64,000 nucleotides of DNA from an uncultured bacterium (GTDB taxonomy: Bacteria > Cyanobacteriota > Vampirovibrionia > Gastranaerophilales > Gastranaerophilaceae), in the NCBI GenBank assembly GCA_902760645.1, contig CACWHC010000014.1:40017-104016 (forward strand). The letters are read 5' to 3'. This document shows positions 1 through 64,000 of this stretch, one piece after another. The position numbers were made by a program, and so were the translations under genes. Under the pieces are notes generated by a model. It was not told the DNA's origin. It was given only the letters and a program-made list of their open reading frames with translations, and did no database searches. Positions within the stretch are counted from its first letter, which is position 1, and each line of letters starts with the position of its first letter.

Positions 1-178
1 GAAATTGGAGAACCCCTACAAGGCATTAGCCTTGTCAAGGTAGTTCGGCGAATTTTGCGTACGGATGAAACGAAGTGTAATCCGGATAGCGAACAGATTG
101 AGCATACTATGGCAGAGCCATATATGCGAAACTCTGTGAGCGTGGAGCAAAATTCAAGATACTCCCCTCATCTCCATT
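1..178 (+). repeat. Type-1 repeat ending in a tmRNA-like 3' end, copy A1
   Basis: About 180 bases that recur nearly unchanged at 393-600 and 1460-1643. The unit starts GGAGAACCCCTACAAGGC, contains a segment with TAGTTCGGCGAATTTTGCG and ATCCGGATAGCGAACAGA, and ends TACTCCCCTCATCTCCA. The ending CTCATCTCCACCA (complete in the copy at 330-351) has the form of the acceptor end of a tmRNA, so the real ssrA gene may lie just before the window. This first copy is cut by the window edge. A diverged version of the central segment is joined to a tRNA-Ile end on the minus strand at 47355-47510. No coding capacity is convincing. Confidence 0.8.
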
Positions 179-192
179 TTAGTAAAAAATAA

Positions 193-351
193 GATACGGA
201 GGCGAACCCACCAAGCGGAGCTTGGTCAGTGGTTCGAGCGTGAGCGAGCTGAGTGCGAAGGCTTTGGCACGAAATAAACATAGTTTATTGAGCTGCCAAA
301 CCGTAGACACGTTAAAAGCGAGCGAACAAGATACTCCCCTCATCTCCACCA
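193..351 (+). repeat. Diverged repeat ending in the same tmRNA-like 3' end
   Basis: This stretch carries GGTTCGAGCGTGAGCGAGC and several short inverted segments, and ends CAAGATACTCCCCTCATCTCC followed by ACCA. Only its last ~25 bases match the type-1 copies, so a different body is joined to the same RNA-like tail. The open frame at 222-428 runs through this and the next repeat and is not a credible gene. Confidence 0.6.
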
Positions 352-385
352 ATAAAGAGGACAGGTTTATCTTGTCCTCTTTATT
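351..385. terminator. Strong hairpin after the tmRNA-like end
   Basis: AATAAAGAGGACA at 351-363 pairs perfectly with TGTCCTCTTTATT at 373-385. It sits directly after CTCATCTCCACC, where a terminator for an RNA gene would be, although no T-run follows on the + strand. Confidence 0.5.
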
Positions 386-392
386 GGTATTT

Positions 393-600
393 GATTGTGG
401 AAATTGGAGAACCCCTACAAGGCATTAGCCTGAGAACCCCTACAAGGCATTAGCCTTGTCAAGGTAGTTCGGCGAATTTTGCGTACGGATGAAACGAAGT
501 GTAATCCGGATAGCGAACAGATTAAGCATACTATGGCAGAGCCATATATGCGAAACTCTGTGAGCGTGGAGCAAAATTCAAGATACTCCCCTCATCTCCA
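393..600 (+). repeat. Type-1 repeat, copy A2, with internal 25-bp duplication
   Basis: Same unit as 1-178 with its left edge visible (GATTGTGGAAATTGGAGAAC). The segment GAGAACCCCTACAAGGCATT occurs twice in a row near 407-457, a small internal tandem duplication not present in the copy at 1460. It ends TACTCCCCTCATCTCCA. Confidence 0.8.
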
Positions 601-612
601 TTATTTATAATT

Positions 613-703
613 TATAAGAGGACAAAAGGAGTCTCACCCCTACGGGGTTCTTACCTCTCAAAAACGATACTCAATCGTTTTTTCGGCAGAGTCCTCATCT
701 CCA
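613..703 (+). repeat. Type-2 repeat joined to tmRNA-like 3' end
   Basis: Reads GTCTCACCCCTACGGGG, then TTCTTACCTCTC, then a hairpin (AAAAACGAT / ATCGTTTTT), then TCGGCAGAGT and finally CTCATCTCCACCA. Related copies lie at 1664-1745 and, joined to the 5' half of tRNA-Ile, at 49790-49870. Confidence 0.65.
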
Positions 704-721
704 CCAATAAAATTTAAAATA

Positions 722-812
722 TAAGTAGGTTTTGGTAATCTTTGATTACCGAAACAAAAGGTTTTTGAGATTTTTTCTTGTTGCGGTAAATTTGAAATTT
801 ACCACAACCTAC
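722..812. repeat. Cluster of palindromes 'GGTAAAT..ATTTACC'
   Basis: Two palindromes: GGTAATC ttt GATTACC near 733-749, and GGTAAATTT/AAATTTACC near 784-803 followed by ACAACCTAC. The end ATTTACCACAACCTAC is identical to a segment after another minus-strand gene at 57799-57814, so this may be a small repeat family placed behind stop codons. It could also act as terminator for the minus-strand gene that ends at 817. Confidence 0.5.
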
Positions 813-816
813 AAAC

Positions 817-1218
817 TTAATCATTAAGTGTTTCTATATATTCCTGTAATATAAGAGCCCGTTGCTTTAATATATTAGTTTTTAATCCCTGTTCAACATT
901 TAGATACATTGTACCTTGTTTATTATTAGTTATTTTTTGAATAAAACTAAATTCTTGATTTTTATATTCTTGCCAAATTCTTTGAGATTTCATTAAACTT
1001 TTATAGCTAGTATTATCCATTCTTTTTTTTAATTGGATTAAACTCTTTTTTATTTCTTTTTCCCAAGATACTTGTGCAATTTTACTGCATTTATTCATTT
1101 CTTGAGTATCAGATGTATTTGCAATACACTTAACTTCTACATCATCAATAACGTGAGTATATGCAGAATTCCCATATAAAAGAATTATTACAGATAATAC
1201 AAGTATTAGATTTTTCAT
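817..1218 (-). CDS. LprI-type (DUF1311) secreted protein
   Basis: A 133-aa protein from the ATG at 1218. It has a signal peptide (MKNLILVLSVIILLYGNSAYT) followed by the pattern of the lysozyme-inhibitor LprI N-terminal family: a Cys pair (CIAN..EMNKC), a charged helix, then a W-x-x-Y-K-x-x-E motif (WQEYKNQEF). Family members are periplasmic or surface proteins; only some are shown to inhibit lysozyme, so the function here is open. An ATG ten codons upstream exists, but a perfect TATAAT lies exactly six bases before the 1218 start, which points to a leaderless mRNA starting there. The gene sits alone between copies of the type-1 repeat, like cargo in a repeat-bounded cassette. Confidence 0.7.
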   Translation of the reverse strand: MKNLILVLSVIILLYGNSAYTHVIDDVEVKCIANTSDTQEMNKCSKIAQVSWEKEIKKSLIQLKKRMDNTSYKSLMKSQRIWQEYKNQEFSFIQKITNNKQGTMYLNVEQGLKTNILKQRALILQEYIETLND

Positions 1219-1459
1219 AAGCAAATTATACCACATAAACTTTTTCATTACTAATTACAACTATCCTCTAATTTTTATAAATATATTCAAAATCTGGTTA
1301 ATTAAGATGTTAAATAATTTAGTAAATGTATTAAATTTATGCTACTACTGTAACATACAAAACATGTCCAACATGAAAAATTAACAAAGAATTAATAATT
1401 TCTCATAAAATCTCAATCTCAAAGATAATTTTATCTCTTACCGAGTGTTAAGTTACATT

Positions 1460-1643
1460 GATTGTGGAAATTGGAGAACCCCTACAAGGCATTAGCCTTG
1501 TCAAGGTAGTTCGGCGAATTTTGCGTACGGATGGAACGAAGTGTAATCCGGATAGCGAACAGATTGAGCATACTATGGCAGATCCATATATGCGAAACTC
1601 TGTGAGCGTGGAGCAAAATTCAAGATACTCCCCTCATCTCCAC
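1460..1643 (+). repeat. Type-1 repeat, copy A3
   Basis: Same unit as at 393, starting GATTGTGGAAATTGGAGAAC and ending TACTCCCCTCATCTCCAC. It differs from A1 at a few bases (GATGGAACG for GATGAAACG, GCAGATCC for GCAGAGCC). The open frame at 1458-1664 is just the repeat read through. Confidence 0.8.
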
Positions 1644-1663
1644 ACCAATATAGTCAAAATTTA

Positions 1664-1745
1664 AAGAGCCTCACCCTTATGGGCATTCTTACCTCTCATT
1701 AAACAATTCACAGGGTTGTTTTGTTCGGCAGATTCTTCATTTCTA
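1664..1745 (+). repeat. Type-2 repeat, degenerate copy
   Basis: GCCTCACCCTTATGGGC, then TTCTTACCTCTC, a hairpin around AACAATTCACAGGGTTGTT, TTCGGCAGATT and a decayed tail TTCATTTCTAC. It is the same layout as 613-703 with the tmRNA-like tail eroded. Confidence 0.5.
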
Positions 1746-2035
1746 CTAAGTAAGTATTAGATGAACCCTTTCAACTTTGCAGGAAAGTTTTTATTGTTAT
1801 TAGAATAATATACGGGAGTATACATTTTACTATTTCTTATAAGGTTTGTGATATTTTTGATATAGTAACAAAATCAAAAAGAAGAAATTATGATGTGCAT
1901 TAAAATTTTATAAAATGCAAATACTTATGATTATTTATTAAGAAATATTAATCCATAAAAACATTGTCATTATTGCGTTATAGCAAATTTTGTTAAAATT
2001 TTAATCAAATACTTGTTGTTTTACTTATGATATAC

Positions 2036-2064
2036 TTGACAATACTTATATTTACTTATATAAT
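2036..2064 (+). promoter_or_regulatory. Consensus promoter inside a dyad operator
   Basis: TTGACA (2036-2041), a 17-base spacer and TATAAT (2059-2064): a perfect sigma-70 type promoter. It is embedded in a long inverted repeat: AATACTTAT (2041-2049) and TTTACTT (2051-2057) on the left, AAGTAAA (2074-2080) and ATAAGTATT (2081-2089) on the right. A dyad of two half-site types overlapping the -10 suggests repression by a dimeric or tetrameric regulator. Confidence 0.75.
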
Positions 2065-2104
2065 ATACTTGTTAAGTAAAATAAGTATTTTGAAAGGACA
2101 TATT

Positions 2105-2392
2105 ATGTGCAGTTGTCATAGCAAACAAAGGGCTGAGGAAAGATACCTCATCGAATACTTTAATCCGCTAGCTGTTTTAAAAGATATTTGGGCAAATAGA
2201 TGTGAGTTGATTAAATCAGACCGAGAAAAATACTCTCATATATTTCTTGTTCGATATAATAACAAATATATGAGAGTTGTTACTGATTTTGACGTAAAAT
2301 ACGTTAAAACTGTTTTGCCATTAAAGGATGATTTTAATCTTATAAACAATTTAATCCAAAAACTTATAAAAAGTGATTTAAGGGCAGTATAG
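2105..2392 (+). CDS. Small protein, first gene of the DarTG-type operon
   Basis: A 95-aa protein starting MCSCHSKQRAEERYLIEYF. I chose the ATG at 2105 because GAAAGGA lies 8 bases upstream and the promoter at 2036-2064 would start transcription near 2071, after the more upstream in-frame ATG at 2027. There is no signal peptide. The middle reads IFLVRYNNKYMRVVTDFD, a compact beta-rich stretch, with two N-terminal Cys and a His. I do not recognise the family. The next gene begins 19 bases after the stop. Confidence 0.6.
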   Translation: MCSCHSKQRAEERYLIEYFNPLAVLKDIWANRCELIKSDREKYSHIFLVRYNNKYMRVVTDFDVKYVKTVLPLKDDFNLINNLIQKLIKSDLRAV

Positions 2393-2411
2393 AATGAAAG
2401 GATACAGCAAA

Positions 2412-2594
2412 ATGGATAACCATATTGAATACAGTAAAATATTAAAAAATTTAGAAGAAATTGATAATAAAATTGAAGAATTACTGTTAAATTATTGGGT
2501 GATTACAGTTAAAGATAATAATTGCTACATCTTTTTTAATGGAGAAGAAAGCAGAATTATTACTGCAGATTATATAAATACTTTATTTGAATAA
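2412..2594 (+). CDS. Small acidic protein of the DarTG-type operon
   Basis: A 60-aa protein starting MDNHIEYSKILKNLEEID. The ATG at 2412 is preceded by GAAAGGA at 2395-2401; the earlier in-frame ATG at 2394 would overlap that site and is less likely. An N-terminal charged helix is followed by YWVITVKDNNCYIFFNGEE, which resembles the YNNKYMRVVTDFD strand region of the preceding gene, so the two small proteins may share a fold. Function unknown. It is separated from the next gene by a second promoter. Confidence 0.5.
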   Translation: MDNHIEYSKILKNLEEIDNKIEELLLNYWVITVKDNNCYIFFNGEESRIITADYINTLFE

Positions 2595-2596
2595 CA

Positions 2597-2645
2597 TTTT
2601 ACTTGTTAATACTTTAAAAATATGCTATAAGTATTATAAGTAAAA
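2597..2645 (+). promoter_or_regulatory. Second promoter with the same dyad operator
   Basis: TTGTTA (2603-2608), 17 bases, TATAAG (2626-2631). It is framed by TTTTACTT (2597-2604) and AATACTT (2608-2614) on the left and AAGTATT (2629-2635) and AAGTAAAA (2638-2645) on the right. These are the same half-sites seen at 2041-2089, so both promoters are probably controlled by the same factor. Confidence 0.65.
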
Positions 2646-2669
2646 TAGTTAAAAAATGAAAGGAAAAAA

Positions 2670-3740
2670 ATGAGTAATGATAATAAATTTACAGAAATTG
2701 ATATAATAAAACAAGCTATACTTATGTTAAAAAATAACTTAATAGATATGAAAAGTTATTTAAATAATTCTATGTCTCCGACTTTAAAATTACAAAAAAT
2801 TAAAGTTGAAATTTTGAAGGCAGATGATAGACTAAACGACATATATAATGTTTTAAATACTGATGATGAAACAAGGTTAATTGAAGCAAAAAAATTATGT
2901 AATATATTAAAAGACGAAGTTCAAGCAATAGTAGAAGAGAGAAAATATAAGGAAATCAGTAAACAAGAATTTGAAGTTTTAAATGAATGTAATAAGAATA
3001 ATACATCTTCCAACTACAATGTTGATTTAGACGTAATGAACTATATGGATTGTAACCCTGGATGTACACGAGAGGAAGCGGAAGAAGCTTTGTCTAAACT
3101 TTATGAAGAAAAAGAAAAAGAGTACGCTGAGTATTGCCGAGAACAAGAATTAGAATTTGAACAAGATTCAGAATTGTATGGAAAAGAATATGCTACATGG
3201 CATTCAAAAAATATTTATGGTGGCAATCCTAAACGTATAAGTGATTACGAAGAGCTTATGAGGTTATGTGGTGATGATGAAGAGCTCATGAAGTTATGTG
3301 GAATCGATAAAGACGAAATAAAAAAGCAGAAAAACTATTGTAAATATTTCATAAAAGCATATAAACCGAAATTTTATTTAGATAATATATCAAAAAGAAA
3401 ATTACCTGCGGAAATATTCAAATATTTATTTTCAAATGGATACCTAAAAGAAGAAAACATTGTTGAATATTCAACTAATCAGTTTGGGAGAAAATTTGAG
3501 GCTAAACGTGGAGATATACAAACAGAAGAAGATATGGTGGACAATCAAAAAAATCTTCACAGATATAATAAAATTGATTTTTCAAAAATTAAAAATTCAA
3601 AATTTAATAAGATACTTTATATCTCCACCGAATGGGATTATGATAGCATATCAAAATTCGTTGCATATATAAATGAAAAATTTAAAGGAATTATTTTTTC
3701 TGATGAAAACAGCATGTTAAAGACAGTTTATAAATTTTAA
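2670..3740 (+). CDS. Unknown 356-aa protein upstream of darT
   Basis: The start ATG is preceded by GAAAGG. The N-terminal ~115 residues are helical and charged. Around residues 125-175 there is a strongly acidic segment (EEAEEALSKLYEEKEKEY) and around 190-215 a short internal repeat (YEELMRLCGDDEELMKLCG). The C-terminal third (KKQKNYCKYFIKAYKP to the end) looks like a mixed alpha/beta domain. No membrane segment, no known motif. It shares a promoter region with the DarT/DarG-like genes (39 bases before the next start) and could be a regulator or a third component of that system. I do not recognise its family. Confidence 0.65.
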   Translation: MSNDNKFTEIDIIKQAILMLKNNLIDMKSYLNNSMSPTLKLQKIKVEILKADDRLNDIYNVLNTDDETRLIEAKKLCNILKDEVQAIVEERKYKEISKQEFEVLNECNKNNTSSNYNVDLDVMNYMDCNPGCTREEAEEALSKLYEEKEKEYAEYCREQELEFEQDSELYGKEYATWHSKNIYGGNPKRISDYEELMRLCGDDEELMKLCGIDKDEIKKQKNYCKYFIKAYKPKFYLDNISKRKLPAEIFKYLFSNGYLKEENIVEYSTNQFGRKFEAKRGDIQTEEDMVDNQKNLHRYNKIDFSKIKNSKFNKILYISTEWDYDSISKFVAYINEKFKGIIFSDENSMLKTVYKF

Positions 3741-3779
3741 GATAAATGTAAGTTTTTGCTAGAAAGTTTTTAAAAATTA

Positions 3780-5003
3780 ATGGACAAAAAATTATTTGAT
3801 GCAATCTGTGAATTTTGCGAATATTTAACAGATTGGGATGAAAAAAAACAAGATTATATAGATAATATTCTGCCCGATTTGAAATACGGGTACAGCCCTA
3901 AAGAAATAAAAAGTGAAGCACGGATTATTTTCAATGAAAAAATCAGAACGCTAACAAATCCATATCCGGCTGTTTGGGAAAATATAGTTGATGTGATAGC
4001 AAGAATAAAAGAAGATCCAAAAGAATACCTACGAACAATTATTAACAAAGGGTATAGGAAAATTTTTGACTATTTAAATGAAACTTATAATTTTCAGGGT
4101 TTTATACATACAACCTCTTTTGATAATTTTATAAATATTATGAAATCAGGATATATTTACAGTCGTAATTATATACATGAAAATAATATAAACACATCCG
4201 AAATAGCTTTGGATGGTGCTATTGATATAACTTCCGATAAAATTAAAAATTATGTAAGATTATACTGGAGAGTTAAAACTCCGACAAATTACCGTAATGA
4301 AGGCATAAAACCAAAATCAGCATTAACTGATATTTTTAGAGCACATTCACCAAATCCTGTCATTTTCATATTTGATGAAATGATTGCATTAAATGAAAAT
4401 GTGCGTTTTACTCCAAAAAATGCATGTAAGTGTAGCAATTTGTTTGAACATACTTTTTGTGAGGATTGTATTAAATATCCGTTTAGATATAATTTTAAAA
4501 ATATATTCCACGACAGACCCATAATGGAATATGAAGATAAACAAATAATAATAGATGCCAGACAAGCTGAATTATTGTATCCCGAACATTTGCCGATAAA
4601 AAATATTAAGAAAATTATTTTCAGGTCAAAGGCTGATTATGACAGAGCTGTTCTTGAATTGGGAAATAACAATAAGTTTGAAGTTGATACTCAACAGTTT
4701 TGTAACAATTGGTTACAAATCAAGGATTATCAAGTAGAAGCTTCTGATAGCAATATTTATTTAAGAATTGCGTATTATTATGGTAAATGTTTCCAAAGTA
4801 TGTATAACTTACTTGACTTTACACATAGAGTTTCGTTTTTAGACAATAACTTAAATGCTATAGAAGAAATTGAAATTAACAATTTAATAGAAATACCATA
4901 TTCTGAAGTACATCAATTCTGTTTTAAGAACAAATCAGAGTATAAATATATATGTTATTATATAGATAATATTGAATGCATAAGGACAAAAATAAATGAT
5001 TAA
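3780..5003 (+). CDS. darT: DarT-like DNA ADP-ribosyltransferase toxin
   Basis: A 407-aa protein. Residues ~105-300 fit the DarT (DUF4433) fold: an NAD-site segment GFIHTTSFDNFINIMKSG near residue 106, a YVRLYWRVKTPTNYRNE segment, and IIIDARQAELLYPEHLP, whose Glu in RQAE is at the catalytic position of DarT enzymes, which attach ADP-ribose to thymidine in single-stranded DNA. It is about twice the usual ~210 aa, with ~100 extra residues at each end and a Cys cluster (CKCSN...CEDC) inserted before the RQAE segment that may bind a metal. It overlaps the macrodomain gene by 8 bases, the usual toxin-antitoxin order. Assignment by pattern, not by alignment. Confidence 0.75.
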   Translation: MDKKLFDAICEFCEYLTDWDEKKQDYIDNILPDLKYGYSPKEIKSEARIIFNEKIRTLTNPYPAVWENIVDVIARIKEDPKEYLRTIINKGYRKIFDYLNETYNFQGFIHTTSFDNFINIMKSGYIYSRNYIHENNINTSEIALDGAIDITSDKIKNYVRLYWRVKTPTNYRNEGIKPKSALTDIFRAHSPNPVIFIFDEMIALNENVRFTPKNACKCSNLFEHTFCEDCIKYPFRYNFKNIFHDRPIMEYEDKQIIIDARQAELLYPEHLPIKNIKKIIFRSKADYDRAVLELGNNNKFEVDTQQFCNNWLQIKDYQVEASDSNIYLRIAYYYGKCFQSMYNLLDFTHRVSFLDNNLNAIEEIEINNLIEIPYSEVHQFCFKNKSEYKYICYYIDNIECIRTKIND

Positions 5004-5667
5004 ATATTTTGAGGGAACAGTTTTTAATACTCCAGCAGAAGCTATTGTAAATACTATAAATTGCGATGGATTTATGGGAGCTGGCTTAGCACTTGAATTT
5101 GCTCTTAGATATCCTAATATGCTAAAAGATTATGAAAACAAATGTAAGAATAAACTAATAAAAACAGGATTAATAGATTATTATAAAGAAAATGACATAA
5201 CTATAATAAATTTTCCAACAAAAAGCAGTTTTAAATTCCCTTCAAATATTATATGGATTAAACAAGGTTTACAAAATTTTAAAGATACATACGAAGAAAA
5301 TTATATTAAGTCTGTTGCATTTCCTAAACTCGGTTGTTCAAATGGCGGTCTTAAATGGGATGAAGTACAAATTTTAATGGAAAATTATTTAAGTAATTTG
5401 AATATTGATGTTTATATCTGTACAGATTCTTTAAACAAAGCTCAAGGAAAAGAATTAGAAATGTTAGAGCAAATTAACAGTATTCCGATAGAAGAATTAT
5501 CGCAAATAGTTAAGCTTAATCAAAAGCAAAAAGATGCAATTGTTAAAAACAGACCTTTTAAACGTTTTTGGATGATATCAAAAACACCTGACATTGGAAA
5601 AACATCATACAAAAATTTGTTTTCTCATTTTTATAATAATTCTTCTACGCAGATGAAACTTTTTTAA
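4996..5667 (+). CDS. darG: DarG-like macrodomain antitoxin
   Basis: Residues 1-145 form a macrodomain of the DarG type: EAIVNTINCDGFMGAGLAL binds ADP-ribose, followed by INFPTKSSFK and SVAFPKLGCSNGGLKW, the second binding loop. DarG enzymes remove ADP-ribose from thymidine and so reverse DarT. The protein is 223 aa; known DarG proteins carry a longer C-terminal region, here reduced to ~80 residues ending in a KNRPFKRFW segment. The start overlaps the toxin stop by 8 bases, implying translational coupling. Confidence 0.8.
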   Translation: MIKYFEGTVFNTPAEAIVNTINCDGFMGAGLALEFALRYPNMLKDYENKCKNKLIKTGLIDYYKENDITIINFPTKSSFKFPSNIIWIKQGLQNFKDTYEENYIKSVAFPKLGCSNGGLKWDEVQILMENYLSNLNIDVYICTDSLNKAQGKELEMLEQINSIPIEELSQIVKLNQKQKDAIVKNRPFKRFWMISKTPDIGKTSYKNLFSHFYNNSSTQMKLF

Positions 5668-5802
5668 TTCATTAGCTAGAATATAGATATATGCTAAATA
5701 TTTTAATTTTATTGAGTACATATTTTAATATTAAAAATTATCAATATATTATTTTGTATGATAAACATAAAAATTCTAATTAAAAGAATGTTAAATTAAT
5801 TT

Positions 5803-6483
5803 TTATTGTAAATCGCTTGCCTGAATGTACGCAGGAGTATCTAATTTAAATATAATCTTATTTCCTGCTTTTAATTTATAATTTAATCCTTTTGCCATTG
5901 AGCTTATCAAAAGTCCAAAACCTTTACATGTTCTTGGAACAACAACTAATCCCACAATAGTTATGGATTCTACAGCAACAACCGCAACACTTATTACGGA
6001 AAAAGTAACTATTCCTATACTTGCAGGAAATGCTCTTACTATATTTAAGATTTGGGGAGCCTTCAAATCACTTCCCTTTTTAGGTTCCATTCTCACGGTA
6101 TAAGTCTTTTCATTCGGGAATATCAATTTATCAATTACTATGTAAGCTCTTGCTCTTTTAAATACAGGTTCACTTTTTTTAATTTTTTTGAATTTACCTG
6201 CAAATCTTGTATGCTCAGGTACAACCATACCGTTTGAAGCTTTAACTTTTGAAACTAATCTGAAATATATTTCGTCATCCATATTTGTTTCGTTTACATC
6301 TAAATCTGATTCCAGTTCAAGTACATATGTACTTTTTGGATCTAAATAAACTCTTTCGTCTTCAATTGCTGTTGTAAGTACAGGCGTATCCTGCTCTTTA
6401 TATTCATTGTCCTCTGCCAAAACCGGTACTGTCATAAAGAAATTTAATAATAATATTAATGCAATTGATATAAATTTTTTCAT
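5803..6483 (-). CDS. Secreted protein of unknown function
   Basis: A 226-aa protein with a clear signal peptide (MKKFISIALILLLNFFMTVPVLA). The mature part holds a beta-rich domain (GMVVPEHTRFAGKFKKIK), then a hydrophobic stretch IGIVTFSVISVAVVAVESI near residues 153-190, and a C-terminal LKAGNKIIFKLDTPAYI motif. The paired 'VPxxTRFxGxV' and 'AGxxxxFxLD' motifs resemble the way TrbI/VirB10-like beta domains end, but the resemblance is weak. AGGGG lies before the ATG. It shares a terminator hairpin (6576-6605) with nothing else on its strand. Confidence 0.6.
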   Translation of the reverse strand: MKKFISIALILLLNFFMTVPVLAEDNEYKEQDTPVLTTAIEDERVYLDPKSTYVLELESDLDVNETNMDDEIYFRLVSKVKASNGMVVPEHTRFAGKFKKIKKSEPVFKRARAYIVIDKLIFPNEKTYTVRMEPKKGSDLKAPQILNIVRAFPASIGIVTFSVISVAVVAVESITIVGLVVVPRTCKGFGLLISSMAKGLNYKLKAGNKIIFKLDTPAYIQASDLQ

Positions 6484-6575
6484 TTTTTTCCCCTCTAAAT
6501 ATAATTCCTGTTCGTTTTAGTGTATTACAAAAACAAAAAAAGTAAAGTTTTAATTTTTGGAAAATCATACATATA

Positions 6576-6605
6576 AAAATCTCCGATAGTTATACCGGAG
6601 ATTTT
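6576..6605. terminator. Terminator hairpin
   Basis: AAAATCTCCG pairs with CGGAGATTTT around a 10-base loop, with T-rich flank on the + side and A-rich on the other. On the minus strand it lies downstream of the gene ending at 6629. Confidence 0.8.
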
Positions 6606-6628
6606 CTTTTTTATTATGTAATCGTGTT

Positions 6629-7582
6629 TTATTCGTTTTCACCGTAGTATGGATCACCTGACACAACATTAATATCAGTATATCTCCATTTTGTATCATA
6701 CGGGTTTGTTATCATAATTGATTTTGGCAAATCACCTTTTTCATAAGTTCCGCCATATTGTCTTCCTACTTGATCTCTTGCAACATCAAATTTTCTTATT
6801 AATTTTGCTGCACGGTCTCTGTCAAATACAAAGTTTGTAGGTGCCATCATGAAATTGTCGATTTTATCATAATTTGTTGCACCATTTTTAGGAATCAACT
6901 TCGTTACATATAATTTTCCGTCTTCTGTTAATGATAACATATACATTTCATGTTCATCAGCAGGAGTACCAACAATATATCTGCCCATATCTTCATCCCA
7001 TGGGGTATTGGTTGCTTTATAAATTACCTGATCGATACCTGATGCTTTACCGTCAAAAACATTTTTTCTGAATTTGCTGTTTTGTTCATCAATAAACGAT
7101 ATTCTCAAAGGTACATATCCTTTGCCTCTGTCAATATCTAAATCATCTAAAATAGCGTTTAACGTATCGATTACCGGAGAACCGTAATTATCTTTAATAT
7201 AAACAGAATCACCCGGAATAAAAATTGTGTCACGTTTTTCTATAGTATCACCCGGAAGAAATGTAGTATCACGTTTTATTATTGTATCAGGGATGTAATA
7301 ACCATGATTATTGCAGCAACAACAAGAATCTTTTCCTGTAACATAAGCTTCTGCTTTTGCTGAAGCCAGCCAGCCATCCTTGTCACAGCTTGATAATGAA
7401 CATACTGCAACCGGTACACCCATTATTGTTGCAAGCGTCCAATTTCTTGCTCTTCTTAAACCATTATTACCAAAACTTACTGCACTATCGTTTTGTTGTG
7501 GTGCAGCTACTGCACGTTTTGATGGGGTCTGAACATTTGTTGTTCCAGAATAACTTTTTATTGCGCCTACTGACAATGACAT
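6629..7582 (-). CDS. Hypothetical protein with lipobox-like motif
   Basis: A 317-aa protein behind an excellent ribosome site (GGAGGTAAATAA ATG). The first ~45 residues are Ser/Ala-rich and include AVSFGNNGLRRA. A hydrophobic segment at ~47-65 ends VCSLSSCDKDG, a lipobox-like motif, but too far from the N-terminus for a normal lipoprotein. A Cys run (CCCC) near 90 is followed by three near-repeats of IKRDTTFLPGD / EKRDTIFIPGD / KDNYGS, typical of a short stalk. The C-terminal ~190 residues are a mixed globular domain I do not recognise. Confidence 0.6.
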   Translation of the reverse strand: MSLSVGAIKSYSGTTNVQTPSKRAVAAPQQNDSAVSFGNNGLRRARNWTLATIMGVPVAVCSLSSCDKDGWLASAKAEAYVTGKDSCCCCNNHGYYIPDTIIKRDTTFLPGDTIEKRDTIFIPGDSVYIKDNYGSPVIDTLNAILDDLDIDRGKGYVPLRISFIDEQNSKFRKNVFDGKASGIDQVIYKATNTPWDEDMGRYIVGTPADEHEMYMLSLTEDGKLYVTKLIPKNGATNYDKIDNFMMAPTNFVFDRDRAAKLIRKFDVARDQVGRQYGGTYEKGDLPKSIMITNPYDTKWRYTDINVVSGDPYYGENE

Positions 7583-7635
7583 TTATTTACCTCCTATTGT
7601 AAATTATATATCTTTTTGATGTTTATTATAAAAAA

Positions 7636-7677
7636 GAACATGTTTTTTATTGCTAGTTTAATGCAAAAAACATGTTC
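7636..7677 (-). terminator. recA terminator
   Basis: On the minus strand GAACATGTTTTTT (13 bases, 7677-7665) pairs perfectly with AAAAAACATGTTC (7648-7636) around a 16-base loop and is followed by TTTTTT. It lies ~70 bases after the recA stop. Confidence 0.75.
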
Positions 7678-7748
7678 TCTATTTTTGTAAACCATTGATA
7701 TTACTGGTTTTTAATACGTTTTTTTAAGTTTATAAAACTTAATAATTG

Positions 7749-8774
7749 TTATTCTTCAGCCAGTTTTGCTCTGATTAGTGAATCTATTTCTTCCAGTAAT
7801 TCAGGGTGTTCTGCTAAATATTCTTTTGCTTTATCACGACCCTGTCCTAGTTTTTCATCTTTGTAACTAAACCATGAACCGGCTTTATTAACTATATTCA
7901 TATTAGTTGCAACGTCAAGAATATTGCCTATTTTGCAAATACCTTTTCCGAATATAATGTCAAATTCTGCCGTTCTAAATGGAGGTGCTACTTTGTTTTT
8001 CAAAACTCTTACTCTTACGTGGTTGCCTATTTCTTCACCATCACCTTTTAAACCTTCTGTTCTTCTGATTTCAAGACGAACGCTGGCATAATATTTTAGA
8101 GCATTACCACCGGTAGTTGTTTCCGGATTACCGTACATAACACCAATCTTCATTCTTAACTGGTTAATAAAGATTACTGTTGTACTGGTTTTTCCGATAA
8201 TACCCGTTAATTTTCTGAGAGCTTTACTCATTAAACGAGCTTGCAAGCCCATTTGCTGATCTTCCATAGAACCTTCGATTTCAGCTTTTGGAACAAGAGC
8301 TGCAACAGAGTCGACAACCACAACATCAACCGCACCTGAACGTACGAGTTCTTCGGTAATATCCAAAGCCTGTTCACCTGTATCAGGCTGAGAAATCAAC
8401 AAATCGTCAACCTGAACACCTAAATTTCTTGCATATTCAGGGTCAAGAGCATGCTCAGCGTCAACATAAGCAGCAATTCCGCCTCTTTTTTGACATTCGG
8501 CAACTATATGCTGTGCTAATGTGGTCTTGCCTGAACTTTCAGGACCATATATTTCAATTATACGGCCTCTTGGCACACCGCCTATACCCAAAGCTATATC
8601 AAGCGCCAAAGAACCCGTTGGGATAGCATCTACATTAACAGTAGCTTTATCCCCGAGTTTCATTATTGCACCTTTACCAAAATCTTTTTCTATTTTTTCA
8701 ATAGCCAACTTTAAAGCTTTACTTCTTTCTTCAGATACAGAAGTAGCCGTTGTTTCTTTTTCTTTGACTGCCAT
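7749..8774 (-). CDS. recA: Recombinase RecA
   Basis: A 341-aa protein, normal length for RecA, the ATP-dependent strand-exchange protein that also triggers LexA self-cleavage. Walker A is GPESSGKT at residues 77-84, Walker B is in [13 protein letters not shown], and loop-2 reads [20 protein letters not shown]. The start has AAGAGGAAA upstream. It follows the helix-turn-helix/coiled-coil gene by 19 bases and is probably co-transcribed with it. No convincing SOS box is visible between the two genes. Confidence 0.98.
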
Positions 8775-8793
8775 TAAATATATTTCCTCTTAT

Positions 8794-9354
8794 TTATTCC
8801 CAAACGCGTTGTTCTTTTTTTACATAAAAACCTAAACCGACAGGTTTATAGCAATTTAAAGTATTTTTTAATTGATATACTTCTTTGTTTAAATCTACAA
8901 TTTTTTGTCTGAGGGTTTCGTTATCAGTTTTACATCTGATTAATTCAACAACAACTTCATCCATGCCCTCAAGTTTTTCATCAATTACTTTGGCTATTCT
9001 GTCACTTAAAGTCGTTTCCATAGATTCAACAGCCGTAAGCATTCTTTGAATTGCTGCTGTTTGGGCAACAGAAGATTGCATCAATGCGGAATGAGAAGCT
9101 GCAACGGATGCCGCAGGAACAACCTTCCTTTGAACCGTTTGAGTTTTTGCAATTTCTTCTCTTTTTTTGGTTGCCTGAACTTTTCTCAAATTCTTAACTT
9201 CTTCATAAGAAAAATAAGTCATGCCTTTACTGTTTTTTCTTGGCATTATTGAAGCTTTTTTGCAAAGTTCAATTATTTCCTTATTATCTGTATTCAAAAT
9301 AGCTCTAACTTCCTGTGGAGTTAAGGTTCTTTCCTTAGTCGCTGTATTTGCCAT
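8794..9354 (-). CDS. MerR-like DNA-binding/coiled-coil protein
   Basis: A 186-aa protein from ATG 9354 (GAGGG upstream); the longer frame to 9387 lacks a site. Residues 1-60 resemble a MerR-type winged helix (LTPQEVRAILNTDNKEIIELCKK, then YFSYEEVKNLRK). The middle is Ala/Gln-rich and the last ~90 residues form a coiled coil (DRIAKVIDEKLEGMDEVVVEL...). It looks like a dimeric DNA-binding structural or regulatory protein. Placed directly upstream of recA on the same strand. Target unknown. Confidence 0.65.
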   Translation of the reverse strand: MANTATKERTLTPQEVRAILNTDNKEIIELCKKASIMPRKNSKGMTYFSYEEVKNLRKVQATKKREEIAKTQTVQRKVVPAASVAASHSALMQSSVAQTAAIQRMLTAVESMETTLSDRIAKVIDEKLEGMDEVVVELIRCKTDNETLRQKIVDLNKEVYQLKNTLNCYKPVGLGFYVKKEQRVWE

Positions 9355-9489
9355 AATTAATAATCCCTCAAATTTTCCCAATTTCATTGTATTTTATTTA
9401 TAAAAAAAAAACAAATTTTTTAGAAAATTATTGTTACAAGACTTAATATTTAATTTTATCCTTTTCCCAATACAAACTTAATCAAAAAT

Positions 9490-10401
9490 TTATTTCAGCA
9501 TAGCCTGAGCGATTAAATCCGGATGTTCTTTTAATAATTGGTCTGCAAATACTTTTGCATCTAACTGAGTAATAACTATTGCCAGCAAATCTTTTGGCAA
9601 CTGTTCGAGCATTTTTATTTTTTCATCTTCTTCAATTACTTCCATCGCCTTAACTATTTCCGGTTGGAATTTATGAGCTTTCATCATATTTGTATATGCG
9701 TCAGCGTCAAATTTTTCATACAAATCCTGATGAGCATTGGCTATATCCATTACAAGTTTTTGTTTAGCCACGGGCTGCATTACTCTTAGTGCATCCTGAA
9801 ACTGGTGTGGATTAAGGTTACCGATTTTTTCAAGCAGTTCTTTTGAGCTGATTTTATCGGAGTCTTCTCCGCTAACGGCTTCATACATTTGTGCGAGGTA
9901 TTCTTGAGGTATCAACTGTAAATTTTTCATTATCTGTGTTTTATCTATATCAGGACTTTCCAAAAATTTATCAAGCTGTTCTTCCGGCAAATATGCCATT
10001 ATCTGTTCCGGAGAAAACATTTGAAAAACAGTCTGTACAAGCTGTTCCGGCGGAATGTCCTGTAACATATCCATTAATTTGTTTATATCAAAGAAATAAA
10101 GACCCTGATTAATGTCTTCTTCTTCCATTAACGGTAAAAATTCTCTTAACTGGTCAGAACTCATATTTTTGAGAAATTCCAGTTTATTCTGAGGATCTGC
10201 TAATTGGAAAATTTTTACAAGCATTCTGGGGGAATTAAAAATTTCCTGAGCAAACTTTACGGCATCCTGATTTCCTGCTTCCGCTTCCTTTTCAACTATT
10301 TCTTCAAGACTCATTGATGCGTACTGTTCACGCATTTTCATGTCAGAAATGTGTAATTTCTGAATCAACAGTGTTATGTCTGAATCAATTACTATGCTCA
10401 T
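9490..10401 (-). CDS. Alpha-helical repeat protein
   Basis: A 303-aa, almost entirely helical protein. It is built of ~30-residue repeats with hydrophobic spacing (FLEFLKNMSSDQLREFLPLM, MAYLPEEQLDKFLESPD, MLEQLPKDLLAIVITQLD) reminiscent of MgtE-N / FliG armadillo-like repeats. No signal peptide or membrane segment. A scaffold or adaptor role is plausible; no specific function can be claimed. AGAGGT precedes the ATG. Confidence 0.6.
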   Translation of the reverse strand: MSIVIDSDITLLIQKLHISDMKMREQYASMSLEEIVEKEAEAGNQDAVKFAQEIFNSPRMLVKIFQLADPQNKLEFLKNMSSDQLREFLPLMEEEDINQGLYFFDINKLMDMLQDIPPEQLVQTVFQMFSPEQIMAYLPEEQLDKFLESPDIDKTQIMKNLQLIPQEYLAQMYEAVSGEDSDKISSKELLEKIGNLNPHQFQDALRVMQPVAKQKLVMDIANAHQDLYEKFDADAYTNMMKAHKFQPEIVKAMEVIEEDEKIKMLEQLPKDLLAIVITQLDAKVFADQLLKEHPDLIAQAMLK

Positions 10402-10539
10402 GAAGATACCTCTATATCCTTTTACGGCATTTTTTTGCGGAAGTTTAATTCTGTTGCGGTTTTTATTAACATTTTTTAATAAAATTAATGTAATTTATTT
10501 AAATGATGATTTTTTCTGATAAAACATTATAATATCAGT

Positions 10540-11181
10540 ATGAGAAAGCTTTTTATCATATTTTTTATATTTTGTTTTGCACAGGCGAATTGTTTCGGTG
10601 CCTTTTTCAAAAAGGATAATCCTAAAGTAGATACTTCTCAGGGTTATGTGGGCAAACTTCCGGACTTAACAACCGAACATAAACCGAGTGAACCAAATGT
10701 TTCCCCTCCAATATTTGACAAAGCATATGATTTTAATTCTGCTGATAAAATAAAACCTACACCTACGGATGACCCGGTTTTTGTAAATATTATTTTGAAA
10801 AAAGACAAAACCTCTGAATTTTACAATGATGTTCAGGAATTTATTGATATGCTGGAAAAAATTTCTGACTCTATTGAATCTCATGAAGATGTTCAAAGAT
10901 TTGCATCAAGGGTTTATTATTTAAACGTAAATGCGGATTATTTGTGCGAAAAATATGAAAACAAGCCGGAAAGCAGCTATTCTGCCTTTAAACAAATTGT
11001 TAAAATCAGCAACAACGCAAAAGAAGTATCAAAACTTCGTTCGGATGCGGAAAAGTACAAAAAATATCTTGCATATACAGATACGGGTGCAGAATATAGC
11101 AAAAACAATATTGAAATGGAATTATTTAACTTGAAAAACGCTATTGAAAGAACAATCAGTATTTTAAAAAATGTTCAGTAG
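10540..11181 (+). CDS. Secreted protein, unknown
   Basis: A 213-aa protein with an N-terminal signal peptide (MRKLFIIFFIFCFAQANCFGA), a Pro/Thr-rich linker to ~residue 70, and a helical C-terminal domain from ~80 (DVQEFIDMLEKISDSIE...). TATAAT lies at 10528-10533, exactly six bases before the ATG, and there is no ribosome site, so the mRNA is probably leaderless. Not recognised. Confidence 0.6.
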   Translation: MRKLFIIFFIFCFAQANCFGAFFKKDNPKVDTSQGYVGKLPDLTTEHKPSEPNVSPPIFDKAYDFNSADKIKPTPTDDPVFVNIILKKDKTSEFYNDVQEFIDMLEKISDSIESHEDVQRFASRVYYLNVNADYLCEKYENKPESSYSAFKQIVKISNNAKEVSKLRSDAEKYKKYLAYTDTGAEYSKNNIEMELFNLKNAIERTISILKNVQ

Positions 11182-11192
11182 TACCGGATATT

Positions 11193-12968
11193 TTAATTCA
11201 TAATTACCATTTCGCAGTTTTTACAATCAAAATCCAATTTATATCGTTTGCCTTTTTCATCCGTTAAAAATAATTTTTTGGGGGATTTGCAAAGATTAAA
11301 TGCATATTTTAGGCAATGTTTTGTTCGCATAAGTTCTTTCCCGTCAAAATAATTTTGACTTTCAATTGATTTTTCTGTTACTTGACATCCGCAATTTTTA
11401 TAAAATTCTTCTGCTTCTTTGTTATGTATATTTTCGTGATAATCCGCTGTTTGTTTTATATATTTTGAATATTGCAGAGGTTTTTGAGTTTCTCTTTTAT
11501 AATTTTTTATTCTTTCTTCCATTAGTGAATAGAGTATGTTTCTTCTTATTTCGTTTATTTGGGAAATTGGTATAAATGGTATTTCCCCTTTTATTTCAAT
11601 ACATTTTACATAAAAATCACTTTCTCCGGTTTTTTGAAGCTGTTTTTCAAAGTTTTCTTTCATTTTTTCCGGATTTTTGGGTTTTTCTGCACTGTTTATT
11701 TTTATTTCCGTTTTGTTATTATCTTCGTCTTTTGCTGTTAATATTCCTTTTTCGTAATAAAAATAAACCCCTATTTTTCTTATTGTTTTTGAATTTGTTA
11801 ATTGTTTTTCGAACTCAAAATCAGTATTTCTGTAAATTTCCGTTCCTTTTTTTATTTTTATTTTCCTATTCAAATAGATTTTTTTGTTTTCGGTTTTGTT
11901 TATAAGACATCCTGAAAGTTCGTTGTTTTCAAAATAACAAATTCCGTCCTGCGGGTTTAATATTTTTTGTTTATCAAAAGAAATCCATCCATCGCCGGAG
12001 GTTTCAACTTTTCCTATATATTCACCCTGCATTTTCGGGGTATTAAAATTATAACAATCTTCTCTTTTTTTCAGAAAATATGACGTAAATCCTCTGTTAA
12101 AACTCTTTTTCACATCCGGTTCAAAATCGTTGAATATTTCGCCGGAGGAAGTTTTTTTTGAAATTTTATCTAGTTCTTTTCTGTAATTTAGTATTACGTT
12201 TTTTACATAATTTTCATCTTTCAGACGTCCTTCTACCTTAAAAGATTTTACGCCGGATTCAACAAGTTCTTTCAAATAATCTTTTGCATTAAAATCTTTC
12301 ATAGAGAGTAAATATTTTTCTTTTGCAATGACATTATTTTTTTCATCTGTCAGGGTATATTTTTTCCGGCATGGCTGGGCACATTCACCTCTGTTTGCCG
12401 AACGTCCGCCTATTGAATAACTCAAATAACATTGTCCGCTGTAGCATACACATAATGCTCCATGGATAAATGTTTCTGTTTCTTTATTTGTTTTGCTGCA
12501 AATTTCTTTTATTTTTTCCAAAGAAAGTTCTCTTGCCAAAATTATTCTGCTTAGTCCTATATTGTCGAGAAATTTTATTTTTTCAACTGTTCTGTTATTA
12601 CACTGTGTACTTGCATGAAGAACAATTGGCGGAAGTTTTCCTTTTATTGCAAGATTAATTATCCCCATATCCTGTACTATAATTGCATCTACACCTATTT
12701 TATATAAATCGGAAATCAGATTTTTTGCTGTTTCCAATTCTTCATCAGTCAATATCGTATTTATGGTAACATGGACTTTTACATAAAATTTATGTGCATA
12801 ATCCACAAGCTCTTTTATGTCTTCTATATTGTTTCTTGCAGAAACTCTTGCTCCGAAGGAGGAAGCTCCAATATAAACAGCATCCGCTCCGCAATCAATT
12901 GCTTTTTTTGCGGTCAATAAATCTTTTGCCGGTGCTAATAATTCTGTTTTATGTAATTCCTTTTCCAT
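11193..12968 (-). CDS. U32 family peptidase / RNA-hydroxylation protein
   Basis: A 591-aa member of peptidase family U32. It opens with ELLAPAKDLLTAKKAIDCGADAVY split over a TIM-barrel start, and has the conserved Fe-S Cys cluster in GALCVCYSGQCYLS and GECAQPCRKKY. The long form with an extra C-terminal region resembles RlhA, needed for 23S rRNA C2501 hydroxylation, more than the short TrhP tRNA proteins. Six Cys also cluster at the C-terminus (KHCLKYAFNLC, CKNCEM), possibly a second metal site. The -10-like sequence before the ATG is weak (TAAAAA). It converges on 10540 with a 12-base gap. Confidence 0.85.
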   Translation of the reverse strand: MEKELHKTELLAPAKDLLTAKKAIDCGADAVYIGASSFGARVSARNNIEDIKELVDYAHKFYVKVHVTINTILTDEELETAKNLISDLYKIGVDAIIVQDMGIINLAIKGKLPPIVLHASTQCNNRTVEKIKFLDNIGLSRIILARELSLEKIKEICSKTNKETETFIHGALCVCYSGQCYLSYSIGGRSANRGECAQPCRKKYTLTDEKNNVIAKEKYLLSMKDFNAKDYLKELVESGVKSFKVEGRLKDENYVKNVILNYRKELDKISKKTSSGEIFNDFEPDVKKSFNRGFTSYFLKKREDCYNFNTPKMQGEYIGKVETSGDGWISFDKQKILNPQDGICYFENNELSGCLINKTENKKIYLNRKIKIKKGTEIYRNTDFEFEKQLTNSKTIRKIGVYFYYEKGILTAKDEDNNKTEIKINSAEKPKNPEKMKENFEKQLQKTGESDFYVKCIEIKGEIPFIPISQINEIRRNILYSLMEERIKNYKRETQKPLQYSKYIKQTADYHENIHNKEAEEFYKNCGCQVTEKSIESQNYFDGKELMRTKHCLKYAFNLCKSPKKLFLTDEKGKRYKLDFDCKNCEMVIMN

Positions 12969-13088
12969 AAGTATTTTTTATCACATAATAAAATTTTTAT
13001 CAAAAAAATATCATACAAATAAAGGATTAAAAATATATATTTACCAATTAAAATGATAGTGGGTTAGGTATTATTGTTCGGGGGTAAA

Positions 13089-13319
13089 ATGGAAGAAAAT
13101 GAAAAAATCATTGATTATTATGTTCCCGAAACAGATGGAGAACTTTCTACATCTATTACTCAAAGCTGGACAGAACAAGCAATCGAGTGCTATTCAATTA
13201 ACTGTGATTGTAAAAAATGTTCTCTGAGAAACGGAAATTACTCATTTAAGTGTCAAATGCCCAGGGTAATTGATGAACTTATAAATATTATAGGCAAACC
13301 AAACATCAATGCAGCATAG
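13089..13319 (+). CDS. Small Cys-rich protein
   Basis: A 76-aa protein from ATG 13089, with GGGGGT just upstream. The core CYSINCDCKKCSL and a later KCQMP give six Cys, compatible with a small zinc-binding module. No membrane segment. Small proteins with this Cys layout are often DNA- or RNA-binding, but nothing here proves that. Downstream lies a cluster of GTAGAAAA motifs. Confidence 0.5.
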   Translation: MEENEKIIDYYVPETDGELSTSITQSWTEQAIECYSINCDCKKCSLRNGNYSFKCQMPRVIDELINIIGKPNINAA

Positions 13320-13340
13320 TAAACTCCTTTTTCAATCTTT

Positions 13341-13500
13341 GTAGAAAACCAATCTGTAAACAGTAGAAAACATTTTGGTTTTCTACATTCATTTTATTCT
13401 TTTAATGATTTGTACGATTTTGTTTTGGTTTAATGTATGTTTTTCTACAAATAAAAAAATAATAAACCTTTTTATAATATGCATTTCACCAATTTTCTAC
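13341..13500. promoter_or_regulatory. Cluster of five GTAGAAAA motifs
   Basis: GTAGAAAA occurs at 13341 and 13363 on the + strand and as TTTTCTAC at 13379, 13441 and 13493. The second and third form a perfect dyad, GTAGAAAAC attttg GTTTTCTAC (13363-13386). Five copies in 160 bases of intergenic DNA suggest binding sites. No gene is evident from 13320 to 13605. Confidence 0.45.
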
Positions 13501-13582
13501 AAACAATGCATGCTTATGATGAATGATTATTTTATATTTATATACTTATATAAATATAATAAATAATAAAAACCACAAAAAA

Positions 13583-13598
13583 ACCGGCATTTGCCGGT
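13583..13598 (-). terminator. Terminator of the 53-aa gene
   Basis: On the minus strand ACCGGCA TT TGCCGGT is followed by TTTTTTTGTGG, a classical intrinsic terminator eight bases after the stop of the small gene at 13606. Confidence 0.8.
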
Positions 13599-13605
13599 CA
13601 ATTTT

Positions 13606-13767
13606 TTAAGCTAAACCTAAAACTTTCTTGTACCAAGTAAACGTTTCAAGTTCTACTCCATTGAATGTTGTTTTCATACATTGCTTTTTTAAATAAGCGT
13701 CAAATTCATCATTGAATTTTGATTTTGCCATTTTTTTAGGACTTGTAGCTTTTGTTACTGTTTCCAT
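13606..13767 (-). CDS. 53-aa conserved-looking small protein
   Basis: The frame reads METVTKATSPKKMAKSKFND, then EFDAYLKKQCMKTTFNGVEL, then ETFTWYKKVLGLA. It has a near-ideal ribosome site (AAAGGAGT, 6 bases from ATG) and its own intrinsic terminator, so it is very likely expressed as a monocistronic gene. Basic, no signal peptide, one Cys. Function unknown. Confidence 0.7.
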   Translation of the reverse strand: METVTKATSPKKMAKSKFNDEFDAYLKKQCMKTTFNGVELETFTWYKKVLGLA

Positions 13768-13909
13768 TACCTACTCCTTTATACTTGATTTTCACACCAT
13801 TTTTATTATTGACTATTATAACGTACTCATTTTATTTTTTCAATTACCAAAAAGAATTAGTTTTATATAATTACTTATTAGTAAAAAATATTCATGATAG
13901 AATGTTTTT

Positions 13910-14833
13910 ATGGAATTAATTGGTGAAAACATTCACATAATATCTAAATCGGTAAAGGATGCATTTTTGTCAAAGAATAAAAATTTCTTTACAAAACTTA
14001 TTGAAATACAAAAAAATATGGATTTTGTAGATTTAAATGTAGGTCCGGCAAAAGGTGTTTTCTCAGGAATATTGCCATATTTAACCAAAATTGTGCAGGA
14101 AGTAAATCCTAAAATTGGCATTTCTTTTGATACAACAAATTTTGATGAGATGAAATCCGGATTTGATGAATATAAAAATAAATCAAACGCATTTATAAAT
14201 AGTACAACTTCCGACAAAGAAAAATTTGAAATGCTGACAGAGTATGCAATCCTGCAAAATTGTAAATTAATTGCGTTAACAATGTCAAAAGAAACTGGTA
14301 TTCCAAAAACTTGTGACGGAAGATTAGAATTGGCATGTGATATGTATGAAAGATTTTCAGAAAAAGGAATAGATTTGGATAAAATTTATTTTGATCCGTT
14401 GGTATTACCAATTACAGCAGATCAATCACAGGCATGCGAAGCAATAAATACAATAAAAATGATAAAAGAAAGTTTTGAAAATGAAGTAAAAACAATAGTT
14501 GGTTTATCTAATATATCGAACGGTTGCCCAAATGAAAAAAGAGCCTTGGTAAACCGGGTATTTTTGTCTATGGCAATGGGTGCAGGATTAGATTGTGCAA
14601 TTGTTGATGCAAATGATAAATATTTATACAAAATTATAAAAGTATTGGAAGAAAAAAAGCCAAAATCTGAGGAAGAAAATTTGTATTTGAAATTATATCA
14701 AATGACAGAAAATTTTGAAGAAATAGAAAATATAGAATACAATAAAGATAGTGAAGAAGAAAAAAATATAATAAAAGCAGCAAAGATTATATTGAATAAG
14801 GAAGTCTATTTCGATAGCTTTACACAAATATAA
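13910..14833 (+). CDS. Pterin-binding methyltransferase (AcsE/MetH-type)
   Basis: A 307-aa protein of the dihydropteroate-synthase-like fold. IGENIHIISKSV, FVDLNVGPAKG and GLSNISNGCPNEKRALVN match the methyltetrahydrofolate-binding domain of corrinoid protein methyltransferases (AcsE, MtgA, the pterin domain of MetH). These move a methyl group between tetrahydrofolate and a cobalamin protein. No corrinoid protein or other Wood-Ljungdahl gene is in the window, so its partner is unknown. TAGAAT lies exactly six bases before ATG, without a ribosome site: probable leaderless mRNA. Confidence 0.75.
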   Translation: MELIGENIHIISKSVKDAFLSKNKNFFTKLIEIQKNMDFVDLNVGPAKGVFSGILPYLTKIVQEVNPKIGISFDTTNFDEMKSGFDEYKNKSNAFINSTTSDKEKFEMLTEYAILQNCKLIALTMSKETGIPKTCDGRLELACDMYERFSEKGIDLDKIYFDPLVLPITADQSQACEAINTIKMIKESFENEVKTIVGLSNISNGCPNEKRALVNRVFLSMAMGAGLDCAIVDANDKYLYKIIKVLEEKKPKSEEENLYLKLYQMTENFEEIENIEYNKDSEEEKNIIKAAKIILNKEVYFDSFTQI

Positions 14834-14874
14834 TTTTTTGATAAAATAAGGTTTGGATATAAGGAGCAGGGAAA

Positions 14875-16926
14875 ATTAAAAGGAATATTTTATTAACAGC
14901 ACTGGTAATATCATTTGCAACAGCAAATATGGTATATTCCGCAATGACTCCGGAGGCAACGGAACTTTATCAGGAGGCATGTTCTCTTGAGTATCAGCAC
15001 GACTATAATGCGGCAGCAGATAAATTAAAAGAGGCGATAAAAATATCACCGGAAGATTCTATGCTCCTGACAAAGCTGGCAGGGATATATACAGAATTAA
15101 ATGATTATGACAATGCTGTTGATATGTATACAAAAGCAATAGAAATAAAACCAAATGATGCTTTTATATATATAAGCCTTGGAAGTATTTACGAAACACA
15201 AAGTAAATATAAAGAAGCTCTTTCTGCATATGAAAATGCATTGAGAATTTTTCCCGAATATAAATATAATTATCTGAATTTAGCAAATGTTCAATACCAA
15301 ATGAAAGATTATAAGAGTGCAATAGAAAACTACAGATTATTTTTAGATACATACGCACAACACTGGGAAGCAAGAAAAAGTCTTGCAAATGCATATCTTT
15401 CAGCCGGAAATCCGGAAAAAGCCGTAGAAGAATTTCAGAATTTGTATATAAATAACAATGAACATTTTGATGATTATGCAAACTTTGGTATTGCGTTATT
15501 TAAAACACAAAATTATGAAAAAGCACAGGAAATTTTAGAAAAAGCAGTAGAAAAAGATGACACAAATACAACAGCAAAAATTTGTCTTGCAATGACATAT
15601 CAAAATCTTGAAAAAAACGATTTGGCTCTTGCTCAATTTAATTCAATACTGAAGAATGAAGAAGGTTTAAATTCAATAAGATATGACTATGCAAATCTGC
15701 TTGCGGATATGGGAAAAAATAAAGAGGCAATAGAACAATACCAAAAATATATTGTATCTTATCCGAAAGATGGAAATGCATACAGAAATCTCGGTATCGT
15801 TTACAAAAGAGAAAATGACTTGGTAAATGCAACAGAAAACTTTAAAAAAGCATTGGCAGAAAGCAAAAATGATATAAACACCAAAAAAGAGTTGGCAGAA
15901 TGTTATCATCTCCAAAAAGATTATATAAATGCATTAAAATACTATGATGAAATATTGAAACAGGATCCTGAAGATATTGAAACAAAAACAAATAAAGCAT
16001 TTGCTCTCCATGCCACAGACGATTACCAAAAAGCAATTGATTTGTATAACGAAATATTGGAACAAAAAGATAGTGAAGTTGTTCAAAATAATTTGACGGA
16101 TGCAATAATTTCACAGGCAGCAAAAGACTATGACTCAAAGAATTATAAAAATGCAATAGACGGATATGTAAAAGCAATTTCAAGAGGAACAAAAGACAGT
16201 AATGCATATTTCGGATTAGCAAAAGCCTACAGAGCAACAGGTGTAAATGATAAAGCAACAGAATATTTTGAAAAAGCAATTTCTATGAATCCTGAAAACA
16301 CAGAATACAGTAAGACATTTGCAGAATTTATTTCCGAAATAAATAAACCGCAGGAAACAGAAAGTTCAACAGAAAAAGAACTTAGTAATGTAGTAATAGC
16401 TGTTCCGCAGTCGGAAGTGAAAATATCAGAACCGGCAAATGATAATTCTTATATAAACAACATAGAAAAAAACAGAGAATTGATATTAGCCGGAGATAAA
16501 AAATATAAAGAGAAAAAATATGATGAAGCAATATCGAATTACAAAGATGCCTTAATGCTAAAACCATCAGATGAAGAAACATTACTGAAAATAGGCAATT
16601 TATACAAAACCAAAAAAGATGATGCGAAGGCGATAGATTTTTATAAAAAAGCAATATTTGTAAAACCTGAGTACGCAGACGGTTGGTTTAACCTTGGTTT
16701 AGTTTATGCAGACCAAAAAAATGTAGTACAAAGTAAAAAATGTTTTGAAAAAACAATAGAAATAAATCCAAAATATGCATACGCATATTATGCACTTGCA
16801 AGAGCAAACGAATCAGAAAAAGATACGGCATCAGCAATAAAAAATTATGAAAACTTCTTGCAGTACAGCACAGACGAAAATGTAAACAAAGATGTTCAAT
16901 CAAGAATAAAGAGTCTTAAAAAATAA
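14875..16926 (+). CDS. Secreted TPR repeat protein, probable ATT start
   Basis: About 683 aa. Starting at the first ATG (14929) leaves MVYSAMTPEA with no signal peptide, but the frame is open upstream. An ATT at 14875, eight bases after AAGGAG, gives (M)KRNILLTALVISFATANMVYSA, a normal signal peptide. I therefore infer initiation at ATT. The rest is a long run of 34-residue tetratricopeptide repeats (for example AVDMYTKAIEIKPNDAFIY) to ~residue 470, a short linker, then three or four more repeats. Such periplasmic TPR proteins scaffold envelope complexes. It overlaps the next lipoprotein gene by one base (TAATG), so they are an operon. Confidence 0.8.
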   Translation: MKRNILLTALVISFATANMVYSAMTPEATELYQEACSLEYQHDYNAAADKLKEAIKISPEDSMLLTKLAGIYTELNDYDNAVDMYTKAIEIKPNDAFIYISLGSIYETQSKYKEALSAYENALRIFPEYKYNYLNLANVQYQMKDYKSAIENYRLFLDTYAQHWEARKSLANAYLSAGNPEKAVEEFQNLYINNNEHFDDYANFGIALFKTQNYEKAQEILEKAVEKDDTNTTAKICLAMTYQNLEKNDLALAQFNSILKNEEGLNSIRYDYANLLADMGKNKEAIEQYQKYIVSYPKDGNAYRNLGIVYKRENDLVNATENFKKALAESKNDINTKKELAECYHLQKDYINALKYYDEILKQDPEDIETKTNKAFALHATDDYQKAIDLYNEILEQKDSEVVQNNLTDAIISQAAKDYDSKNYKNAIDGYVKAISRGTKDSNAYFGLAKAYRATGVNDKATEYFEKAISMNPENTEYSKTFAEFISEINKPQETESSTEKELSNVVIAVPQSEVKISEPANDNSYINNIEKNRELILAGDKKYKEKKYDEAISNYKDALMLKPSDEETLLKIGNLYKTKKDDAKAIDFYKKAIFVKPEYADGWFNLGLVYADQKNVVQSKKCFEKTIEINPKYAYAYYALARANESEKDTASAIKNYENFLQYSTDENVNKDVQSRIKSLKK

Positions 16927-17333
16927 TGAAAAAATTTATTTTATCACTTTTTATATTAATGACAATGTTTTTTTTAACAGGATGTTCCCGTGCAGATAAA
17001 CCTGCAATAATATTTAATCAACATCCGATTACGACCCAAAATGTAATGGATATGTCAAGTGCATTTCCGCCAAACACAAGGATATATTATCTGATTTTAA
17101 TGCCGCAGCCGCAGGTGTCAAGAATCCTTGATATTCAGGTTATTCAAAAAGGAAAACAAGAGTATCTTGGATATAGTCTTTACATGACACGGACAATAAA
17201 GTTACGGGATGAAGAACAAAAGTATTATACCGATTATTTTGTAATAAACGAACGGGGAGCATATATTATGAAAGTATATTCAAGAGATAATCCCAAAAAA
17301 GTTCTTACTCAGGCAGAATTTTATGTAAAATAA
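16926..17333 (+). CDS. Small lipoprotein
   Basis: A 135-aa protein with a signal peptide and lipobox (MFFLTGC, Cys at residue 20). The mature part is a compact beta-rich domain (ILDIQVIQKGKQEYLGYSLY). It is coupled by a one-base overlap to the secreted TPR protein and probably works with it at the envelope. The family is not recognised. Its 3' end overlaps the convergent pncC gene by 29 bases. Confidence 0.65.
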   Translation: MKKFILSLFILMTMFFLTGCSRADKPAIIFNQHPITTQNVMDMSSAFPPNTRIYYLILMPQPQVSRILDIQVIQKGKQEYLGYSLYMTRTIKLRDEEQKYYTDYFVINERGAYIMKVYSRDNPKKVLTQAEFYVK

Positions 17334-17802
17334 TATGATATGCAAAATTAATTGCGGTCTGCGTGAATAAAAACTTCATTATCTTTCTCGGAATAAAGGA
17401 AGGTAATACAAATTTTTTGACAGAAATGTTTTCGTTAAAATAAACAGAAACAAAAATAAGACCAACCGGTTTTTCTTTAGTACCGCCGGTTGGACCGGCA
17501 ATTCCTGTTGTACAAATTGCAATATCACATCCTGTTTTTTCTCTCAAGCCTTTAGCCATATTATATGCACATTCTTCACTAACAGCACCAAAAGATGAAA
17601 GAACCTCATGCGGAACACCTAAAATTTCCTCCTTGGCTTCATTTGCGTATGTTACAAAATTAAGTTTAACAAAATCAGAGCTGCCTGAAATATCGGTAAA
17701 TCTTGAACTCAGCAAACCTCCGGTACAGGATTCGGATGTGGCAACGGTCAAATTATTTTCAGCTAAATATTTACAAAGTTTTTTAAGTTTTCCGTCAATC
17801 AT
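17305..17802 (-). CDS. pncC: Nicotinamide-nucleotide amidase (CinA C-terminal domain)
   Basis: A 165-aa stand-alone CinA C-terminal domain, which deamidates nicotinamide mononucleotide in NAD recycling. Motifs: VATSESCTGGLLSSR with the catalytic Ser, VTYANEAKEEILGV, TGIAGPTGGTKEKPVG. Start chosen at ATG 17802 because TATCAT lies exactly six bases upstream (leaderless pattern) and the protein there begins like family members; the extension to 17871 is a hydrophobic artefact. The C-terminus (FIPRKIMKFLFTQTAINF) still fits the family's F-x-x-x-R-x-x-I pattern. Confidence 0.85.
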   Translation of the reverse strand: MIDGKLKKLCKYLAENNLTVATSESCTGGLLSSRFTDISGSSDFVKLNFVTYANEAKEEILGVPHEVLSSFGAVSEECAYNMAKGLREKTGCDIAICTTGIAGPTGGTKEKPVGLIFVSVYFNENISVKKFVLPSFIPRKIMKFLFTQTAINFAYHIILHKILPE

Positions 17803-17929
17803 AAACTGATGATAAATAAAAAATTTGAAAACTACAAGATGATAAAAAATGTAAAAAAAATAAAAAATCATGGTGATAAGAAAAATTTATGCAATATCAT
17901 GGAGAAAAAGGGAAAGGAAGATTTGAGGC

Positions 17930-19306
17930 ATGCCGACAAAAGAAAAAAATAAAGATTTACATCTGTTACCGCAAAATAATGATGCGGAAGAGGCGGTATT
18001 AGGTGCAATTCTTGTTAACCCGAGAGTTATAACAAAAGTTGTAGAAATACTGAAGCCGGAAAGCTTCTATAAGCCGGCTCACAGATATATTTATGAGGCA
18101 ATGATTCAATTATTCAATTCCAATGAAAAAATTGATATCATTACTGTTTGTGATGTTTTAAATTTTAATTCAAAACTTGAGGCAGTCGGCGGCAGGTCTT
18201 TTATTAATGACCTCAGTTATAATGCCATAACAACAGCAAATATTGAGTATTACGCAAAAATAATCCAGGAAAAAGCAATTAAAAGAGCATTAATAAATGC
18301 AGGTTCAGAAATTGTTTCGTTTGGCTATGATATGAATACAATTGACGATTCTTTGGATAAGGCTGAAAGATTAATTTTTGAAATAGCGTCAAGAAAAGCC
18401 ACAACAGACCTTGTTCCGGTAAAAGATTTGGTTCTTGAAACATACGAAAAAATTGAATACAGATATGAACATCAGGACGAATTACTCGGAATACCAACAG
18501 ATTTTTACGAAATGGATACTTTGTTAAACGGTTTGCAAAGATCTGATTTAATAATACTTGCAGCCCGTCCTGCGATGGGAAAAACAGCTTTTGCCCTAAA
18601 TATTGCCCAAAATGTAGGAATAAAAGCAAAAGTTCCGGTTGCAATATTTTCTCTTGAAATGTCAAAACAGCAATTAATGCAAAGAATGCTTTGTTCTGTT
18701 GCAGAAGTTGATACCCAAAAATTAAAAACGGGTAATATGCAGTCAAAAGACTGGGAAAAATTAGCGGAGGCAATGAACAGTTTTGCTCAGGCTCCAATAT
18801 TTATTGATGATACACCGGGTTGTACCTTAACAGATATCAGAGCAAAATGCAGACGTTTAAAAATGGCACAAAAAGACTTGGGTCTTGTAGTGATAGACTA
18901 TTTGCAGTTAATGGAAAGCAGCAATAAAGAAGATCGTTTTCAGGCGGTATCGACAATATCAAGAGGATTAAAAACTCTTGCAAAAGAGCTGGATGTTCCG
19001 GTAATTGCACTTTCTCAGTTATCCCGTGCCGTAGAAAGCAGAACAGATAAAAGACCAATGTTATCAGACCTGAGAGAATCCGGTTCAATTGAACAGGATG
19101 CGGATATAGTAATGTTTATTTACCGTGAAGAATACTACAGAAAAGCAGAAGACGGTGAAGAAGAAGAAACGGTAAAGGCTTTAAACAAAGGGGAATCCGA
19201 AATAATTATTGCAAAACACAGAAACGGACCTGTCGGAACAGTAAAACTTCTGTTCCAGGGTAATATTACAAAATTCAAAAACCCTATTAAATCTGATGTA
19301 TTTTAA
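17930..19306 (+). CDS. dnaB: Replicative DNA helicase DnaB
   Basis: A 458-aa protein of normal length. N-terminal domain NNDAEEAVLGAILVNP; RecA-like motor with Walker A ARPAMGKTAFALN, Walker B LGLVVIDYLQLM, the arginine-finger region and a DLRESGSIEQDADIVMF motif. Unwinds DNA at the fork and loads with DnaG, encoded at 40805. AGGAAGATTTGAGGC precedes the ATG. No intein. Confidence 0.97.
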   Translation: MPTKEKNKDLHLLPQNNDAEEAVLGAILVNPRVITKVVEILKPESFYKPAHRYIYEAMIQLFNSNEKIDIITVCDVLNFNSKLEAVGGRSFINDLSYNAITTANIEYYAKIIQEKAIKRALINAGSEIVSFGYDMNTIDDSLDKAERLIFEIASRKATTDLVPVKDLVLETYEKIEYRYEHQDELLGIPTDFYEMDTLLNGLQRSDLIILAARPAMGKTAFALNIAQNVGIKAKVPVAIFSLEMSKQQLMQRMLCSVAEVDTQKLKTGNMQSKDWEKLAEAMNSFAQAPIFIDDTPGCTLTDIRAKCRRLKMAQKDLGLVVIDYLQLMESSNKEDRFQAVSTISRGLKTLAKELDVPVIALSQLSRAVESRTDKRPMLSDLRESGSIEQDADIVMFIYREEYYRKAEDGEEEETVKALNKGESEIIIAKHRNGPVGTVKLLFQGNITKFKNPIKSDVF

Positions 19307-19340
19307 TTAAATAATAGAAATATGGGTAATATAAAAAAAT

Positions 19341-19378
19341 CCTTTTTTACGATACTGTAAAAATATAAGTAAAAAAGG
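19341..19378 (+). promoter_or_regulatory. Inverted repeat covering the ribosome site of the small HTH gene
   Basis: CCTTTTTTAC (19341-19350) is the perfect complement of GTAAAAAAGG (19369-19378). The right arm contains the AAGG of the ribosome site for the gene at 19386. It could be a dnaB terminator, an operator, or an RNA stem hiding the site. Confidence 0.4.
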
Positions 19379-19385
19379 GACAGGA

Positions 19386-19532
19386 ATGGTTGATTTTACA
19401 GAAACAGGATTAAAGATTAAAAAATTTATTGAGAACGGAAAAACCGAAAAAGAAATAGCTGAAAAACTACATATAAGTACTCATACAGTAAAAAGTTATA
19501 TAAAAATATTTCTTTATAATAAGCAAAAATAA
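19386..19532 (+). CDS. 48-aa LuxR-type helix-turn-helix protein
   Basis: The small frame reads MVDFTETGLKIKKFIENGKT then EKEIAEKLHISTHTVKSYIK. The second half is a GerE/LuxR helix-turn-helix (EIAEKLHISTHTVKSYI), without any sensor domain. A ribosome site (AAAGGGACAGGA) precedes the ATG. It lies between dnaB and dnaN on the same strand. A related orphan HTH protein is encoded at 50913. Confidence 0.65.
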   Translation: MVDFTETGLKIKKFIENGKTEKEIAEKLHISTHTVKSYIKIFLYNKQK

Positions 19533-19600
19533 GTAAAAATATTTATAAAATTCTTTTTTTATAATAAAATAAGAGAAAAAGAAGAAGGAGTTATTAGGGT

Positions 19601-20722
19601 ATGAAATTTGTTATAAAGAAAGAAGATTTATACAATGGTATAAAAATAGTTGAAAGTGCTACAAGTACAAGAGCATTACAACCGGTTTTGCTAAACATTT
19701 TAATTGAAACTGTCGGTAAAACATCCATAAGACTTGTTGCGACCGATTTAGATTTAACAATAATAACAGAAGTAGATGCACAGGTTGAAGAAGAAGGAAA
19801 AACAACACTGCCTTGCAAAACGCTGAATGAAATTGTTTCAAAACTTGGTAATAAATTAATTACATTTGAAAAAAAAGAAGATTCTTCTATAGTAAACATA
19901 ACCTGTCAAAATTCCAAATTTGATATAATTGGAATTTCTGCAAACGAATTTCCTCCGGAAGTTTATAATGTTGAATTAAAAGAAGATGAAAGCTTTGAAA
20001 TAGAGGTAAAACCGCTTACAAAAGCTGTAAAAAAAGCAGGATTTGCTGCTGCAGGTTATGAAACAAGCAACCTGTTATCAGGAATAGTTTGTGATATTTC
20101 AGGACAAACGCTGGAAATAGCTTCTACAGACGGAAACAGATTGGCAAGGGTCAGAGAAGCCATTAAAAACAGTGATGAAAAAGCCCGTCAGCTGATTATA
20201 CCGTCCCGTACAATGAACGAATTTAGTAAAATAAGTTCTTATATGGAAGAAGATAGTATAAAAATTTATGCACAAAAAACAAAAATTGTTTTCAAATCTG
20301 CCAGAACAACAATGATTTCCAGATTACTTGACGGACAATTCCCAAAATATAATCAGTTAATACCGTCAGAAAGTCCGAAAACAGCTGTAATTAATGTTTC
20401 GGATTTGATTTCAGCACTCGAACTTGTTTCAATTATGGTAAACGAAAAGACAAGTAGTGTAAAAATGGAATTTTCAGAAAATAATCTTAAATTAATGGCA
20501 GATACTCCGGATTCCGGAAAATCCGAAGAACAGTTGGCAATAGATTATTCAGGTGATGATTTGGTTATAGCGTTCAATTACAGATATGTACTTGAAGCAT
20601 TAAAAAATATGGAAAGCAATGAGGTTAAAATCGGTTTAAACACAAGTTTATCCGCAACAGTATTCAGACCTGACAGCGAAGATGATTTTGTTTGTCTGAT
20701 TATGCCTGTACAAATCAGATAG
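19601..20722 (+). CDS. dnaN: DNA polymerase III beta clamp
   Basis: A 373-aa sliding clamp, standard length, three repeated domains. Typical features: MKFVIKKEDLYNGIKIVESA start, the TDGNRLARV segment, and the C-terminal VCLIMPVQIR corresponding to the conserved (M)P(V/M)R tail. AGGAG lies upstream. It holds the polymerase on DNA. Here it follows dnaB and a small HTH gene rather than dnaA. Confidence 0.96.
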   Translation: MKFVIKKEDLYNGIKIVESATSTRALQPVLLNILIETVGKTSIRLVATDLDLTIITEVDAQVEEEGKTTLPCKTLNEIVSKLGNKLITFEKKEDSSIVNITCQNSKFDIIGISANEFPPEVYNVELKEDESFEIEVKPLTKAVKKAGFAAAGYETSNLLSGIVCDISGQTLEIASTDGNRLARVREAIKNSDEKARQLIIPSRTMNEFSKISSYMEEDSIKIYAQKTKIVFKSARTTMISRLLDGQFPKYNQLIPSESPKTAVINVSDLISALELVSIMVNEKTSSVKMEFSENNLKLMADTPDSGKSEEQLAIDYSGDDLVIAFNYRYVLEALKNMESNEVKIGLNTSLSATVFRPDSEDDFVCLIMPVQIR

Positions 20723-20871
20723 ATTTTTTCTCTTAGCTACCAGAATTTCCGCGAGATTGCACGGTATTTCCGTTTTTTCTCAGCCACCATATTTTCCGCA
20801 GGGGTACACTGTTTTTCTGTGAGGATTTTTGGCTGCACATATTAGAAATTCAATAGGGGGTAAAAATTTTA

Positions 20872-21609
20872 TCAAAATTTTAGCGGATAATCTTTTGGTA
20901 TCTTCCAACCGTTCAATTGTATCAGCTTTGTACAAAATAGTTTAGTTCCATTATTACTACAACCTCTTGTATTAGCAGTAAGCTCTTCATTTGTTCCATC
21001 CCAACTCCACGTATATGGTTCAAATGTAGGTTTTATTGCAGATACGTAGTAAGATTCATTAATTGATGAAAAACCTGTTGTTAATTTTGGAGAAAATCTG
21101 AAACGGAAAGTATTTACCCCCATTATACTATTTTCCACAGCTTTTTGATTTAAATATAAATTTATATCATATAGAAAATTGCGAAAACCTAAAATTTCTC
21201 CATCGTTTAAATATACATTAAAATGACTATCATCAATTTTTTCTATCTTTAATATTTGCAAATTTTTACCGATATATTTATTAAATCTATATACTGCTTC
21301 GTCAATTGTACAAGTTGGTGTGCTAGATATGCCGCAATCCCAATCCGTCCAATACTGAGGTTCACCGTATTCAACAGTAGAAAGTTTTATTGCCTGATTT
21401 ACTACTGAGTAGATTTTAGCTAACTTTGTTTCGACTTCGTGTTTTCTGTGATTCTGTATCAATGTCGGCAGAGTCATTGCTGCAACAACTCCGATTATAC
21501 CAAGGGTTATTAGAACCTCAGCAAGGGTAAAGGCAGCACTACGAGGCTTTGCGGACTTAGCTACATGTGTGGCACCTTCGGTAAGAGTAAAAGCAAATTT
21601 TTTATTCAT
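20872..21609 (-). CDS. Type IV pilin-like prepilin with doubled leader motif
   Basis: A 245-aa protein from ATG 21609 (GGAGGATTT upstream). Its N-terminus has two prepilin-like motifs: FAFTLTEGATHVAKSAKPR and then AAFTLAEVLITLGIIGVVAA, the real hydrophobic pilin helix with Glu at position 5 of the mature protein. The C-terminal globular domain has two Cys pairs (CGISSTPTC and CSNNGTKLFC) and shows no lectin-like variable region. The same doubled leader occurs in the pilin at 37897. Prepilin peptidase would cut before FTLAEV. Divergent from the XRE regulator at 21768. Confidence 0.8.
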   Translation of the reverse strand: MNKKFAFTLTEGATHVAKSAKPRSAAFTLAEVLITLGIIGVVAAMTLPTLIQNHRKHEVETKLAKIYSVVNQAIKLSTVEYGEPQYWTDWDCGISSTPTCTIDEAVYRFNKYIGKNLQILKIEKIDDSHFNVYLNDGEILGFRNFLYDINLYLNQKAVENSIMGVNTFRFRFSPKLTTGFSSINESYYVSAIKPTFEPYTWSWDGTNEELTANTRGCSNNGTKLFCTKLIQLNGWKIPKDYPLKF

Positions 21610-21767
21610 AAATCCTCCGAAATTCCTTATTAAGAACATATTATTTTAAATTATACCATATTTAAAACAGAATTTCAATATTAAAAACAGAATAATATGC
21701 AAAAAAGTTATCTTAAATACGGTTTAATGTGTTTTATAAACTATATATTTTTATATAGGGGCGTATT

Positions 21768-22085
21768 ATGAACATAAAAAAAGATTTCGGATTAAGATTA
21801 AAAGAAATAAGAAGTAAAAAAGGCATTACTCAGTACCAACTTGCAGAAATTTGTAATATTGATCCGAAACACATAAGTCATATTGAAACAGGACGCAGTT
21901 TTCCAAAGGCAGATTTAATAGAAAAATTTACAACGGCACTAAATATTGAATATACAGAGCTTTTTAGAACAGAACATTTGCAATCAAGAGAAATTATTGT
22001 AAAAAAAATAATAGAAATTATTGACAAATTAGACGATAAAAATTTGCAGAATGTATATAAAGTAATTTTATCCCTGATAAATTGA
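21768..22085 (+). CDS. XRE-family transcription regulator
   Basis: A 105-aa protein. Residues 6-62 are a Cro/C1 helix-turn-helix (LRLKEIRSKKGITQYQLAE, then ISHIETGRSFPKADLIEKF), followed by a ~40-residue helical tail that may dimerise. Divergently placed 158 bases from the pilin start at 21609 and upstream of ispF by 46 bases. Target unknown. Confidence 0.8.
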   Translation: MNIKKDFGLRLKEIRSKKGITQYQLAEICNIDPKHISHIETGRSFPKADLIEKFTTALNIEYTELFRTEHLQSREIIVKKIIEIIDKLDDKNLQNVYKVILSLIN

Positions 22086-22131
22086 CAATTAAATTAGTCT
22101 TTGACAAAATGTTTATGGAAAAGAGGATATT

Positions 22132-22608
22132 ATGTACAGAATTGGTAACGGTTATGATATTCATAAACTGACTGAAGGCAGAGATTTAATAATAGGCGGA
22201 GTTAAAATTACTCACGAAAAAGGTCTTTTGGGACACTCTGATGCAGATGTATTAATTCATGCCATTATTGATTCTTTACTTGGTGCTTTAGCTTTGGATG
22301 ATATAGGAACATTGTTCCCTGATACCGATATCAAATATAAAGATGCAGATAGTGCCGTATTACTTAAACAGGTGTATTCACTAATTAAATCCAAAGGTTA
22401 TGTAATCCAAAATTTGGACAGCAATATTATTGCCCAGCAACCCAAAATGATGCCTTATATTCCTAAAATGAAAGAAATTTTGTGTAAAATTTTGGAAATT
22501 AACAATAATCAGCTTTCCATAAAAGCAAAAACAAAAGAAAAAATGGATGCTGTCGGTCAATGTATGGCTATTGAAGCTAATTCTGTTGTTTTATTAAAAA
22601 AGATTTAA
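22132..22608 (+). CDS. ispF: 2-C-methyl-D-erythritol 2,4-cyclodiphosphate synthase
   Basis: A 158-aa protein, the normal size of IspF, which makes MEcPP in the non-mevalonate isoprenoid pathway. Zn ligands are visible in GYDIHKL (Asp9, His11) and HSDADVLIHAIIDSLLGA (His43), with DIGTLFPDTD and a C-terminal KTKEKMDAVGQ motif for CDP binding. AAGAGG precedes the ATG. Its end overlaps the convergent gene by four bases. Confidence 0.96.
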   Translation: MYRIGNGYDIHKLTEGRDLIIGGVKITHEKGLLGHSDADVLIHAIIDSLLGALALDDIGTLFPDTDIKYKDADSAVLLKQVYSLIKSKGYVIQNLDSNIIAQQPKMMPYIPKMKEILCKILEINNNQLSIKAKTKEKMDAVGQCMAIEANSVVLLKKI

Positions 22609-23171
22609 AGTCTTATAGTTCTTAGAATTGCATAATATCTGTAGTCACCCCAGTAAATTACAAGAGAAACAAAATTGTTGTCCAAATCGGTAACTTCAAG
22701 ATATGTTTTAGGGGTAGGTTTACGTTTTGCACTTGGCATAACTTTACCCATTACATCAAGCATTTTAAGATGAATTTTTTGTGTAGGTGCAAGTTTTGGC
22801 TGAGGTAAGTTATCATCATAAAAAGTCATAGGTACGATTTCCCTGTCGTAAACAGGAATAATATACTTAATTTTTCCTGCCTCTTTAAACAACATATACC
22901 AATCACCTTTGTGTTCTCTTGGTGTAAGTAAATAATATCCCGGTTCGATGGTTATATCTTTAAAATACAAGGGACTGGTTAATCTGAATAAAGGATATGG
23001 CGACCATGTGGAATTTTGGGTATCAAAATATTCTCCGGGGTCAACATCATGGATATATTTAACTTTTGGTGTTTCCAAATCCCGATAGATTTGTTCATAG
23101 TCAACATTCTTTGCGTTTGCCGACAATACGGATAACAATATAAAAGATATTATAAAAGCACACTTTTTCAT
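22605..23171 (-). CDS. Secreted hypothetical protein
   Basis: A 188-aa protein with signal peptide MKKCAFIISFILLSVLSANA. The mature domain is beta-rich with many aromatics (PYPLFRLTSPLYFKDITIEPGYY, LVIYWGDYRYYAILRTIRL). No known motif. TAAAAT lies exactly six bases before the ATG with no ribosome site, the leaderless pattern. Confidence 0.6.
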   Translation of the reverse strand: MKKCAFIISFILLSVLSANAKNVDYEQIYRDLETPKVKYIHDVDPGEYFDTQNSTWSPYPLFRLTSPLYFKDITIEPGYYLLTPREHKGDWYMLFKEAGKIKYIIPVYDREIVPMTFYDDNLPQPKLAPTQKIHLKMLDVMGKVMPSAKRKPTPKTYLEVTDLDNNFVSLVIYWGDYRYYAILRTIRL

Positions 23172-23289
23172 ACAAGTATTTTAATGGTATTAATTAAAAA
23201 ATCAATCATCTTAATGAGTGAAACTTGTCAAAAAGCCATGTGCATGAGATAATACACCTATAATTTCGTGAAACAAATAAGGAGAATAT

Positions 23290-23889
23290 ATGAAGAAAGC
23301 TTTATTGTTGATAAGTGCAGGCATGCTATTATCCTGTCCGCTTGTGTTTGCCAAAGATTTAGATACTCCCGAAACTAATATTACTTCCGCAATCACAACA
23401 GTAGAAGGTGATTATTCCTTGCAATTAATAGATAAAATTAAAGCGGAGAGAAATACTATATATAATGCTCTGAATTTGACTACCGAGCAAATTAAACAGA
23501 AAGATACAATAGAAACAAAAAGATATACTGATTTAGAACCGGTATTAAGAAAGTACTGTTTATCTCACAAAAAATTAAATGATATAAAAAAATCTAAAAA
23601 CGAAAAAGAAATAAAAGCTGTCGAAAAAGAATTAGATTCTGTAAAAAAAGACATTAAAGATATATCAAATAAATATGACAAAAATCTCAAAAAGATTTTA
23701 ACGGGTGAACAAAAAGCAAAATATGATATGATAAGAAAACTAAAACGGGCAGAAATACAAAAAAATAATAAGCCTGCAAATACAAAAAATACGACCCTGA
23801 AACCTTTTGGTGTTCCTGTTTCACAGGCAGAATATACAAAACAGCAAAAATCACATAAAAAGTCAAAAAAGAAATCTAAAGAAAACTAA
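23290..23889 (+). CDS. Periplasmic helical protein, Spy/CpxP-like
   Basis: A 199-aa protein with a signal peptide ending VFA. The mature part is helical and charged with LNLTTEQIKQKD and KILTGEQKAKYD, resembling the LTxxQ repeats of Spy/CpxP envelope chaperones. The last ~45 residues are very Lys-rich (KSHKKSKKKSKEN). AAGGAG lies before the ATG. The Spy link is by motif only. Confidence 0.6.
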   Translation: MKKALLLISAGMLLSCPLVFAKDLDTPETNITSAITTVEGDYSLQLIDKIKAERNTIYNALNLTTEQIKQKDTIETKRYTDLEPVLRKYCLSHKKLNDIKKSKNEKEIKAVEKELDSVKKDIKDISNKYDKNLKKILTGEQKAKYDMIRKLKRAEIQKNNKPANTKNTTLKPFGVPVSQAEYTKQQKSHKKSKKKSKEN

Positions 23890-24404
23890 AACCTGAATTT
23901 TTTACCTGCAATACGGATGCTGCGGCGTTTATGTCCGGTTACGGCACCGACAAGTTTGTCCCATCCGTCTGAAACAGCATATACTGGTTTTTTGTACCAA
24001 GGAGTTTTACCAAAGCTTTTGACTTTGTTCTTCCCTTTTTTAAATGTTTTTCCTATTTCTTCGCCAATACCTTCTATGCTCTTTTTGATTTTAGAACCGA
24101 ATTTTTTTGAAGTTACTCTGTCCAAACCTTTAAAAATACCAAGTATTACTTTACCGCCCAAAAACAGTCCGCCTGCCCCAAGCAAAGCTATTCCGGCTGC
24201 TTTTAACCATGAATGTTCAGGATTATTTCCGTAATTTGAAAAGCTAACGCTATCCATAGGGGTAGGAACAATCGGAGAAGCAGAACCCTGTAAATAACCG
24301 TAATAACGAGGGTTGCTGCCTGCAATATCTGCTGCGGCATCGTAGTCCAATACTCCAATGCTTGAAAGATGATCTAAACTTCCTGTAACGCCCGGTGATA
24401 ACAT
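23886..24404 (-). CDS. Hypothetical membrane-associated protein
   Basis: A 172-aa protein with AGGAG upstream. The N-terminal ~55 residues are polar; a hydrophobic Gly/Leu segment (AAGIALLGAGGLFLGGKVILG) near 70-90 is followed by a basic, helix-rich tail. Unknown family. It overlaps the convergent upstream neighbour by four bases. Confidence 0.5.
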   Translation of the reverse strand: MLSPGVTGSLDHLSSIGVLDYDAAADIAGSNPRYYGYLQGSASPIVPTPMDSVSFSNYGNNPEHSWLKAAGIALLGAGGLFLGGKVILGIFKGLDRVTSKKFGSKIKKSIEGIGEEIGKTFKKGKNKVKSFGKTPWYKKPVYAVSDGWDKLVGAVTGHKRRSIRIAGKKFRF

Positions 24405-24495
24405 AATTACTCCTACTTTTCAACCTACATGTTTATAAAGTTACATTAGTATAATAAATTGCTTTTTACTGTATTATTTGTTACATTTTATTAAT

Positions 24496-26145
24496 ATGAG
24501 AACTTTTTTAAAAGAAAATAAATATTTGGTATTTTTGTGGATATTATGCAGTATTGCGTTAATATTATTTTGCGGACATTATTCAAATATATTATTTGAT
24601 ATAGGCAGAGAATGTTATTATCCTGAAATGATATTAAAAGGCAAAGTTTTATACAAAGACTTATTTAATATATACGGTCCGTTTTCTTATTTGTGGAATG
24701 CTTTATTGTATAAGATTTTTTCACCAAATCTCGGTATATTATATTTTTCGGGTATAATTTCTTCTTTTGCCATTGTCAGCGGAATTTATCTGATTGCAAA
24801 AAAATTTCTTTCCGAAACATTAAGTTTTTGTATCGGAGTTTTTACTATTGTAACGGGAGTTTGTGCAACTCATTTATTTGGATATGTTTTGCCATACAGT
24901 TATGCAATGTTATATGGAACTGTCGGAATAATATATTCACTTTGGGCTTTAGTAAAATATAAAGAAACGGATAAAACACAATATTTTTATCTGTCAGCAT
25001 TACTCGGAGGTTTTTGTGCAGCAAACAAGTACGATTTCTTTTTATACGGAATATTTTTGTTTGTTGTTGCGTTATGCTCAAAAAATAAAAAAGTTGTACT
25101 GAATTTTATAACCTGTTTTATGTTTATACCGTTAATTTGCGGTCTTATTTTATTTATTCAAAAACTCGGCTTAAACGATATAATAAACGCATTTAATGAC
25201 ATAAAACTTATTACTCATTCAAAAAGCCTTGAAATTATGTACAGGAATCACGGGGTATTTTTTGATATAAGGTTGTTAAAAATTTGGGCATATAATTTTA
25301 TACCTGCAGCTCTATTTTGCGGAATTTTTGCCGGAGCCGTTAAGCTTTATGATAAACACAAAATGTTATCAAGAATAATTTTGACAATTTCTGCATTTTT
25401 TGCATTAGGTTTTTTAAATCCGGCAGAGAGTTTTGTTTTTCTCGTTCCGCTAATGATTGTGACAGCACTTTTTGCTTTTAAAAACTTAAAAAACAATGCT
25501 CCGTTACTTTATTTATTGATAGGTACAATTACTATTTGTATAAAAAATATTTGGGCTTTAACGCCGCTTAGTTACGGAAATTATGTTATTCCGATTGTAA
25601 TTTGTGTGTTTTTAGCGATTATATTTACGTTTGTTGATAGAAAATATGAAAAAGTATTTGCAATATTTTTACTCATTATAAGTTTGAAATTCTTGGGCGG
25701 ATTTATGAATTTTAATATGTACTTATCAGAAAAAATAGCTTCGCCAAAAGGTACTGTTTATACGGGTAAATATAGTTTGCAGACAAAAGTTGCCGATAAA
25801 ATTATAGAATTAGCAGAAAAAGAAAAACCGAATGAAATAGTTATCTATCCCGAAGGTCTGTTAATAAATTTCTTAACGGATACAAAATCGGAAGACTATT
25901 ATAATTCAATGTTACCAATGTATACGGAAAGTTTTGGCGAACAAAAATATATTGATGCCCTTGAAAAAAGTAAACCTGAATACGTTGTAATTATACTTTC
26001 TGATATGGCTGAGTACGGAACAGGCTTTTTAGGCATTAATTATGGTTTAAATTTTAATGACTATTTGAGTGAAAAATATTATTTGCCGGAAGAATATAAT
26101 GAAAAATCCGTACCGACCGAATATTTAATTTACAAAAGAAAGTAG
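24496..26145 (+). CDS. GT-C-type glycosyltransferase-like membrane protein
   Basis: About 549 aa with ~11-12 membrane segments. The N-terminal loop after the first segment reads FDIGRECYYPEMILKGKVLY then KDLFNIYGPFSYLWNALLY, the arrangement of PMT/ArnT-like GT-C enzymes in which an acidic residue in the first periplasmic loop is catalytic. These use lipid-linked sugars. The C-terminal ~100 residues are soluble. ATG 24496 preferred over the TTG at 24478. Acceptor unknown. Confidence 0.6.
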   Translation: MRTFLKENKYLVFLWILCSIALILFCGHYSNILFDIGRECYYPEMILKGKVLYKDLFNIYGPFSYLWNALLYKIFSPNLGILYFSGIISSFAIVSGIYLIAKKFLSETLSFCIGVFTIVTGVCATHLFGYVLPYSYAMLYGTVGIIYSLWALVKYKETDKTQYFYLSALLGGFCAANKYDFFLYGIFLFVVALCSKNKKVVLNFITCFMFIPLICGLILFIQKLGLNDIINAFNDIKLITHSKSLEIMYRNHGVFFDIRLLKIWAYNFIPAALFCGIFAGAVKLYDKHKMLSRIILTISAFFALGFLNPAESFVFLVPLMIVTALFAFKNLKNNAPLLYLLIGTITICIKNIWALTPLSYGNYVIPIVICVFLAIIFTFVDRKYEKVFAIFLLIISLKFLGGFMNFNMYLSEKIASPKGTVYTGKYSLQTKVADKIIELAEKEKPNEIVIYPEGLLINFLTDTKSEDYYNSMLPMYTESFGEQKYIDALEKSKPEYVVIILSDMAEYGTGFLGINYGLNFNDYLSEKYYLPEEYNEKSVPTEYLIYKRK

Positions 26146-26188
26146 TTTAAAAGTAGACTTTTTCAAAAAAATCCGTTAATATAATTTC

Positions 26189-27310
26189 GTGGACAAGTTA
26201 AATTTAACCAATTTTGCAGCAAAATTTTCATATCAGCAAATGAAAATAAAACAATCCTCACAAGGGACTGTTCATAAGTCTTTTATGCCTTCAAATGCAC
26301 ACAAAGCTGCACCCGCACCCCAATCCCCTGCACCTGCAGCGGCTTCCGGCACTCCGCAAATGGGTCAGCTGGCAGGCAGCGACACCTCAGCTTACGTTAA
26401 AGATTTGATGAAATTACCAAAACATATGAACGAATTTGTTTATATGGTTCAGAGAAATCTAAGCCACATGCAGATGAGTAGATATCTTGCCGAGCAGTAT
26501 GCAATGAGAGGAATGAATCCGAACCTTACTTCCGAGCGTGCTCAAATTCTTGCTCAGTTACAGGGATTATCCGCTGAAGAACTGCAAATTGCCTTAAAAA
26601 GTCAGCTTGCAACGGCAAATACCGCAAATTCATTGAGAAATTTAGAAATACTTTCTAAAGGCAATATAAGTATGTCTATGTTATCGGAAATGCTTCAGGC
26701 AAATGGTAAAGATGCTATTGCAAAACTTATTTTGACTATGGCAAACGCATCTCAGCAAGGTGTAAAAGATTTATCTCAACTCAAAGATACTGCAAAACTG
26801 ATTAATGCAAGTGTTGCAATATCCTCTCAGGATAATCCGGCACAAACTTTAAAAACCTTGTTATTGCTTTATTTGCCGTGGCTGCCGTTGCAGGAGGGTA
26901 CGGATTTTGAAATAGAAATCCAATCAAAAGGCGGAGGTGAAGAAGAATCAAGTGTTCTTGTTATTACCATAACTACAATTAATTTTGGCAAAGTAATTGC
27001 AACATTGATTTTGGAAACGTCAAATTCGGTTCATGTAAATATTGAATGCTCTGACGGTTTCCCTAAAAACGAATTATTATCAAGAATTCATAGTGAAGAA
27101 AAACACTATTCCATGCAGTCCGTTCTGACTTTCCAAAAACTGGAGGCAAAATCCGAAGATACTTCCCGTACAAAAGCCGCTGTTACAATGTCATCTATGG
27201 ATGAGGTTAATCCATATCTTTTGTTGATGTCACATTCCATTATCCGTAATACAATAATTATAGATGACGAAGCCTCTAACGGTATTGTTACACATACAGA
27301 TGAAAATTAA
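26189..27310 (+). CDS. Hypothetical protein, FliK-like C-terminus
   Basis: A 373-aa protein with GTG start; TAATAT lies exactly six bases upstream, so the mRNA may be leaderless. Residues 30-60 are Ala/Pro-rich, the middle is helical, and the C-terminal region (LLLYLPWLPLQEGTDFEI ... GKVIATLIL) resembles the hook-length control (FliK) C-terminal domain. No other flagellar gene is present, so the similarity may reflect another secretion-linked ruler or none at all. Four bases upstream of nothing; glyoxalase gene follows 16 bases later. Confidence 0.5.
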   Translation: MDKLNLTNFAAKFSYQQMKIKQSSQGTVHKSFMPSNAHKAAPAPQSPAPAAASGTPQMGQLAGSDTSAYVKDLMKLPKHMNEFVYMVQRNLSHMQMSRYLAEQYAMRGMNPNLTSERAQILAQLQGLSAEELQIALKSQLATANTANSLRNLEILSKGNISMSMLSEMLQANGKDAIAKLILTMANASQQGVKDLSQLKDTAKLINASVAISSQDNPAQTLKTLLLLYLPWLPLQEGTDFEIEIQSKGGGEEESSVLVITITTINFGKVIATLILETSNSVHVNIECSDGFPKNELLSRIHSEEKHYSMQSVLTFQKLEAKSEDTSRTKAAVTMSSMDEVNPYLLLMSHSIIRNTIIIDDEASNGIVTHTDEN

Positions 27311-27326
27311 TAAGGAGAAAATATAA

Positions 27327-27710
27327 ATGAAATTTTTGCACTCAATGATTAGGGTAAAAGATATTAATGCATCTTTGAGATTTTATACGGAACTTTTAAA
27401 TATGAAAATTAATAAGAAAAAAAGATTAGAAGATTGCGAATTATATTTTCTTGATGACGAAGAAGGTGTTTCTCAAATAGAGCTTACATTTAATGATGAA
27501 ACCCCTGAAGAAGGATATGTTAACGGTAATGCATTCGGACACTTTGCTTTTTCTGTTAAATCACTTGATGAATTTACCCAAAAATTAGAAAAACTGGGAT
27601 ATTCATATCTCTATGAACCTTTTGATTTAAACGGAAAAGGTACAAGAATAGCATTCGTCAAAGACCCTGACGGAAATGAAATAGAACTTATTGAAAAAGT
27701 TATCTGGTAA
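27327..27710 (+). CDS. gloA: Glyoxalase I-like protein
   Basis: A 127-aa vicinal-oxygen-chelate protein of lactoylglutathione lyase type: FLHSMIRVKDINASLRFY at the N-terminus (metal His5), an Glu in SQIELTF, GHFAFSV (His), and DPDGNEIELIE (C-terminal Glu). It would detoxify methylglycoxal-type adducts. TAAGGAG lies before ATG and it probably shares a transcript with the gene before it. Confidence 0.85.
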   Translation: MKFLHSMIRVKDINASLRFYTELLNMKINKKKRLEDCELYFLDDEEGVSQIELTFNDETPEEGYVNGNAFGHFAFSVKSLDEFTQKLEKLGYSYLYEPFDLNGKGTRIAFVKDPDGNEIELIEKVIW

Positions 27711-27722
27711 AATTTAACCTGA

Positions 27723-29381
27723 TTAAGAATAAATTTTCAAAGTTCTTTCAATGTTTTTGGTAACAACAGCTTTAGCGGTTTCGTATTCCTGCGATAATGT
27801 GCTGTGTTCGGTATCAAGAAGTTTTAAAAGGCTGTCATACTGTTCATCTTTAGCGGTTAAAGCTTTTTGTTTTCTTTCAAATTCAGCTTCAGATTGTGCT
27901 GCAAGTTTTTTATTTTGTTGAGAGCCTATATCTGTTGCATTAGTATAAATTATAGAATTCCATTTGGTTTTTTTAAGACCTGTACCTTTGTCATTAGGGT
28001 CTGCAAATTCCACACGTTCAATGGTTACAGCACCTGTTTCAAGAGCATATTTAAGCCATTTTGAACTGTTCATTAATCCGTCTTCTAAAACATCCCAGCG
28101 TTTTTGATTAGTATATTTTCCGCTTAAAGCATTTGTTGCAGATGACTGATAAGTCGTATATCCGTCCTTATCCTGTGATTCACCATTCATTCTGTGCCAA
28201 AGGTTAACATACCATTGAGCCTGATCTTTATCGTTGTATTCATATATCTCTTCTTCTAATGTCGGAGGAACATCCAAAGGATCAGGTTTCTGTTCCATCC
28301 ATGCATTATAATCTTCGTTGTATGTGTCTTTATCAAATACGTCTTTTTCAACTTCTTCCATATATTTAAATCTGTCAATTATAGCCCAGAATCTGTCCCA
28401 AAGTTCAAATACAGTAATGGCAGGCTGACCGTTATCTGTTGCCTGTGTGTATCTCATAATTTCATCGCTACTTACAAAATCCAGATGTTTCAGGTTTTCA
28501 TAATACAGATTTACTATATCCTGCCACAAATCAGGGTCATGTTCGTTATTTTTAATTTTACTTCTTATGCCGACCATTGCGGCTTCTTTGTCGTCTGCCC
28601 ATATTTCACCTTCGGAACTTATAGCACCACCGCCGTAAGGAGCATTTGTTGCCGGTACAATTCCGCTTGAGTTAATTCTTTCGTTTTTGCCAAGTTTATG
28701 ATAAGTAGCTTCCCGTGGTGTACCCGGATATGCGACATAATCCTTGTCATAATCAAGCATTTTTGTCATAACATGTTCTATTTCGTATACACCAAACTCT
28801 GATGCTATTAATTTATCCCAACAGTTGAATCCGTTCATTGTAGTATAAAGTGCATCATAAAGTTCCGTATTTTCCTGAAGAACAGTTTCTTTCGTCCAGT
28901 ATTTTTCGTCTTCCGAATCCGGCTTTAAGCTAATCCATTTTTGATATTCACCATTCCATTTATTTAAGGCTTCAGGATAATCCGGATTATCTACGGTTTT
29001 AAATTTTCCTGTAGGTACTTGAATAATGCCGTATTTGTCAAGAAATTCGTTTATGTTTGCACTATTTTCATAATTAGAGCCATCTAATTCCGATACCAAA
29101 ACTTGTCCGTTTGCATTAGCTAAAGCATACTGATTTTTAAGAGGTGAGTATTGAGATAACACTGCACCTGTTAGTTCTACATTTGTTTTTTCCCCGTTTT
29201 CATCATAAATAGCATAGGTTAATTCTTGTTCGTTCAAGGAATTTACATATTTTTTGCTAAGGTCAGCGGTTTCCTGTGCAAGAGCCTGTTTTGCACGAGT
29301 AACCTGTTGAGCCTTCAATTCGTTCTGCGATATACGGGATGTTATACTTAAAAGTTTTGCTTGTGATGCTGCTAAACCCAT
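27723..29381 (-). CDS. Large helical protein of unknown function
   Basis: A 552-aa protein from ATG 29381 (GGAAAGGA upstream; the frame to 29399 is unlikely). It starts MGLAASQAKLLSITSRISQN, an amphipathic helix like those of flagellin or hook-associated proteins, followed by a long helix, a large Trp/Tyr-rich acidic middle (FELWDRFWAIIDRFKYM, DKDTYNEDYNAWMEQ) and a C-terminal coiled coil. No signal peptide. It could be an exported surface or secretion-substrate protein, but this is a guess from the ends. Confidence 0.5.
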   Translation of the reverse strand: MGLAASQAKLLSITSRISQNELKAQQVTRAKQALAQETADLSKKYVNSLNEQELTYAIYDENGEKTNVELTGAVLSQYSPLKNQYALANANGQVLVSELDGSNYENSANINEFLDKYGIIQVPTGKFKTVDNPDYPEALNKWNGEYQKWISLKPDSEDEKYWTKETVLQENTELYDALYTTMNGFNCWDKLIASEFGVYEIEHVMTKMLDYDKDYVAYPGTPREATYHKLGKNERINSSGIVPATNAPYGGGAISSEGEIWADDKEAAMVGIRSKIKNNEHDPDLWQDIVNLYYENLKHLDFVSSDEIMRYTQATDNGQPAITVFELWDRFWAIIDRFKYMEEVEKDVFDKDTYNEDYNAWMEQKPDPLDVPPTLEEEIYEYNDKDQAQWYVNLWHRMNGESQDKDGYTTYQSSATNALSGKYTNQKRWDVLEDGLMNSSKWLKYALETGAVTIERVEFADPNDKGTGLKKTKWNSIIYTNATDIGSQQNKKLAAQSEAEFERKQKALTAKDEQYDSLLKLLDTEHSTLSQEYETAKAVVTKNIERTLKIYS

Positions 29382-29584
29382 GTAGAAAATCCTTTCCATG
29401 GTCTTTAACGGTAACTGAATACAGAAACTTTAAAAGTTTGTAAAGAAATTTTAATTTCCAAAAATAAAAAATTATTATTGGGCAAAAAAGAAAGTCTCGT
29501 CGATTGACAAGACTTATAAATATACATTTACCCCACAACATGTATAGCATAAACCAAAATTTTTGTCAATATACATGTGTAAAA

Positions 29585-29986
29585 TTAATGAATTTGAAAG
29601 ACACATTTTGTACAATGTGCTTTTGGGTGAAGCATTAAATTGTCTTCCAAATCATACATTTTTGCAATACGAGTAACAAGCGGAGCTCCGCATTTAGGAC
29701 ACTTTAGACCACCTGCACCGTTTAAAATAAGTTCTTTCAAGCTATCTATAATCTGTTCGGATACAAAATTAGTATCAAAATCTTTTTCAAGTTTTTTAAT
29801 TGTATGAGCTTCGCATTTTAGACCTTTAGCGAGTTTTTGTCTTACGGTAACCGGCAAAAAAAGTGTCTTTCCGGCTTCTATTTCTTCTATTTCTTCAAGC
29901 TCAAGATTACATGCGGCAGCAAGTCCTTTTGGCGACATACCCAAATCATCTCTTCTTTTTTGAACAAATTGTGCTAATGTTTTCAT
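29585..29986 (-). CDS. XRE-like regulator with zinc ribbon
   Basis: A 133-aa protein. Residues 4-62 form a helix-turn-helix (FVQKRRDDLGMSPKGLAAAC), and the C-terminal part has CPKCGAPLV ... HCTKC, a four-Cys zinc ribbon. TATAAT is exactly six bases before the ATG, no ribosome site: probably leaderless. Target unknown. Confidence 0.7.
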   Translation of the reverse strand: MKTLAQFVQKRRDDLGMSPKGLAAACNLELEEIEEIEAGKTLFLPVTVRQKLAKGLKCEAHTIKKLEKDFDTNFVSEQIIDSLKELILNGAGGLKCPKCGAPLVTRIAKMYDLEDNLMLHPKAHCTKCVFQIH

Positions 29987-30075
29987 AAAAATATTATAGC
30001 ATGTTTTTAAAAATATATTCTAATTTACATTAAAAGAATGATAAAAAATCATTAGTTTTTTCGTATTATGTAAGC

Positions 30076-30393
30076 ATGTATGACTCGGAAATTGAAGATA
30101 AAGCATTAAAATCGGTAGGTTTGGAGTTAATGTTTATGACTCCGGAAAAGTGTAGCAGTGATAAAGGTATTACTGCAGTAGAACTTGCTAAACTTGTAGG
30201 ATTACCGATAGATGTAGTTAAGAAAAAATTAGTTATACTAAAAGACGCAGGTATCGTCATGGTTAAAGGCATAAACCCCAAATATTGGACTTTTGATAAC
30301 TACAATTTTCAAAGAATGGATGAAGATGATGATGTATACAGACTTCTCTGCAACTTTGATGATGTAGATTTTGACAGATTTTTCCAATACTAA
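30076..30393 (+). CDS. Winged-helix DNA-binding protein
   Basis: A 105-aa acidic protein. ITAVELAKLVGLPIDVVKKK then LVILKDAGIVMVKGI is a winged helix of the ArsR/MarR sort. The C-terminus is strongly acidic (DEDDDVYRLLCNFDDVDFD). TATTAT lies exactly six bases before the ATG, again without a ribosome site. Partner and target unknown. Confidence 0.6.
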   Translation: MYDSEIEDKALKSVGLELMFMTPEKCSSDKGITAVELAKLVGLPIDVVKKKLVILKDAGIVMVKGINPKYWTFDNYNFQRMDEDDDVYRLLCNFDDVDFDRFFQY

Positions 30394-30440
30394 ATATAGC
30401 GTGATGATGTGCGGAAACTTTGGTGGCTGAGTAAAAAAAC

Positions 30441-31454
30441 TTAGCTTACCTGCATTTCTTTTTCAAATCCGAATAATGAACTAACCGATTCATCATCATG
30501 AATTCTTGCAATAGCTTGTGCTAAAAGCGGAGCAACTGATAATTGTTTAATATTTGCCGGCATTTTTTCCATATCAAGCGGAATAGTATTTGTAACGATA
30601 CATTCGGTGATAGGAGCAGAGCCGAGTCTTTCGATTGCAGGACCTGAAAATACAGGGTGTGTAGCACCTACGTAAATTTCTTTCGCACCTCTTGATTTAA
30701 GAAGTTTTGCAGCTTCGGTAATGGTTCCTGCCGTGTCAATAATATCGTCAAACATCAGGCAAACTTTACCTTCAACATCACCGATAACATTTGTAGCAAT
30801 TGCTTCATTATGTCTGTCACGGCGTTTATCAATGATTGCAATCGGGCAGTCAAGACCTTTTGCGAAATATCTTGTTCTGTTTGCACCTCCCATATCGGGT
30901 GAAACAGCAATCATTTCTTCAGGATTAATATTTAAGCTTTTTATATAATTAACCAAAATAGGTGCTGCAAAAATATGATCAACAAGAATATTGAAGAAAC
31001 CCTGAATTTGACCTGTATGCAAATCCATGGCAAGGATTCTGTTTGTACCTGCTGTTGTTAATAAATCAGCAACAAGTTTGGCCGTAATAGCTTCACGACC
31101 GGAAGTTTTTCTGTCTTGTCTTGCATATCCGTAATAAGGAATAACGGCAGTAATAGTTTTTGCACTTGCACGTTTGAATGCATCAATTATAATTAAAAGC
31201 TCCATTAAATTTTCATTAACAGGATTGCATAAAGGCTGGATAATGAATACATCATCCCCTCTGACACTTTCTTTAACCTGAACATAAATTTCGCCGTCAG
31301 CAAAATTTTTAACTACCATAGGTCCTACAGTTGTACCGAGTGCATCGGCAATTTCCTGTGCAAGCTTTGGATTAGAACGTCCTGAAAATAATTTAATATC
31401 GTGAGTAGGGTTAATTGCTCGTTCTAATTCCGGGTAAGCCATTTCTAGTGCCAT
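30441..31454 (-). CDS. prs: Ribose-phosphate pyrophosphokinase
   Basis: A 337-aa PRPP synthetase, making PRPP from ribose 5-phosphate and ATP for nucleotides, His and Trp. Motifs: IKLFSGRSNPKLAQEIA, the flexible-loop region YYGYARQDRKTSGREAITAK, and the PRPP-binding loop MFDDIIDTAGTITEAA. AGAAAGGA precedes the ATG. Slightly longer N-terminus than E. coli Prs. Confidence 0.97.
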   Translation of the reverse strand: MALEMAYPELERAINPTHDIKLFSGRSNPKLAQEIADALGTTVGPMVVKNFADGEIYVQVKESVRGDDVFIIQPLCNPVNENLMELLIIIDAFKRASAKTITAVIPYYGYARQDRKTSGREAITAKLVADLLTTAGTNRILAMDLHTGQIQGFFNILVDHIFAAPILVNYIKSLNINPEEMIAVSPDMGGANRTRYFAKGLDCPIAIIDKRRDRHNEAIATNVIGDVEGKVCLMFDDIIDTAGTITEAAKLLKSRGAKEIYVGATHPVFSGPAIERLGSAPITECIVTNTIPLDMEKMPANIKQLSVAPLLAQAIARIHDDESVSSLFGFEKEMQVS

Positions 31455-31576
31455 CTTTACAATCCTTTCTGCTTTTCCTAAAACGCATGATACATTATAT
31501 ATCGTCTAAAGTGAAAACTCAAATCATTTTTAAGTAATATTACATATAGTTTTAAAACCGTAAAAATGTATTTTTG

Positions 31577-32647
31577 CTAAAATATTTCGTCTGAGTTAAG
31601 TGAAACTTCTTTAACTATTGAATAATCTATAGGAAGAATAAATATAATTTTTCCGTCAGCAGATTTTTTATCCATTTTCATTGCTTCAAGAAGTTTATTT
31701 TCAGGTAATTTGGTAATTTGGCGGAAATAAAATTTTTTCAAAATATCATCTGCAAAAAATCTGTAATTTTTATCAATTAATCCGCGTTTTTCCGCTAATT
31801 TGAATGCAAACCTGATACCCTCAACAACAGCTTCGCCGTGTGTATATTTTTTGTAATTTGTGATTTTTTCTATAGCATGCCCTAAAGTATGTCCGAAATT
31901 CAGAATTTTTCTGAGCCCAAGTTCTTTTTCATCCTGTTCAACAACGGCTATTTTTAATTTAATACAGCTTTCTATTAATATTTCCAAAGTATTCAGATTT
32001 CGGGATAATATTTTTTCCGTATTTTCGTTTATAAAATTGGAAAAATTCAGTTCTTCTTTACAAAAACAGCTTTTTTCAATAAAAATATATTTAACAACTT
32101 CTCCAAGACCAGTTTTGAATTGTCTTTCATCAAGTGTTTTTAAGAAATTAAGATTAATAAAAACAGCTTTCGGCTGATAAAAAGAGCCGATAAGATTTTT
32201 CCCGAAAGAAGTATCAATAGCCGTTTTACCGCCGACAGAACTGTCAACACATGCTAATAATGTTGTCGGAACCTGAATATAATCTATTCCTCTCATATAA
32301 GTAGCTGCGGCAAATCCTGCAATATCACCTGCTACCCCTCCGCCTATTGCAATAATGGCATCTTTACGGGTGAGTTTCATTTCAAAAGCTTTTTCGAGAA
32401 TTTTTTTATAATTATTAAAGTTTTTCTCTTTTTCTCCATCTTTTAATACAAATTTTTCCTCTTTAGAAAATCCCAAAAGTTTTCCGTATAATTTTTCGAC
32501 TTTTTCTGAAATTACAACAAGAACTTTATTTCCTCTAAGGTGTTTGGCAATTTTAGATTTTAAATTTTCTATTTTATCCTGTTCTATGTATATTGGATAA
32601 GCTTCTTCTTTTGCGGAAATTTTTACTTCTAAATTAAGCATTTTCAA
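31577..32647 (-). CDS. aroB: 3-dehydroquinate synthase
   Basis: A 356-aa AroB. NAD site GGGVAGDIAGFAAATYMRG, VPTTLLACVDSSVGGKTAID, metal ligands in LNFGHTLGHAIE and YTHGEAV. Second step of the shikimate pathway. It overlaps aroK upstream by 14 bases, so aroK-aroB form an operon. Confidence 0.96.
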   Translation of the reverse strand: MKMLNLEVKISAKEEAYPIYIEQDKIENLKSKIAKHLRGNKVLVVISEKVEKLYGKLLGFSKEEKFVLKDGEKEKNFNNYKKILEKAFEMKLTRKDAIIAIGGGVAGDIAGFAAATYMRGIDYIQVPTTLLACVDSSVGGKTAIDTSFGKNLIGSFYQPKAVFINLNFLKTLDERQFKTGLGEVVKYIFIEKSCFCKEELNFSNFINENTEKILSRNLNTLEILIESCIKLKIAVVEQDEKELGLRKILNFGHTLGHAIEKITNYKKYTHGEAVVEGIRFAFKLAEKRGLIDKNYRFFADDILKKFYFRQITKLPENKLLEAMKMDKKSADGKIIFILPIDYSIVKEVSLNSDEIF

Positions 32648-33146
32648 TTACCTCTAAGATTTCTTTTGAAATTTCTTCCGGAGTTTTGTTGTCGGTTTGT
32701 GCTATTATATCAGCTTTTAAATAATTAGGCTCTCTTTTATTCATGATTTCCAAAATTCTTTCTGCTGAAACATTTTTACTTAATAACGGTCTGTGAAATT
32801 CATTTTTAATTCTTTTATATATTTCCTCAGCAGAAGTTTTTAAATAAATAACTTTTGCATTACTGCAAATAACTGCACGGTTTTCAGCGTTCTCAAATGC
32901 TCCGCCGCCAAGAGCAATAATTTGATTTTTCTTTAATAAAACAGACTTAATTTTGTTACTTTCGAGCAATCTGAAATGAGGTTCTCCAAATTTCAAAAAA
33001 ATTTCTGAAATTTTTTTACCGGAACTTTTTTCGATTTCTTCATCAATGTCAATTCGGTTATATTCCGGCAAAAGCTTCTCTAACTGTTTTGCAACAGTAG
33101 TTTTACCGCACCCCATCATTCCTATTAATACCAAATTATTTTTCAT
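32634..33146 (-). CDS. aroK: Shikimate kinase
   Basis: A 170-aa kinase with P-loop GMMGCGKTTVAKQL, shikimate-binding GGGAFE and an Arg-rich lid (FHRPLLSKN). Phosphorylates shikimate. TAAAAT lies exactly six bases before ATG, so the aroK-aroB mRNA is probably leaderless. Its promoter faces that of the phosphoesterase at 33189. Confidence 0.94.
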   Translation of the reverse strand: MKNNLVLIGMMGCGKTTVAKQLEKLLPEYNRIDIDEEIEKSSGKKISEIFLKFGEPHFRLLESNKIKSVLLKKNQIIALGGGAFENAENRAVICSNAKVIYLKTSAEEIYKRIKNEFHRPLLSKNVSAERILEIMNKREPNYLKADIIAQTDNKTPEEISKEILEVIENA

Positions 33147-33188
33147 AAGATGATTTTACAACAAATATTTTGGTTATAAAATAAGTTT

Positions 33189-33974
33189 ATGAAATATTTT
33201 TCACTGATAATTTTATTTTTATTTATAATTATGGGAATTTGGTCGGTTTTTGTTGAGCCAAATATATTAGTGGTAAAAAAAATTGTACTAAAAGATAGTA
33301 ATTTAGCCGATTTGAAAATAGTTTTTGCTTCGGATTTTCATATTAAGCCTTATGAAAAATATCGTCTGACAAAGATTGTGAAAAAAATAAACAGACAAAA
33401 TCCTGATATAGTTTTATTAGGCGGAGATTATGTAAGCGGGCATGATGCAAGTTTTACAATGAGTCCCGAAAAAATAGCATCAGAGTTAAGAAAGATAAAT
33501 TCAAAATACGGTACGGCAGCTGTTATGGGAAATCATGACGGTTGGCAAGGCAAATACGGAATTATCAAGGCACTTGAAAATGCCGGTATAACTGTTCTTG
33601 AAAATTCCAACAAGAATTTTGACAGGTTTACTATAGCGGGAATTGAGGATTTACAAACCGGAAATCCGAATATTGAAAAGGCTCTTAAAAATGCAGATAA
33701 AAATATAATACTGCTAACACATAATCCTGATATGTTTCCTCTTGTACCAAATAACGTAAGACTTGTACTTGCAGGACATTTACACGGTGGTCAGATTATG
33801 ATTTCAGGTATTACACCTGCATATATACCTTCCCAATACGGGATGAAGTATCGGTATGGTCTTATAGAAGAAAACGGTAAAACTTTATATACCTCAAATG
33901 GCTTAGGAACAAGCATTTTACCCGTGAGATTTAATTCTGTTCCCGAAATTGTTGTTATAGAATTTTCTAAATAA
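33189..33974 (+). CDS. Membrane-anchored metallophosphoesterase
   Basis: A 261-aa calcineurin-like phosphoesterase (YaeI/YkuE-like). One N-terminal membrane helix, then VFASDFHIKPYEK, VLLGGDYVSG, MGNHDGW, LLTHNPD and AGHLHGGQ, the full set of dinuclear metal ligands. Relatives hydrolyse UDP-diacylglucosamine-like lipids or phosphodiesters. A paralogue is at 46106-47035. TAAAAT exactly six bases before ATG, leaderless pattern. Confidence 0.85.
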   Translation: MKYFSLIILFLFIIMGIWSVFVEPNILVVKKIVLKDSNLADLKIVFASDFHIKPYEKYRLTKIVKKINRQNPDIVLLGGDYVSGHDASFTMSPEKIASELRKINSKYGTAAVMGNHDGWQGKYGIIKALENAGITVLENSNKNFDRFTIAGIEDLQTGNPNIEKALKNADKNIILLTHNPDMFPLVPNNVRLVLAGHLHGGQIMISGITPAYIPSQYGMKYRYGLIEENGKTLYTSNGLGTSILPVRFNSVPEIVVIEFSK

Positions 33975-34039
33975 AAAGCAATTTTTGTTAATAAAAATAC
34001 TTTATATAAATACACGGGGTTTATATAAAGGGGAATTTT

Positions 34040-34966
34040 ATGCCTGATTATGAATTAGGATATGTCAGATTAATGAGATTAAATCAGTTAATGTTTTCGT
34101 CATTGCAAGCAGCTAATCCGAGAAAAAATCTGACGCATTTATCTAATCAGAATATAAGTGATATATTATCCGGAAAAGGGGCTTCTGCAGAAGGTCTTGT
34201 AACATTGGGAAATAATACTTCAAGGCAATTAAATTATTTTGGTGAACGTTCAAGAGATTTGATGTATGAGATTCCTCATAAAACTCGTTTACTAAATATT
34301 GCACAAAATTATATCGGCAGAATAGTCGAAGTTACGCCCGAAGAATACCGTAAAATGCCTTATAAAGACAAACAAAAAACTCAAATGGCAATAATCGGAA
34401 GCTACGGAACTCCTGATGAAGCATGGTGTGCCCATACTGTAAGTTATTTATGCAGACTTGCAGGTGTAAACACAGGCGGACATAAAAAAGGTGTTTCTCA
34501 GTTTATAGAATGGGGACAGCAAAACGGCAGATATAAAGCAATAAAAACAAATACAATAAGTGAAAGTAACTATGATAAAGAGCGAAAATACAGAGCAGAT
34601 CAGATTAAAAAACAATCAAAACAGATGAAAGAAGGAGATTTAATTATCTGGAAATCCGATGGTATTTCTTATACCCAAAACGGTTTTGTTTATTCTAATG
34701 CAAGTCATATTGGTATTATTGAATGCGTAAATCCTGACGGTACAATTTCTGTTATTGAGGGTAATGCAAATGAATATAAAAAACACGGCAAATACGAAAG
34801 ATTAATTGCAAATAACGAACCGGAAGCACGATGTGGTAATCAGACGGTAGGCGAAGCACAGGAAATAAATCCCCGTGACGGCATAATCAGAAAAGTCTAT
34901 ACACCGGAACAGCTTGCCGCAGACGGATACAGCGGTTATATTAATATGCAGGGGCTTGTAAAATAA
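34040..34966 (+). CDS. CHAP-domain peptidoglycan hydrolase
   Basis: A 308-aa protein; GGGG precedes ATG. The central domain has EAWCAHTVSYLCRLAGV (catalytic Cys), then SHIGIIECVNPDGTISVIEG (catalytic His), the pattern of CHAP/amidase cysteine peptidases acting on cell-wall peptides. No classical signal peptide: the N-terminus is polar, so export is by another route or it acts inside. It lies between the phosphoesterase and a MarR gene. Confidence 0.7.
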   Translation: MPDYELGYVRLMRLNQLMFSSLQAANPRKNLTHLSNQNISDILSGKGASAEGLVTLGNNTSRQLNYFGERSRDLMYEIPHKTRLLNIAQNYIGRIVEVTPEEYRKMPYKDKQKTQMAIIGSYGTPDEAWCAHTVSYLCRLAGVNTGGHKKGVSQFIEWGQQNGRYKAIKTNTISESNYDKERKYRADQIKKQSKQMKEGDLIIWKSDGISYTQNGFVYSNASHIGIIECVNPDGTISVIEGNANEYKKHGKYERLIANNEPEARCGNQTVGEAQEINPRDGIIRKVYTPEQLAADGYSGYINMQGLVK

Positions 34967-35064
34967 TATTTTAATTCAGAAGTTTATTAATACTCTGTTG
35001 ATATATCAATTTATTGACTTATAAACTGGAATTATTTACAATAGAGTTTATAAGAGGATGAATA

Positions 35065-35526
35065 ATGAAAGAGATTAAACCTGAACATTATGTTGATACG
35101 ATAATTTATTCTGTTGACATGATTATAAAAAATTTGAAAAACGAATTAAAACAAAAAGTGGATAAACTGGGTTTAGGGATAACCGGCGAGCAGTTTGTAG
35201 TTTTGGATACAATTTTTTGTAATGAAAATATGTACCAGCAAAAATTGTCGGATATTTTGATGAAAGACAAATCAAATACCACGAGAATTTTAAAAGTTCT
35301 TATGAAAAAGGATTTGATAACAAGAACTGCCGGTAACGTTAATAACAGACTGGTTTATATGCTGAATATAACAGATAAGGGAAAAACTCTTGTAAAAACA
35401 AATATGCCAAAAATAAAAAAATTTATTGCCGATATTTTCCAAAATATAACAGATGAAGAAATAGATATTTTGCATTCAATGAGCAAAAAATTTCAAAGTG
35501 ATTTGGAATCAAGCAAAGTAAATTAG
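35065..35526 (+). CDS. MarR-family regulator
   Basis: A 153-aa MarR winged-helix protein: ITGEQFVVLDTIFCNENMYQ, LSDILMKDKSNTTRILKVLM, KKDLITRTAGNVNNRLVYML (the wing). Usually a dimeric repressor released by small molecules. It converges with an HxlR gene; the two stops are five bases apart. Confidence 0.88.
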   Translation: MKEIKPEHYVDTIIYSVDMIIKNLKNELKQKVDKLGLGITGEQFVVLDTIFCNENMYQQKLSDILMKDKSNTTRILKVLMKKDLITRTAGNVNNRLVYMLNITDKGKTLVKTNMPKIKKFIADIFQNITDEEIDILHSMSKKFQSDLESSKVN

Positions 35527-35530
35527 AAAA

Positions 35531-35911
35531 TTATTTTTCCGATGTTTTATTCGGTAAATTTTTTGATTTTTTATTTTGTTTTTCTGTCAGTTTAAGAAAT
35601 TCTTTATAAGCGCTGCCCCATTGTTCCATAGAATCAAGAACCACAGCAAGACTGTAACCAATGTCAGTTAAGGTATACTCTACTCTTGGTGGCATTTGTT
35701 TATATTCAATTCTTTGCAGCAAACCTGAATCTTCCATACTGCGGAGGTTTGTTGTCAGGACTTTTTGCGTAATTTTACCGACAGAAATTTTTAATTCGCC
35801 AAAACGCTTTGTCCCCGTAAGCAGTTCTTTAATAATAAGGGGTTTCCACTTTGTATCAAGCATAGAAAGCGTAATTTCGATATAATTTTTTGGCAAGTCC
35901 TTAGCCTTCAT
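35531..35911 (-). CDS. HxlR-family regulator
   Basis: A 126-aa HxlR-type winged helix: LDTKWKPLIIKELLTGTKRFG, ITQKVLTTNLRSMEDSGLL and RVEYTLTDIGYSLAVVLDSM. The usual N-terminal redox Cys is missing. An imperfect dyad TTAGT...ACTAA at about 35920-35942, overlapping its start region, may be its operator. GGAG is before the ATG. Confidence 0.88.
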   Translation of the reverse strand: MKAKDLPKNYIEITLSMLDTKWKPLIIKELLTGTKRFGELKISVGKITQKVLTTNLRSMEDSGLLQRIEYKQMPPRVEYTLTDIGYSLAVVLDSMEQWGSAYKEFLKLTEKQNKKSKNLPNKTSEK

Positions 35912-36007
35912 AAAATCTCCGTTAGTATATTTTGGTAACTAAACAATATTAGCATATGAATTGATTCAGGGCAAGATTATAACGATTTAATCAAAACTGC
36001 GAGTTTT

Positions 36008-36074
36008 AAAAAAGGCTTGCCAAAACCTAAAATTCAACCCGATATAATTTCGGGCGGGGTGACAAGCCTTTTTT
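36008..36074. terminator. Terminator after metG
   Basis: AAAAAAGGCTTG (36008-36019) pairs with CAAGCCTTTTTT (36063-36074), enclosing a smaller hairpin CCCGA..TCGGG. T-runs on both strands make it bidirectional; it lies 24 bases after the metG stop. Confidence 0.8.
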
Positions 36075-36097
36075 GATAAAAATAATAAAATAAGACA

Positions 36098-37684
36098 TTA
36101 CTTCTTAGCTGATTTGTCGGCGAGTTCGCTGTCTACTCGCAAGAATACAGGTTTGATTTCTTCTTTTGTTATTAATTTGCCCGGTTTGATTTCGTCTGTT
36201 GTAATTTCATCAAGTTTCTTCGTTATGTCGTATGAAAGCTGTTTTGCCATTTCTGTTGCAATGTTCGGACAATAAGGATAAATCAGAGATGATATTACAC
36301 ACATTACTTCTAATACTGTCGTCAAAACCTGACCGCATTCCGTCATCTTTTCTTCTTTTGCAAGTGTCCAAGGTGCATTATCCGTTACATATTTGTTTGC
36401 AGCATCAACAATCGAAATAATTTCCTGTGCAGCTTCCGCTATCTCAAAGTGGTTAAAATGATTTTCTACAACTTTAATTTTGCCGATACTTTCCTTTATC
36501 AGACTCAAAGAACCCTCAACTAATTCAGGGTTTTTCGTTACGAAAAATTCGTCCTTAACTTCACCGTCAAAGTATTTAACAAGCATTGACAATGTTCTGT
36601 TCAAAAGATTACCCATTGAATTTGCCAAATGAGCGTTAACTTTTTCCTTGAAATCTTCGTCCGAATAATTTCCGTCACGTCCGCAAGGTGCTGATGTCGC
36701 CATATAATATCTGAACGCATCAGGATATTCAAGTTCAAAGTTTTCCAAAACAGATGTCGGTGAAACAACATTACCCAAAGATTTTGACATCTTTGTTTCA
36801 TCAATCGTAATCCAGCCGTGTGCAAAAATATGTTTTGGCAGCGGTAATTCCAATGCCATTAAAATTCCTATCCAATATATACTGTGGAATTTTAAAATAT
36901 CTTTACCGATTACATGAACATCAACAGGCCACAAGCTCTTAAACTGCTCGCTTGAGCCGTCCGGGTCATATCCGATTGCCGTAATATAGTTTGACAAAGC
37001 ATCAATCCAAACATAAATTGACTGATTCGGATCATCTAAAATATCTATACCCCAGCCAACATTTTCTTTAGAACGTGATACCGAAATATCCTGTATGTCT
37101 TCTAACTGGTTCAAAACCTCATTTGCTCTGAAGCTCGGAACAATAAAATCAGGATTTTCTTTTATGTGCTTAATAATGGCATCTTTGTATGCAGAAAGTT
37201 TAAAGAAATAATTTTCTTCTCTTACAATATCGGGTTTCTTTTGGTGATCGGGACAAAGTCCGTCCTCGGTTAAATCTTTCGGGTTCAAAAAGCATTCACA
37301 TCCCGAACAATACCAACCTTCATATTCGTGCTTATAAATTGCACCTTTATCTTTGAGTTTTTGGAAGATTTTTTGGACAATTTTTTCATGGTCTTCGTCT
37401 GTGGTACGGATAAATCTGTTATATTTTATATCCAGGGCTTTCCAGGCATCTTTGAATTTTTGAGCATTTTCATCACACAACTGTTTTGGTGTAATACCTT
37501 TTGATGCAGCGGTTTTTTGAATTTTTATACCGTGTTCATCAGTTCCGGTAAGGAAAAACATATTATCTGTGCGTTGCGAATAATGTCTTGCAATAATATC
37601 GGTCAAAATCTTTTCATAAGCATGTCCGATATGCGGTGCTCCGTTAACGTAATCTATTGCCGTTGTAATATAAAATTTGTCCAT
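36098..37684 (-). CDS. metG: Methionyl-tRNA synthetase
   Basis: A 528-aa class I synthetase of the short type (no C-terminal tRNA-binding extension). ITTAIDYVNGAPHIGHAYEK holds the HIGH motif, the single zinc knuckle is CSGCECFLNPKDLTEDGLCPDH (split), and KMSKS occurs in ETKMSKSLGNV. ATG 37684 follows GAGGAATGAGAAG; the frame to 37702 is less likely. It charges tRNA-Met. Confidence 0.96.
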   Translation of the reverse strand: MDKFYITTAIDYVNGAPHIGHAYEKILTDIIARHYSQRTDNMFFLTGTDEHGIKIQKTAASKGITPKQLCDENAQKFKDAWKALDIKYNRFIRTTDEDHEKIVQKIFQKLKDKGAIYKHEYEGWYCSGCECFLNPKDLTEDGLCPDHQKKPDIVREENYFFKLSAYKDAIIKHIKENPDFIVPSFRANEVLNQLEDIQDISVSRSKENVGWGIDILDDPNQSIYVWIDALSNYITAIGYDPDGSSEQFKSLWPVDVHVIGKDILKFHSIYWIGILMALELPLPKHIFAHGWITIDETKMSKSLGNVVSPTSVLENFELEYPDAFRYYMATSAPCGRDGNYSDEDFKEKVNAHLANSMGNLLNRTLSMLVKYFDGEVKDEFFVTKNPELVEGSLSLIKESIGKIKVVENHFNHFEIAEAAQEIISIVDAANKYVTDNAPWTLAKEEKMTECGQVLTTVLEVMCVISSLIYPYCPNIATEMAKQLSYDITKKLDEITTDEIKPGKLITKEEIKPVFLRVDSELADKSAKK

Positions 37685-37736
37685 AATCTTCTCATTCCTC
37701 ATCCATAATATATAAAAATACTAACATAAAAAAAGC

Positions 37737-37754
37737 AGGCAGGCTAGCCTGCCT
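37737..37754 (-). terminator. Perfect 18-base palindrome with T-run upstream of metG
   Basis: AGGCAGGCTAGCCTGCCT is self-complementary, followed on the minus strand by GCTTTTTTTATG. It would stop minus-strand transcripts ~50 bases before the metG start, so it is either a terminator for readthrough from the pilin locus or a metG attenuator. No T-box sequence is visible. Confidence 0.6.
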
Positions 37755-37813
37755 TTAAAGATGCTTCGCTCGTAGGACGCAATGATTTGTCGTGATACAA
37801 ATAAAGGGGTTGC

Positions 37814-37861
37814 GATTATCTGAAAATATGTTATAATGATTATCTGAAAATATGTTATAAT
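37814..37861 (+). promoter_or_regulatory. Tandemly duplicated extended -10 promoter of the variable pilin
   Basis: Two exact 24-base copies of a unit starting GATTATCTG and ending TATGTTATAAT lie at 37814-37837 and 37838-37861. Each holds an extended -10 (TGTTATAAT). TTGCGA at 37810 could be the -35 of the first. A ribosome site GGAGG follows at 37884-37888. Confidence 0.75.
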
Positions 37862-37896
37862 GATAATGTAGATAGAAAACAGCGGAGGATATTGCT

Positions 37897-38986
37897 ATGA
37901 CAGTATTTCAACCTAGGGGGGGGGGGCAAAACCTCTCGCAGTAAGGGTTTACAGGCATTCACATTAGCAGAAGGTGCTACGCACGTAGCTCAGTCTGCAA
38001 AGCCTCGTCGTGCCGCGTTTACTTTGGCTGAGGTTTTGATAACATTGGGTATTATCGGAGTTGTCGCGGCGATAACGTTACCTGCATTGATAGAAAATGT
38101 TACGGAGAGAAAAAACTCCGAACGTCATGCAAATATAGTGTATAAAGTTACTCAGGCAATGGATATAATGAAAGCACACGGTGAACTCAGCGGAACATAC
38201 CCGACAACCGAAGCCTTTGTTGATGAACTGCAAAAGTATTTAAAAATTTCAAAACGCTGTGACAGCAACCACATAGCCGACTGTTGGCCGACAGACAAAG
38301 TAACAGACGGTGAGGGGAATGAGTTTGAAGTAAGCAAAGCCAAAACAGGTAAAAACTTATCTCTGAATACGAATACAAACAATGTAGGTTTAATCTTGGC
38401 AGACGGTGCATCAATAATACTGAATTACAACCCTGACGGCGGTAAAATAGATGATACTGACCCGTTAGTAGCAGTAAAAAAATCACTACCTGTCGGCGGA
38501 GGAAGAAGTAAGGAGTTTGTTTATACATCAAATTCAACGGCATCAATAGATTTTGTGACAGATGTAAACGGCTCGGCTCACCCTAACGCAGAAACCTCAA
38601 ATAACCAATTCCACGATATAAGAAACCTGACTGCCGCAAGATTTACAAAAGGTTGTGCCGGCACAGAACTTTCAGGTATAGGCTGTGTAGTAAATGTAGG
38701 AACAAGCTATGACCCTGTAAGTGAAGCACCATATACAAGCAACAACAATTATTGGGCAGGAGCAAAGAAGAAGTGTGAAAGTTTAGGCATGACTTTACCT
38801 GATAAAGAAACGTTAGTAAACATAGCCAACAAAAGAGCAAGCAACCCTAACCTCCCACAGACAGGCTGGTTCTGGTCTTCCTCAGAGCTCTATACAATCA
38901 CCGCATGGGGCGTTAGTTTCGATAGTGGGATCGAGTACGGCTACGGCAAGTACAATCAACTCGGGGTTCTTTGTGTAGGTAATTAG
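37897..38986 (+). CDS. Pilin-like protein, probable DGR target, currently out of frame
   Basis: ATG 37897 has GGAGG eight bases upstream and reads MTVFQPR before an 11-G tract (37916-37926). With 11 Gs the frame stops at 37942; with 10 or 13 Gs it continues for ~362 aa: GKTSRSKGLQ, AFTLAEGATHVAQSAKPRR, AAFTLAEVLITLGIIGVVAA. So the gene looks intact but switched off by slippage, or the tract is miscounted. The pilin helix is followed by a globular region and a C-terminal lectin-like (DUF1566/Lcl type) domain: WAGAKKKCESLGMTLPD, GWFWSSSELY, ending GVLCVGN. The last ~120 bases look like a DGR variable region. An Avd-like gene follows. Confidence 0.75.
37916..37926 (+). repeat. Poly-G tract of 11, contingency site
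   Basis: Eleven consecutive Gs, five codons into the pilin-like gene, in a genome where G-runs are rare. In-frame reading needs 10 or 13 (1 mod 3). Such tracts change length by polymerase slippage. Confidence 0.85.
38862..38985 (+). other. Candidate DGR variable region
   Basis: From GGCTGGTTCTGG to the stop. After SSSE the codons CTC, ATC, ACC, GGC, ATC, TAC, GGC, TAC, GGC, TAC and CTC are scattered between fixed ones (GCA TGG, TTC, GGG, CTT TGT GTA). Most are what results when AAC/AAT codons of a template are changed at A positions, the signature of adenine-directed retro-mutagenesis. The protein pattern WSSSE..AW.V.F..G....K....LCVG is that of C-type-lectin-fold DGR targets. Confidence 0.6.
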
Positions 38987-38988
38987 GG

Positions 38989-39004
38989 TACTACAAACGT
39001 AGTA
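38989..39004 (+). other. Hairpin just after the candidate variable region
   Basis: TACTAC aaac GTAGTA, three bases after the stop, within an outer 8-base inverted repeat AGGTAATT (38977) / AATTACCT (39015). DGR targets often carry a short DNA hairpin with a 4-base loop at this place; the loop here (AAAC) is not the usual GRNA. Confidence 0.45.
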
Positions 39005-39033
39005 ATGGTCGACGAATTACCTATTAATCAATT

Positions 39034-39060
39034 CCCCCGACGCTTCCAGAGCGTCGGGGG
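39034..39060 (+). terminator. GC-rich hairpin between target and avd
   Basis: CCCCCGACGCT pairs perfectly with AGCGTCGGGGG around TCCAG. No T-run follows, so it may attenuate rather than end transcription into avd. Confidence 0.65.
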
Positions 39061-39089
39061 GCGGCGAATGCCAAAAGAGAGAGAAAATT

Positions 39090-39461
39090 ATGGCACAATA
39101 TGACACTTTACCAATATACAAGGCGACGTATGATTTTTTGTTAAGAGTTATGCATGCGATTTCGCATTTTCCTCGTGAATATAAGTATTCACTTGGAGAG
39201 CGTATTCAAAACGAAAGTATTGAACTTGTAATTATGATTTATAAGGTAAATGTTACGAAATCTAAAGTAGAATACCTTAAAAAAATGGAAGAGCAAATTC
39301 AATTAATATATTTGTTATTGAGAATTTCGCATGATATGAAACTTATGCCTACAGAAAAATTTGCGGGAATTGTAGAAATGGTAGACGGTGTCGCAACACA
39401 AGCGAAAGGATGGTTAAGAGCAAACGAGAAAATGCGAGAGCCTGTTAATGCTATGGCTTAA
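39090..39461 (+). CDS. avd: Avd-like DGR accessory protein (four-helix bundle)
   Basis: A 123-aa helical protein matching the diversity-generating-retroelement accessory family: LPIYKATYDFLLRVMHAI, HFPREYKYSLGERIQNESIE, LVIMIYKVN, then LLLRISHDMKL and AKGWLRANEKM. Avd forms a basic pentamer that binds the DGR reverse transcriptase and template RNA. Related four-helix proteins occur in 23S rRNA intervening sequences, but the position directly after a lectin-type target supports Avd. No reverse transcriptase or template repeat follows; rpoD comes next on the other strand. Confidence 0.78.
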   Translation: MAQYDTLPIYKATYDFLLRVMHAISHFPREYKYSLGERIQNESIELVIMIYKVNVTKSKVEYLKKMEEQIQLIYLLLRISHDMKLMPTEKFAGIVEMVDGVATQAKGWLRANEKMREPVNAMA

Positions 39462-39684
39462 CAGGGAGTGTGTTTTTTCATTACGTGGAAGTCGGTATTC
39501 CCTTGAGGAAAACCAAAGTTGAGATAATATCTATGTTGTGATAAATCGAAGTTGTTATATTTGTTATATAAATGTTTGCGTAGCAACGCCAACCTGCCAT
39601 GACGACTTGCTTCCCTTCGAAATCAAAGATTTTTATCACAATGCAAAGGGTGGACAAAAACACCACCGAAAAACGCATAAAAAA
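39462..39684. other. Non-coding stretch after avd with inverted repeat
   Basis: This is where a template repeat would normally lie. I see no copy of the variable region. TTGTGATAAA (about 39536) is inverted as TTTATCACAA (about 39632), with TCGAAG/CTTCGA near the arms, so the stretch could fold as RNA. A 65-aa minus-strand frame here (39481-39678) is not convincing. Confidence 0.5.
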
Positions 39685-39710
39685 ACCGGTTTTTAAAACC
39701 GGCTTTTTTT
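39685..39710 (-). terminator. Terminator of the dnaG-rpoD operon
   Basis: On the minus strand a stem CCGGTTTT/AAAACCGG is followed by TTTTTTT, ending transcripts just after the rpoD stop. Confidence 0.8.
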
Positions 39711-39714
39711 AGAA

Positions 39715-40812
39715 TTATGATTCAACGTATTCTCTAAGACGTTTACTTCTGTTCGGGTGACGAAGTTTTCTTAAAGCTTTAGCCTCAATTTGTCTGATAC
39801 GTTCACGGGTAACACCGAACAACTGACCTACTTCTTCAAGTGTTCTCTGGCGGCCGTCATCCATACCGAAACGTAATCTCAATACGTCACGTTCCCTTGG
39901 AGATAAAGTACAAAGAACTTCTGCAAGGTCTTCTCTTAAAAGTTCCGATGCTACCGTCTTAATCGGAGCGTCAGCTTCTTTATCTTCAATAAAATCACCT
40001 AATCTTGAATCTTCTTCTTTACCGATTGGAGTTTCAAGTGATAAAGGTTCTTGTGCAATCTTAATTATTTCACGAAGTTTTGGAATAGAAACATTCATTT
40101 CAATTGCCAATTCATCTTCGGTCGGTTTTCTTGAAAGTTCCTGAGCTAATCTTCTCGTAACTTTCTTCAATTTATTAATAGTTTCAACCATGTGAACCGG
40201 AATACGAATAGTTCTTGCCTGATCGGCAATTGCTCTTGTAATTGCCTGTCTAATCCACCAAGTTGCATAAGTTGAGAATTTGAAACCTCTTTCGTGGTCG
40301 AATTTTTCTGCTGCACGGATTAAACCTAAATTACCTTCCTGAATTAAGTCTAAGAACAACATTCCGCGACCTACATATTTTTTGGCAATACTTACAACCA
40401 AACGTAAATTCGCCTGAACTAATTTTCTTTTTGCTATAGCACCCGGTGTACCGCCTTCAAGAATTTTTCTTGCAAGTTCTATTTCTTCATTTGCAGAAAG
40501 AAGTTTAATTCTTCCGATTTCTCTCAGGTAAAGTCTGACAGGGTCATCTACAGCTACACCTTTTGGAACTTCAATATCATTAGTTTCTTCATCATGACTA
40601 CCCATCATATAGATATCATCGATATTCATTTTTTGTTCCATTTTTTCGGTAACAATATCTTCAATGTTATCGGTGCTTATGTCCATATTCATATAATTAA
40701 CGTCATTTGCGTCAATATCAAGATTTTCGTCCTCGCTTAATTCGTTTAAGTTAAGATTCTCATCATCCAAAACACTTACTACTGAGGAGTTAGGTTGTCT
40801 TTTTTTAGTCAT
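39715..40812 (-). CDS. rpoD: Primary sigma factor RpoD
   Basis: A 365-aa sigma-70. Region 1.2 [19 protein letters not shown], 2.1-2.4 [34 protein letters not shown] and [17 protein letters not shown], region 4.2 [20 protein letters not shown]. The N-terminal ~95 residues are acidic and low-complexity (region 1.1-like). It overlaps dnaG by eight bases in the classical macromolecular-synthesis operon, so initiation of replication and transcription are co-expressed. Confidence 0.97.
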
Positions 40813-42706
40813 TCATTTTCTCCGATTTTATTCTGTTATTAATTTTATCTCTTAATTGCATTTGAATTTTAAGGGCTTCAGTATCATCTTCATCTGCATT
40901 TTTGTATAAGTTTCGCATCTTCTCTTTTTCATCTTCCCACCTGCATCGTTGAATTCTTCTGATATTTTCTTCAATCACACTTTGGAAATCTTCAGGCGAA
41001 AGATTTGTAAACGTTTCAGCTATATTTATCAAATCCGTCAAAACCTGCTGTATTTCAGGATTTTCAATATATGCTGTGTACAATTGTTCAATTAATTCCT
41101 TTACATTATTTACGGTATATATTAATTTGTCAATTGTAGATTTTACATTTATTAACGTTTCATTTGAAAAGTACGAATTATCAATCATTTCATTTATTTG
41201 GGCAAATGAGAAATGACTGTCGGGTACAAAAAAAACACTCAATAAATTTTTTTGCGTTTTTTCTAAAATTGATACATTTTTTGTTACAATTTGTTTAGCT
41301 TCATTATCTTCTATTTGCTGAGAACTGTTGAAGCGAGCTATTTTCCGAACCTCCGCTTCCAATGATTTTTCATTAATACCAATAGCATCCGCAACCATTT
41401 TTACATATTCGGAACGTATTATTTCATTATTGATTTCCAATAGTACGGGAATAATGTTTTTTACATATTGTGCTTTTTCCTGCGGAGTTTTATATTCTTT
41501 TTTATGTTTTAAGAAGCTGTTTATCTGAAAATCAATAAGTAACGGTGCATTAGAAACAATTTGTCTAAAGGTTTCAGCACCTACGGTTCTTATAAATTCG
41601 TCCGGATCTTTTCCTTCAGGTGGTGAAATTACTCTGATTTCGCAGGAATATTTGTCATCTGACGTAGAAATATAGCTTTCATCAAATTGTTTGATATTTC
41701 CTAATCCTGAAAATGCTTCTCTGATAATTGTTGCACCTCTGTCCGTAGCTTTTTGTCCTGCTGAATCAGTATCAAAAGACAAATAAATTCTTCTTGATTT
41801 TGTATAGCGTGATAAAAGTTTAATATGGTCTGAAGTTAATGCTGTTCCGCAAACTCCGACAACATTTTCAACTCCGTGTGCCTGAGCTGAAATTACATCA
41901 AAATAACCTTCCATCAGAATTACGCCGTCTTCAGCTTTTATGGCATCTTTTGCCGTATACAAACCGTACAACAATCTGCTTTTATTATAAATCAGAGAAT
42001 CTGCCGAATTTAAGTACTTAGGACTCTGTTCCGGGGATAATGCTCTGGCTCCAAAAGCTACAAATTCTCCGTTTTCATTTTGTATAGGAATAATAATACG
42101 GCCTCTGAAGCGGTCAATATATCCTTTTTTCTCTTTGGTTTTTAATATAAGACCTGCTTTTTCAAGAACTTCATTCGAAAAATCCTTTTTTAAAACGTCA
42201 TACAAGGTAGTAAAATTTTTAGGAGCAAGCCCAAGCATGAATTTGTCAATAATTTCTCTTGAAATAGAACGGTCTGTAAGATAATCCGTTGCTTCTTTAA
42301 TTTCCTGAGATTTATGATTTACAAGTAAATCGTGGTAGAATATTGCAGCCTTTTCACAAGCCAGCATCATTTGTTCTTTTAAATCTTTTATTCCGGCATC
42401 TTTTTTGAATGTAACCGGCATGTCTATGCCGTATTTTTGTGCAAGGTCTTTTATTACATCCATAAATTCCATATTTTTGGTTTTCATAATAAAAGACAGT
42501 GCATCACCACCTTCTCCGCAGCCAAAGCATTTATAAATACCTAATTGCGGATTTACGGAAAATGACGGTGTTTTTTCTTTGTGAAAAGGACATAAACCCC
42601 AGTAATGATTTCCGTTTTTCTTTAATATAACCTGTTCGGATACTACTTCAACAATATCAAGCCGGGATTTTATTTCAGATACTACTTCTTCCAGTGTCTT
42701 AACCAT
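40805..42706 (-). CDS. dnaG: DNA primase
   Basis: A 633-aa primase. Zinc finger [13 protein letters not shown] with [15 protein letters not shown], then the RNA-polymerase basic motif region [45 protein letters not shown] and [10 protein letters not shown]. Makes primers for the fork with DnaB. I chose ATG 42706: TAGAAT is exactly six bases upstream, giving a leaderless mRNA, while the GTG at 42712 would lie in the spacer. C-terminal DnaB-binding region is present. Confidence 0.95.
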
Positions 42707-42882
42707 ATTCACATTCTATCATTAATAAAATTTATTATCAAAATTTTTAACTAAATATTTTGATTGATTTTTTGTGTATTCTTAAAATTTTGTAATATTT
42801 TTAAAGTTAATATAATTATTTTCCGTTACTGTTTTTCGTATACTATACATTTAAATAAAGTTTAAACATGTAAGAGCAAAAT

Positions 42883-45471
42883 ATGGTTTTTGAAATTAAC
42901 AACAAACAAAACATTTCACAAGTAGCACAAACTGCTTCCTCCGGTGGGGTAACAAGCAGTAGTGCAAATAATACCCCAAAAACTATTTTTGATTCAAAAA
43001 CGAATACTGCCCAATCATCTAATGGTACTCAGACGGTACCGGATAGTAATGAGATTAAAAATGGTACAAAAGATTTTGATGAACTTGTTGATAAACTAAA
43101 AATTCCGGAAACTGATACAAAATTAGACCCAAGTAAAATTAAATCAATACATACTGATGAAAATAATAATATTGTAGTCAAATATACATCCGATGACGGT
43201 TCGGAAGTACAGTATACATTTTCTCAAAAACCTGATTCTGCCGTGAAAACGGAATCGGGTCAAAAACCGAGTGCAGAATATAAACCTATTGAAAAACGCA
43301 CTACAAAAGAAGGTATTGAAGAAATTACAAAATATAATGATGACAATTCAAAAGTCGTTACAAAAGGTGCTCGTTCAACGACTTTTGACAGTAATAACAG
43401 AATTACAAATGTAAAAACCGATAAGAGTTTCGGAATTTCTACGGAAACATCGTACGAGTATTCGGGCAACTCAAATGTTCCGACAAAACAAATTATCACG
43501 GGTGTTAATGGTCAAAAAACAGAAATAACTCAGAATATTAAAAATCCAAACGAAAAGAAAGATGAAAAACCTGTACCAGACACGAATATACAAAATGATA
43601 ACAATAAAAAAGATAGTGCAGAACAACATTTATATCCTAAACCAAACGAAAATTTCCAACAGACAGCAGAAAGACTTGGTTTAAAAGAAGGTACTAAAGA
43701 ATATGAAGCTTTTAAAAAAGCTAATCCTGATGCCTTAGCCGAAAATCAGTTTCCACAAGGGCAAAAAATTAATATTCCGGATGAATTAAAGGATAAAATT
43801 AAAGTTGACGACGGCAAAACAGAACAAAGTAAGCCGAATGAAAGTACAGATTCATCTGAAAAATCAGATTCTAAGGATGCAAACAAGCCTGCAGAGCATT
43901 CTGAAAAGGTGGTATCTGATAAAACGGTATCAGAAAAACCTGAACAGCCATCTGAGAAAGAACATACTGTTTCACAAAAACCATCTCAGACAGAAGCTTC
44001 TCAGTCTGCTGTTACTTCTGATGCAGCCACAGAAAAACCTGCACAGACAAAATCTTCTCAAGTTCCACAACAGGCAAATCAGTCTGAAGCAGAGCATACC
44101 CAGACAGAAGTTTCCCAACCTGTTTTATTTTCCGAACCAAAAACCGAACCTGCACAATTACAAAAATCTCAGACTGCACCACAATTAAGTTCATTTGCTC
44201 AGGAGCCTGCAATTTCTGAAATACCTCAGCCTGCACCTGCTTCTGCAGAAGATAAACCTGTTTTAAAACCTGAAGGTCAGGATAATATACAAAATGTTTT
44301 ACCGCAGGGTAATGAACCTGTTAAACAGCCTGAATACAATAGTGAAGTATCTCCGAATTTCAATGCAAATGATAGTGAAGTAGATTTTGCAGGTAATTCA
44401 GGACAGGAAAGTGTATCTGAAAAGACTAATAATCAAACATTGAATAGTACTCATAGTTTACCGGATTCTGTAATCAAAAAACCTGCGGATGCGGTAGAAA
44501 ATAAATCCGAACAGGAACAAACCCCTGATATTGCAAATATTGCAGCTGCAAATCAGCCTGTTAAAACAGAAAATGACGTGCAACAGGAAATTCAGACTAA
44601 TCCGTTAGCAAATAATAATAATCCTCAGCCTGCAACTCAGATTTTAAATAGCGATTCATCACCGGTTTCAGATTTTAAAGCAAAAGTAAGTACCAACTTT
44701 GCAGATAGTCCTGTATCTCCTGATAAAACAGCAGTTCAAAGCGGTCAGGCTGCTCAGGTGCATGTAAGTCAACGTACAAATAACACAACTCCGCAAAGTC
44801 AAACCTCCAGAAGTGATACTACAAGAAAATTATCAAAACCATCTTCACAATCTGTAGATGCTGACAATAGTTTTATTGACGATATTGAAGGTCTGAATCC
44901 GAATTCAGCAGTTCCAAGAGTTGAAAGTGTTGCCGAAGTTCGTTCAGGATATGTCGGACAAAAAGCAGACAACAAATCTTCCGTTAAAACCGAATCGGAT
45001 ACAGCATCTGTTCAAAAGAGTTCTTCTTTAAATGTAAAACCTGATACAATACAAGCAGCATCTGTTACAGAAAATAATGTTTCTGCAAGGAAAATTGAAC
45101 AACAACCTTTGTCTGATAAATCCGAAAATATTCAAAATAACGATACAAAAAAAGAAGAAAAAATAATTCAGCATAAAAAAGCAGAAAGTGAAGCTGTACA
45201 ACAATTTGAAAATTTAGTTACTGAAGATATACAAAACAAAACGGTTACACAATCAAAATCAGCATTAACTCAAAACCAAATGAGTTCTAAGATAACAGTA
45301 AATATTGCTCAGTCTACTAAAGGTGTTGTTGGTTCGGTTCAAACAGTAAATCCTCCGAATAACAGCAGTAACACCGGTTCTGATAGTGGTTCAGGGAGCG
45401 GTAACGGCTCAAATCATGGTTCAAAAAATACAACATCAGAGCAAAAAAATTCTGAAGCGGAAGATGTATAA
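42883..45471 (+). CDS. Large low-complexity protein with LysM-like domain
   Basis: An 862-aa protein. Residues ~60-215 form a beta-rich domain; residues ~245-305 (PNENFQQTAERLGLKEGTKE then EFKKANPDALAENQFPQGQ-like text) resemble a LysM domain that binds peptidoglycan. From ~310 to the end it is Ser/Gln/Glu/Pro-rich with loose repeats (QTEVSQP, SEKPEQPS), finishing in a Gly/Ser tail (GSDSGSGSGNGSNHGS). No signal peptide is obvious; the start MVFEINNKQNISQVAQ is polar. Probably a surface or cell-wall linked protein. Confidence 0.55.
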   Translation: MVFEINNKQNISQVAQTASSGGVTSSSANNTPKTIFDSKTNTAQSSNGTQTVPDSNEIKNGTKDFDELVDKLKIPETDTKLDPSKIKSIHTDENNNIVVKYTSDDGSEVQYTFSQKPDSAVKTESGQKPSAEYKPIEKRTTKEGIEEITKYNDDNSKVVTKGARSTTFDSNNRITNVKTDKSFGISTETSYEYSGNSNVPTKQIITGVNGQKTEITQNIKNPNEKKDEKPVPDTNIQNDNNKKDSAEQHLYPKPNENFQQTAERLGLKEGTKEYEAFKKANPDALAENQFPQGQKINIPDELKDKIKVDDGKTEQSKPNESTDSSEKSDSKDANKPAEHSEKVVSDKTVSEKPEQPSEKEHTVSQKPSQTEASQSAVTSDAATEKPAQTKSSQVPQQANQSEAEHTQTEVSQPVLFSEPKTEPAQLQKSQTAPQLSSFAQEPAISEIPQPAPASAEDKPVLKPEGQDNIQNVLPQGNEPVKQPEYNSEVSPNFNANDSEVDFAGNSGQESVSEKTNNQTLNSTHSLPDSVIKKPADAVENKSEQEQTPDIANIAAANQPVKTENDVQQEIQTNPLANNNNPQPATQILNSDSSPVSDFKAKVSTNFADSPVSPDKTAVQSGQAAQVHVSQRTNNTTPQSQTSRSDTTRKLSKPSSQSVDADNSFIDDIEGLNPNSAVPRVESVAEVRSGYVGQKADNKSSVKTESDTASVQKSSSLNVKPDTIQAASVTENNVSARKIEQQPLSDKSENIQNNDTKKEEKIIQHKKAESEAVQQFENLVTEDIQNKTVTQSKSALTQNQMSSKITVNIAQSTKGVVGSVQTVNPPNNSSNTGSDSGSGSGNGSNHGSKNTTSEQKNSEAEDV

Positions 45472-45480
45472 TAAGTAACT

Positions 45481-45978
45481 TTAAATATCGTATTTTTTAT
45501 GCAGTTTTTCAATCTTTGCTTCACGCGAATCAAAAGCATTTATTATAACTTCAGGATTTTTACTTGCAAGTTCTTTTTCGTAATCGTCTAAATATTTAAC
45601 AATTACAGCAGTTCTTTCTATTTGTGTCGGAGCATTTTTAATATCTTCACAAACTTTTTGTACTTCTGAAGGTTTGTTATATTTAAGTTTTTTGGAAATT
45701 AATGCTGCACCCTGTCTAAACTTCATAATAAGACAGGTTCCTGCATTTGAAAACGTCAAAGGCGGATAAAATTTATCACCATTTATGTGGCTTATATAAA
45801 AACTATTCCCGATATCAAGGTTATAATATTTAGTATCCGCAAGAAATTCTCCAACACTGTCAAGTTTATTTAGTACTTTATCAGGCAATGTTGATATATA
45901 TTTGTGTGAATCACTCTTAAACCTCAATGCAGTAAAGGTTTGAGTATTATTGTATGACTGAATATTGTTAATTTTCAT
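45481..45978 (-). CDS. Hypothetical protein
   Basis: A 165-aa protein from ATG 45978 (MKINNIQSYNNTQTFTALRF); the longer frame to 46029 looks artefactual. The polar first ~25 residues with a Phe-rich motif resemble the N-termini of the proteins at 57089 and 7582, which have VAFKGE and VSFGNN at a similar place. The rest is a mixed domain (YKYISTLPDKVLNKLDSVGEF-like) of unknown family. TATACT at about 46011 may be its -10. Confidence 0.5.
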   Translation of the reverse strand: MKINNIQSYNNTQTFTALRFKSDSHKYISTLPDKVLNKLDSVGEFLADTKYYNLDIGNSFYISHINGDKFYPPLTFSNAGTCLIMKFRQGAALISKKLKYNKPSEVQKVCEDIKNAPTQIERTAVIVKYLDDYEKELASKNPEVIINAFDSREAKIEKLHKKYDI

Positions 45979-46105
45979 AGTGAGCCTGTACTTTACTGGA
46001 AGTATACAATATAAAATTATTTGTTGCAAATGTTTATCAATGATTATTTAATTTAACACTTGATATAAGATAAAATTATCTTTGAGATTGAGATTTTATT
46101 TTTAA

Positions 46106-47035
46106 TTATTTAATATGAATTTTATTTATAAATTTTCTTAATTTGGGAATTAGAATCGGAGCATAATTTTTATTGATTCCTGTAATTGGTTTTGTGTTTA
46201 AAACAGTTGTTTTAGGAGTTTGAGCGTACAATTCTAATATTACTATTTCAGGAGGATTTAAAAATCTCATTTCGCTCGTTGTTGCAACTCCGCCACTTAC
46301 ATATAAATGTTTATTATTTTCTACGATATACCCTTTACGGTATCTTTGACCGTATTTAGACGGAACAGCAAAAGAACCGATTATCGGAAATACAGTTTCT
46401 CCACCATGAGTATGTCCACTTAATGTCAAAGACACAAATTCCGGCATATCTGCAAAAGAATCCGGATTATGTGCAAGCACGATTGTAGGAGTATTTTTAT
46501 ATTTTGTACCAATTACCTTTGCAGGAATACTTTTGTAGTGCCACAAGTCTTTAAACCCAACAATTCTTACGGGAATTTTTTGAGGATATATAAACAAATC
46601 CTGATGCTCAAGTAACGGGATTTCTGCCATTTTATATATTTGTGGAATTACGTTTGGTGGGTCATAGTCATGATTGCCCATGATTGCAACTGTTCCGAAT
46701 TTTCCTTTGAATTTTTTTAATACATTTGCAACATCTTCTTTTTTACAGTCTTTATATGTTATGGACTTTGCATCTAAATCACCTGCCAGTACCACTAAAT
46801 CCGGTTGCGACTTATTAACTTTATTTGCTATTTTTTCAAGTTTTTGTATATTTACAAATTTTGTTCCAAGATGTATATCTGCTACAACAGCAATTTTAAA
46901 GCCATCAATATTTTTATCCCAATTTGGAACATATATTTTTTGTTTTTTTACAATCAGTAGATTGGGTTCCATAACAAATATATCAAGTCCGATAACCAGA
47001 CAAAATATTAATAGAAATAGCATAAATTTTTTCAT
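46106..47035 (-). CDS. Membrane-anchored metallophosphoesterase, paralogue
   Basis: A 309-aa paralogue of the protein at 33189. One N-terminal membrane helix, then VVADIHLGTKFV, VLAGDLDAKS, MGNHDYDPP, LAHNPDSFAD and SGHTHGGETVF, all metal ligands kept, plus an extra ~35-residue basic C-terminal tail. TAATAT exactly six bases before ATG, again leaderless. Confidence 0.83.
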   Translation of the reverse strand: MKKFMLFLLIFCLVIGLDIFVMEPNLLIVKKQKIYVPNWDKNIDGFKIAVVADIHLGTKFVNIQKLEKIANKVNKSQPDLVVLAGDLDAKSITYKDCKKEDVANVLKKFKGKFGTVAIMGNHDYDPPNVIPQIYKMAEIPLLEHQDLFIYPQKIPVRIVGFKDLWHYKSIPAKVIGTKYKNTPTIVLAHNPDSFADMPEFVSLTLSGHTHGGETVFPIIGSFAVPSKYGQRYRKGYIVENNKHLYVSGGVATTSEMRFLNPPEIVILELYAQTPKTTVLNTKPITGINKNYAPILIPKLRKFINKIHIK

Positions 47036-47337
47036 AGAATTATATTATATCAAATACAATGTTTTTAGAATTATAAATACAAAGGACAAGAGGAAAGTTT
47101 AGGTTCTGGTTGTAATTTAATATACAAAACAAGATGTAATTAACTTATACGCTCTATTTCGACAATGTCATTTTCAGACATATTTTACACTTAAAAATTA
47201 ATGATTATGGGACAATTTTGACAGCTATTAAAAACTTAATAAATCTATCTAAAACTATTATCCTCTGTATCTGAGTGGGGAAATAGTGGGGAAAAAGTCA
47301 TTTTTTGCAATAAAAAAGACTTTCATAAAATGTCTGA

Positions 47338-47520
47338 AAGCCTTGTTATATTTATCTGGGCCGCAGTGGACTCGTCTTGGATTTGCTCCACGCTCGGAAA
47401 GTTTCACCTTTGTGCCTTTTCGGCACAGTCGGCTCAATTTCCTCGCTATCCGGATTTCGTTCGTTATACTCACTTCATCCGTCCGCAAATCCGCCGAACC
47501 ACCATTTGAGTGTTTCTCGC
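47338..47520 (-). repeat. Type-1 repeat joined to tRNA-Ile 3' end
   Basis: Read on the minus strand: GGTGGTTCGGCGGATTTGCG, ACGGATGAAGTGAGTATAAC, ATCCGGATAGCGAGGAAATT, GAGCGTGGAGCAAATCC, then GAGTCCACTGCGGCCCA, which is the T-arm/acceptor end of tRNA-Ile, then a T-rich hairpin like the tRNA terminator. The body matches the tmRNA-linked repeats at 1, 393 and 1460. So the same body is attached to the ends of two different RNA genes. Confidence 0.7.
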
Positions 47521-47530
47521 CCTACTACAT

Positions 47531-47570
47531 ATATGACAAAGGATAGGTAAAAACCTATCCTTTGTCATAT
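47531..47570. repeat. 18-bp perfect hairpin
   Basis: ATATGACAAAGGATAGGT (47531-47548), AAAA loop, ACCTATCCTTTGTCATAT (47553-47570). It abuts the partial tRNA-Ile copy, just as the hairpin at 351-385 abuts a tmRNA-like end. Confidence 0.75.
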
Positions 47571-47611
47571 GGGCCGCAGTAGACTCGAACCACCGACCTC
47601 ACCCTTATCAG
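47570..47611 (-). repeat. Distal att-like site: 3' 42 bases of tRNA-Ile
   Basis: Identical to 49656-49697 (the 3' part of tRNA-Ile) except one base (A47581 for G49667). Together they bound 2.09 kb holding fic and an integrase remnant, the layout left by an element that integrates into a tRNA 3' end. Confidence 0.75.
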
Positions 47612-47766
47612 TGGAAACTCTTGCATTGATTGAGTTTCAACTATATTGATATATCTTAAATTCCCGCCTATTTTTTAAAATCAGTCAATGCCCATAAAAC
47701 TCAAAAAATATCAACACCACTCCACAAATATTACACAAAAATTTTACCTATATAAAAATGTAAATA

Positions 47767-48873
47767 CTAATCACCGTCTATTAATGTAATCAATTCTTCA
47801 AAAGCATACAAGTTGCTCCTGTTACCGCTTGCTTCTCTAATTAACTTTATAACAGAACTTTCAGCTAATTTTTGTAATATTGAATTTGCGGTATTCTTAT
47901 TCATAATTTGAGCGTCTTTTGCAAATGTTGTTGTAGTAAATATTGGTTTAGCAAAAATTGCGTCAAGAATATTTGCTGTATATTGTGATTTTGTTGTTTC
48001 TTGAACAATATGCTTCATTTTATCCGAAAGTTTCAATATCTCATTTATTTTTAAAGTATTATTCTGTGATTGTTCAATAATCGCTTGTAAAAAGAATGTT
48101 ATCCAATCTTGCCAATTATTATCTTGAGTGATATTTCTGAGGTGAAAATAGTATTCTTCCCTATGTGCTTCAAAATATTCACTAAGATAAAATATCGGTT
48201 CAGACAAATAATTTTTTGAATATAAAAACAAAGGTATCATCATTCTGCCTAATCTGCCGTTACCGTCTAAAAACGGGTGTATTATTTCAAACTGTGCATG
48301 CATAATGCCAAGTTGAATAAGAATATCGTCATAGTCAGAATTAACAAATTTTTCCCATTCATCAAGATAATCCATTATTTCGTTAGGTGCAGGCGGAACA
48401 AAAGAAGCCGTTTCAATAGTTGAATTTTTAGGACCAATCCAATTTTGTACTCGTCTAAATTCACCTCTTGCTTTATTTTCGCCTCTTACTCCGTCTAACA
48501 ATACAGAATGAATATCTCTTATCATATTCAAATGTATAAAAGGACGTTCTCTTAGCAATTTTACAGCATAAGACATAGCATTTTTATAATTTATAATTTC
48601 TTGAATATCTTGTGTTTTGTAACCGTCAAAATTTTCTCCTGCTTCGTGTTTTAACACTTCTGTTAATGTAGCCTGCGTACCCTCTATACGAGATGACATT
48701 GTTGATTCTTTTGAAGTCATTGGAGCTAATAAAATGTTAGGATTTACCAAATGACTTAATGCTCCGTTATAATTTGATAATGCAGAATTTGACTTTCCTA
48801 TATAAGGAATTAATTTAACTAAATCTAATTCAATTTCGCTAATCTTTTTAGGTTTTGACGGTGTATGTGCCAT
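47767..48873 (-). CDS. Fic-family AMP-transferase-like protein
   Basis: A 368-aa Fic protein. Core motif HPFLDGNGRLGRMMIP (HPFxDGNGR complete, so catalytic), an N-terminal inhibitory helix MSSRIEGTQ (S-x-x-x-E-G type) that would keep it auto-inhibited, and a C-terminal winged helix (NKNTANSILQKLAESSVIKL). This is the common Fic/DUF4172-like regulator layout. AAGGAG before ATG. Four TTGTGCACAA sites upstream suggest autoregulation through the winged helix. Lies inside the tRNA-Ile-bounded element. Confidence 0.9.
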   Translation of the reverse strand: MAHTPSKPKKISEIELDLVKLIPYIGKSNSALSNYNGALSHLVNPNILLAPMTSKESTMSSRIEGTQATLTEVLKHEAGENFDGYKTQDIQEIINYKNAMSYAVKLLRERPFIHLNMIRDIHSVLLDGVRGENKARGEFRRVQNWIGPKNSTIETASFVPPAPNEIMDYLDEWEKFVNSDYDDILIQLGIMHAQFEIIHPFLDGNGRLGRMMIPLFLYSKNYLSEPIFYLSEYFEAHREEYYFHLRNITQDNNWQDWITFFLQAIIEQSQNNTLKINEILKLSDKMKHIVQETTKSQYTANILDAIFAKPIFTTTTFAKDAQIMNKNTANSILQKLAESSVIKLIREASGNRSNLYAFEELITLIDGD

Positions 48874-48910
48874 GATAATCTCCTTTTCTATAGTGTATCA
48901 TAAATATTAT

Positions 48911-49030
48911 TTGTGCACAATATTTCATAAAAAATTGTTCATAAATCAATTTGTGCACAATTAAGACATGACAAATTTATTTGTGCACAAAAAATGGTAA
49001 AAATTTGCGAACAAATTATTTTGTGCACAA
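48911..49030. promoter_or_regulatory. Four TTGTGCACAA operator palindromes
   Basis: Exact TTGTGCACAA at 48911, 48951, 48981 and 49021, spacings 40, 30 and 40 bases, i.e. whole helical turns. Degenerate relatives (TTGTTCATAAA near 48934 and TTTGCGAACAAA near 49004) fill the gaps. They precede fic on the minus strand. Confidence 0.8.
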
Positions 49031-49058
49031 TGTTTAATACACAAATTTATATACTCTA

Positions 49059-49167
49059 TCAATCTTCCATATCAGGCAGAAGTTCATACAGTTCATTATA
49101 AAAATCTTTGCTATCTATGTTATTAGTTACGACTTTTTGTAACTGCTTTTCCGCAGAATAAATCACT
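49059..49167 (-). pseudogene. Possible 35-aa remnant frame
   Basis: A GTG-started frame reading MIYSAEKQLQKVVTNNIDSK then DFYNELYELLPDMED. It looks like the C-terminal end of a coding sequence and lies between the fic operators and the integrase remnant. It could equally be a small gene upstream of fic. Low certainty. Confidence 0.25.
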
Positions 49168-49171
49168 ATTT

Positions 49172-49504
49172 ATGAGTAAAGTGTTGCGTGAAGTGCTTGA
49201 AAAGAAGTATAAGACGGAGTTTGAGAATGAATATGTCTTTACAAACCCTGAAACAGGTACAAAGTACAATGACATCAAAAAGGCTTTTAAAACGGTGTGT
49301 AAAATAGCACAGGTTGAAGATTTCCGTTTTCATGATTTGCGTCATACAAGTGCAACCAGAATGGTTCAAGCATGTGTACCTATAAATGTTGTACAGAAAA
49401 TACTTAACCACGCAAGCGTAACAACCACTATGAGATACTCTCACACCATGAGAGAACAGGAACAAAATGCCGTTGAATTATTGTCGTCTTACAGCGTAGC
49501 TTGA
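49172..49504 (+). pseudogene. Truncated tyrosine recombinase (integrase) C-terminus
   Basis: The 110 aa correspond only to the C-terminal catalytic part of a phage-type integrase: FRFHDLRHTSATRMVQACVP (the H-x-L-R-H motif) and TTTMRYSHTMREQEQNA with the nucleophile Tyr. The first catalytic Arg and the DNA-binding arm are missing, so it is a remnant. Its stop lies ~150 bases from the 3' end of tRNA-Ile, the usual site for such an integrase. Confidence 0.85.
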
Positions 49505-49615
49505 TGAATATTGATTTATTTTTATTCATTTTTATGTGTTTTTACTGATTTTAAGAACTATGCCATTACACAAATATTACACAAAACCTATTCAACCCCG
49601 TTTAAGCATTAAAAA

Positions 49616-49637
49616 AGCAAGGTCTAAAAGCCTTGCT
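49616..49637 (-). terminator. tRNA-Ile terminator
   Basis: On the minus strand AGCAAGG ctTTTAGA CCTTGCT is followed by TTTTTT, 19 bases after the tRNA 3' end. Confidence 0.8.
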
Positions 49638-49655
49638 ATTATTGAGTTTTAAATC

Positions 49656-49729
<74 letters not shown>

Positions 49730-49789
49730 ATATCAAATGCTTATTTATATTAGCATAAATATATTAAATTTTCACCTGGAGCATTTGAG

Positions 49790-49870
49790 ACCCTTATCAG
49801 GCCTCTCGAAAAACAATTCACCGGATTGTTTTTCTCGGCAGAGTGCTCTAACCACCTGAGCTAGCAGCCC
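49790..49870 (-). repeat. Type-2 repeat joined to the 5' half of tRNA-Ile
   Basis: On the minus strand the tRNA begins normally (GGGCTGCTAGCTCAGGTGG, TTAGAGC) and then, in the anticodon stem, turns into ACTCTGCCGAGAAAAACAAT, a hairpin, TCGAGAGG and CCTGATAAGGGTCTCA. This is the type-2 unit of 613-703 and 1664-1745. It is a broken tRNA copy just upstream of the intact one. Confidence 0.7.
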
Positions 49871-50030
49871 ATATATCGTGCATTAAATGCTATTCACATT
49901 CAGCATGAACAAATCTACTATAAACATTTTTGAAAATCAAGTCTTTTATTTTTGTTGATTGTTACGATTTATTTAATTACAAATAATTACAACACATAAT
50001 TTTCCATGCAAAACAAATTTATAATATAAA

Positions 50031-50054
50031 AATCGCCTGATTATTCAGGCGATT
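50031..50054 (-). terminator. Terminator of the small two-gene unit
   Basis: AATCGCCTGA TTAT TCAGGCGATT; on the minus strand a T-run follows. It lies ~65 bases after the stop at 50118. Confidence 0.8.
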
Positions 50055-50117
50055 AACATAAACTATTTAGTTTTTTACTATCCCAAATCTCGGTAGCCGT
50101 ATCTTAACAAAGGGGGG

Positions 50118-50348
50118 TTACGTTATTGAAAAACCGTGTTCTTTATACTGTCTTAATTTGCTTAAATACCAGCTTTTTGCTTGCAAATTTTCAATATTTT
50201 CCTTGATTTCTGCCAATTCATCAAGTAATATATTTAATTCTTTTCTTACCGGAACCGCATTATCCGGAATTTCTGTCTTTGCATTTTCGGTTACTTCTGT
50301 CCAGTCGGGTACAAAGCAGCCGTTTGCAAATAATTCTTTCATATCCAT
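50118..50348 (-). CDS. Small helical protein
   Basis: A 76-aa protein from ATG 50348, with AAAGAGG ten bases upstream (the ATG at 50354 is too close to it). Begins MDMKELFANGCFVPDWTEVT; the second half is a coiled-coil-like helix (LNILLDELAEIKENIENLQA). Probably co-transcribed with the gene ending at 50368. Not recognised. Confidence 0.5.
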   Translation of the reverse strand: MDMKELFANGCFVPDWTEVTENAKTEIPDNAVPVRKELNILLDELAEIKENIENLQAKSWYLSKLRQYKEHGFSIT

Positions 50349-50367
50349 AATCAACAGCCTCTTTGTT

Positions 50368-50577
50368 TTAGTCCTTTTGAGTAATAAATGAATGGAATAA
50401 ATCTACTAAATCAAATTTTCCGTATTTAAACGGTACAAGCTTTTCATCATATTCACTGTCGGTAATTTCCTGTAAATCACACATCTGTTTATAACTGAGT
50501 GAATTGAAATCAAAACTCGTCATTTCTGCGTAATCTACCATCATCTCATCCGTATCAAGAATTTTTTTATTTTTCAT
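50368..50577 (-). CDS. Small acidic protein
   Basis: A 69-aa acidic protein (MKNKKILDTDEMMVDYAEMT ... LVPFKYGKFDLVDLFHSF). AGAGGAG lies before the ATG. No membrane segment or motif. First gene of a two-gene unit that ends at the hairpin 50031-50054. Confidence 0.5.
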   Translation of the reverse strand: MKNKKILDTDEMMVDYAEMTSFDFNSLSYKQMCDLQEITDSEYDEKLVPFKYGKFDLVDLFHSFITQKD

Positions 50578-50912
50578 AACACACTCCTCTGAAATATCCT
50601 AAGTACAATTTGTCTATCGGTTATATGTTTTAAAATCTTTAGTATTTGTGTGTTATTTGTTACATATTTTTACATAATTAATTTCTCTTTTAATATTTTT
50701 TTTAAATTTGTAATATAAATTAATAGCCAACAGGCTATTTTTTATTGCGGTGTTTTTCATAATTAAATAAGTCGATATTTATTGTATATCAAGGTTTTTC
50801 AGAATGCAAAATTTCAAAATATGTTAATTTGGAAGTATCATTAACTATTCTGGCTGTGATTAATTTTCTGAATATTAAATATATAATAAAGATATGGATG
50901 TGGGGAGAGAAA
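50578..50912. other. Intergenic stretch with an orphan terminator
   Basis: 335 bases without a gene. A + strand terminator AATAGCC aaca GGCTATT TTTT lies at 50722-50743, but no + strand gene precedes it for over 1.2 kb apart from the integrase remnant. A short RNA ending here is possible; TAAAAT at 50631 is a possible -10. Confidence 0.4.
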
Positions 50913-51173
50913 ATGAATTACAGTAAATTTTTACAACATAACAATTTAGAATATAGTGCATTAGTTGATTACAGTAAAGTAAGATTGTCAATTCGTGAAA
51001 GAAAAGTTTTAAAACTTGCTGCTCTCGGATTAGATAATCCCGATATAGGTAAGATATTATACATTAGTCCGCATACTGTAAAAGCACATTTAAAAAAGAC
51101 ATTCAGAAAACTTGACGTATCAAATCGTACGGAGGCTGTCTATGTTGCTGTTAAAAATCATATCATTGAGTAG
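50913..51173 (+). CDS. Orphan LuxR-type helix-turn-helix regulator
   Basis: An 86-aa protein from ATG 50913, preceded by GGGGAGAG; the upstream frame from 50829 is not needed. Residues 25-86 are a GerE domain (LSIRERKVLKLAALGLDNPD, ISPHTVKAHLKKTFRKLDV). No receiver or ligand domain, so it is either constitutively active or partnered. Followed by the mini-III gene 32 bases on. Confidence 0.8.
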   Translation: MNYSKFLQHNNLEYSALVDYSKVRLSIRERKVLKLAALGLDNPDIGKILYISPHTVKAHLKKTFRKLDVSNRTEAVYVAVKNHIIE

Positions 51174-51205
51174 TTAACATCTGTTTTTGTGTTAACATTT
51201 ACTCT

Positions 51206-51556
51206 ATGGAAAATATGAGTTTAAAAAATTATGCATATATAGGTGATGCTGTTTGGGAGCTTAAAATTCGTTCCAAAACAATTACTCAGACTAATAATGC
51301 CCGTAATCTGCATAAGCTTACTACAGAAAAAGTAAAAGCTTCATATCAGACAGAATGTTTACATGCTTTAGAAGAATTTTTGACCGATGAAGAAAAAGAA
51401 ATTTCCAGAAGAGGACGTAATCTTCCTATTCCAATCGGCAGACGTCAAATTCAGACAGAATATCGTCAGGCAACCGCTTTTGAAGCATTAATCGGGTGGT
51501 GGTATTTACATGACCAAAACAGATTGGAAGAAGTGTATAAAATACTTGAATTATAA
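51206..51556 (+). CDS. mrnC: Mini-ribonuclease III
   Basis: A 116-aa protein, the RNase III catalytic domain without an RNA-binding domain: YAYIGDAVWELKIR (metal-binding Asp), EISRRGRN and YRQATAFEALIGWWYL. Mini-III matures 23S rRNA ends. Ordinary size for the family. TAACAT lies seven bases before the ATG and no ribosome site is visible. Confidence 0.9.
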   Translation: MENMSLKNYAYIGDAVWELKIRSKTITQTNNARNLHKLTTEKVKASYQTECLHALEEFLTDEEKEISRRGRNLPIPIGRRQIQTEYRQATAFEALIGWWYLHDQNRLEEVYKILEL

Positions 51557-51834
51557 AAATCGAATCAAAAAACTGTTATTTTGCACCTGAAAATCGATTA
51601 AATATTGTTAAAAATACACTCAAAATCCAAAAATTTACAATTCTGAAAACGCTTGATATGAGATTGTTTCGGCATTTATCAGACTTGCAAAAAATCAACA
51701 CGGGGTTGAAATTTTAAATTTTTGTACTATCATAATTATATAATTTTTATTCTTGAGAGCCGAAACTTGACACAATACAAAGAGATAGCGGATAGCTTTT
51801 AGGGATTTACAATTTACAACCAGAGGATTACATT

Positions 51835-52542
51835 TTGAAAAAACTATTACTTTTCACTATCATGTTAGTGACATTGTGCTTTGTGCCTGCTCAGGCTGCC
51901 GATATTAATACGGTAAAAGCAATGATTGCGAAACAGGCTATTGAAATGGGAGTAGAACCGGCAATGGCTTTGAGTATTGCAAGAACAGAGTCCGGTTTCA
52001 ATCATAATGCTCGCTCAAGACATGGTGCAGTAGGAGTATTTCAATTAATGCCTTCCACGGCGAAGAGAATGGGGCTTAATCCATACTCATTGAGTGATAA
52101 CATCAAGGGTGGAATTATGTATTACAAATCCATGTACAAGATGTTTGGCTCTGTTGAGTTGGCGTTAGCTGCATACAATGCGGGACCTGGTAATGTTAAA
52201 CGTTACAACAAAACTGTTCCGCCGTTTGCAGAAACAAAGAATTTTGTCAGTAAAATTATGAAGGATTATAATCATTTAAAAGCTAATCCTGATAACGTCA
52301 TCAAAGCAGCAAAGGCTGCTTCTGCCCAAAAAACTGCAGCACAGAAAACTGCTGCACAAAAGGTTGCAGCTGTAAACAAGTCGGCTGTGGCGCAACATGC
52401 CGTTACAACTGCAAAAGCCGTACAGGCAAAAGTTCAACCTGCTCCTGAATTAGTTCAGGTAAAAGAGGTTGCAGCCAAAGTGGAAGTTGTTGATGAAACT
52501 CCGGCAGAGTTAGAAGTCGAAGTAAAAGCACTTGCTATTTAG
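51835..52542 (+). CDS. Secreted lytic transglycosylase (SLT)
   Basis: A 235-aa protein with TTG start (AGAGG ten bases upstream) and signal peptide KKLLLFTIMLVTLCFVPAQA. The SLT domain (residues ~25-135) has the catalytic Glu in IARTESGFNHNARS, GAVGVFQLMPSTAKRMG and AAYNAGPGNVKRY. An Ala/Lys/Val-rich tail with AAQKTAAQKTAAQK repeats follows. It cleaves peptidoglycan strands. The 278-base leader region has no riboswitch I can name. Confidence 0.88.
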   Translation: MKKLLLFTIMLVTLCFVPAQAADINTVKAMIAKQAIEMGVEPAMALSIARTESGFNHNARSRHGAVGVFQLMPSTAKRMGLNPYSLSDNIKGGIMYYKSMYKMFGSVELALAAYNAGPGNVKRYNKTVPPFAETKNFVSKIMKDYNHLKANPDNVIKAAKAASAQKTAAQKTAAQKVAAVNKSAVAQHAVTTAKAVQAKVQPAPELVQVKEVAAKVEVVDETPAELEVEVKALAI

Positions 52543-52569
52543 TACTTCTGACACTTAACAAAAAATTAA

Positions 52570-52598
52570 AAGACTCCGATTTCATAAACCGGAGTCTT
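52570..52598. terminator. Bidirectional terminator between two SLT genes
   Basis: AAGACTCCG and CGGAGTCTT form a stem with T-runs on both strands, serving the convergent genes ending at 52542 and 52607. Confidence 0.85.
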
Positions 52599-52606
52599 TT
52601 TGTATT

Positions 52607-53359
52607 TTACAAATAATTGGCAAGAATATTTTTAACGTAATTTTGAGTTTCTTTATATGGCGGAACTCCCGAATATTTGTCGACTGCATTTGGTCCTGCA
52701 TTGTATGCCGCAAGTGCAAGAATTATATTGCCGTTATATTTATTCAGCATTGATTTCAGGTACTTAACTCCGCCCTCAACGTTTTGGACAGGATTATACG
52801 GATCCCTGACACCTAATCCTTTTGCAGTCTGAGGCATTAATTGCATTAATCCTATAGCACCTGCTTTTGATTTTGCATTCGGATTAAAACCGGATTCCTG
52901 CTTAATAAGAGCTTTTACAAGATTGCTGTCAACACCGTGTTTTTCTGAAATTTGTTCAACCATATTTAAAATTTGAGATTTTGATGACTGAACGGAATTT
53001 CCCTGCATAATTGCGGCAGCCTGAGTTATTGCATTATCTGTTGAAAGACCTCTTATGGTATTTTGAATATTGGATACGGAATTTGTATCCATAATTTTTG
53101 CATTTACGTTCATTGAGGCATTGTTGTTCAACAGCATATTTCCAAACGCTGCCGGTTGTGAAGTTTGCAAAATACTTTCAAAACCACTGACAGGTCTGTC
53201 GGCAGGGTAAATTGTATCAATAGGATTTTTAACCTGCTGAATGGGGGATTGCAGCTTATTATGAATGCTTTTGACCTGATTGGTCATTGAAGCATATCGC
53301 TGCATAGCTTCCGTCTTTCCGCCGGAATTTAAAAGATGTTGTATCATTTCTGAAAACAT
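52607..53359 (-). CDS. Lytic transglycosylase (SLT), no signal peptide
   Basis: A 250-aa protein. Residues ~135-250 are an SLT domain: [51 protein letters not shown]. The first ~130 residues are polar and lack a signal peptide, as in flagellum- or phage-type transglycosylases that are exported otherwise. Convergent with the secreted SLT gene at 51835. Confidence 0.87.
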
Positions 53360-53535
53360 ATCTCTACTCTACCCTTATCTGATTACCGTAATTATAGAAC
53401 TAACGACCTCTTTTGTTATCATATAAATTAATGATTTTTATCAGAAAGTCAATCTTGAATTAGTTTAATTTGTAGTAATTTTTATTTACTGAAAAATATT
53501 TCCGTGTTATAAATTTATCTAAAAGGAATGGTGGT

Positions 53536-54273
53536 ATGATAGAAAACGGTTATGTAAAAGATATAGACGTAAAATATTCTGAGATGGATTTTGATAAGAG
53601 TTTAAAACCGTATTCTCTGCTGAATTATTTTCAGGATGTTGCAAGTGAAAATGCTGAAGAATGGGGTTTTGGATATTCTTACATTACACCCAAAAACTTA
53701 ATGTGGTTTTTAATCAAATACAGAATTGAGTTTGACGAATATCCTGTAGGACTGTATAATCTCAGGTTAAAAACCGCACCGAGAGGATATAACAGATTAT
53801 TTGCGTATCGTGATTTTGAACTTTATTCGGGCGATAAATTGCTTGGTCGTGCAGCAAGCACATGGTCACTTGTAGATTTTACGAATATGTCTATTTCACC
53901 TGTCGATAAATCAATAGATAATCCGTATATGACTAAATTTCAGCCAAAAGAAGATGATTTATCTTATGAAAAAATCCCTGCGATAAATAATGTTTCTGTT
54001 GAAAAAGAATTTGAAGTCCGTTATAACGATTTGGATGTTAACAGGCATGCAAATAACGGTAATTACATAGTATGGGCATTTGAACCTTTGGATTATGAGT
54101 TTAAAGCTAACCATAAACCCAAAACCATTGATATGGTTTTTAAAAAAGAAGCAAAATATGGTGAAAAATTAATTACTCAGATTGAGTTTCTTGATGATTT
54201 AACTACGGTTCATAACCTTAAAAACGCTTCTACAGGTGAAGATTTGTGTGTTCTTAAATGCAGATGGAACTAA
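53536..54273 (+). CDS. Acyl-ACP thioesterase
   Basis: A 245-aa double-hotdog thioesterase of the FatA/FatB-like bacterial family: EMDFDKSLKPYSLLNYFQDV, LMWFLIKYRIEFDEYP, and VRYNDLDVNRHANNGNYIVW with the conserved D-x-N-x-H-x-N-N motif. It would release fatty acids from acyl carrier protein. AAAGGAATGGTGG precedes ATG. The next gene starts four bases after its stop. Confidence 0.88.
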   Translation: MIENGYVKDIDVKYSEMDFDKSLKPYSLLNYFQDVASENAEEWGFGYSYITPKNLMWFLIKYRIEFDEYPVGLYNLRLKTAPRGYNRLFAYRDFELYSGDKLLGRAASTWSLVDFTNMSISPVDKSIDNPYMTKFQPKEDDLSYEKIPAINNVSVEKEFEVRYNDLDVNRHANNGNYIVWAFEPLDYEFKANHKPKTIDMVFKKEAKYGEKLITQIEFLDDLTTVHNLKNASTGEDLCVLKCRWN

Positions 54274-54276
54274 TAT

Positions 54277-54816
54277 ATGTTAAAGCGTTATGCAAGTTTT
54301 CTTGAAGAATTTGATAAAAGATTAAAGGAGTATTTTTCTGCCCATAAAGAATTTTTATGCTGCAAAAAGGGTTGTACAGAGTGCTGCGAAATCGGAGAAT
54401 ATCCGTTTTCCAGACTTGAGGCGGAATATATAATGAGCGGTTATATAAAATTACTTCCGAATGTTCAATTAAAGATTAAGCAAAACATTGAAAATATTTT
54501 GAAAACGTATAAATATTCCGAAAATTACCAATGTCCGTTTTTAATTAATAAAGAATGTGCCTTATATGATTACAGAGGGATTGTATGCAGAACCTTCGGA
54601 TTAGCTTATGTTGTTAACGGGATAGTTAAATTGCCTGAGTGCGTTAATTCCGGATTAAATTACAGTAAAGTGTATAATAAAAATAAAAAAGAAGTTATTT
54701 TGGAAAACCCTGTTAAAGAAAATTTAATGACGGATAAAGTTTTGAGAAGTAAATTAGCGGAAGAATATCAGCTTGAATGCGGTGAAATTCGCCCCCTTAT
54801 TAAGTGGTTTATGTAA
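54277..54816 (+). CDS. YkgJ-type cysteine-cluster protein
   Basis: A 179-aa protein with the CxxxCxxCC metal cluster (LCCKKGCTECCEIG), CPFLINKECALYDYRGIVCR and a later C-V-N, the Zn/Fe-chelating YkgJ family. Function of the family is unclear. It follows the thioesterase by four bases and is surely co-transcribed. Confidence 0.82.
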   Translation: MLKRYASFLEEFDKRLKEYFSAHKEFLCCKKGCTECCEIGEYPFSRLEAEYIMSGYIKLLPNVQLKIKQNIENILKTYKYSENYQCPFLINKECALYDYRGIVCRTFGLAYVVNGIVKLPECVNSGLNYSKVYNKNKKEVILENPVKENLMTDKVLRSKLAEEYQLECGEIRPLIKWFM

Positions 54817-54950
54817 AATTATCAGAGTTTTTATAGTTATAAGCAAGAAAAAATTACCGATTTTTACTATTTTATCATAGACCTCGGGGGGATTATTTCA
54901 TTGTATAAAACAAGTAAAATCTTTTTATAGAGATTTTTTGGAGTATTAAT

Positions 54951-55256
54951 ATGTTTACTGAAAATACATGGTACAGCTGCAAATACAGTCGTATGGAAAT
55001 AAAAAATGTTAATAAAGAAATAGTTAACTGGCTGGAGGATATTATTGAAGAAAATAACAGCCGTATTGAAAAAAAAGAATGGAAAAGTAAATATAACAGT
55101 TATGTTGTGTATGATTACGAGCCGTTTTGTACGGATGGTTTTGAAATCAATATAACAATAAGTTCGTATGACGAAGCATATTTACACTTTATAAAATATT
55201 TGTATGACGAAAAAGTCAGTACAATTGATTATCTGAATGCATGTATTGCAAGATAA
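54951..55256 (+). CDS. Small protein of unknown function
   Basis: A 101-aa protein; GGAG lies before the ATG. Mixed alpha/beta with several aromatics (YNSYVVYDYEPFCTDGFEIN). No motif, no membrane segment. Between the YkgJ and recombinase genes. Confidence 0.5.
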   Translation: MFTENTWYSCKYSRMEIKNVNKEIVNWLEDIIEENNSRIEKKEWKSKYNSYVVYDYEPFCTDGFEINITISSYDEAYLHFIKYLYDEKVSTIDYLNACIAR

Positions 55257-55328
55257 AAATTATAATTACCTAAAAAATAATACATTCATATTATTAAAAC
55301 AAAGCAGGAAAGTTGTATAATAAAACCC

Positions 55329-56195
55329 ATGAGTGTACAAATTCTTGCGGAATATATAGAATATCTTGACGTAGAAAAGGGACTTTCCCAAAATACTATG
55401 GATGCTTATCGCCGTGATTTAAGCGAGTTTTGGGATTTTTGCAATTCTGTCGGGGTAGAAGATTTAGAAAATGTTTCAAGAGGGAATATATCCTCATATA
55501 TTCTGAAACTTCATGATGAAAAGTATTCCCCAACAAGTATCATGCGAAAAATAGCGTCATTGAGAGGATTTTTTAAGTGGTTATGTACAAATGAGTACAT
55601 CAAAGTTAATCCTACAATAACAATAGAGCAGCCGAAATTGCCGAAAAGATTACCGAAAGTTGTTTCCGTAAGAGAGATTGAGGATATGCTAAAATCAGGT
55701 TTGACCGTAACACAAAGTGTTATAATAGAATTGCTTTACGGTTGCGGTTTACGGGTTTCAGAGCTTGTTAATCTGAAAGTATCGGATATAAATATCAAAT
55801 CAAAATATCTGCAATGCTTTGGTAAAGGCTCAAAAGAGAGGATTGTTCCTCTTGGAAGCAAGGCTGTTGCGGCTTTGAATAAATATTTACCGCAAAGAGA
55901 TTTTGTAGTAAAAAAATATAATATAACGGATAGTCGTCTTCTTGTAACAGATGACGGCAGAGAAATGAACAGACAGGATATATACAGTTTTGTACACGAA
56001 CTGGGAAAAGGTATCCATAAGGGAATTTCGCCACATACTCTGCGTCACAGTTTTGCAACACATTTAATAGAAAACGGGGCTGACCTGAGAGTGGTACAGG
56101 AATTACTCGGACACAGCGATGTTTCTACAACGCAATTATACACTCATATCAGTAAAAAAAGGTTGAAGGAAGTTTATTTTGCAATAAACAGGTAA
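55329..56195 (+). CDS. xerD: XerC/XerD-type tyrosine recombinase
   Basis: A 288-aa recombinase of Xer size. N-terminal core-binding domain LAEYIEYLDVEKGLSQNTMD; catalytic Arg in YGCGLRVSELVNL, HTLRHSFATHLIE, GHSDVSTTQLYTHI with the Tyr nucleophile. Resolves chromosome dimers at dif with a partner, or acts alone. No integrase arm and no flanking repeats, so it is likely the housekeeping enzyme; XerC versus XerD is not certain. TATAAT seven bases before ATG. Confidence 0.85.
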   Translation: MSVQILAEYIEYLDVEKGLSQNTMDAYRRDLSEFWDFCNSVGVEDLENVSRGNISSYILKLHDEKYSPTSIMRKIASLRGFFKWLCTNEYIKVNPTITIEQPKLPKRLPKVVSVREIEDMLKSGLTVTQSVIIELLYGCGLRVSELVNLKVSDINIKSKYLQCFGKGSKERIVPLGSKAVAALNKYLPQRDFVVKKYNITDSRLLVTDDGREMNRQDIYSFVHELGKGIHKGISPHTLRHSFATHLIENGADLRVVQELLGHSDVSTTQLYTHISKKRLKEVYFAINR

Positions 56196-56201
56196 AGGTC
56201 G

Positions 56202-56924
56202 ATGCTGGAAATTTATTTAACAGGAATAAAACATGAATCGGGTACCACATTTATAATGGGTGGTATAGCTGCCGCAATGCAGGGTTTAGGTTATTCTACG
56301 GCTGTTTATATTCCGGCACAGACAGGTGCAAAATATAAAGACGGTTTTATTCAAGCGCCGGATGTTTTATTTACCAAATTTATGGATAAAAATGTAACGA
56401 CATATTGTTCATATCTTTATAAGAGTAAAACATTATCTCCGAGAGTTTTTGCATCAGAGCGGCTTTACATGGACAAAAATGTGATTTTTCAGGATTATAT
56501 GAACGTGGTAAACAGTCATGAATGCGTTATTGTTGCAGGACAATCAGATATGGCAACATTATTTGAAACTAATTTTAACGAAGAAGAATTACTGAGAACC
56601 ATAGCCAGTCCGATAGTGCTTGTAGCGTCTATGAGAAATTCTACACCTGATGAAATGCTGGATTATTTACAGCTGATGAAAAGAAAACAAATGAATATCA
56701 GGGGTATAATCATAAACGACTGTCCTATGGACGAATTAAAAACCACAGGCAGAGATTTACAAAAAATGCTTGAGAATAATACGCAAATTCCTGTGCTTGG
56801 TATAATTCCGCATATTGAATCTCTGAAAGGATTACGTCCTGAAGACTGGATAGAATATATTATATGCCGTACGGATTTAGAAGCCATATTTGATGTAAGA
56901 ATTTCCAAATTAAGTGCGGAATAA
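56202..56924 (+). CDS. BioD-like P-loop protein with degenerate Walker A
   Basis: A 240-aa protein of the dethiobiotin synthetase / phosphotransacetylase N-domain type. It begins IYLTGIKHESGTTFIMGGIA where BioD has G-T-D-T-x-V-G-K-T: the P-loop Lys is Thr. Other parts match (VAGQSDMATLFE, VLVASMRNSTPDEM, IRGIIINDCPMDEL). It is therefore unlikely to be an ordinary ATPase and may act in regulation. It starts seven bases after the Xer gene and is co-transcribed with it. Confidence 0.65.
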   Translation: MLEIYLTGIKHESGTTFIMGGIAAAMQGLGYSTAVYIPAQTGAKYKDGFIQAPDVLFTKFMDKNVTTYCSYLYKSKTLSPRVFASERLYMDKNVIFQDYMNVVNSHECVIVAGQSDMATLFETNFNEEELLRTIASPIVLVASMRNSTPDEMLDYLQLMKRKQMNIRGIIINDCPMDELKTTGRDLQKMLENNTQIPVLGIIPHIESLKGLRPEDWIEYIICRTDLEAIFDVRISKLSAE

Positions 56925-57088
56925 AAGATTAGAATCTGAGGAAATTGAATATTTTCATTTAACCAGTCTTACCAAACTATTAATAAATTCAAATTGTAAA
57001 TTTTTATGTAATTATTTTTTTCAAACAACAATTATTTTATCGTGAGTGTTTTAATATATTCAAGTAGAACAAATGTAGGTGAAATTTT

Positions 57089-57745
57089 ATGGTAGATGCA
57101 GTTAGCAGTGTAAATAGTTTGAATTCAAAAAGATGTGAAAGACCAAAAGTAGCATTTAAAGGTGAGCAAGCTCCAATAGATATGGAACAAAAACCCGATA
57201 CTTTTGAAAAAGAAAACGAAGTAGCAGAGGTAACAGAAGAAAAACGAGGTATGTCAACCGGTAAAAAAGTTGCAATCGGTGTTGGCTCATTGTTGGCTCT
57301 CGTCGCTGCAGGTTTCGGAATTAAAAAAGGCTTAGACATAAAAGCTGCCAATAAAGCTCTAAAAGAGGCTGCCGAAGCCCTAGGGATTACCGATGTAAAA
57401 TTATATAAAAATCTGAAATCTGTGTTTGAGAAAATGTCAGTATTTGAAAGAGAAAATTTAGAGTATCCTGATATAACCAGAAAAGTTGCAGAATTAGCAA
57501 AGCAAGGTAAAGTTGCAGATGGTGACAAATTGCTTATTATGGATCATAATAGTGTTGAAGAAATGCTTGCAAAGACCTTTAAAACTCAAACAAATATCCC
57601 TGAGAATACTATTGCAATTGCAATAGAAAGCGCTGAAGGTAAAGAAATTAAATATAGTGAGTTGATTTTTCATAACGGTTTGTATGATGGATTGGTTGAC
57701 CTTTTACCAAAAGACAAGATTTACACAGTACCAATAAAAATATAA
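57089..57745 (+). CDS. Hypothetical protein with one membrane segment
   Basis: A 218-aa protein; AGGTG before ATG. It has the short N-terminal motif PKVAFKGE near residue 25, an acidic linker, a membrane segment VAIGVGSLLALVAAGFGI near 65-85, and a C-terminal helical domain (VKLYKNLKSVFEKMSVFER). Not recognised. Its last codons carry one copy of a 36-base repeat that recurs at 58046. Confidence 0.55.
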   Translation: MVDAVSSVNSLNSKRCERPKVAFKGEQAPIDMEQKPDTFEKENEVAEVTEEKRGMSTGKKVAIGVGSLLALVAAGFGIKKGLDIKAANKALKEAAEALGITDVKLYKNLKSVFEKMSVFERENLEYPDITRKVAELAKQGKVADGDKLLIMDHNSVEEMLAKTFKTQTNIPENTIAIAIESAEGKEIKYSELIFHNGLYDGLVDLLPKDKIYTVPIKI

Positions 57746-57767
57746 TTAATATATTTATTTTGTACAG
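57732..57767 (+). repeat. 36-base direct repeat, copy 1
   Basis: Starts CAATAAAAATATAATTAATA and ends TTTTGTACAG; identical to 58046-58081. Copy 1 covers the last codons of the gene ending at 57745. Confidence 0.85.
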
Positions 57768-57777
57768 CTTGTAGCTT

Positions 57778-57814
57778 GTAGGTTGTGGTAAATCTATGAT
57801 TTACCACAACCTAC
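57778..57814. repeat. 17-bp perfect palindrome at a gene end
   Basis: GTAGGTTGTGGTAAATC, tat, GATTTACCACAACCTAC. It abuts the stop of the minus-strand gene at 57815, and shares ATTTACCACAACCTAC with the cluster at 722-812, which abuts the stop at 817. It may act as terminator. Confidence 0.7.
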
Positions 57815-58114
57815 CTACTGAGTACTGACTAACATTATTAACAAATAAAAAATTACTGAAATTATTTCTATTATAGCACATATAGTATTATTAATTACTG
57901 GTTTCCATATATACTTTTTAGCTAAAATATGAAATATTTTCATTACAATTAGCGGTATTGATAATACGATAATATATATAAAATAACCTAAAAAAATTTG
58001 AATATTACTTAATTGTATGCTATGCTTTCCAAAATTTACACAAAACAATAAAAATATAATTAATATATTTATTTTGTACAGTACATAGTAAATTGAATCA
58101 TCATATTCTTTCAT
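57815..58114 (-). CDS. Small membrane protein, candidate immunity protein
   Basis: A 99-aa protein with three membrane helices (ILIIFLLFCVNF, IFLGYFIYIIVLSIPLIV, ICAIIEIISVIFYLLIMLV). Weak start signals. Its gene contains copy 2 of the 36-base repeat, so its N-terminal half may have been rearranged. It lies beside the MuF-like modules with another small membrane protein gene, as immunity genes often do. Confidence 0.5.
   Translation of the reverse strand: MKEYDDSIYYVLYKINILIIFLLFCVNFGKHSIQLSNIQIFLGYFIYIIVLSIPLIVMKIFHILAKKYIWKPVINNTICAIIEIISVIFYLLIMLVSTQ
58046..58081 (+). repeat. 36-base direct repeat, copy 2
   Basis: Exact copy of 57732-57767, inside the minus-strand membrane protein gene. 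The intervening 278 bases may be a duplication footprint. Confidence 0.85.
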
Positions 58115-58180
58115 AATATTATTCCATTTTGTAATATTTTAAAATTTTTTTGTTTTCATAATTTTGTTATATAAAAAAGT

Positions 58181-58657
58181 TTAAGATGCATCTTCAAATC
58201 TTGAATTTATCCATGGCTTTATTAAAAAGGCAATATAGCTACAAAAAACTCCTCCTAAACTGAATATATAGAAGATTAGTATAGAAGAAATATTTGATAT
58301 GATACTATCCGGGGTGATACTATCTTCTAAAAAATACATATATAAGGAATAAAAGATTATTAATAATATAAAATCAAAGAAAAAGAATAAATTAAGCCAT
58401 AATATCCTGTGTTTCAAGTTACTTTTTAGTTCATTTAAAAATTTATATATAAAAGATTGTTTCTTGCTATTATTATATAAGTACTCCATTATTATAATTT
58501 TTAAAATAGAAATTAAAATACAATATAACAAAGTGCCATATCCAAATATAAAAAATCCATTATCATCAGGCAAAAAATAAAAAGGTAAAACAAATATTAT
58601 CCAAATAATATTTGAAGAAAGGATAACGTTTAATATTATAAATAAAATCTTTTGCAT
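58181..58657 (-). CDS. Four-helix membrane protein, candidate immunity protein
   Basis: A 158-aa protein with about four membrane helices (IILNVILSSNIIWIIFVL, FFIFGYGTLLYCILISIL, LFFFFDFILLIIFYSLYMY, ILIFYIFSLGGVFCSYIAFL). TAATAT lies exactly six bases before ATG: leaderless pattern. It directly follows the MuF-like gene at 58707 on the same strand. Confidence 0.55.
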   Translation of the reverse strand: MQKILFIILNVILSSNIIWIIFVLPFYFLPDDNGFFIFGYGTLLYCILISILKIIIMEYLYNNSKKQSFIYKFLNELKSNLKHRILWLNLFFFFDFILLIIFYSLYMYFLEDSITPDSIISNISSILIFYIFSLGGVFCSYIAFLIKPWINSRFEDAS

Positions 58658-58706
58658 ACTTCTATATTAAAATAAAGGCTTGTTTATTACAAGCCTTTAT
58701 GAATTA

Positions 58707-59864
58707 TTAATAATTTATCCATTTATCATATGGTATTTTGATTTCTGTTATTGTATAAAAGGTTTCTAGTTTCCCTTTTTCTTGTAAATCCCTAGCTGTT
58801 TGTACAAGTATACTTTTTTCATTTGGATTAAAATCATATGTATCTAGTATTTTTAAACATAAATTATCCTCTTCATCTATATGTATATTCATTAAATCAA
58901 CAAAATGAAGTGCATGGTATAAATTCCCAGATTTAAACTCTATTGTCGTATCTTCAACCTGATGATTTTTTATCAATTCATTTTTCATTTCAGATATTTT
59001 ATTTTGAAAGTTTGATGATTTTTGAATATTTCTTGCAATGCTACTTTTATTATTAAAAACAACTCCTTTTGCATTTTCTTTACCCAGTTGTTTTATTACT
59101 TTATCATAAATTTTATTCTCTAAATCTTTATCTTTCAATTCCGATATATAAAAACAAAATTTACCATTTTTTTGAATGTATGGATCATTTTCTAGTATAC
59201 CGGTTATAGACATATCCCATAACGCAGCCGCATCTTTTTCAAATATACCGACCAACCATATTCCATAGGTTAATCCATGTAATTTTATTCCTGTATAAAG
59301 ATTATTTAACTTTTCTTTTAATTCATTTATTCTAAATTCCAGAGTACTTATTTCTTTAATCGTACCGATAGGTTTAAAATTATCTTTATATTTATTTATA
59401 GAAATTTTAGTCTTAATAACTTCTTGTTTATTATTTCTTAATTCTTGCTTAACTTCTTTAATTTTTTCAACCTCAAGCGGCTTTAAAAGTTCAGGATTTA
59501 TTGTATATTCATATTTTTCAATAGTATCCAATTCATTATCTATAATTTCAATGCTTCTATTACATTCAGCCTCAAGACATTTTAAATCACCTTTCAATTT
59601 TTCAAACTCTAATTCAAGATTTTTTTGTTCCTGAATTTTATCTCTGTGATATTGAATTGGGTCAGTTGAGGGGTTCTTTTTTCTTTCAATCCAACATTTA
59701 CAGTTTGGATGCGGTTTATCAGGTATAGTATTTGCATCATCAAAAGTTTTGCCGTCCATTGCTTGACATTTTTCACAAGCACCGGGTTCCGAGTGCCACT
59801 CAAAATAATAATCATTTAAATTTACATTTCCGTACAATGTTTTTGTATTTTCTTTGTTTGTCAT
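58707..59864 (-). CDS. MuF-like/coiled-coil protein with unknown C-terminal domain, copy 1
   Basis: A 385-aa protein. Residues ~22-62 match the zinc-binding end of phage MuF/SPP1 gp7 proteins: FEWHSEPGACEKCQAMDGKT and KPHPNCKCWIE. Residues ~70-190 are a coiled coil. The C-terminal ~180 residues (AAALWDMSITGILE ... LYHALHFVDLMNIHIDEEDN ... KILDTYDFNP) recur in the protein at 61321. The order short MuF end, coiled coil, variable C-terminus fits a phage-derived polymorphic toxin, but the C-terminal activity is not recognised. Its start overlaps the preceding small gene by one base (TAATG). Confidence 0.6.
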   Translation of the reverse strand: MTNKENTKTLYGNVNLNDYYFEWHSEPGACEKCQAMDGKTFDDANTIPDKPHPNCKCWIERKKNPSTDPIQYHRDKIQEQKNLELEFEKLKGDLKCLEAECNRSIEIIDNELDTIEKYEYTINPELLKPLEVEKIKEVKQELRNNKQEVIKTKISINKYKDNFKPIGTIKEISTLEFRINELKEKLNNLYTGIKLHGLTYGIWLVGIFEKDAAALWDMSITGILENDPYIQKNGKFCFYISELKDKDLENKIYDKVIKQLGKENAKGVVFNNKSSIARNIQKSSNFQNKISEMKNELIKNHQVEDTTIEFKSGNLYHALHFVDLMNIHIDEEDNLCLKILDTYDFNPNEKSILVQTARDLQEKGKLETFYTITEIKIPYDKWINY

Positions 59865-60199
59865 TAGATTTCTCCTTCCGTTAAGTTATTTGTTATTTCT
59901 TCCACAAATTCATTTGTATCAATTTTGGTATCGTCCTTTGTTTCCCATACCGCATTATTAGATGCTCCCGTTTTGATATACTCTTTAATCACCTCTAACG
60001 GATAATATTCAAGTGCGGATTTTAACATATCGAAAGTTTTACCCCCGAAGTCGGCATCTTCTTCAAGCCGAACTTGTTCTTCAAGTACGGTTTCTTTTTT
60101 GTAACCTGTTAACAAATTCAATCCGCATTGGAAATCTTTTATTGCCTGTTCTTTACCGACTGCTAAAATATGTTCCCGTATAAATTTCAGAATGCCCAT
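59864..60199 (-). CDS. Peptidoglycan-binding-like small protein, copy 1
   Basis: A 111-aa protein from ATG 60199; a TTG at 60214 with TATAAT five bases upstream is an alternative. The core ILAVGKEQAIKDFQCGLN and EDADFGGKTFDML resemble the C-terminal peptidoglycan-binding part of GH108-type endolysins, which has an Asp-Gly-x-x-Gly-x-x-Thr turn. It is the N-terminally shortened paralogue of 62472-62969. Directly coupled to the MuF-like gene. Confidence 0.55.
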   Translation of the reverse strand: MGILKFIREHILAVGKEQAIKDFQCGLNLLTGYKKETVLEEQVRLEEDADFGGKTFDMLKSALEYYPLEVIKEYIKTGASNNAVWETKDDTKIDTNEFVEEITNNLTEGEI

Positions 60200-60258
60200 A
60201 TTTGACGTACGCAAAGTTTATTATATTTTGTGATAACATAAATCAATAGGAGAATTAT

Positions 60259-60915
60259 ATGGATAAAAAAATTGATGTTACATTTGATTTTACAACGGAT
60301 ACACCAAATTATTGGGAATGTTTTTATGCCGGAGAAAATAGACCGGACCCCGATGCAAAGAGTCCTACAATGAGACAATATCAGCAAATGATTTATAGTA
60401 AAATTTTGCCAAATGGAGAATTTCTAGAGCTTAAACAAAGTAATAATGCTAAACAGTATTTATATTGGAAAGATTTTTGTTTCGGGAGTGATTCGATAAT
60501 TAATATGTACATCCATCACAAAACTCTTCAAACACTAATCAATGATGTTAACAGAGAAATTCCTGACTTTGATAAATTTTATGAAGAATACTTGAGAAAA
60601 AGTTATACAATTGGTGGTGAAATAATTTTCCCTAAATATCCAAAGTCTATAAATGTTGAAAGAGGACGATATAACGGCAAAATTAAAGATAGGTTCGACT
60701 TAACTTTAGAATGTATAAGGCTTTATTATAATAATAAACAAAGTCCACTTTATGATACTTTGAAAGCAAATCACAAATTCTTTGAATTATTTCTTGATTT
60801 CAAAGGTTATGTAGATTTCTTTTATTTAAATGATTTAGTTTCAGATGATTATAAATCTATTAATTTCTACTTAGACTTTGACAATTTTAACAGGACAAAT
60901 GGATTTCTTAAATAA
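60259..60915 (+). CDS. DUF6994-like protein
   Basis: A 218-aa protein; AGGAG before ATG. It has the features I associate with the DUF6994 family: FDFTTDTPNYWECF, DPDAKSPTMRQYQ, YSKILPNGEFLELK, KDRFDLTLECIRLYY and FFELFLDFKGYVDFFYLNDL. Function of the family unknown. It stands between the two MuF-like modules, on the other strand. Confidence 0.6.
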   Translation: MDKKIDVTFDFTTDTPNYWECFYAGENRPDPDAKSPTMRQYQQMIYSKILPNGEFLELKQSNNAKQYLYWKDFCFGSDSIINMYIHHKTLQTLINDVNREIPDFDKFYEEYLRKSYTIGGEIIFPKYPKSINVERGRYNGKIKDRFDLTLECIRLYYNNKQSPLYDTLKANHKFFELFLDFKGYVDFFYLNDLVSDDYKSINFYLDFDNFNRTNGFLK

Positions 60916-61014
60916 ACGTAATAGTCGGATAGATAGAACGTTTAACAAATAATGAAAAAAGAGAGATTCTGAAATTTATAGATAAATATGATAAAAATAT
61001 TATGAGGAATGATT

Positions 61015-61320
61015 TTGAAATACAAAAACACAAGAAAAACTAAAGAATACTACAATATTTGGTTAATAATTTCTATTGCAATAATTTTTATTCAAATAAT
61101 AGTATCTTATTTTAATTACAAAATTATTGATTTATTCTCGGTATTATCTTTATTTGTTTTTGTTATTCCGGTATGGATATGTAATTTTCTATGTAAAATA
61201 TTAATTAAAAATTTTGATACAGCCCAAAATATAAATGCCATAATAAATGGCATTTATATCTTAGTTGTTCAGATAATATTAATAAGTCTATTTGTTATAT
61301 TATTTTCACCCCCATACTGA
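61015..61320 (+). CDS. Small membrane protein, candidate immunity protein
   Basis: About 101 aa. The ATG at 61009 lies only two bases after GAGG, so TTG 61015 (spacing 7) is the likelier start. About three membrane helices (NIWLIISIAIIFIQIIVSYF, SLFVFVIPVWICNFL, IYILVVQIILISLFVILF). It ends one base before the convergent MuF-like gene. Confidence 0.5.
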   Translation: MKYKNTRKTKEYYNIWLIISIAIIFIQIIVSYFNYKIIDLFSVLSLFVFVIPVWICNFLCKILIKNFDTAQNINAIINGIYILVVQIILISLFVILFSPPY

Positions 61321-62472
61321 TTATTTATTATGCTTTTTAAGGTGTTCTCGAGCATATTTTGCATTGGGCAATGGAATACTGACATTTACTATTATATAAT
61401 AATTTTCTAACAAACAGGCTTCCTGTATTTTTCTTGGAATTTTTACTAATTTTTCTCCATAATTATAATCTACGGTATCAAAAATTGTCATATGTAAAAT
61501 GTCATTAGAGTCTAAGTAGATATTTTTAATATATGCATAATTTAATGCTAAATAATTATTTGTCCCTCTTTTTATATCAAATTTTAAAGAAGTATCTTCT
61601 AATCTATTATTTTTTACTATCTTGAAAATATTATTGTTTATAAAATTTTTAATTATAGCTGATTTCATTATACTTTTAGCTAAAGTACTATCATCTTTTA
61701 ATATAATACCCCTAGATTCATTTTGCTTATATTGTTCTTTTACTTTTGTTCTTACAAAGGTTTCCAAATCTTTATTGTATAAATCCGAAATTTTATTTAC
61801 AAGGTATCCATTTTCTGAAATATATTCTAATCCATCTGTAAATTTACTGGTTGCTAATTTCCAAATAGCAGCCGCATCTGGTCCAAAATCTTTATTATTT
61901 TCCACAAGCCCATTAAGCCATAATTGTCCAAATCTAGCTTTAACTATGGCTAATTCGTTATTTAAATTAGTAACGTTTGTACGAAAATGTATTAATTCTA
62001 TAGATTTTTGTTGAAATAGTTCTTCATCACTAAATCTGCCAAGTTCAGGTAATCTGTCAATATATCTGTTTACTTCAATTTCTAACGCTTGGATATCACT
62101 TAATAATTTCTCTTTTTTTTCTATTATTTCAGAGTAGCCAACGATATCTAATTCTTCGTGAATCTTTTTCCTTATCACGCTTAAATCGCCGAGAATTTCT
62201 TTTGCGTCAATTTCAAGGTTGAACTTTTCATCTCGATAGCCGTATAATTTTGCAACCGCTCCCTCGACTATGCTAATTTCCTCAACACGACACTTGCAAT
62301 TTGGGTGCGGACGTTTCGGCAAATCTTTTAACTCAAAAACTTTTCCGTTTAATGATTTGCATTTTTCACATGTGTTTTTTCCGCTCTCACTTATCCAACG
62401 GTATTTTTTCTTTATCGCATAATCAACTTGACCTGTAATTTCGTGAGTATTATCAATATTTCTTGGCTCCAT
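61321..62472 (-). CDS. MuF-like/coiled-coil protein with unknown C-terminal domain, copy 2
   Basis: A 383-aa paralogue of 58707-59864 with the same layout: YRWISESGKNTCEKCKSLNG and RPHPNCKCRVEE, a coiled coil, then AAAIWKLATSKFTDG ... ALNYAYIKNIYLDSNDILHM and TIFDTVDYNYGEKL. The C-terminal ~180 residues keep the same blocks but are strongly diverged. GGAGG before the ATG; overlaps the preceding gene by one base. Confidence 0.6.
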   Translation of the reverse strand: MEPRNIDNTHEITGQVDYAIKKKYRWISESGKNTCEKCKSLNGKVFELKDLPKRPHPNCKCRVEEISIVEGAVAKLYGYRDEKFNLEIDAKEILGDLSVIRKKIHEELDIVGYSEIIEKKEKLLSDIQALEIEVNRYIDRLPELGRFSDEELFQQKSIELIHFRTNVTNLNNELAIVKARFGQLWLNGLVENNKDFGPDAAAIWKLATSKFTDGLEYISENGYLVNKISDLYNKDLETFVRTKVKEQYKQNESRGIILKDDSTLAKSIMKSAIIKNFINNNIFKIVKNNRLEDTSLKFDIKRGTNNYLALNYAYIKNIYLDSNDILHMTIFDTVDYNYGEKLVKIPRKIQEACLLENYYIIVNVSIPLPNAKYAREHLKKHNK

Positions 62473-62969
62473 TATATTTCCTCCTTATTTAAATTTTCTT
62501 CTACATTTTCTATTAAGGTTTCGGGTTCTTCGTCAATGGAATATTCGTAATCTATTCCGACATTACTTTTTGCACCTCGTATAATTGCTTCCTTTACAAC
62601 TTCTAAAGGATAATGCTGTAAAACTTCATAAAATGCAGCGAATGTTTTTTCGCCGTAGTCGCCGTCTTCTTTTAACAGGGCTACAATATCTTTATGCAAA
62701 AAATTCAATCCGCATTGAAAATCTTTTATAGCCTGTTCTTTCCCAACCGCTAAAATATGTTCCCGTAAAAATTCGGCAAGTTCATCAAAAATAATTCTTT
62801 GATTCAGCGGTTCTTCCAATTCCGGATTAACCTTGCATAATTTTTTCATCTGCAAGTACATAATCTCTTGCTTGAGTTTGTCACTAAATAATTTTTCGGG
62901 ACTTTTGTCCAAATCTTTTTTGTTCGGAAAGATAATATCTTCCGTCAATTCTGCATCAAATTTTTCCAT
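62472..62969 (-). CDS. Peptidoglycan-binding-like small protein, copy 2 (full length)
   Basis: A 165-aa protein; GAGG before ATG. Residues 1-60 are polar and helical and are missing from the paralogue at 59864; residues 66-90 hold ILAVGKEQAIKDFQCGLN, identical in both, then KEDGDYGEKTFAAFYEVLQ and HYPLEVVKEAIIRGAKSN. This resembles the GH108-associated peptidoglycan-binding module. Coupled to the MuF-like gene by a one-base overlap. Function uncertain. Confidence 0.6.
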   Translation of the reverse strand: MEKFDAELTEDIIFPNKKDLDKSPEKLFSDKLKQEIMYLQMKKLCKVNPELEEPLNQRIIFDELAEFLREHILAVGKEQAIKDFQCGLNFLHKDIVALLKEDGDYGEKTFAAFYEVLQHYPLEVVKEAIIRGAKSNVGIDYEYSIDEEPETLIENVEENLNKEEI

Positions 62970-63313
62970 TCTAACCTCCTCATTTGGTTTAAAAATTGTG
63001 TAAAATCTGTAAAACTACAATACTCCATTATGACAGGTTAAATATAAAAATAAAAGTCGCTAAAATGCGTGAGCCGGTGTTCACGGTGTCGGCTTTGCTT
63101 TGGCAAAGACGAGCAGGTGAACACTACGATAGCGACGTAAGAGTTTTTGAAAAAAACTTACACCAAACGGGTATATTTCATTGCCAAAAACCTTATCATT
63201 ACTGTATTTACAGGATTAAAAATAAAATTTTTATCAAAATGCAATTTGTTCAGTAATATAAAATTTTTATGATATTATTTTATAGAAAGTTTTGATATTG
63301 AAACGGGGTTTTT
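62970..63313. other. Intergenic stretch with a structured element
   Basis: No gene. Nested stems at 63056-63136: GTCGCT/AGCGAC (outer), GTGTTCAC/GTGAACAC (63077-63084 with 63117-63124), CTTTGC tttg GCAAAG (63093-63108). The + strand frame 62996-63256 just runs through it. Confidence 0.55.
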
Positions 63314-64000
63314 ATGAGTACGATTAATGTAGGTATAGCTTGTGATGACAACTATTCACAGTATGCAGGGGTCGTTATTGCATCAATTTTGGATAATGCG
63401 GATAAGGACAGCAGCTTATGTATTTATGTTCTTGATGGCGGAATTTCTCAGGAAAATAAAGACAAAATTAATTCTTTAAAATCAATCAAAGATTGTGAAA
63501 TAAATTTTGTTCAAATTAATGAGGATATGTTTGAAGAATATAAAAAAATCAAAACTCACGCATATATTTCTGTTGCGACATTCTACAGACTGAAACTTGC
63601 AACATTGTTGCCTGAAGTTGACAGGATAATATATTTTGACTGCGATATGGTCGTTAATAAGGATTTAACCGAATTATTTAATATTGATTTTGGCGAAAAT
63701 ATTGCAGCAGGCGTTAAGGATTTGAATTTCAGAATGCTCAGAAAAAATCCTTCTTACACAAATGCAGGCATGTTGGTTATGGATTTAAAGAAAATAAGAG
63801 AACAAAATATTGAAGATGAATTTTTGGAATATACAAAATCTCATATTGATACAATAAAAATGGGCGATCAGGAAATTATAAACGAAGTTCTGAAAGGTAA
63901 AATAAAACTTTTGCCCGATAAATGGAATGTTCAGACAAGTAATTTTACCAACCGTTCAATTTATACTAACGACCCGTGGATTATCCATTATGTAGGCAAG
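63314..64000 (+). CDS. GT8-family glycosyltransferase (incomplete)
   Basis: At least 229 aa before the window ends. MSTINVGIACDDNYSQYAGV is followed by SVATFYRLKLATLLPEVDRI, IYFDCDMVVNKDL (the metal-binding D-x-D) and NAGMLVMDL, the pattern of LgtC/WaaJ-type retaining transferases that add galactose or glucose to surface glycans. GGGG lies before the ATG. Sugar and acceptor unknown. Confidence 0.85.
   Translation, partial: MSTINVGIACDDNYSQYAGVVIASILDNADKDSSLCIYVLDGGISQENKDKINSLKSIKDCEINFVQINEDMFEEYKKIKTHAYISVATFYRLKLATLLPEVDRIIYFDCDMVVNKDLTELFNIDFGENIAAGVKDLNFRMLRKNPSYTNAGMLVMDLKKIREQNIEDEFLEYTKSHIDTIKMGDQEIINEVLKGKIKLLPDKWNVQTSNFTNRSIYTNDPWIIHYVGK

What the first reader, a model, noticed from the sequence alone, without database searches (positions are those of the whole stretch)
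38862..39461. A diversity-generating retroelement target (pilin with lectin tail) followed by avd, without its reverse transcriptase
Seen: the last ~120 bases of the pilin-like gene mix fixed codons with CTC/ATC/ACC/TAC/GGC codons, as expected when template AAC/AAT codons are changed at adenines; the protein ends in a C-type-lectin-like pattern (WSSSE..AW.V.F..G..LCVG); a small hairpin follows the stop; and the next gene is Avd-like. Known: DGRs diversify lectin-fold tips by adenine-mutating retrohoming with RT, Avd and a template RNA. Inference: this is a trans-acting DGR target, placing variable lectin tips on a type IV pilin-like fibre.
Basis: partly seen in the sequence, partly recalled or inferred. 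Interest (0 to 1): 0.92.

Follow-up and report, generated by a model that had tools for sequence, protein, structure and literature searches.

The report
Hypermutated lectin-tipped pilin, mutator lost
A gut bacterium related to cyanobacteria carries six scattered pilus genes whose sticky tips look rewritten from one shared template by a targeted-mutation machine that is missing from its genome assembly, and five of these genes also sit behind a slippery run of Gs that looks like an on/off switch.

Summary
Window 38018-38986 is a type IV pilin with a C-type-lectin-fold tail. Bases 38864-38979 are a diversity-generating retroelement (DGR) variable region; 39090-39461 is avd. Five more pilins in this genome carry the same variable region. 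Against the template of relative G287, three copies vary at 29 of 40 template-A columns and 2 of 74 others. G287 keeps target, avd (89% identical), template and RT, with 11 dispersed variable regions, 9 in recognisable pilins. The window's genome (99.76% complete) shows no RT and no template. Sequence after avd follows relatives' avd-template spacer, then departs before the template, so template and RT were probably deleted. The window thus shows past, not demonstrably present, diversification; RT-less Treponema denticola isolates are a published parallel. Unexpected: an SD-ATG-G11 leader precedes this pilin, out of frame. All 31 tracts of nine or more G in the genome follow a start codon, 29 lie upstream of pilins, and in 26 exactly one tract phase opens into a pilin. 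This suggests phase variation layered on DGR diversification.

The parts
37897..37926 (+). Leader: ATG (37897) preceded by CGGAGGA ribosome site, then G11 tract 37916-37926; out of frame with the pilin as assembled, in frame with one G fewer
38018..38986 (+). Type IV pilin from the F of FTLAEVL to the stop, DGR target
   Evidence: PF07963, TIGR02532 over cut-off
38864..38979 (+). DGR variable region (116 nt), end matching the 3' end of relatives' template
39034..39060 (+). Hairpin, 11-bp stem, 5-nt loop, after the variable region; a hairpin of other sequence stands at the same place in G287
39090..39461 (+). avd
39462..39566 (+). Remnant of the avd-template spacer; match strong to about 39542, weaker pieces to about 39566; template and RT absent beyond

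Best explanation
The window holds the remains of a DGR cassette: target pilin, hairpin, avd, and the spacer that precedes the template in relatives, with template repeat (TR) and reverse transcriptase missing just beyond about 39566. While complete, one TR served at least six dispersed type IV pilin paralogues: adenine-mutagenised cDNA overwrote the last ~116 coding bases, changing the ligand face of a C-type-lectin-like tip on a pilin. Shown: six copies, A-specific variation, homogenised non-A positions in three of them, avd, conserved spacer, intact equivalents in relatives. Inferred: that TR and RT were deleted in this lineage or strain, that one TR of its own served all six, that the pilins assemble into a fibre, and that the tips bind varied ligands. 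In five of the six genes the start codon is separated from the pilin frame by a 10-11 G tract, which I infer to be a slipped-strand on/off switch.
For: Five further pilins 80-84% identical to the window's, with divergent tails. A-column variability 29/40 vs 2/74 for window, C4a, C26 (p=8e-16); 34/40 vs 14/74 for five copies (p=4.8e-12). Non-A third positions in the variable region vary at 1 of 34 against 106 of 269 backbone third positions in the same three copies (p=4.5e-6). Backbone pS 0.33-0.47, pN 0.03-0.09; variable region pS 0.08-0.17, pN 0.24-0.35 in the five pairs examined. G287 C10: VR differs from TR at 20 of 40 A and 0 of 76 non-A positions, and an RT follows; avd 89% identical. G287 genome: its TR finds 11 other places, 205/440 A vs 32/836 non-A sites changed, pilin motif in 9 of 11, the other two run off the stored sequence. 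Window spacer after avd aligns to those of relatives, best E=2.5e-12. avd dN/dS about 0.05 against G287. C-type lectin fold: 8oks_A Z 12.6, 8q4e_A Z 12.0.
Against: No TR of this species was seen, so A-specificity is measured against another genus's TR and among paralogues, whose columns are not independent. C16, C9 and same-genus G6_C3 add non-A differences (14 of 74 with C9 and C16, 21 of 74 with G6_C3 too); C4b was left out of the column test because of its two-codon insertion and differs most. NCBIfam Avd score is under its cut-off. Of eight relatives compared, L075 and L154 gave no spacer match at E<=1. The genome is a 29-contig assembly, so absence of TR/RT is absence from the assembly. 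avd is intact, which fits recent loss or continued use equally.
Confidence: 0.85

Rival explanations
1. The DGR is still active: TR and RT exist in the cell or population (unassembled or unbinned DNA, or sister cells with an intact cassette) and go on rewriting the six pilins.
For: avd is intact with dN/dS about 0.05; non-A positions of window, C4a and C26 are nearly identical (2 of 74), so homing was recent relative to pilin divergence; G287 has one TR and 11 dispersed variable regions. Precedent, passages read: structural variants with and without RT/TR coexist in Thiohalocapsa PB-PSB1 (PMC10907252).
Against: Genome 99.76% complete; no RVT_1, no DGR RT, no TR, no second spacer copy; the contig runs uninterrupted from avd to the sigma-70 gene.
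Confidence: 0.3
2. No DGR: the tails are ordinary lectin-like adhesin tips diverged by positive selection or gene conversion.
For: Pilin tips often evolve fast (recalled); gene conversion can homogenise flanks.
Against: Changes concentrate at columns that are A in a relative's template, within codon position 1 (13/17 vs 1/21) and position 2 (14/19 vs 0/19) separately, three copies; avd adjacent; intact cassettes with the same tail in relatives.
Confidence: 0.02
3. For the G tract: not phase variation but programmed slippage, a leader peptide, or homopolymer assembly error.
For: 16 of the 26 classified tracts need one G fewer, a skew; the five DGR-target copies are all in that state, as shared descent or a programmed shift would give.
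Against: The other 10 of 26 are in the two remaining states, 5 in frame and 5 needing one more G; different leaders in other genera show the same one-phase arrangement; spacers of 30 or more codons are open in the pilin frame in 18 of 20 loci, in the two other frames in 0 of 40.
Confidence: 0.2

Closest known systems
Treponema denticola multi-target DGR and its RT-less isolates (PMC4891356, passages read)
   Same: One TR and up to seven dispersed targets with lectin-fold tails; isolates with 0 RT and 0 TR that keep 2-6 targets, read by the authors as likely leftovers of DGR loss.
   Different: 62% of those targets encode lipoprotein signals; here they are type IV pilins, and avd plus the spacer before the template remain.
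Bacteroides DGRs acting on type V pilus tip pilins (Macadangdang et al.; only a sentence of the review PMC12632263 read)
   Same: DGRs diversify tip pilins in gut bacteria.
   Different: Type V pili of Bacteroides; here type IV pilins of Gastranaerophilales, in many dispersed copies.
Thiohalocapsa PB-PSB1 DGRs (PMC10907252, passages read)
   Same: Degenerate loci missing RT or TR, trans targets, structural variants.
   Different: Targets are putative conflict-system sensors, not pilins.
C-terminal domains of Legionella Lcl (8q4e) and Bdellovibrio Bd2740 (8oks)
   Same: Best structural matches of the tail (Z 12.0 and 12.6).
   Different: Other proteins, 17-21% identity; no DGR link examined here.
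Poly-G phase-variable pilus genes of Neisseria such as PilC (PMC5953494 seen in a search listing only; details recalled)
   Same: G tract near the 5' end of a coding sequence linked to pili.
   Different: Here 26 pilin genes of one genome; length variation in a population is not yet shown.

Membership tests
Diversity-generating retroelement | Variable region with changes confined to template adenines | tested here: met
   29/40 A vs 2/74 non-A columns among three own copies with the TR of relative G287; weaker with more copies (34/40 vs 14/74); same-species TR not available.
Diversity-generating retroelement | Template repeat | tested here: not met
   VR DNA searched in the own genome at E<=10 gave six VR-bearing pilins and short weak matches, one of them a solo VR end; the avd-TR spacer occurs once. 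Present in relatives.
Diversity-generating retroelement | DGR-type reverse transcriptase | tested here: not met
   0 RVT_1 matches; 0 matches with a relative's RT. In relatives 21 of 21 RT loci examined carry [ILV]GxxxSQ (the motif as a DGR mark is recalled).
Diversity-generating retroelement | Accessory protein Avd | tested here: met
   PF22296 over cut-off, PHROG Avd E=3.5e-24; NCBIfam under cut-off.
Diversity-generating retroelement | C-type lectin fold carrying the variable residues | tested here: met
   Model residues 210-322 match C-type lectin folds; block pLDDT 66-92 from residue 241 on, 41-62 in parts of 211-240; whole model 66.
Diversity-generating retroelement | Retrohoming activity | not testable with these tools
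   Needs reads or an experiment.
Type IV pilin | Prepilin cleavage/methylation signal and N-terminal helix | tested here: met
   PF07963 24.9 bits over 21.2; TIGR02532 19.8 over 16.3; helix 3-53 in the model, pLDDT 49-75.
Simple-sequence phase-variable gene | Repeat tract near the start of the reading frame that sets the frame | tested here: met
   SD-ATG-G11 leader; pilin opens only with one G fewer.
Simple-sequence phase-variable gene | Tract length polymorphism within a population | not testable with these tools
   No reads on hand.

The most novel reading that the evidence does not exclude
Gastranaerophilales bacteria hold a large type IV pilin arsenal under two stacked diversity engines: a DGR that rewrites, in trans and from a single template, the lectin tips of up to about a dozen dispersed pilins, and poly-G slipped-strand switches that decide which pilins each cell makes. 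In the window's lineage the DGR core has been lost or become strain-variable while the written repertoire and the switches remain.
Probability: 0.6. Interest if true: 0.85.

Novelty: new variant of a known kind. Interest (0 to 1): 0.72.

Why it matters
As I recall, most described DGRs have one target beside the cassette. Here a dispersed type IV pilin family looks rewritten from one template, in gut bacteria known mainly from metagenomes. If the poly-G tracts switch, the same genes combine random tip rewriting with random expression, loosely like an immune repertoire. The RT-less genome beside an intact relative also offers a natural comparison of a repertoire with and without its mutator.

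Tried and rejected
An A-tolerant scan for a template inside the 64-kb window found no candidate. A remnant of the RT after avd: permissive tblastn on 38971-39800 gave only chance-level pieces, best E 0.14. The one RVT_1 protein of same-genus G006 was set aside as not DGR-like by eye (GAPTS motif); the RT-bearing G005, G006 and G009 gave no match to the DGR RT, while same-genus G008 gave weak ones (32%, E 2.4e-18) that I did not read further. G006 has three near-full and two short variable-region matches but no avd over cut-off and no DGR RT match; G010 has avd and RT but no DNA match to this variable region. Avd relatives in IMG/VR: 11 pattern matches, none confirmed. A 17-base piece of the variable region hit five viral contigs; none showed the pilin motif, searched on the strand of the match only, or a DGR RT motif on either strand: chance. 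In the TR/VR pair scan of 25 loci 10 gave a pair and 15 none; I dropped L145 because its 'template' is not AAC-rich; L157 is a Treponema locus with a non-pilin target. C4b, G6_C15 and G6_C5 were left out of the column test because their lengths differ.

The hairpin after the stop could serve homing or regulation; the other five own copies were not searched for one, so its role is open. In one search the L137 stretch I gave did not hold the whole hairpin; one search repeats it with the right one (z -4.9). An earlier count gave 25 of 31 tracts with a pilin phase; the table gives 26.

Papers: the library holds no paper with both 'diversity-generating retroelement' and 'Melainabacteria' or 'retroelement' and 'Gastranaerophil'. 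It covers open-licence PMC papers; supplements were not searched, so listing in large DGR surveys (for example PMC8144416, passages only) is not excluded.

Full report
What is there. The window lies on contig C14 of a 1.96-Mb, 29-contig genome, 99.76% complete. Between a methionyl-tRNA synthetase and a sigma-70 gene stand a type IV pilin (signal at 38018, stop 38984-38986), a hairpin (39034-39060) and avd (39090-39461).

The tail is a DGR variable region. The own genome holds five more pilins with the same kind of tail, at C4:160-344, C26, C9, C16 and C4:95320. Among the six, bodies are 78-90% identical in DNA and tails 54-78%. With the template of G287 as yardstick, window, C4a and C26 vary at 29 of 40 A columns and 2 of 74 others (p=8e-16); adding C9 gives 32/40 vs 8/74, adding C16 34/40 vs 14/74, adding same-genus G6_C3 34/40 vs 21/74. 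For the three copies the contrast holds within codon positions 1 and 2 separately. It runs opposite to the backbone, where third positions vary most (169 of 269 among five copies, against 51 and 34 for positions 1 and 2). Silent positions inside the variable region are homogenised: 1 of 34 non-A third positions against 106 of 269 in the backbone. Repeated overwriting from one template would leave this behind; the less regular C9, C16 and C4b may have been refreshed longer ago (inference).

Intact relatives. G287 C10 has target tail, hairpin, avd, TR and RT in order; VR and TR differ at 20 A positions and no others. G312 has the same order with a complete pilin target; 18 of 19 differences lie at A. 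In a scan of 25 avd or RT loci, 10 gave a TR/VR pair and nine are credible; in five of these (L132, L136, L140, L143, L154) the target ORF carries a pilin signal; in L130 and L137 the ORF is cut by the contig end, L155 has a short ORF, L157 is a non-pilin Treponema target. Searching G287 with its own TR found 11 variable regions on 11 contigs, one being the cassette's own target: 205 of 440 A sites and 32 of 836 non-A sites changed; nine are recognisable pilins, two run off the stored sequence. G312, searched the same way, has only its neighbouring target, so many targets is not the rule everywhere. The G010 DGR RT as query matched 71 of 383 family genomes at 1e-5, among them weak matches to RTs that need not be DGR ones.

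What is missing in the window. No RVT_1, no DGR RT, no TR, no second copy of the spacer. After avd the sequence follows the relatives' avd-TR spacer: best match E 2.5e-12 to L130 over 64 nt; 6.8e-7 to L131, L136 (to about 39542) and L137; further short pieces reach about 39566 at E 0.001-0.004; L075 and L154 gave none of eight compared. It then departs before the TR. The simplest reading is a deletion of TR and RT. avd shows dN/dS of about 0.05 against G287, so loss is recent, or the gene is still used with partners outside the assembly. T. denticola isolates with targets but no RT or TR are the published parallel (PMC4891356); mixed populations with and without RT are another (PMC10907252).

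How it probably works. From DGR biology (recalled, and passages of PMC8144416): the RT copies the template RNA with errors at adenines and the cDNA replaces the variable region of the target. The tail folds as a C-type lectin domain (Foldseek 8q4e_A E=8.4e-4, the only match at or under 0.001; VIA Z 12.6 to 8oks_A over 95 residues, 1.9 A). Only the last ~80 residues of the model are confident; the N-terminal helix expected of a pilin is present at pLDDT 49-75, and the middle is poor. A pilin fibre or its tip would so present varied binding faces. Fibre assembly and ligands are untested.

A second layer. The pilin's ribosome site and ATG (37897) lie upstream of an 11-G run (37916-37926), the only G or C run of seven or more in the window; as assembled the ATG is out of frame and the pilin opens only with one G fewer. 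Genome-wide, 82 overlapping nine-G matches make 31 tracts; 0.67 were expected from the window's dinucleotides, and 29 of 31 lie within 650 nt upstream of one of 52 pilin matches on the same strand. All 31 follow a start codon (one TTG, the rest ATG) with an SD-like sequence within 45 nt, against 840 of 18,982 random control positions for ATG. In 26 exactly one of three tract lengths opens into a pilin: 5 as assembled, 16 with one G fewer, 5 with one more; five give none. Of those five, L196 and L216 do have a pilin, in another frame than the leader, L206 and L219 have pilin-like sequence without the motif, and in L197 I saw none. Control: where tract and pilin are 30 or more codons apart, the pilin frame is open in 18 of 20 loci, the two other frames in 0 of 40, any reverse-complement frame in 1 of 20. 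Five of the six DGR-target pilins have the tract and are all out of frame by the same step; C4b has none and starts in frame. The pattern SD-ATG-G9 occurs in 16 of 116 family genomes; the reversed-pattern control is zero in all but one (G110). Of 20 loci read from that search 15 open into a pilin in one phase; without three repeated sites and one of the own genome it is 11 of 16. Of the five that do not, two (G014, which has the most matches) are cut by the contig end, one (G021) has a pilin in an interrupted frame, one (G037) opens into a 343-aa non-pilin ORF, and one is G110. No tract of eight or more G was seen near the targets of G287, which has the intact DGR, so the two layers are separable. 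Cautions: the skew towards one out-of-frame state, shared descent of leaders, and homopolymer assembly error.

Novelty. DGR targets with putative pilin structures have been mentioned (PMC6642488 passage) and tip pilins of type V pili are DGR targets in Bacteroides. I found no paper in the searched library on DGRs in this order; a four-of-six-term search on phase variation, pilins and this group returned four papers, none of which held both 'phase variation' and 'Gastranaerophilales' by its counts. The library covers open-licence PMC papers only. I rate it a new variant of a known kind. Odds were kept on checking, except that the confidence in the best explanation went from 0.87 to 0.85 because the spacer match is strong only to about 39542.

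Noticed in passing
G000 genome-wide; window 37897-37926: 31 poly-G tracts (9-13 G), each just after a start codon; 29 upstream of type IV pilins on the same strand; in 26 exactly one tract phase opens into a pilin. Looks like a phase-variable pilin family.
   Followed up: partly
L226-L245 (mostly other genera of the family): Different leaders with SD-ATG-G9+ likewise open into pilins in one phase (11 of 16 distinct sites outside the own genome); 16 of 116 family genomes match the pattern.
   Followed up: partly
L229 (G037:C8:78332-81371): A G11 leader that, with one more G, opens into a 343-aa ORF without a pilin motif; by eye it resembles a nucleotide-sugar epimerase, so the switch may not be limited to pilins.
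   Followed up: no
G000, 52 places: A large type IV pilin family: 52 matches to the window pilin, most covering only the N-terminal region.
   Followed up: partly
L014:158-1285 and other pilin leaders (L039, L043, L120): Dispersed repeat sequences (translated as HPELVSGSSH..., MPKQVRHD and the like) sit inside or next to pilin leaders and lengthen the way from G tract to pilin.
   Followed up: no
G000:C13:75951-75983 (L126) and G006:C9:67427-67457 (L116): Solo 3' ends of the variable region; no pilin ORF was seen around the first, the second sits in sequence without the rest of the tail; possible dead targets.
   Followed up: partly
L075 (G010:C29): Same-genus genome with avd and DGR RT overlapping by about 10 bases; no TR/VR pair and no AAC-rich template-like stretch found on that 10-kb contig.
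   Followed up: partly
Contig ends in G014 and G287: Several contigs end within about 400 bases of a poly-G leader (G014) or a variable region (G287 C8, C13, C17), so these repeats probably break the assemblies.
   Followed up: no

Follow-up and report, generated by a model that had tools for sequence, protein, structure and literature searches.

Polymorphic toxins of the MuF type, known from temperate phages (PMC5576092), and a delivery system predicted to use a MuF capsid (PMC3482391) combine an N-terminal MuF domain with a variable C-terminal toxin and an adjoining small immunity gene. The toxins are described there as exclusively prophage-encoded (PMC5576092). Lipid II hydrolases make up the colicin M family (PF14859; pectocin M, PaeM and syringacin M), and colicin M itself breaks down a building block of the cell wall. 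These proteins use a receptor-binding uptake domain and pair with a membrane-associated immunity protein; one such protein, PmiA, has four transmembrane (TM) helices (PMC5821083). The DUF3289/DUF943 effector-immunity pair, which is type VI-linked and found in Proteobacteria, is a precedent for a colicin-M-like toxin with an immunity protein that was recognised by structure only (PMC11148199). In the muramidase TtsA, the substrate-binding half sets peptidoglycan recognition and toxin secretion (PMC6996933).

We analysed a stretch of 64,000 nucleotides (the window) from an uncultured bacterium of the Gastranaerophilaceae, in which two tandem modules each consist of an adaptor gene (A1, A2) and a putative toxin gene (T1, T2). 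An earlier note on this DNA knew of no described system with such a composition; the MuF toxins are such precedents. T1 and T2 share their overall layout, and relatives of T1 and T2 likewise adjoin portal or scaffold genes in prophages. Unlike the MuF toxins as far as the available text describes them (PMC5576092), T1 and T2 have only the C-terminal MuF half, a separate peptidoglycan-binding-like adaptor ahead, a predicted colicin-M-like cargo and a location outside any prophage. Neither such a cargo nor an adaptor partner was found described for MuF systems in the accessible parts of the two reports (PMC5576092, PMC3482391). A phage head header stands where the colicin M family has its uptake domain. 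We favour, as fairly probable, the reading that these are MuF-type polymorphic toxin-immunity modules with a colicin-M-like domain that attacks a cell-wall precursor.

Organization of the two modules

Both adaptor/MuF-like pairs were recovered where they had first been placed, with all four ORFs on the minus strand (Table 1). The one-base overlap (TAATG) is present at both adaptor/toxin junctions, with a strong Shine-Dalgarno sequence, read from the sequence, just upstream. A1 and A2 are 48% identical overall and share the identical core noted before, although its length is 21 residues (REHILAVGKEQAIKDFQCGLN) rather than 18. Between T1 and T2, identity amounts to 45% over the MuF part, 30% over the putative coil and 36% over the C-terminal domain (CTD), in line with the divergence of the CTDs that had been noted. 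The three small membrane proteins are also present (TM counts are hydropathy estimates), but the third starts at 61009, not 61015, on the plus strand and convergent with T2. Many Gastranaerophilaceae genomes contain this gene pair, so the pairing of adaptor and MuF genes is not due to chance.

Table 1. Coordinates of the module features in the window.
Feature	Position	Strand	Description
Adaptor A2	62472..62969	-	165 aa; ORF; helical N-terminal extension and GH108/TtsA substrate-binding-half-like domain (predicted fold)
Toxin gene T2 (putative)	61321..62472	-	383 aa; MuF-like zinc-knuckle header, coil, colicin-M-like C-terminal domain (predicted)
T2 MuF-like segment, residues 18-66	62275..62421	-	CxxC...HPNCxC; PF04233 1.8e-6, profile positions 60-111; TIGR01641 5.6e-7
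T2 C-terminal toxin-like domain, residues 191-383	61324..61902	-	model and fold match
T2 motif DTVDYN, residues 332-337	61462-61479	-	
Immunity candidate for T2 (gene 61009)	61009..61320	+	103 aa, 3 TM; convergent, abuts T2 stop codon
Adaptor A1	59864..60214	-	116 aa; without N-terminal extension of relatives
Toxin gene T1 (putative)	58707..59864	-	385 aa
T1 MuF-like segment, residues 14-62	59679..59825	-	PF04233 0.02, below cut-off; in-family MuF profile 2.8e-30
T1 C-terminal toxin-like domain, residues 208-385	58710..59243	-	CTD profile 8e-70; alignment
T1 motif DTYDFN, residues 341-346	58827-58844	-	
Immunity candidate for T1 (gene 58181)	58181..58657	-	158 aa, 4 TM; 49 nt downstream of T1
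Small membrane protein 57815	57815..58114	-	99 aa, 3 TM; end of exchanged cassette
Exchanged cassette (late coil, CTD and 58181)	58167..59436	-	1,270-bp run identical to G071:C3

The MuF-like header and the adaptor

The MuF-like CxxC...HPNCxC end is real but does not cover the full MuF domain: it corresponds to the C-terminal half, PF04233 positions 59-111 of 112. Against the PF04233 cut-off of 29.6 bits, T2 scored 29.1 bits in hmmscan (30.2 with its frame neighbours in the genome search) and T1 16.1 bits.

The earlier description of the adaptor as peptidoglycan-binding-like is now backed by its predicted fold. The A2 model (m6d10a6b9cfa3) is of middling confidence (pLDDT 78), and in the structural comparison GH108/TtsA-type proteins fill the first six places, with Z 8.2-5.0 (the first five at least 7.6) and the next row at 3.6, scores that helical folds can reach by chance. 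The best matches span the C-terminal half of these enzymes, and weak PG_binding_1/3 Pfam matches agree with the fold match. Whereas TtsA/GH108 muramidases (6v40, 6v3z, 2ikb, 7dnp) have a catalytic half, the adaptor sequences contain no region corresponding to the Glu-containing N-terminal domain (TtsA Glu14-Asp19-Thr28). A BFVD fold search with the adaptor model returned nothing significant; its weak best viral rows include phage tail lysozyme. On this model, the adaptor would descend from a GH108/TtsA-type muramidase that lost its catalytic half and kept the substrate-binding one. Its probable role is to hold the toxin on peptidoglycan or on the phage particle.

Modularity and linkage to membrane protein genes

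Across Gastranaerophilaceae, the last ~180 residues of the toxin proteins form a domain that occurs under several unrelated N-termini, at least four in number, namely MuF, AYTKxDGTxVxxHYR, HPRDxxGKFT and RHS repeats; one host protein is an RHS/MORN-repeat protein. The adaptor and MuF header also carries other C-termini, such as an SAA domain or a GxSxG hydrolase-like end. Across 41 regions, a same-strand gene with at least two TM segments comes next after the CTD gene in 54 of 61 cases, compared with 25 of 365 background soluble genes (Fisher p about 5e-41, for loci that are not independent). Relatives of 58181 come after CTD genes in many loci, and both arrays and orphan cassettes of CTD and TM gene occur. 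T1 is followed directly by 58181, and T2 has the convergent gene 61009 instead. At a further locus (L124), an orphan T2 3′ fragment lies beside an intact relative of 61009, with 91% nucleotide identity over window positions 60991-61511. Low dN/dS values (0.03-0.24) were found in the T1 domains and the immunity gene in comparison with L124.

This linkage backs the small membrane proteins as immunity candidates, with 58181 for T1 and, likely, 61009 as the immunity gene of T2; in each case the membrane protein probably protects the owner of the toxin gene. The DUF6994 protein, which had also been put forward for this role, was rejected: it is absent from all other loci compared, and genome G001 has a copy although the T2 search matched nothing there. 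It looks like a passenger.

Cassette exchange with a sister species

The window's genome and that of a sister species (G071) are identical over 1,270 bp comprising the late coil, the CTD and 58181, which lie at a non-homologous site. Identity stays at about 99% from this run to roughly 57,860, the 57815 protein has 97% amino acid identity and the same position in G071, and dS is 0 for the CTD and the TM gene. Elsewhere, most adaptor and header DNA is 76-89% and core genes are 70-76% identical; upstream of about 60160, DNA identity in A1 collapses. Because 1,270 identical base pairs stand against a diverged header and core, a cassette of CTD and immunity gene was recently exchanged, with the joint in the coil. 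The toxin end and the immunity gene were thus swapped whole between species.

The general marks of polymorphic toxins are all seen here: a CTD under different N-termini, one header with different C-termini, an adjacent immunity candidate and cassette exchange. The earlier reading of a phage-derived toxin/immunity module draws its support from this modular architecture, from the immunity-gene linkage and from the exchange.

Predicted fold of the C-terminal domain

The T2 CTD model (m0df4e06dea6e, pLDDT 93.0) has a mixed alpha/beta, enzyme-like fold. Its best structural neighbours belong to the colicin M family: the 12 best rows consist of 11 from this family and one type VI effector, with Z 5.7-3.4, a modest range in which values under 8 are no proof of fold, and the next, unrelated row has 3.0. 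Of 103 distinct CTDs, 81 have retained a DxYD[FY] motif (DTYDFN in T1; T2 has DTVDYN in its place). It lies ~45-50 residues from the C terminus, a distance similar to that in PaeM (D241, chain ends near 293; PMC8469651), but the HR of the catalytic DxYDx5HR is conserved in none of the 103.

Sequence similarity to the colicin M family was not detectable. PF14859 did not match the window proteins, is absent among the families listed for 33 relatives scanned and, in a family search of relatives and controls, gave nothing over the cut-off in the genomes of 20 relatives. Two CTD profiles run against the PDB retrieved no colicin M chain, sequence-profile searches of the PDB giving only chance matches. 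With the CTD model, neither Foldseek alone nor a BFVD fold search returned a significant match. One weak PF14859 match in G001 (L099) was dropped, as it sits in a repetitive gene. The colicin M idea had been set down before the fold search was run.

The modest Z, the missing HR and the lack of a sequence match would also suit a different periplasmic or membrane toxin, for example a pore former or another lipid-linked hydrolase, that has only the general arrangement in common with colicin M, and multi-TM immunity proteins are also usual for pore-forming bacteriocins (PMC5821083). We hold this to be unlikely, though worth serious consideration: colicin M-family rows take all but one of the 12 top places, with a gap to the unrelated rows, the DxYD position agrees with PaeM, and the mixed alpha/beta model is not a helical pore-former bundle. 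The model therefore supports a colicin-M-like fold for the CTD.

Phage context

In prophages of relatives, the modules lie among head genes: in the order terminase, adaptor, MuF toxin, portal (L095), in the order portal, modules, scaffold, capsid (L084), or as a pair adjoining scaffold and capsid (L092). Alongside the window copies, no head, tail, terminase or other phage structural gene was found, and no portal gene or prophage adjoins them as it does in L084 and L095; a capsid/portal/terminase cluster (C18) is present in the same genome. An invariable place in complete prophages as a normal head protein had been named as grounds for abandoning the toxin reading. The pair is neither confined to prophages nor simply such a protein: some copies, that of the window among them, are found elsewhere, and the CTD behaves like a swappable toxin cassette. 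The CTD was not found in a phage collection with the T2 CTD as query, or in viral contigs with one motif pattern only. The wide alignment was too diverse for pattern scans, and the survey outside the family relied on one motif and is biased towards DTYDFN members.

Such head modules, together with the truncation of A1 (116 aa compared with about 165-173 aa, about 50 N-terminal residues being absent), the stop codons that break the module copies in G117 and the fact that MuF has its closest kin among head proteins, might instead point to a decaying prophage remnant, with ordinary minor head proteins, a C-terminal extension of structural or ejection function and holin-like lysis genes as the membrane proteins. 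This is improbable: CTDs are also known that have no MuF segment, that sit on RHS repeats or that form arrays with TM genes; CTD and TM gene were transferred together, at a dS of 0; dN/dS is low; an intact TM gene persists next to the orphan T2 fragment; and no head, tail or terminase gene adjoins the window copies.

No signal peptide is apparent on reading the N-termini; like the missing phage neighbours, this weakens the case for delivery of the window copy. Together with the stand-alone chromosomal copies and a G071 module that adjoins a Mu-like transposase, this would fit intracellular defence, in which toxin and membrane protein act in the same cell by abortive infection or toxin-antitoxin addiction, without export. 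We rate this as very improbable, since PADLOC matched no known defence system, the header derives from particle proteins and is under strong constraint, the putative peptidoglycan or lipid II target lies outside the cytoplasm, and diversification of immunity genes and the presence of orphan cassettes typically accompany competition between cells.

Proposed mechanism and implications

Under the favoured reading of MuF-type toxin-immunity modules, the delivery header of each module would derive from phage head and lysis proteins, and the toxin protein would comprise a reduced zinc-knuckle MuF segment, a coil that serves as recombination joint and a colicin-M-like CTD. The adaptor would be translated just before the toxin and coupled to it, so that both are made together, and the two would be released by lysis or carried out of the cell by a phage-derived particle. 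Once in the periplasm of a related recipient, the CTD may hydrolyse lipid II or a related lipid-linked precursor of the cell wall, and a cell would be protected if its inner membrane contains the matching multi-TM protein (58181 for T1, the convergent 61009 for T2).

A more speculative and rather doubtful extension is that MuF segment and TtsA-like adaptor together form a portable export tag, through which particles of a resident phage-like element take up stand-alone chromosomal toxins in trans and deliver them to kin. If so, this would be a capsid-hitchhiking toxin system with colicin-M-like cargo that serves the bacterium and not the phage.

No antagonism system was found described in the literature for Gastranaerophilales, an order of uncultured, non-photosynthetic gut relatives of cyanobacteria, for which a large predicted toxin-immunity repertoire is described here. 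With these modules, the range of MuF-type toxins is widened beyond phage genes to include mobile cassettes on the chromosome, with a precursor of the cell wall as the probable target. They also offer a case of natural cassette swapping that is recent and whose joint is mapped.

Gene pairs and their surroundings

The source genome (1.96 Mb) has its near relatives in Candidatus Gastranaerophilales, a Melainabacteria group that is kin to the Cyanobacteria. Both adaptor/MuF-like pairs, A1/T1 and A2/T2, lie exactly where the earlier note had placed their ORFs. Because each adaptor/toxin junction is a TAATG overlap and a strong ribosome-binding site lies within the end of the adaptor gene, translation of T1 and T2 is probably coupled to that of the adaptor. 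A1 and A2 have 21 identical residues in common, and the MuF match in T1 and T2 is limited to the C-terminal half of that domain. A1 is truncated, with a DUF6994 gene occupying the expected site of its 5′ end. Just past the T1 cassette stands a hairpin with perfect 17-bp arms, which may be a shared terminator or else a repeat linked to recombination; imperfect copies occur on contigs 9 and 14, the latter directly after an orphan cassette of a C-terminal domain (CTD) gene and a transmembrane (TM) gene.

No phage structural match was found among the genes flanking the pairs, which were named by reading the sequence as acyl-ACP thioesterase-like, XerD-type recombinase, BioD-like and glycosyltransferase. 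The XerD-type gene has matches in phage integrase families, and two genes farther out have them in phage endolysin/transglycosylase families, where lytic transglycosylases match too.

Coordinates of features in the window and in related loci (G000, source genome; G071, sister species; SAA, serum amyloid A)
Feature	Position	Strand
A1, adaptor	59864-60214	-
T1, MuF-like toxin gene	58707-59864	-
A2, adaptor	62472-62969	-
T2, MuF-like toxin gene	61321-62472	-
Candidate immunity gene of T1	58181	-
Candidate immunity gene of T2	61009	+
DUF6994 gene	60259-60915	
Hairpin	57778-57814	
Imperfect hairpin copies	G000:C14:28524; G000:C9:1609	
Tract identical to G071	59436-58167	
Mu-like transposase and MuB-like genes, G071	L096:3466-5851	
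Adaptor+MuF headers with SAA	L118:9340-10008; L106:6689-7438; L121:10342-11046; L030:643-2160	
MuF protein with GxSxG	L095:7754-9109	
RHS/MORN-repeat protein with CTD	L114:3-2063	
Capsid/portal/terminase cluster (L187)	G000:C18:1-9216	

The C-terminal domain as exchangeable cargo

Within the family, 102 of 191 genomes gave matches to T2. Some of these fall in the MuF part and others in the final ~180 residues, which are a separate domain. The CTD is carried by MuF, by a 'VHVxAYTKxDGTxVxxHYR' header, by a 'HPRDxxGKFTFKNGG' header and by an RHS/MORN-repeat protein, the last with no TM gene after it in L114. Conversely, the adaptor+MuF header also bears a serum amyloid A domain (PF00277, best E 3.7e-26) or a GxSxG hydrolase-like end; elsewhere, serum amyloid A is known as an acute-phase protein of vertebrates. 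The PF00277 cases come from Gastranaerophilales genomes plus one viral contig; in L030, adaptor, MuF and SAA are fused in one open frame (start codon uncertain). The lipase/hydrolase-like C-terminal region of the L095 protein (GYSLGG), encoded between terminase and portal, has no Pfam match.

Core genes of the source genome and G071 are 70-76% identical. The T1 module lies at a different genomic site in G071 and shows 76-89% identity over most of the adaptor and header, and a tract of 1,270 bp spanning the late coil, the entire CTD and 58181 is identical, with ~99% identity beyond it down to roughly 57,860. dS is 0 over 178 CTD codons and 158 immunity codons, and the exchange joint in T1 falls within the coil. 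Judged by sequence, the T1 CTD and 58181 behave as a polymorphic toxin cassette. Mu-like transposase and MuB-like genes adjoin the module in G071, which suggests a transposable element as its carrier there and a possible vehicle.

Candidate immunity genes

In 54 of 61 cases (41 regions), the gene that follows a CTD gene on its strand is short and has two or more predicted TM segments; for background soluble genes the count is 25 of 365. The loci compared are related to one another, so the p-value of this contrast is indicative only. CTD and TM genes alternate in the arrays L079, L080 and L097, which hold up to 7 CTD genes or fragments per ~10 kb, with duplicated N-termini.

The proposal that small membrane proteins are candidate immunity factors gained ground in both modules. 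T1 is directly followed by 58181 (4 TM). T2 has no TM gene downstream on its own strand, and 61009 (3 TM) is convergent with it and abuts its stop codon; L104 offers a second convergent case. All that L124 keeps of the T2 gene is a decayed 3′ fragment of 56 codons, yet the convergent TM gene beside it is intact, as expected if 61009 gives protection against T2. DUF6994, also put forward as immunity, was rejected, showing no such linkage in the loci compared.

Predicted folds of cargo and adaptor

A conserved DTYDFN near the CTD C-terminus resembles the colicin M motif DxYDx5HR (PMC5821083, PMC8469651), a likeness recorded ahead of any fold search. With the AlphaFold2 model (pLDDT 93), VIA-align put colicin M-family entries in 11 of its best 12 rows and a Bacteroides type VI effector-immunity complex in the other (Z from 5.7 to 3.4; following row 3.0); Foldseek alone gave no significant match to this model. 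DxYD[FY] occurs in 81 of 103 distinct CTDs and DxVDY (T2 type) in 7. Because sequence searches with the CTD did not reach colicin M and the HR is absent from all 103, we do not assign it to that family. We consider it moderately likely that the CTD works like colicin M, in the periplasm, on a lipid-linked precursor. Membrane immunity fits such action: the PmiA proteins, which give immunity to colicin-M-like bacteriocins, each contain four TM helices (PMC5821083). A precedent for identifying a colicin M homologue from its structure is DUF3289/DUF943 (PMC11148199).

Only helices make up the adaptor model (pLDDT 78). GH108/TtsA-type proteins fill its best six structural rows: Brucella SagA, Salmonella Sen1395, two NMB1012 entries, TtsA and a Porphyromonas secretion activator (five at Z 7.6-8.2, the sixth at 5.0; next row 3.6). 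The top matches fall on the C-terminal half of these enzymes. This half binds the substrate and the N-terminal half holds the catalytic triad (PMC6996933); the N-terminal half is missing from the adaptor. The peptidoglycan binding guessed earlier is thus supported at the fold level and remains a prediction.

Phage context and distribution

In relatives, L095 reads terminase, adaptor, MuF toxin, portal, scaffold, capsid; L084 has two modules and an orphan cassette between portal and scaffold/capsid; scaffold and capsid adjoin the module in L092; and the IMG/VR viral contig L121 has adaptor and MuF-SAA amid tail genes. The header therefore belongs to phage genomes, at least in some cases, which agrees with the proposed delivery by MuF (PMC3482391, PMC5576092). 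No delivery machine lies next to the window copies. The source genome has one capsid/portal/terminase cluster, with a scaffold-like gene, on contig 18, so packaging of the window toxins in trans is possible, but unsupported. This cluster stops at the contig end, precisely where relatives have the toxin module.

Among 292 genomes searched across the phylum, CTD matches were confined to Gastranaerophilaceae (84 genomes). Scanning 84,980 species genomes with one pattern yielded 58 loci. Almost all of them bear labels of Gastranaerophilales or of unclassified gut MAGs; the few odd labels may reflect mis-binning. The adaptor, MuF, CTD and TM genes are a real, recurrent, mobile toxin-immunity system, with putative enzyme activity, protection and delivery. 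This would be a variant form of the MuF-type polymorphic toxins, in which the adaptor is muramidase-derived and the cargo probably colicin-M-like.
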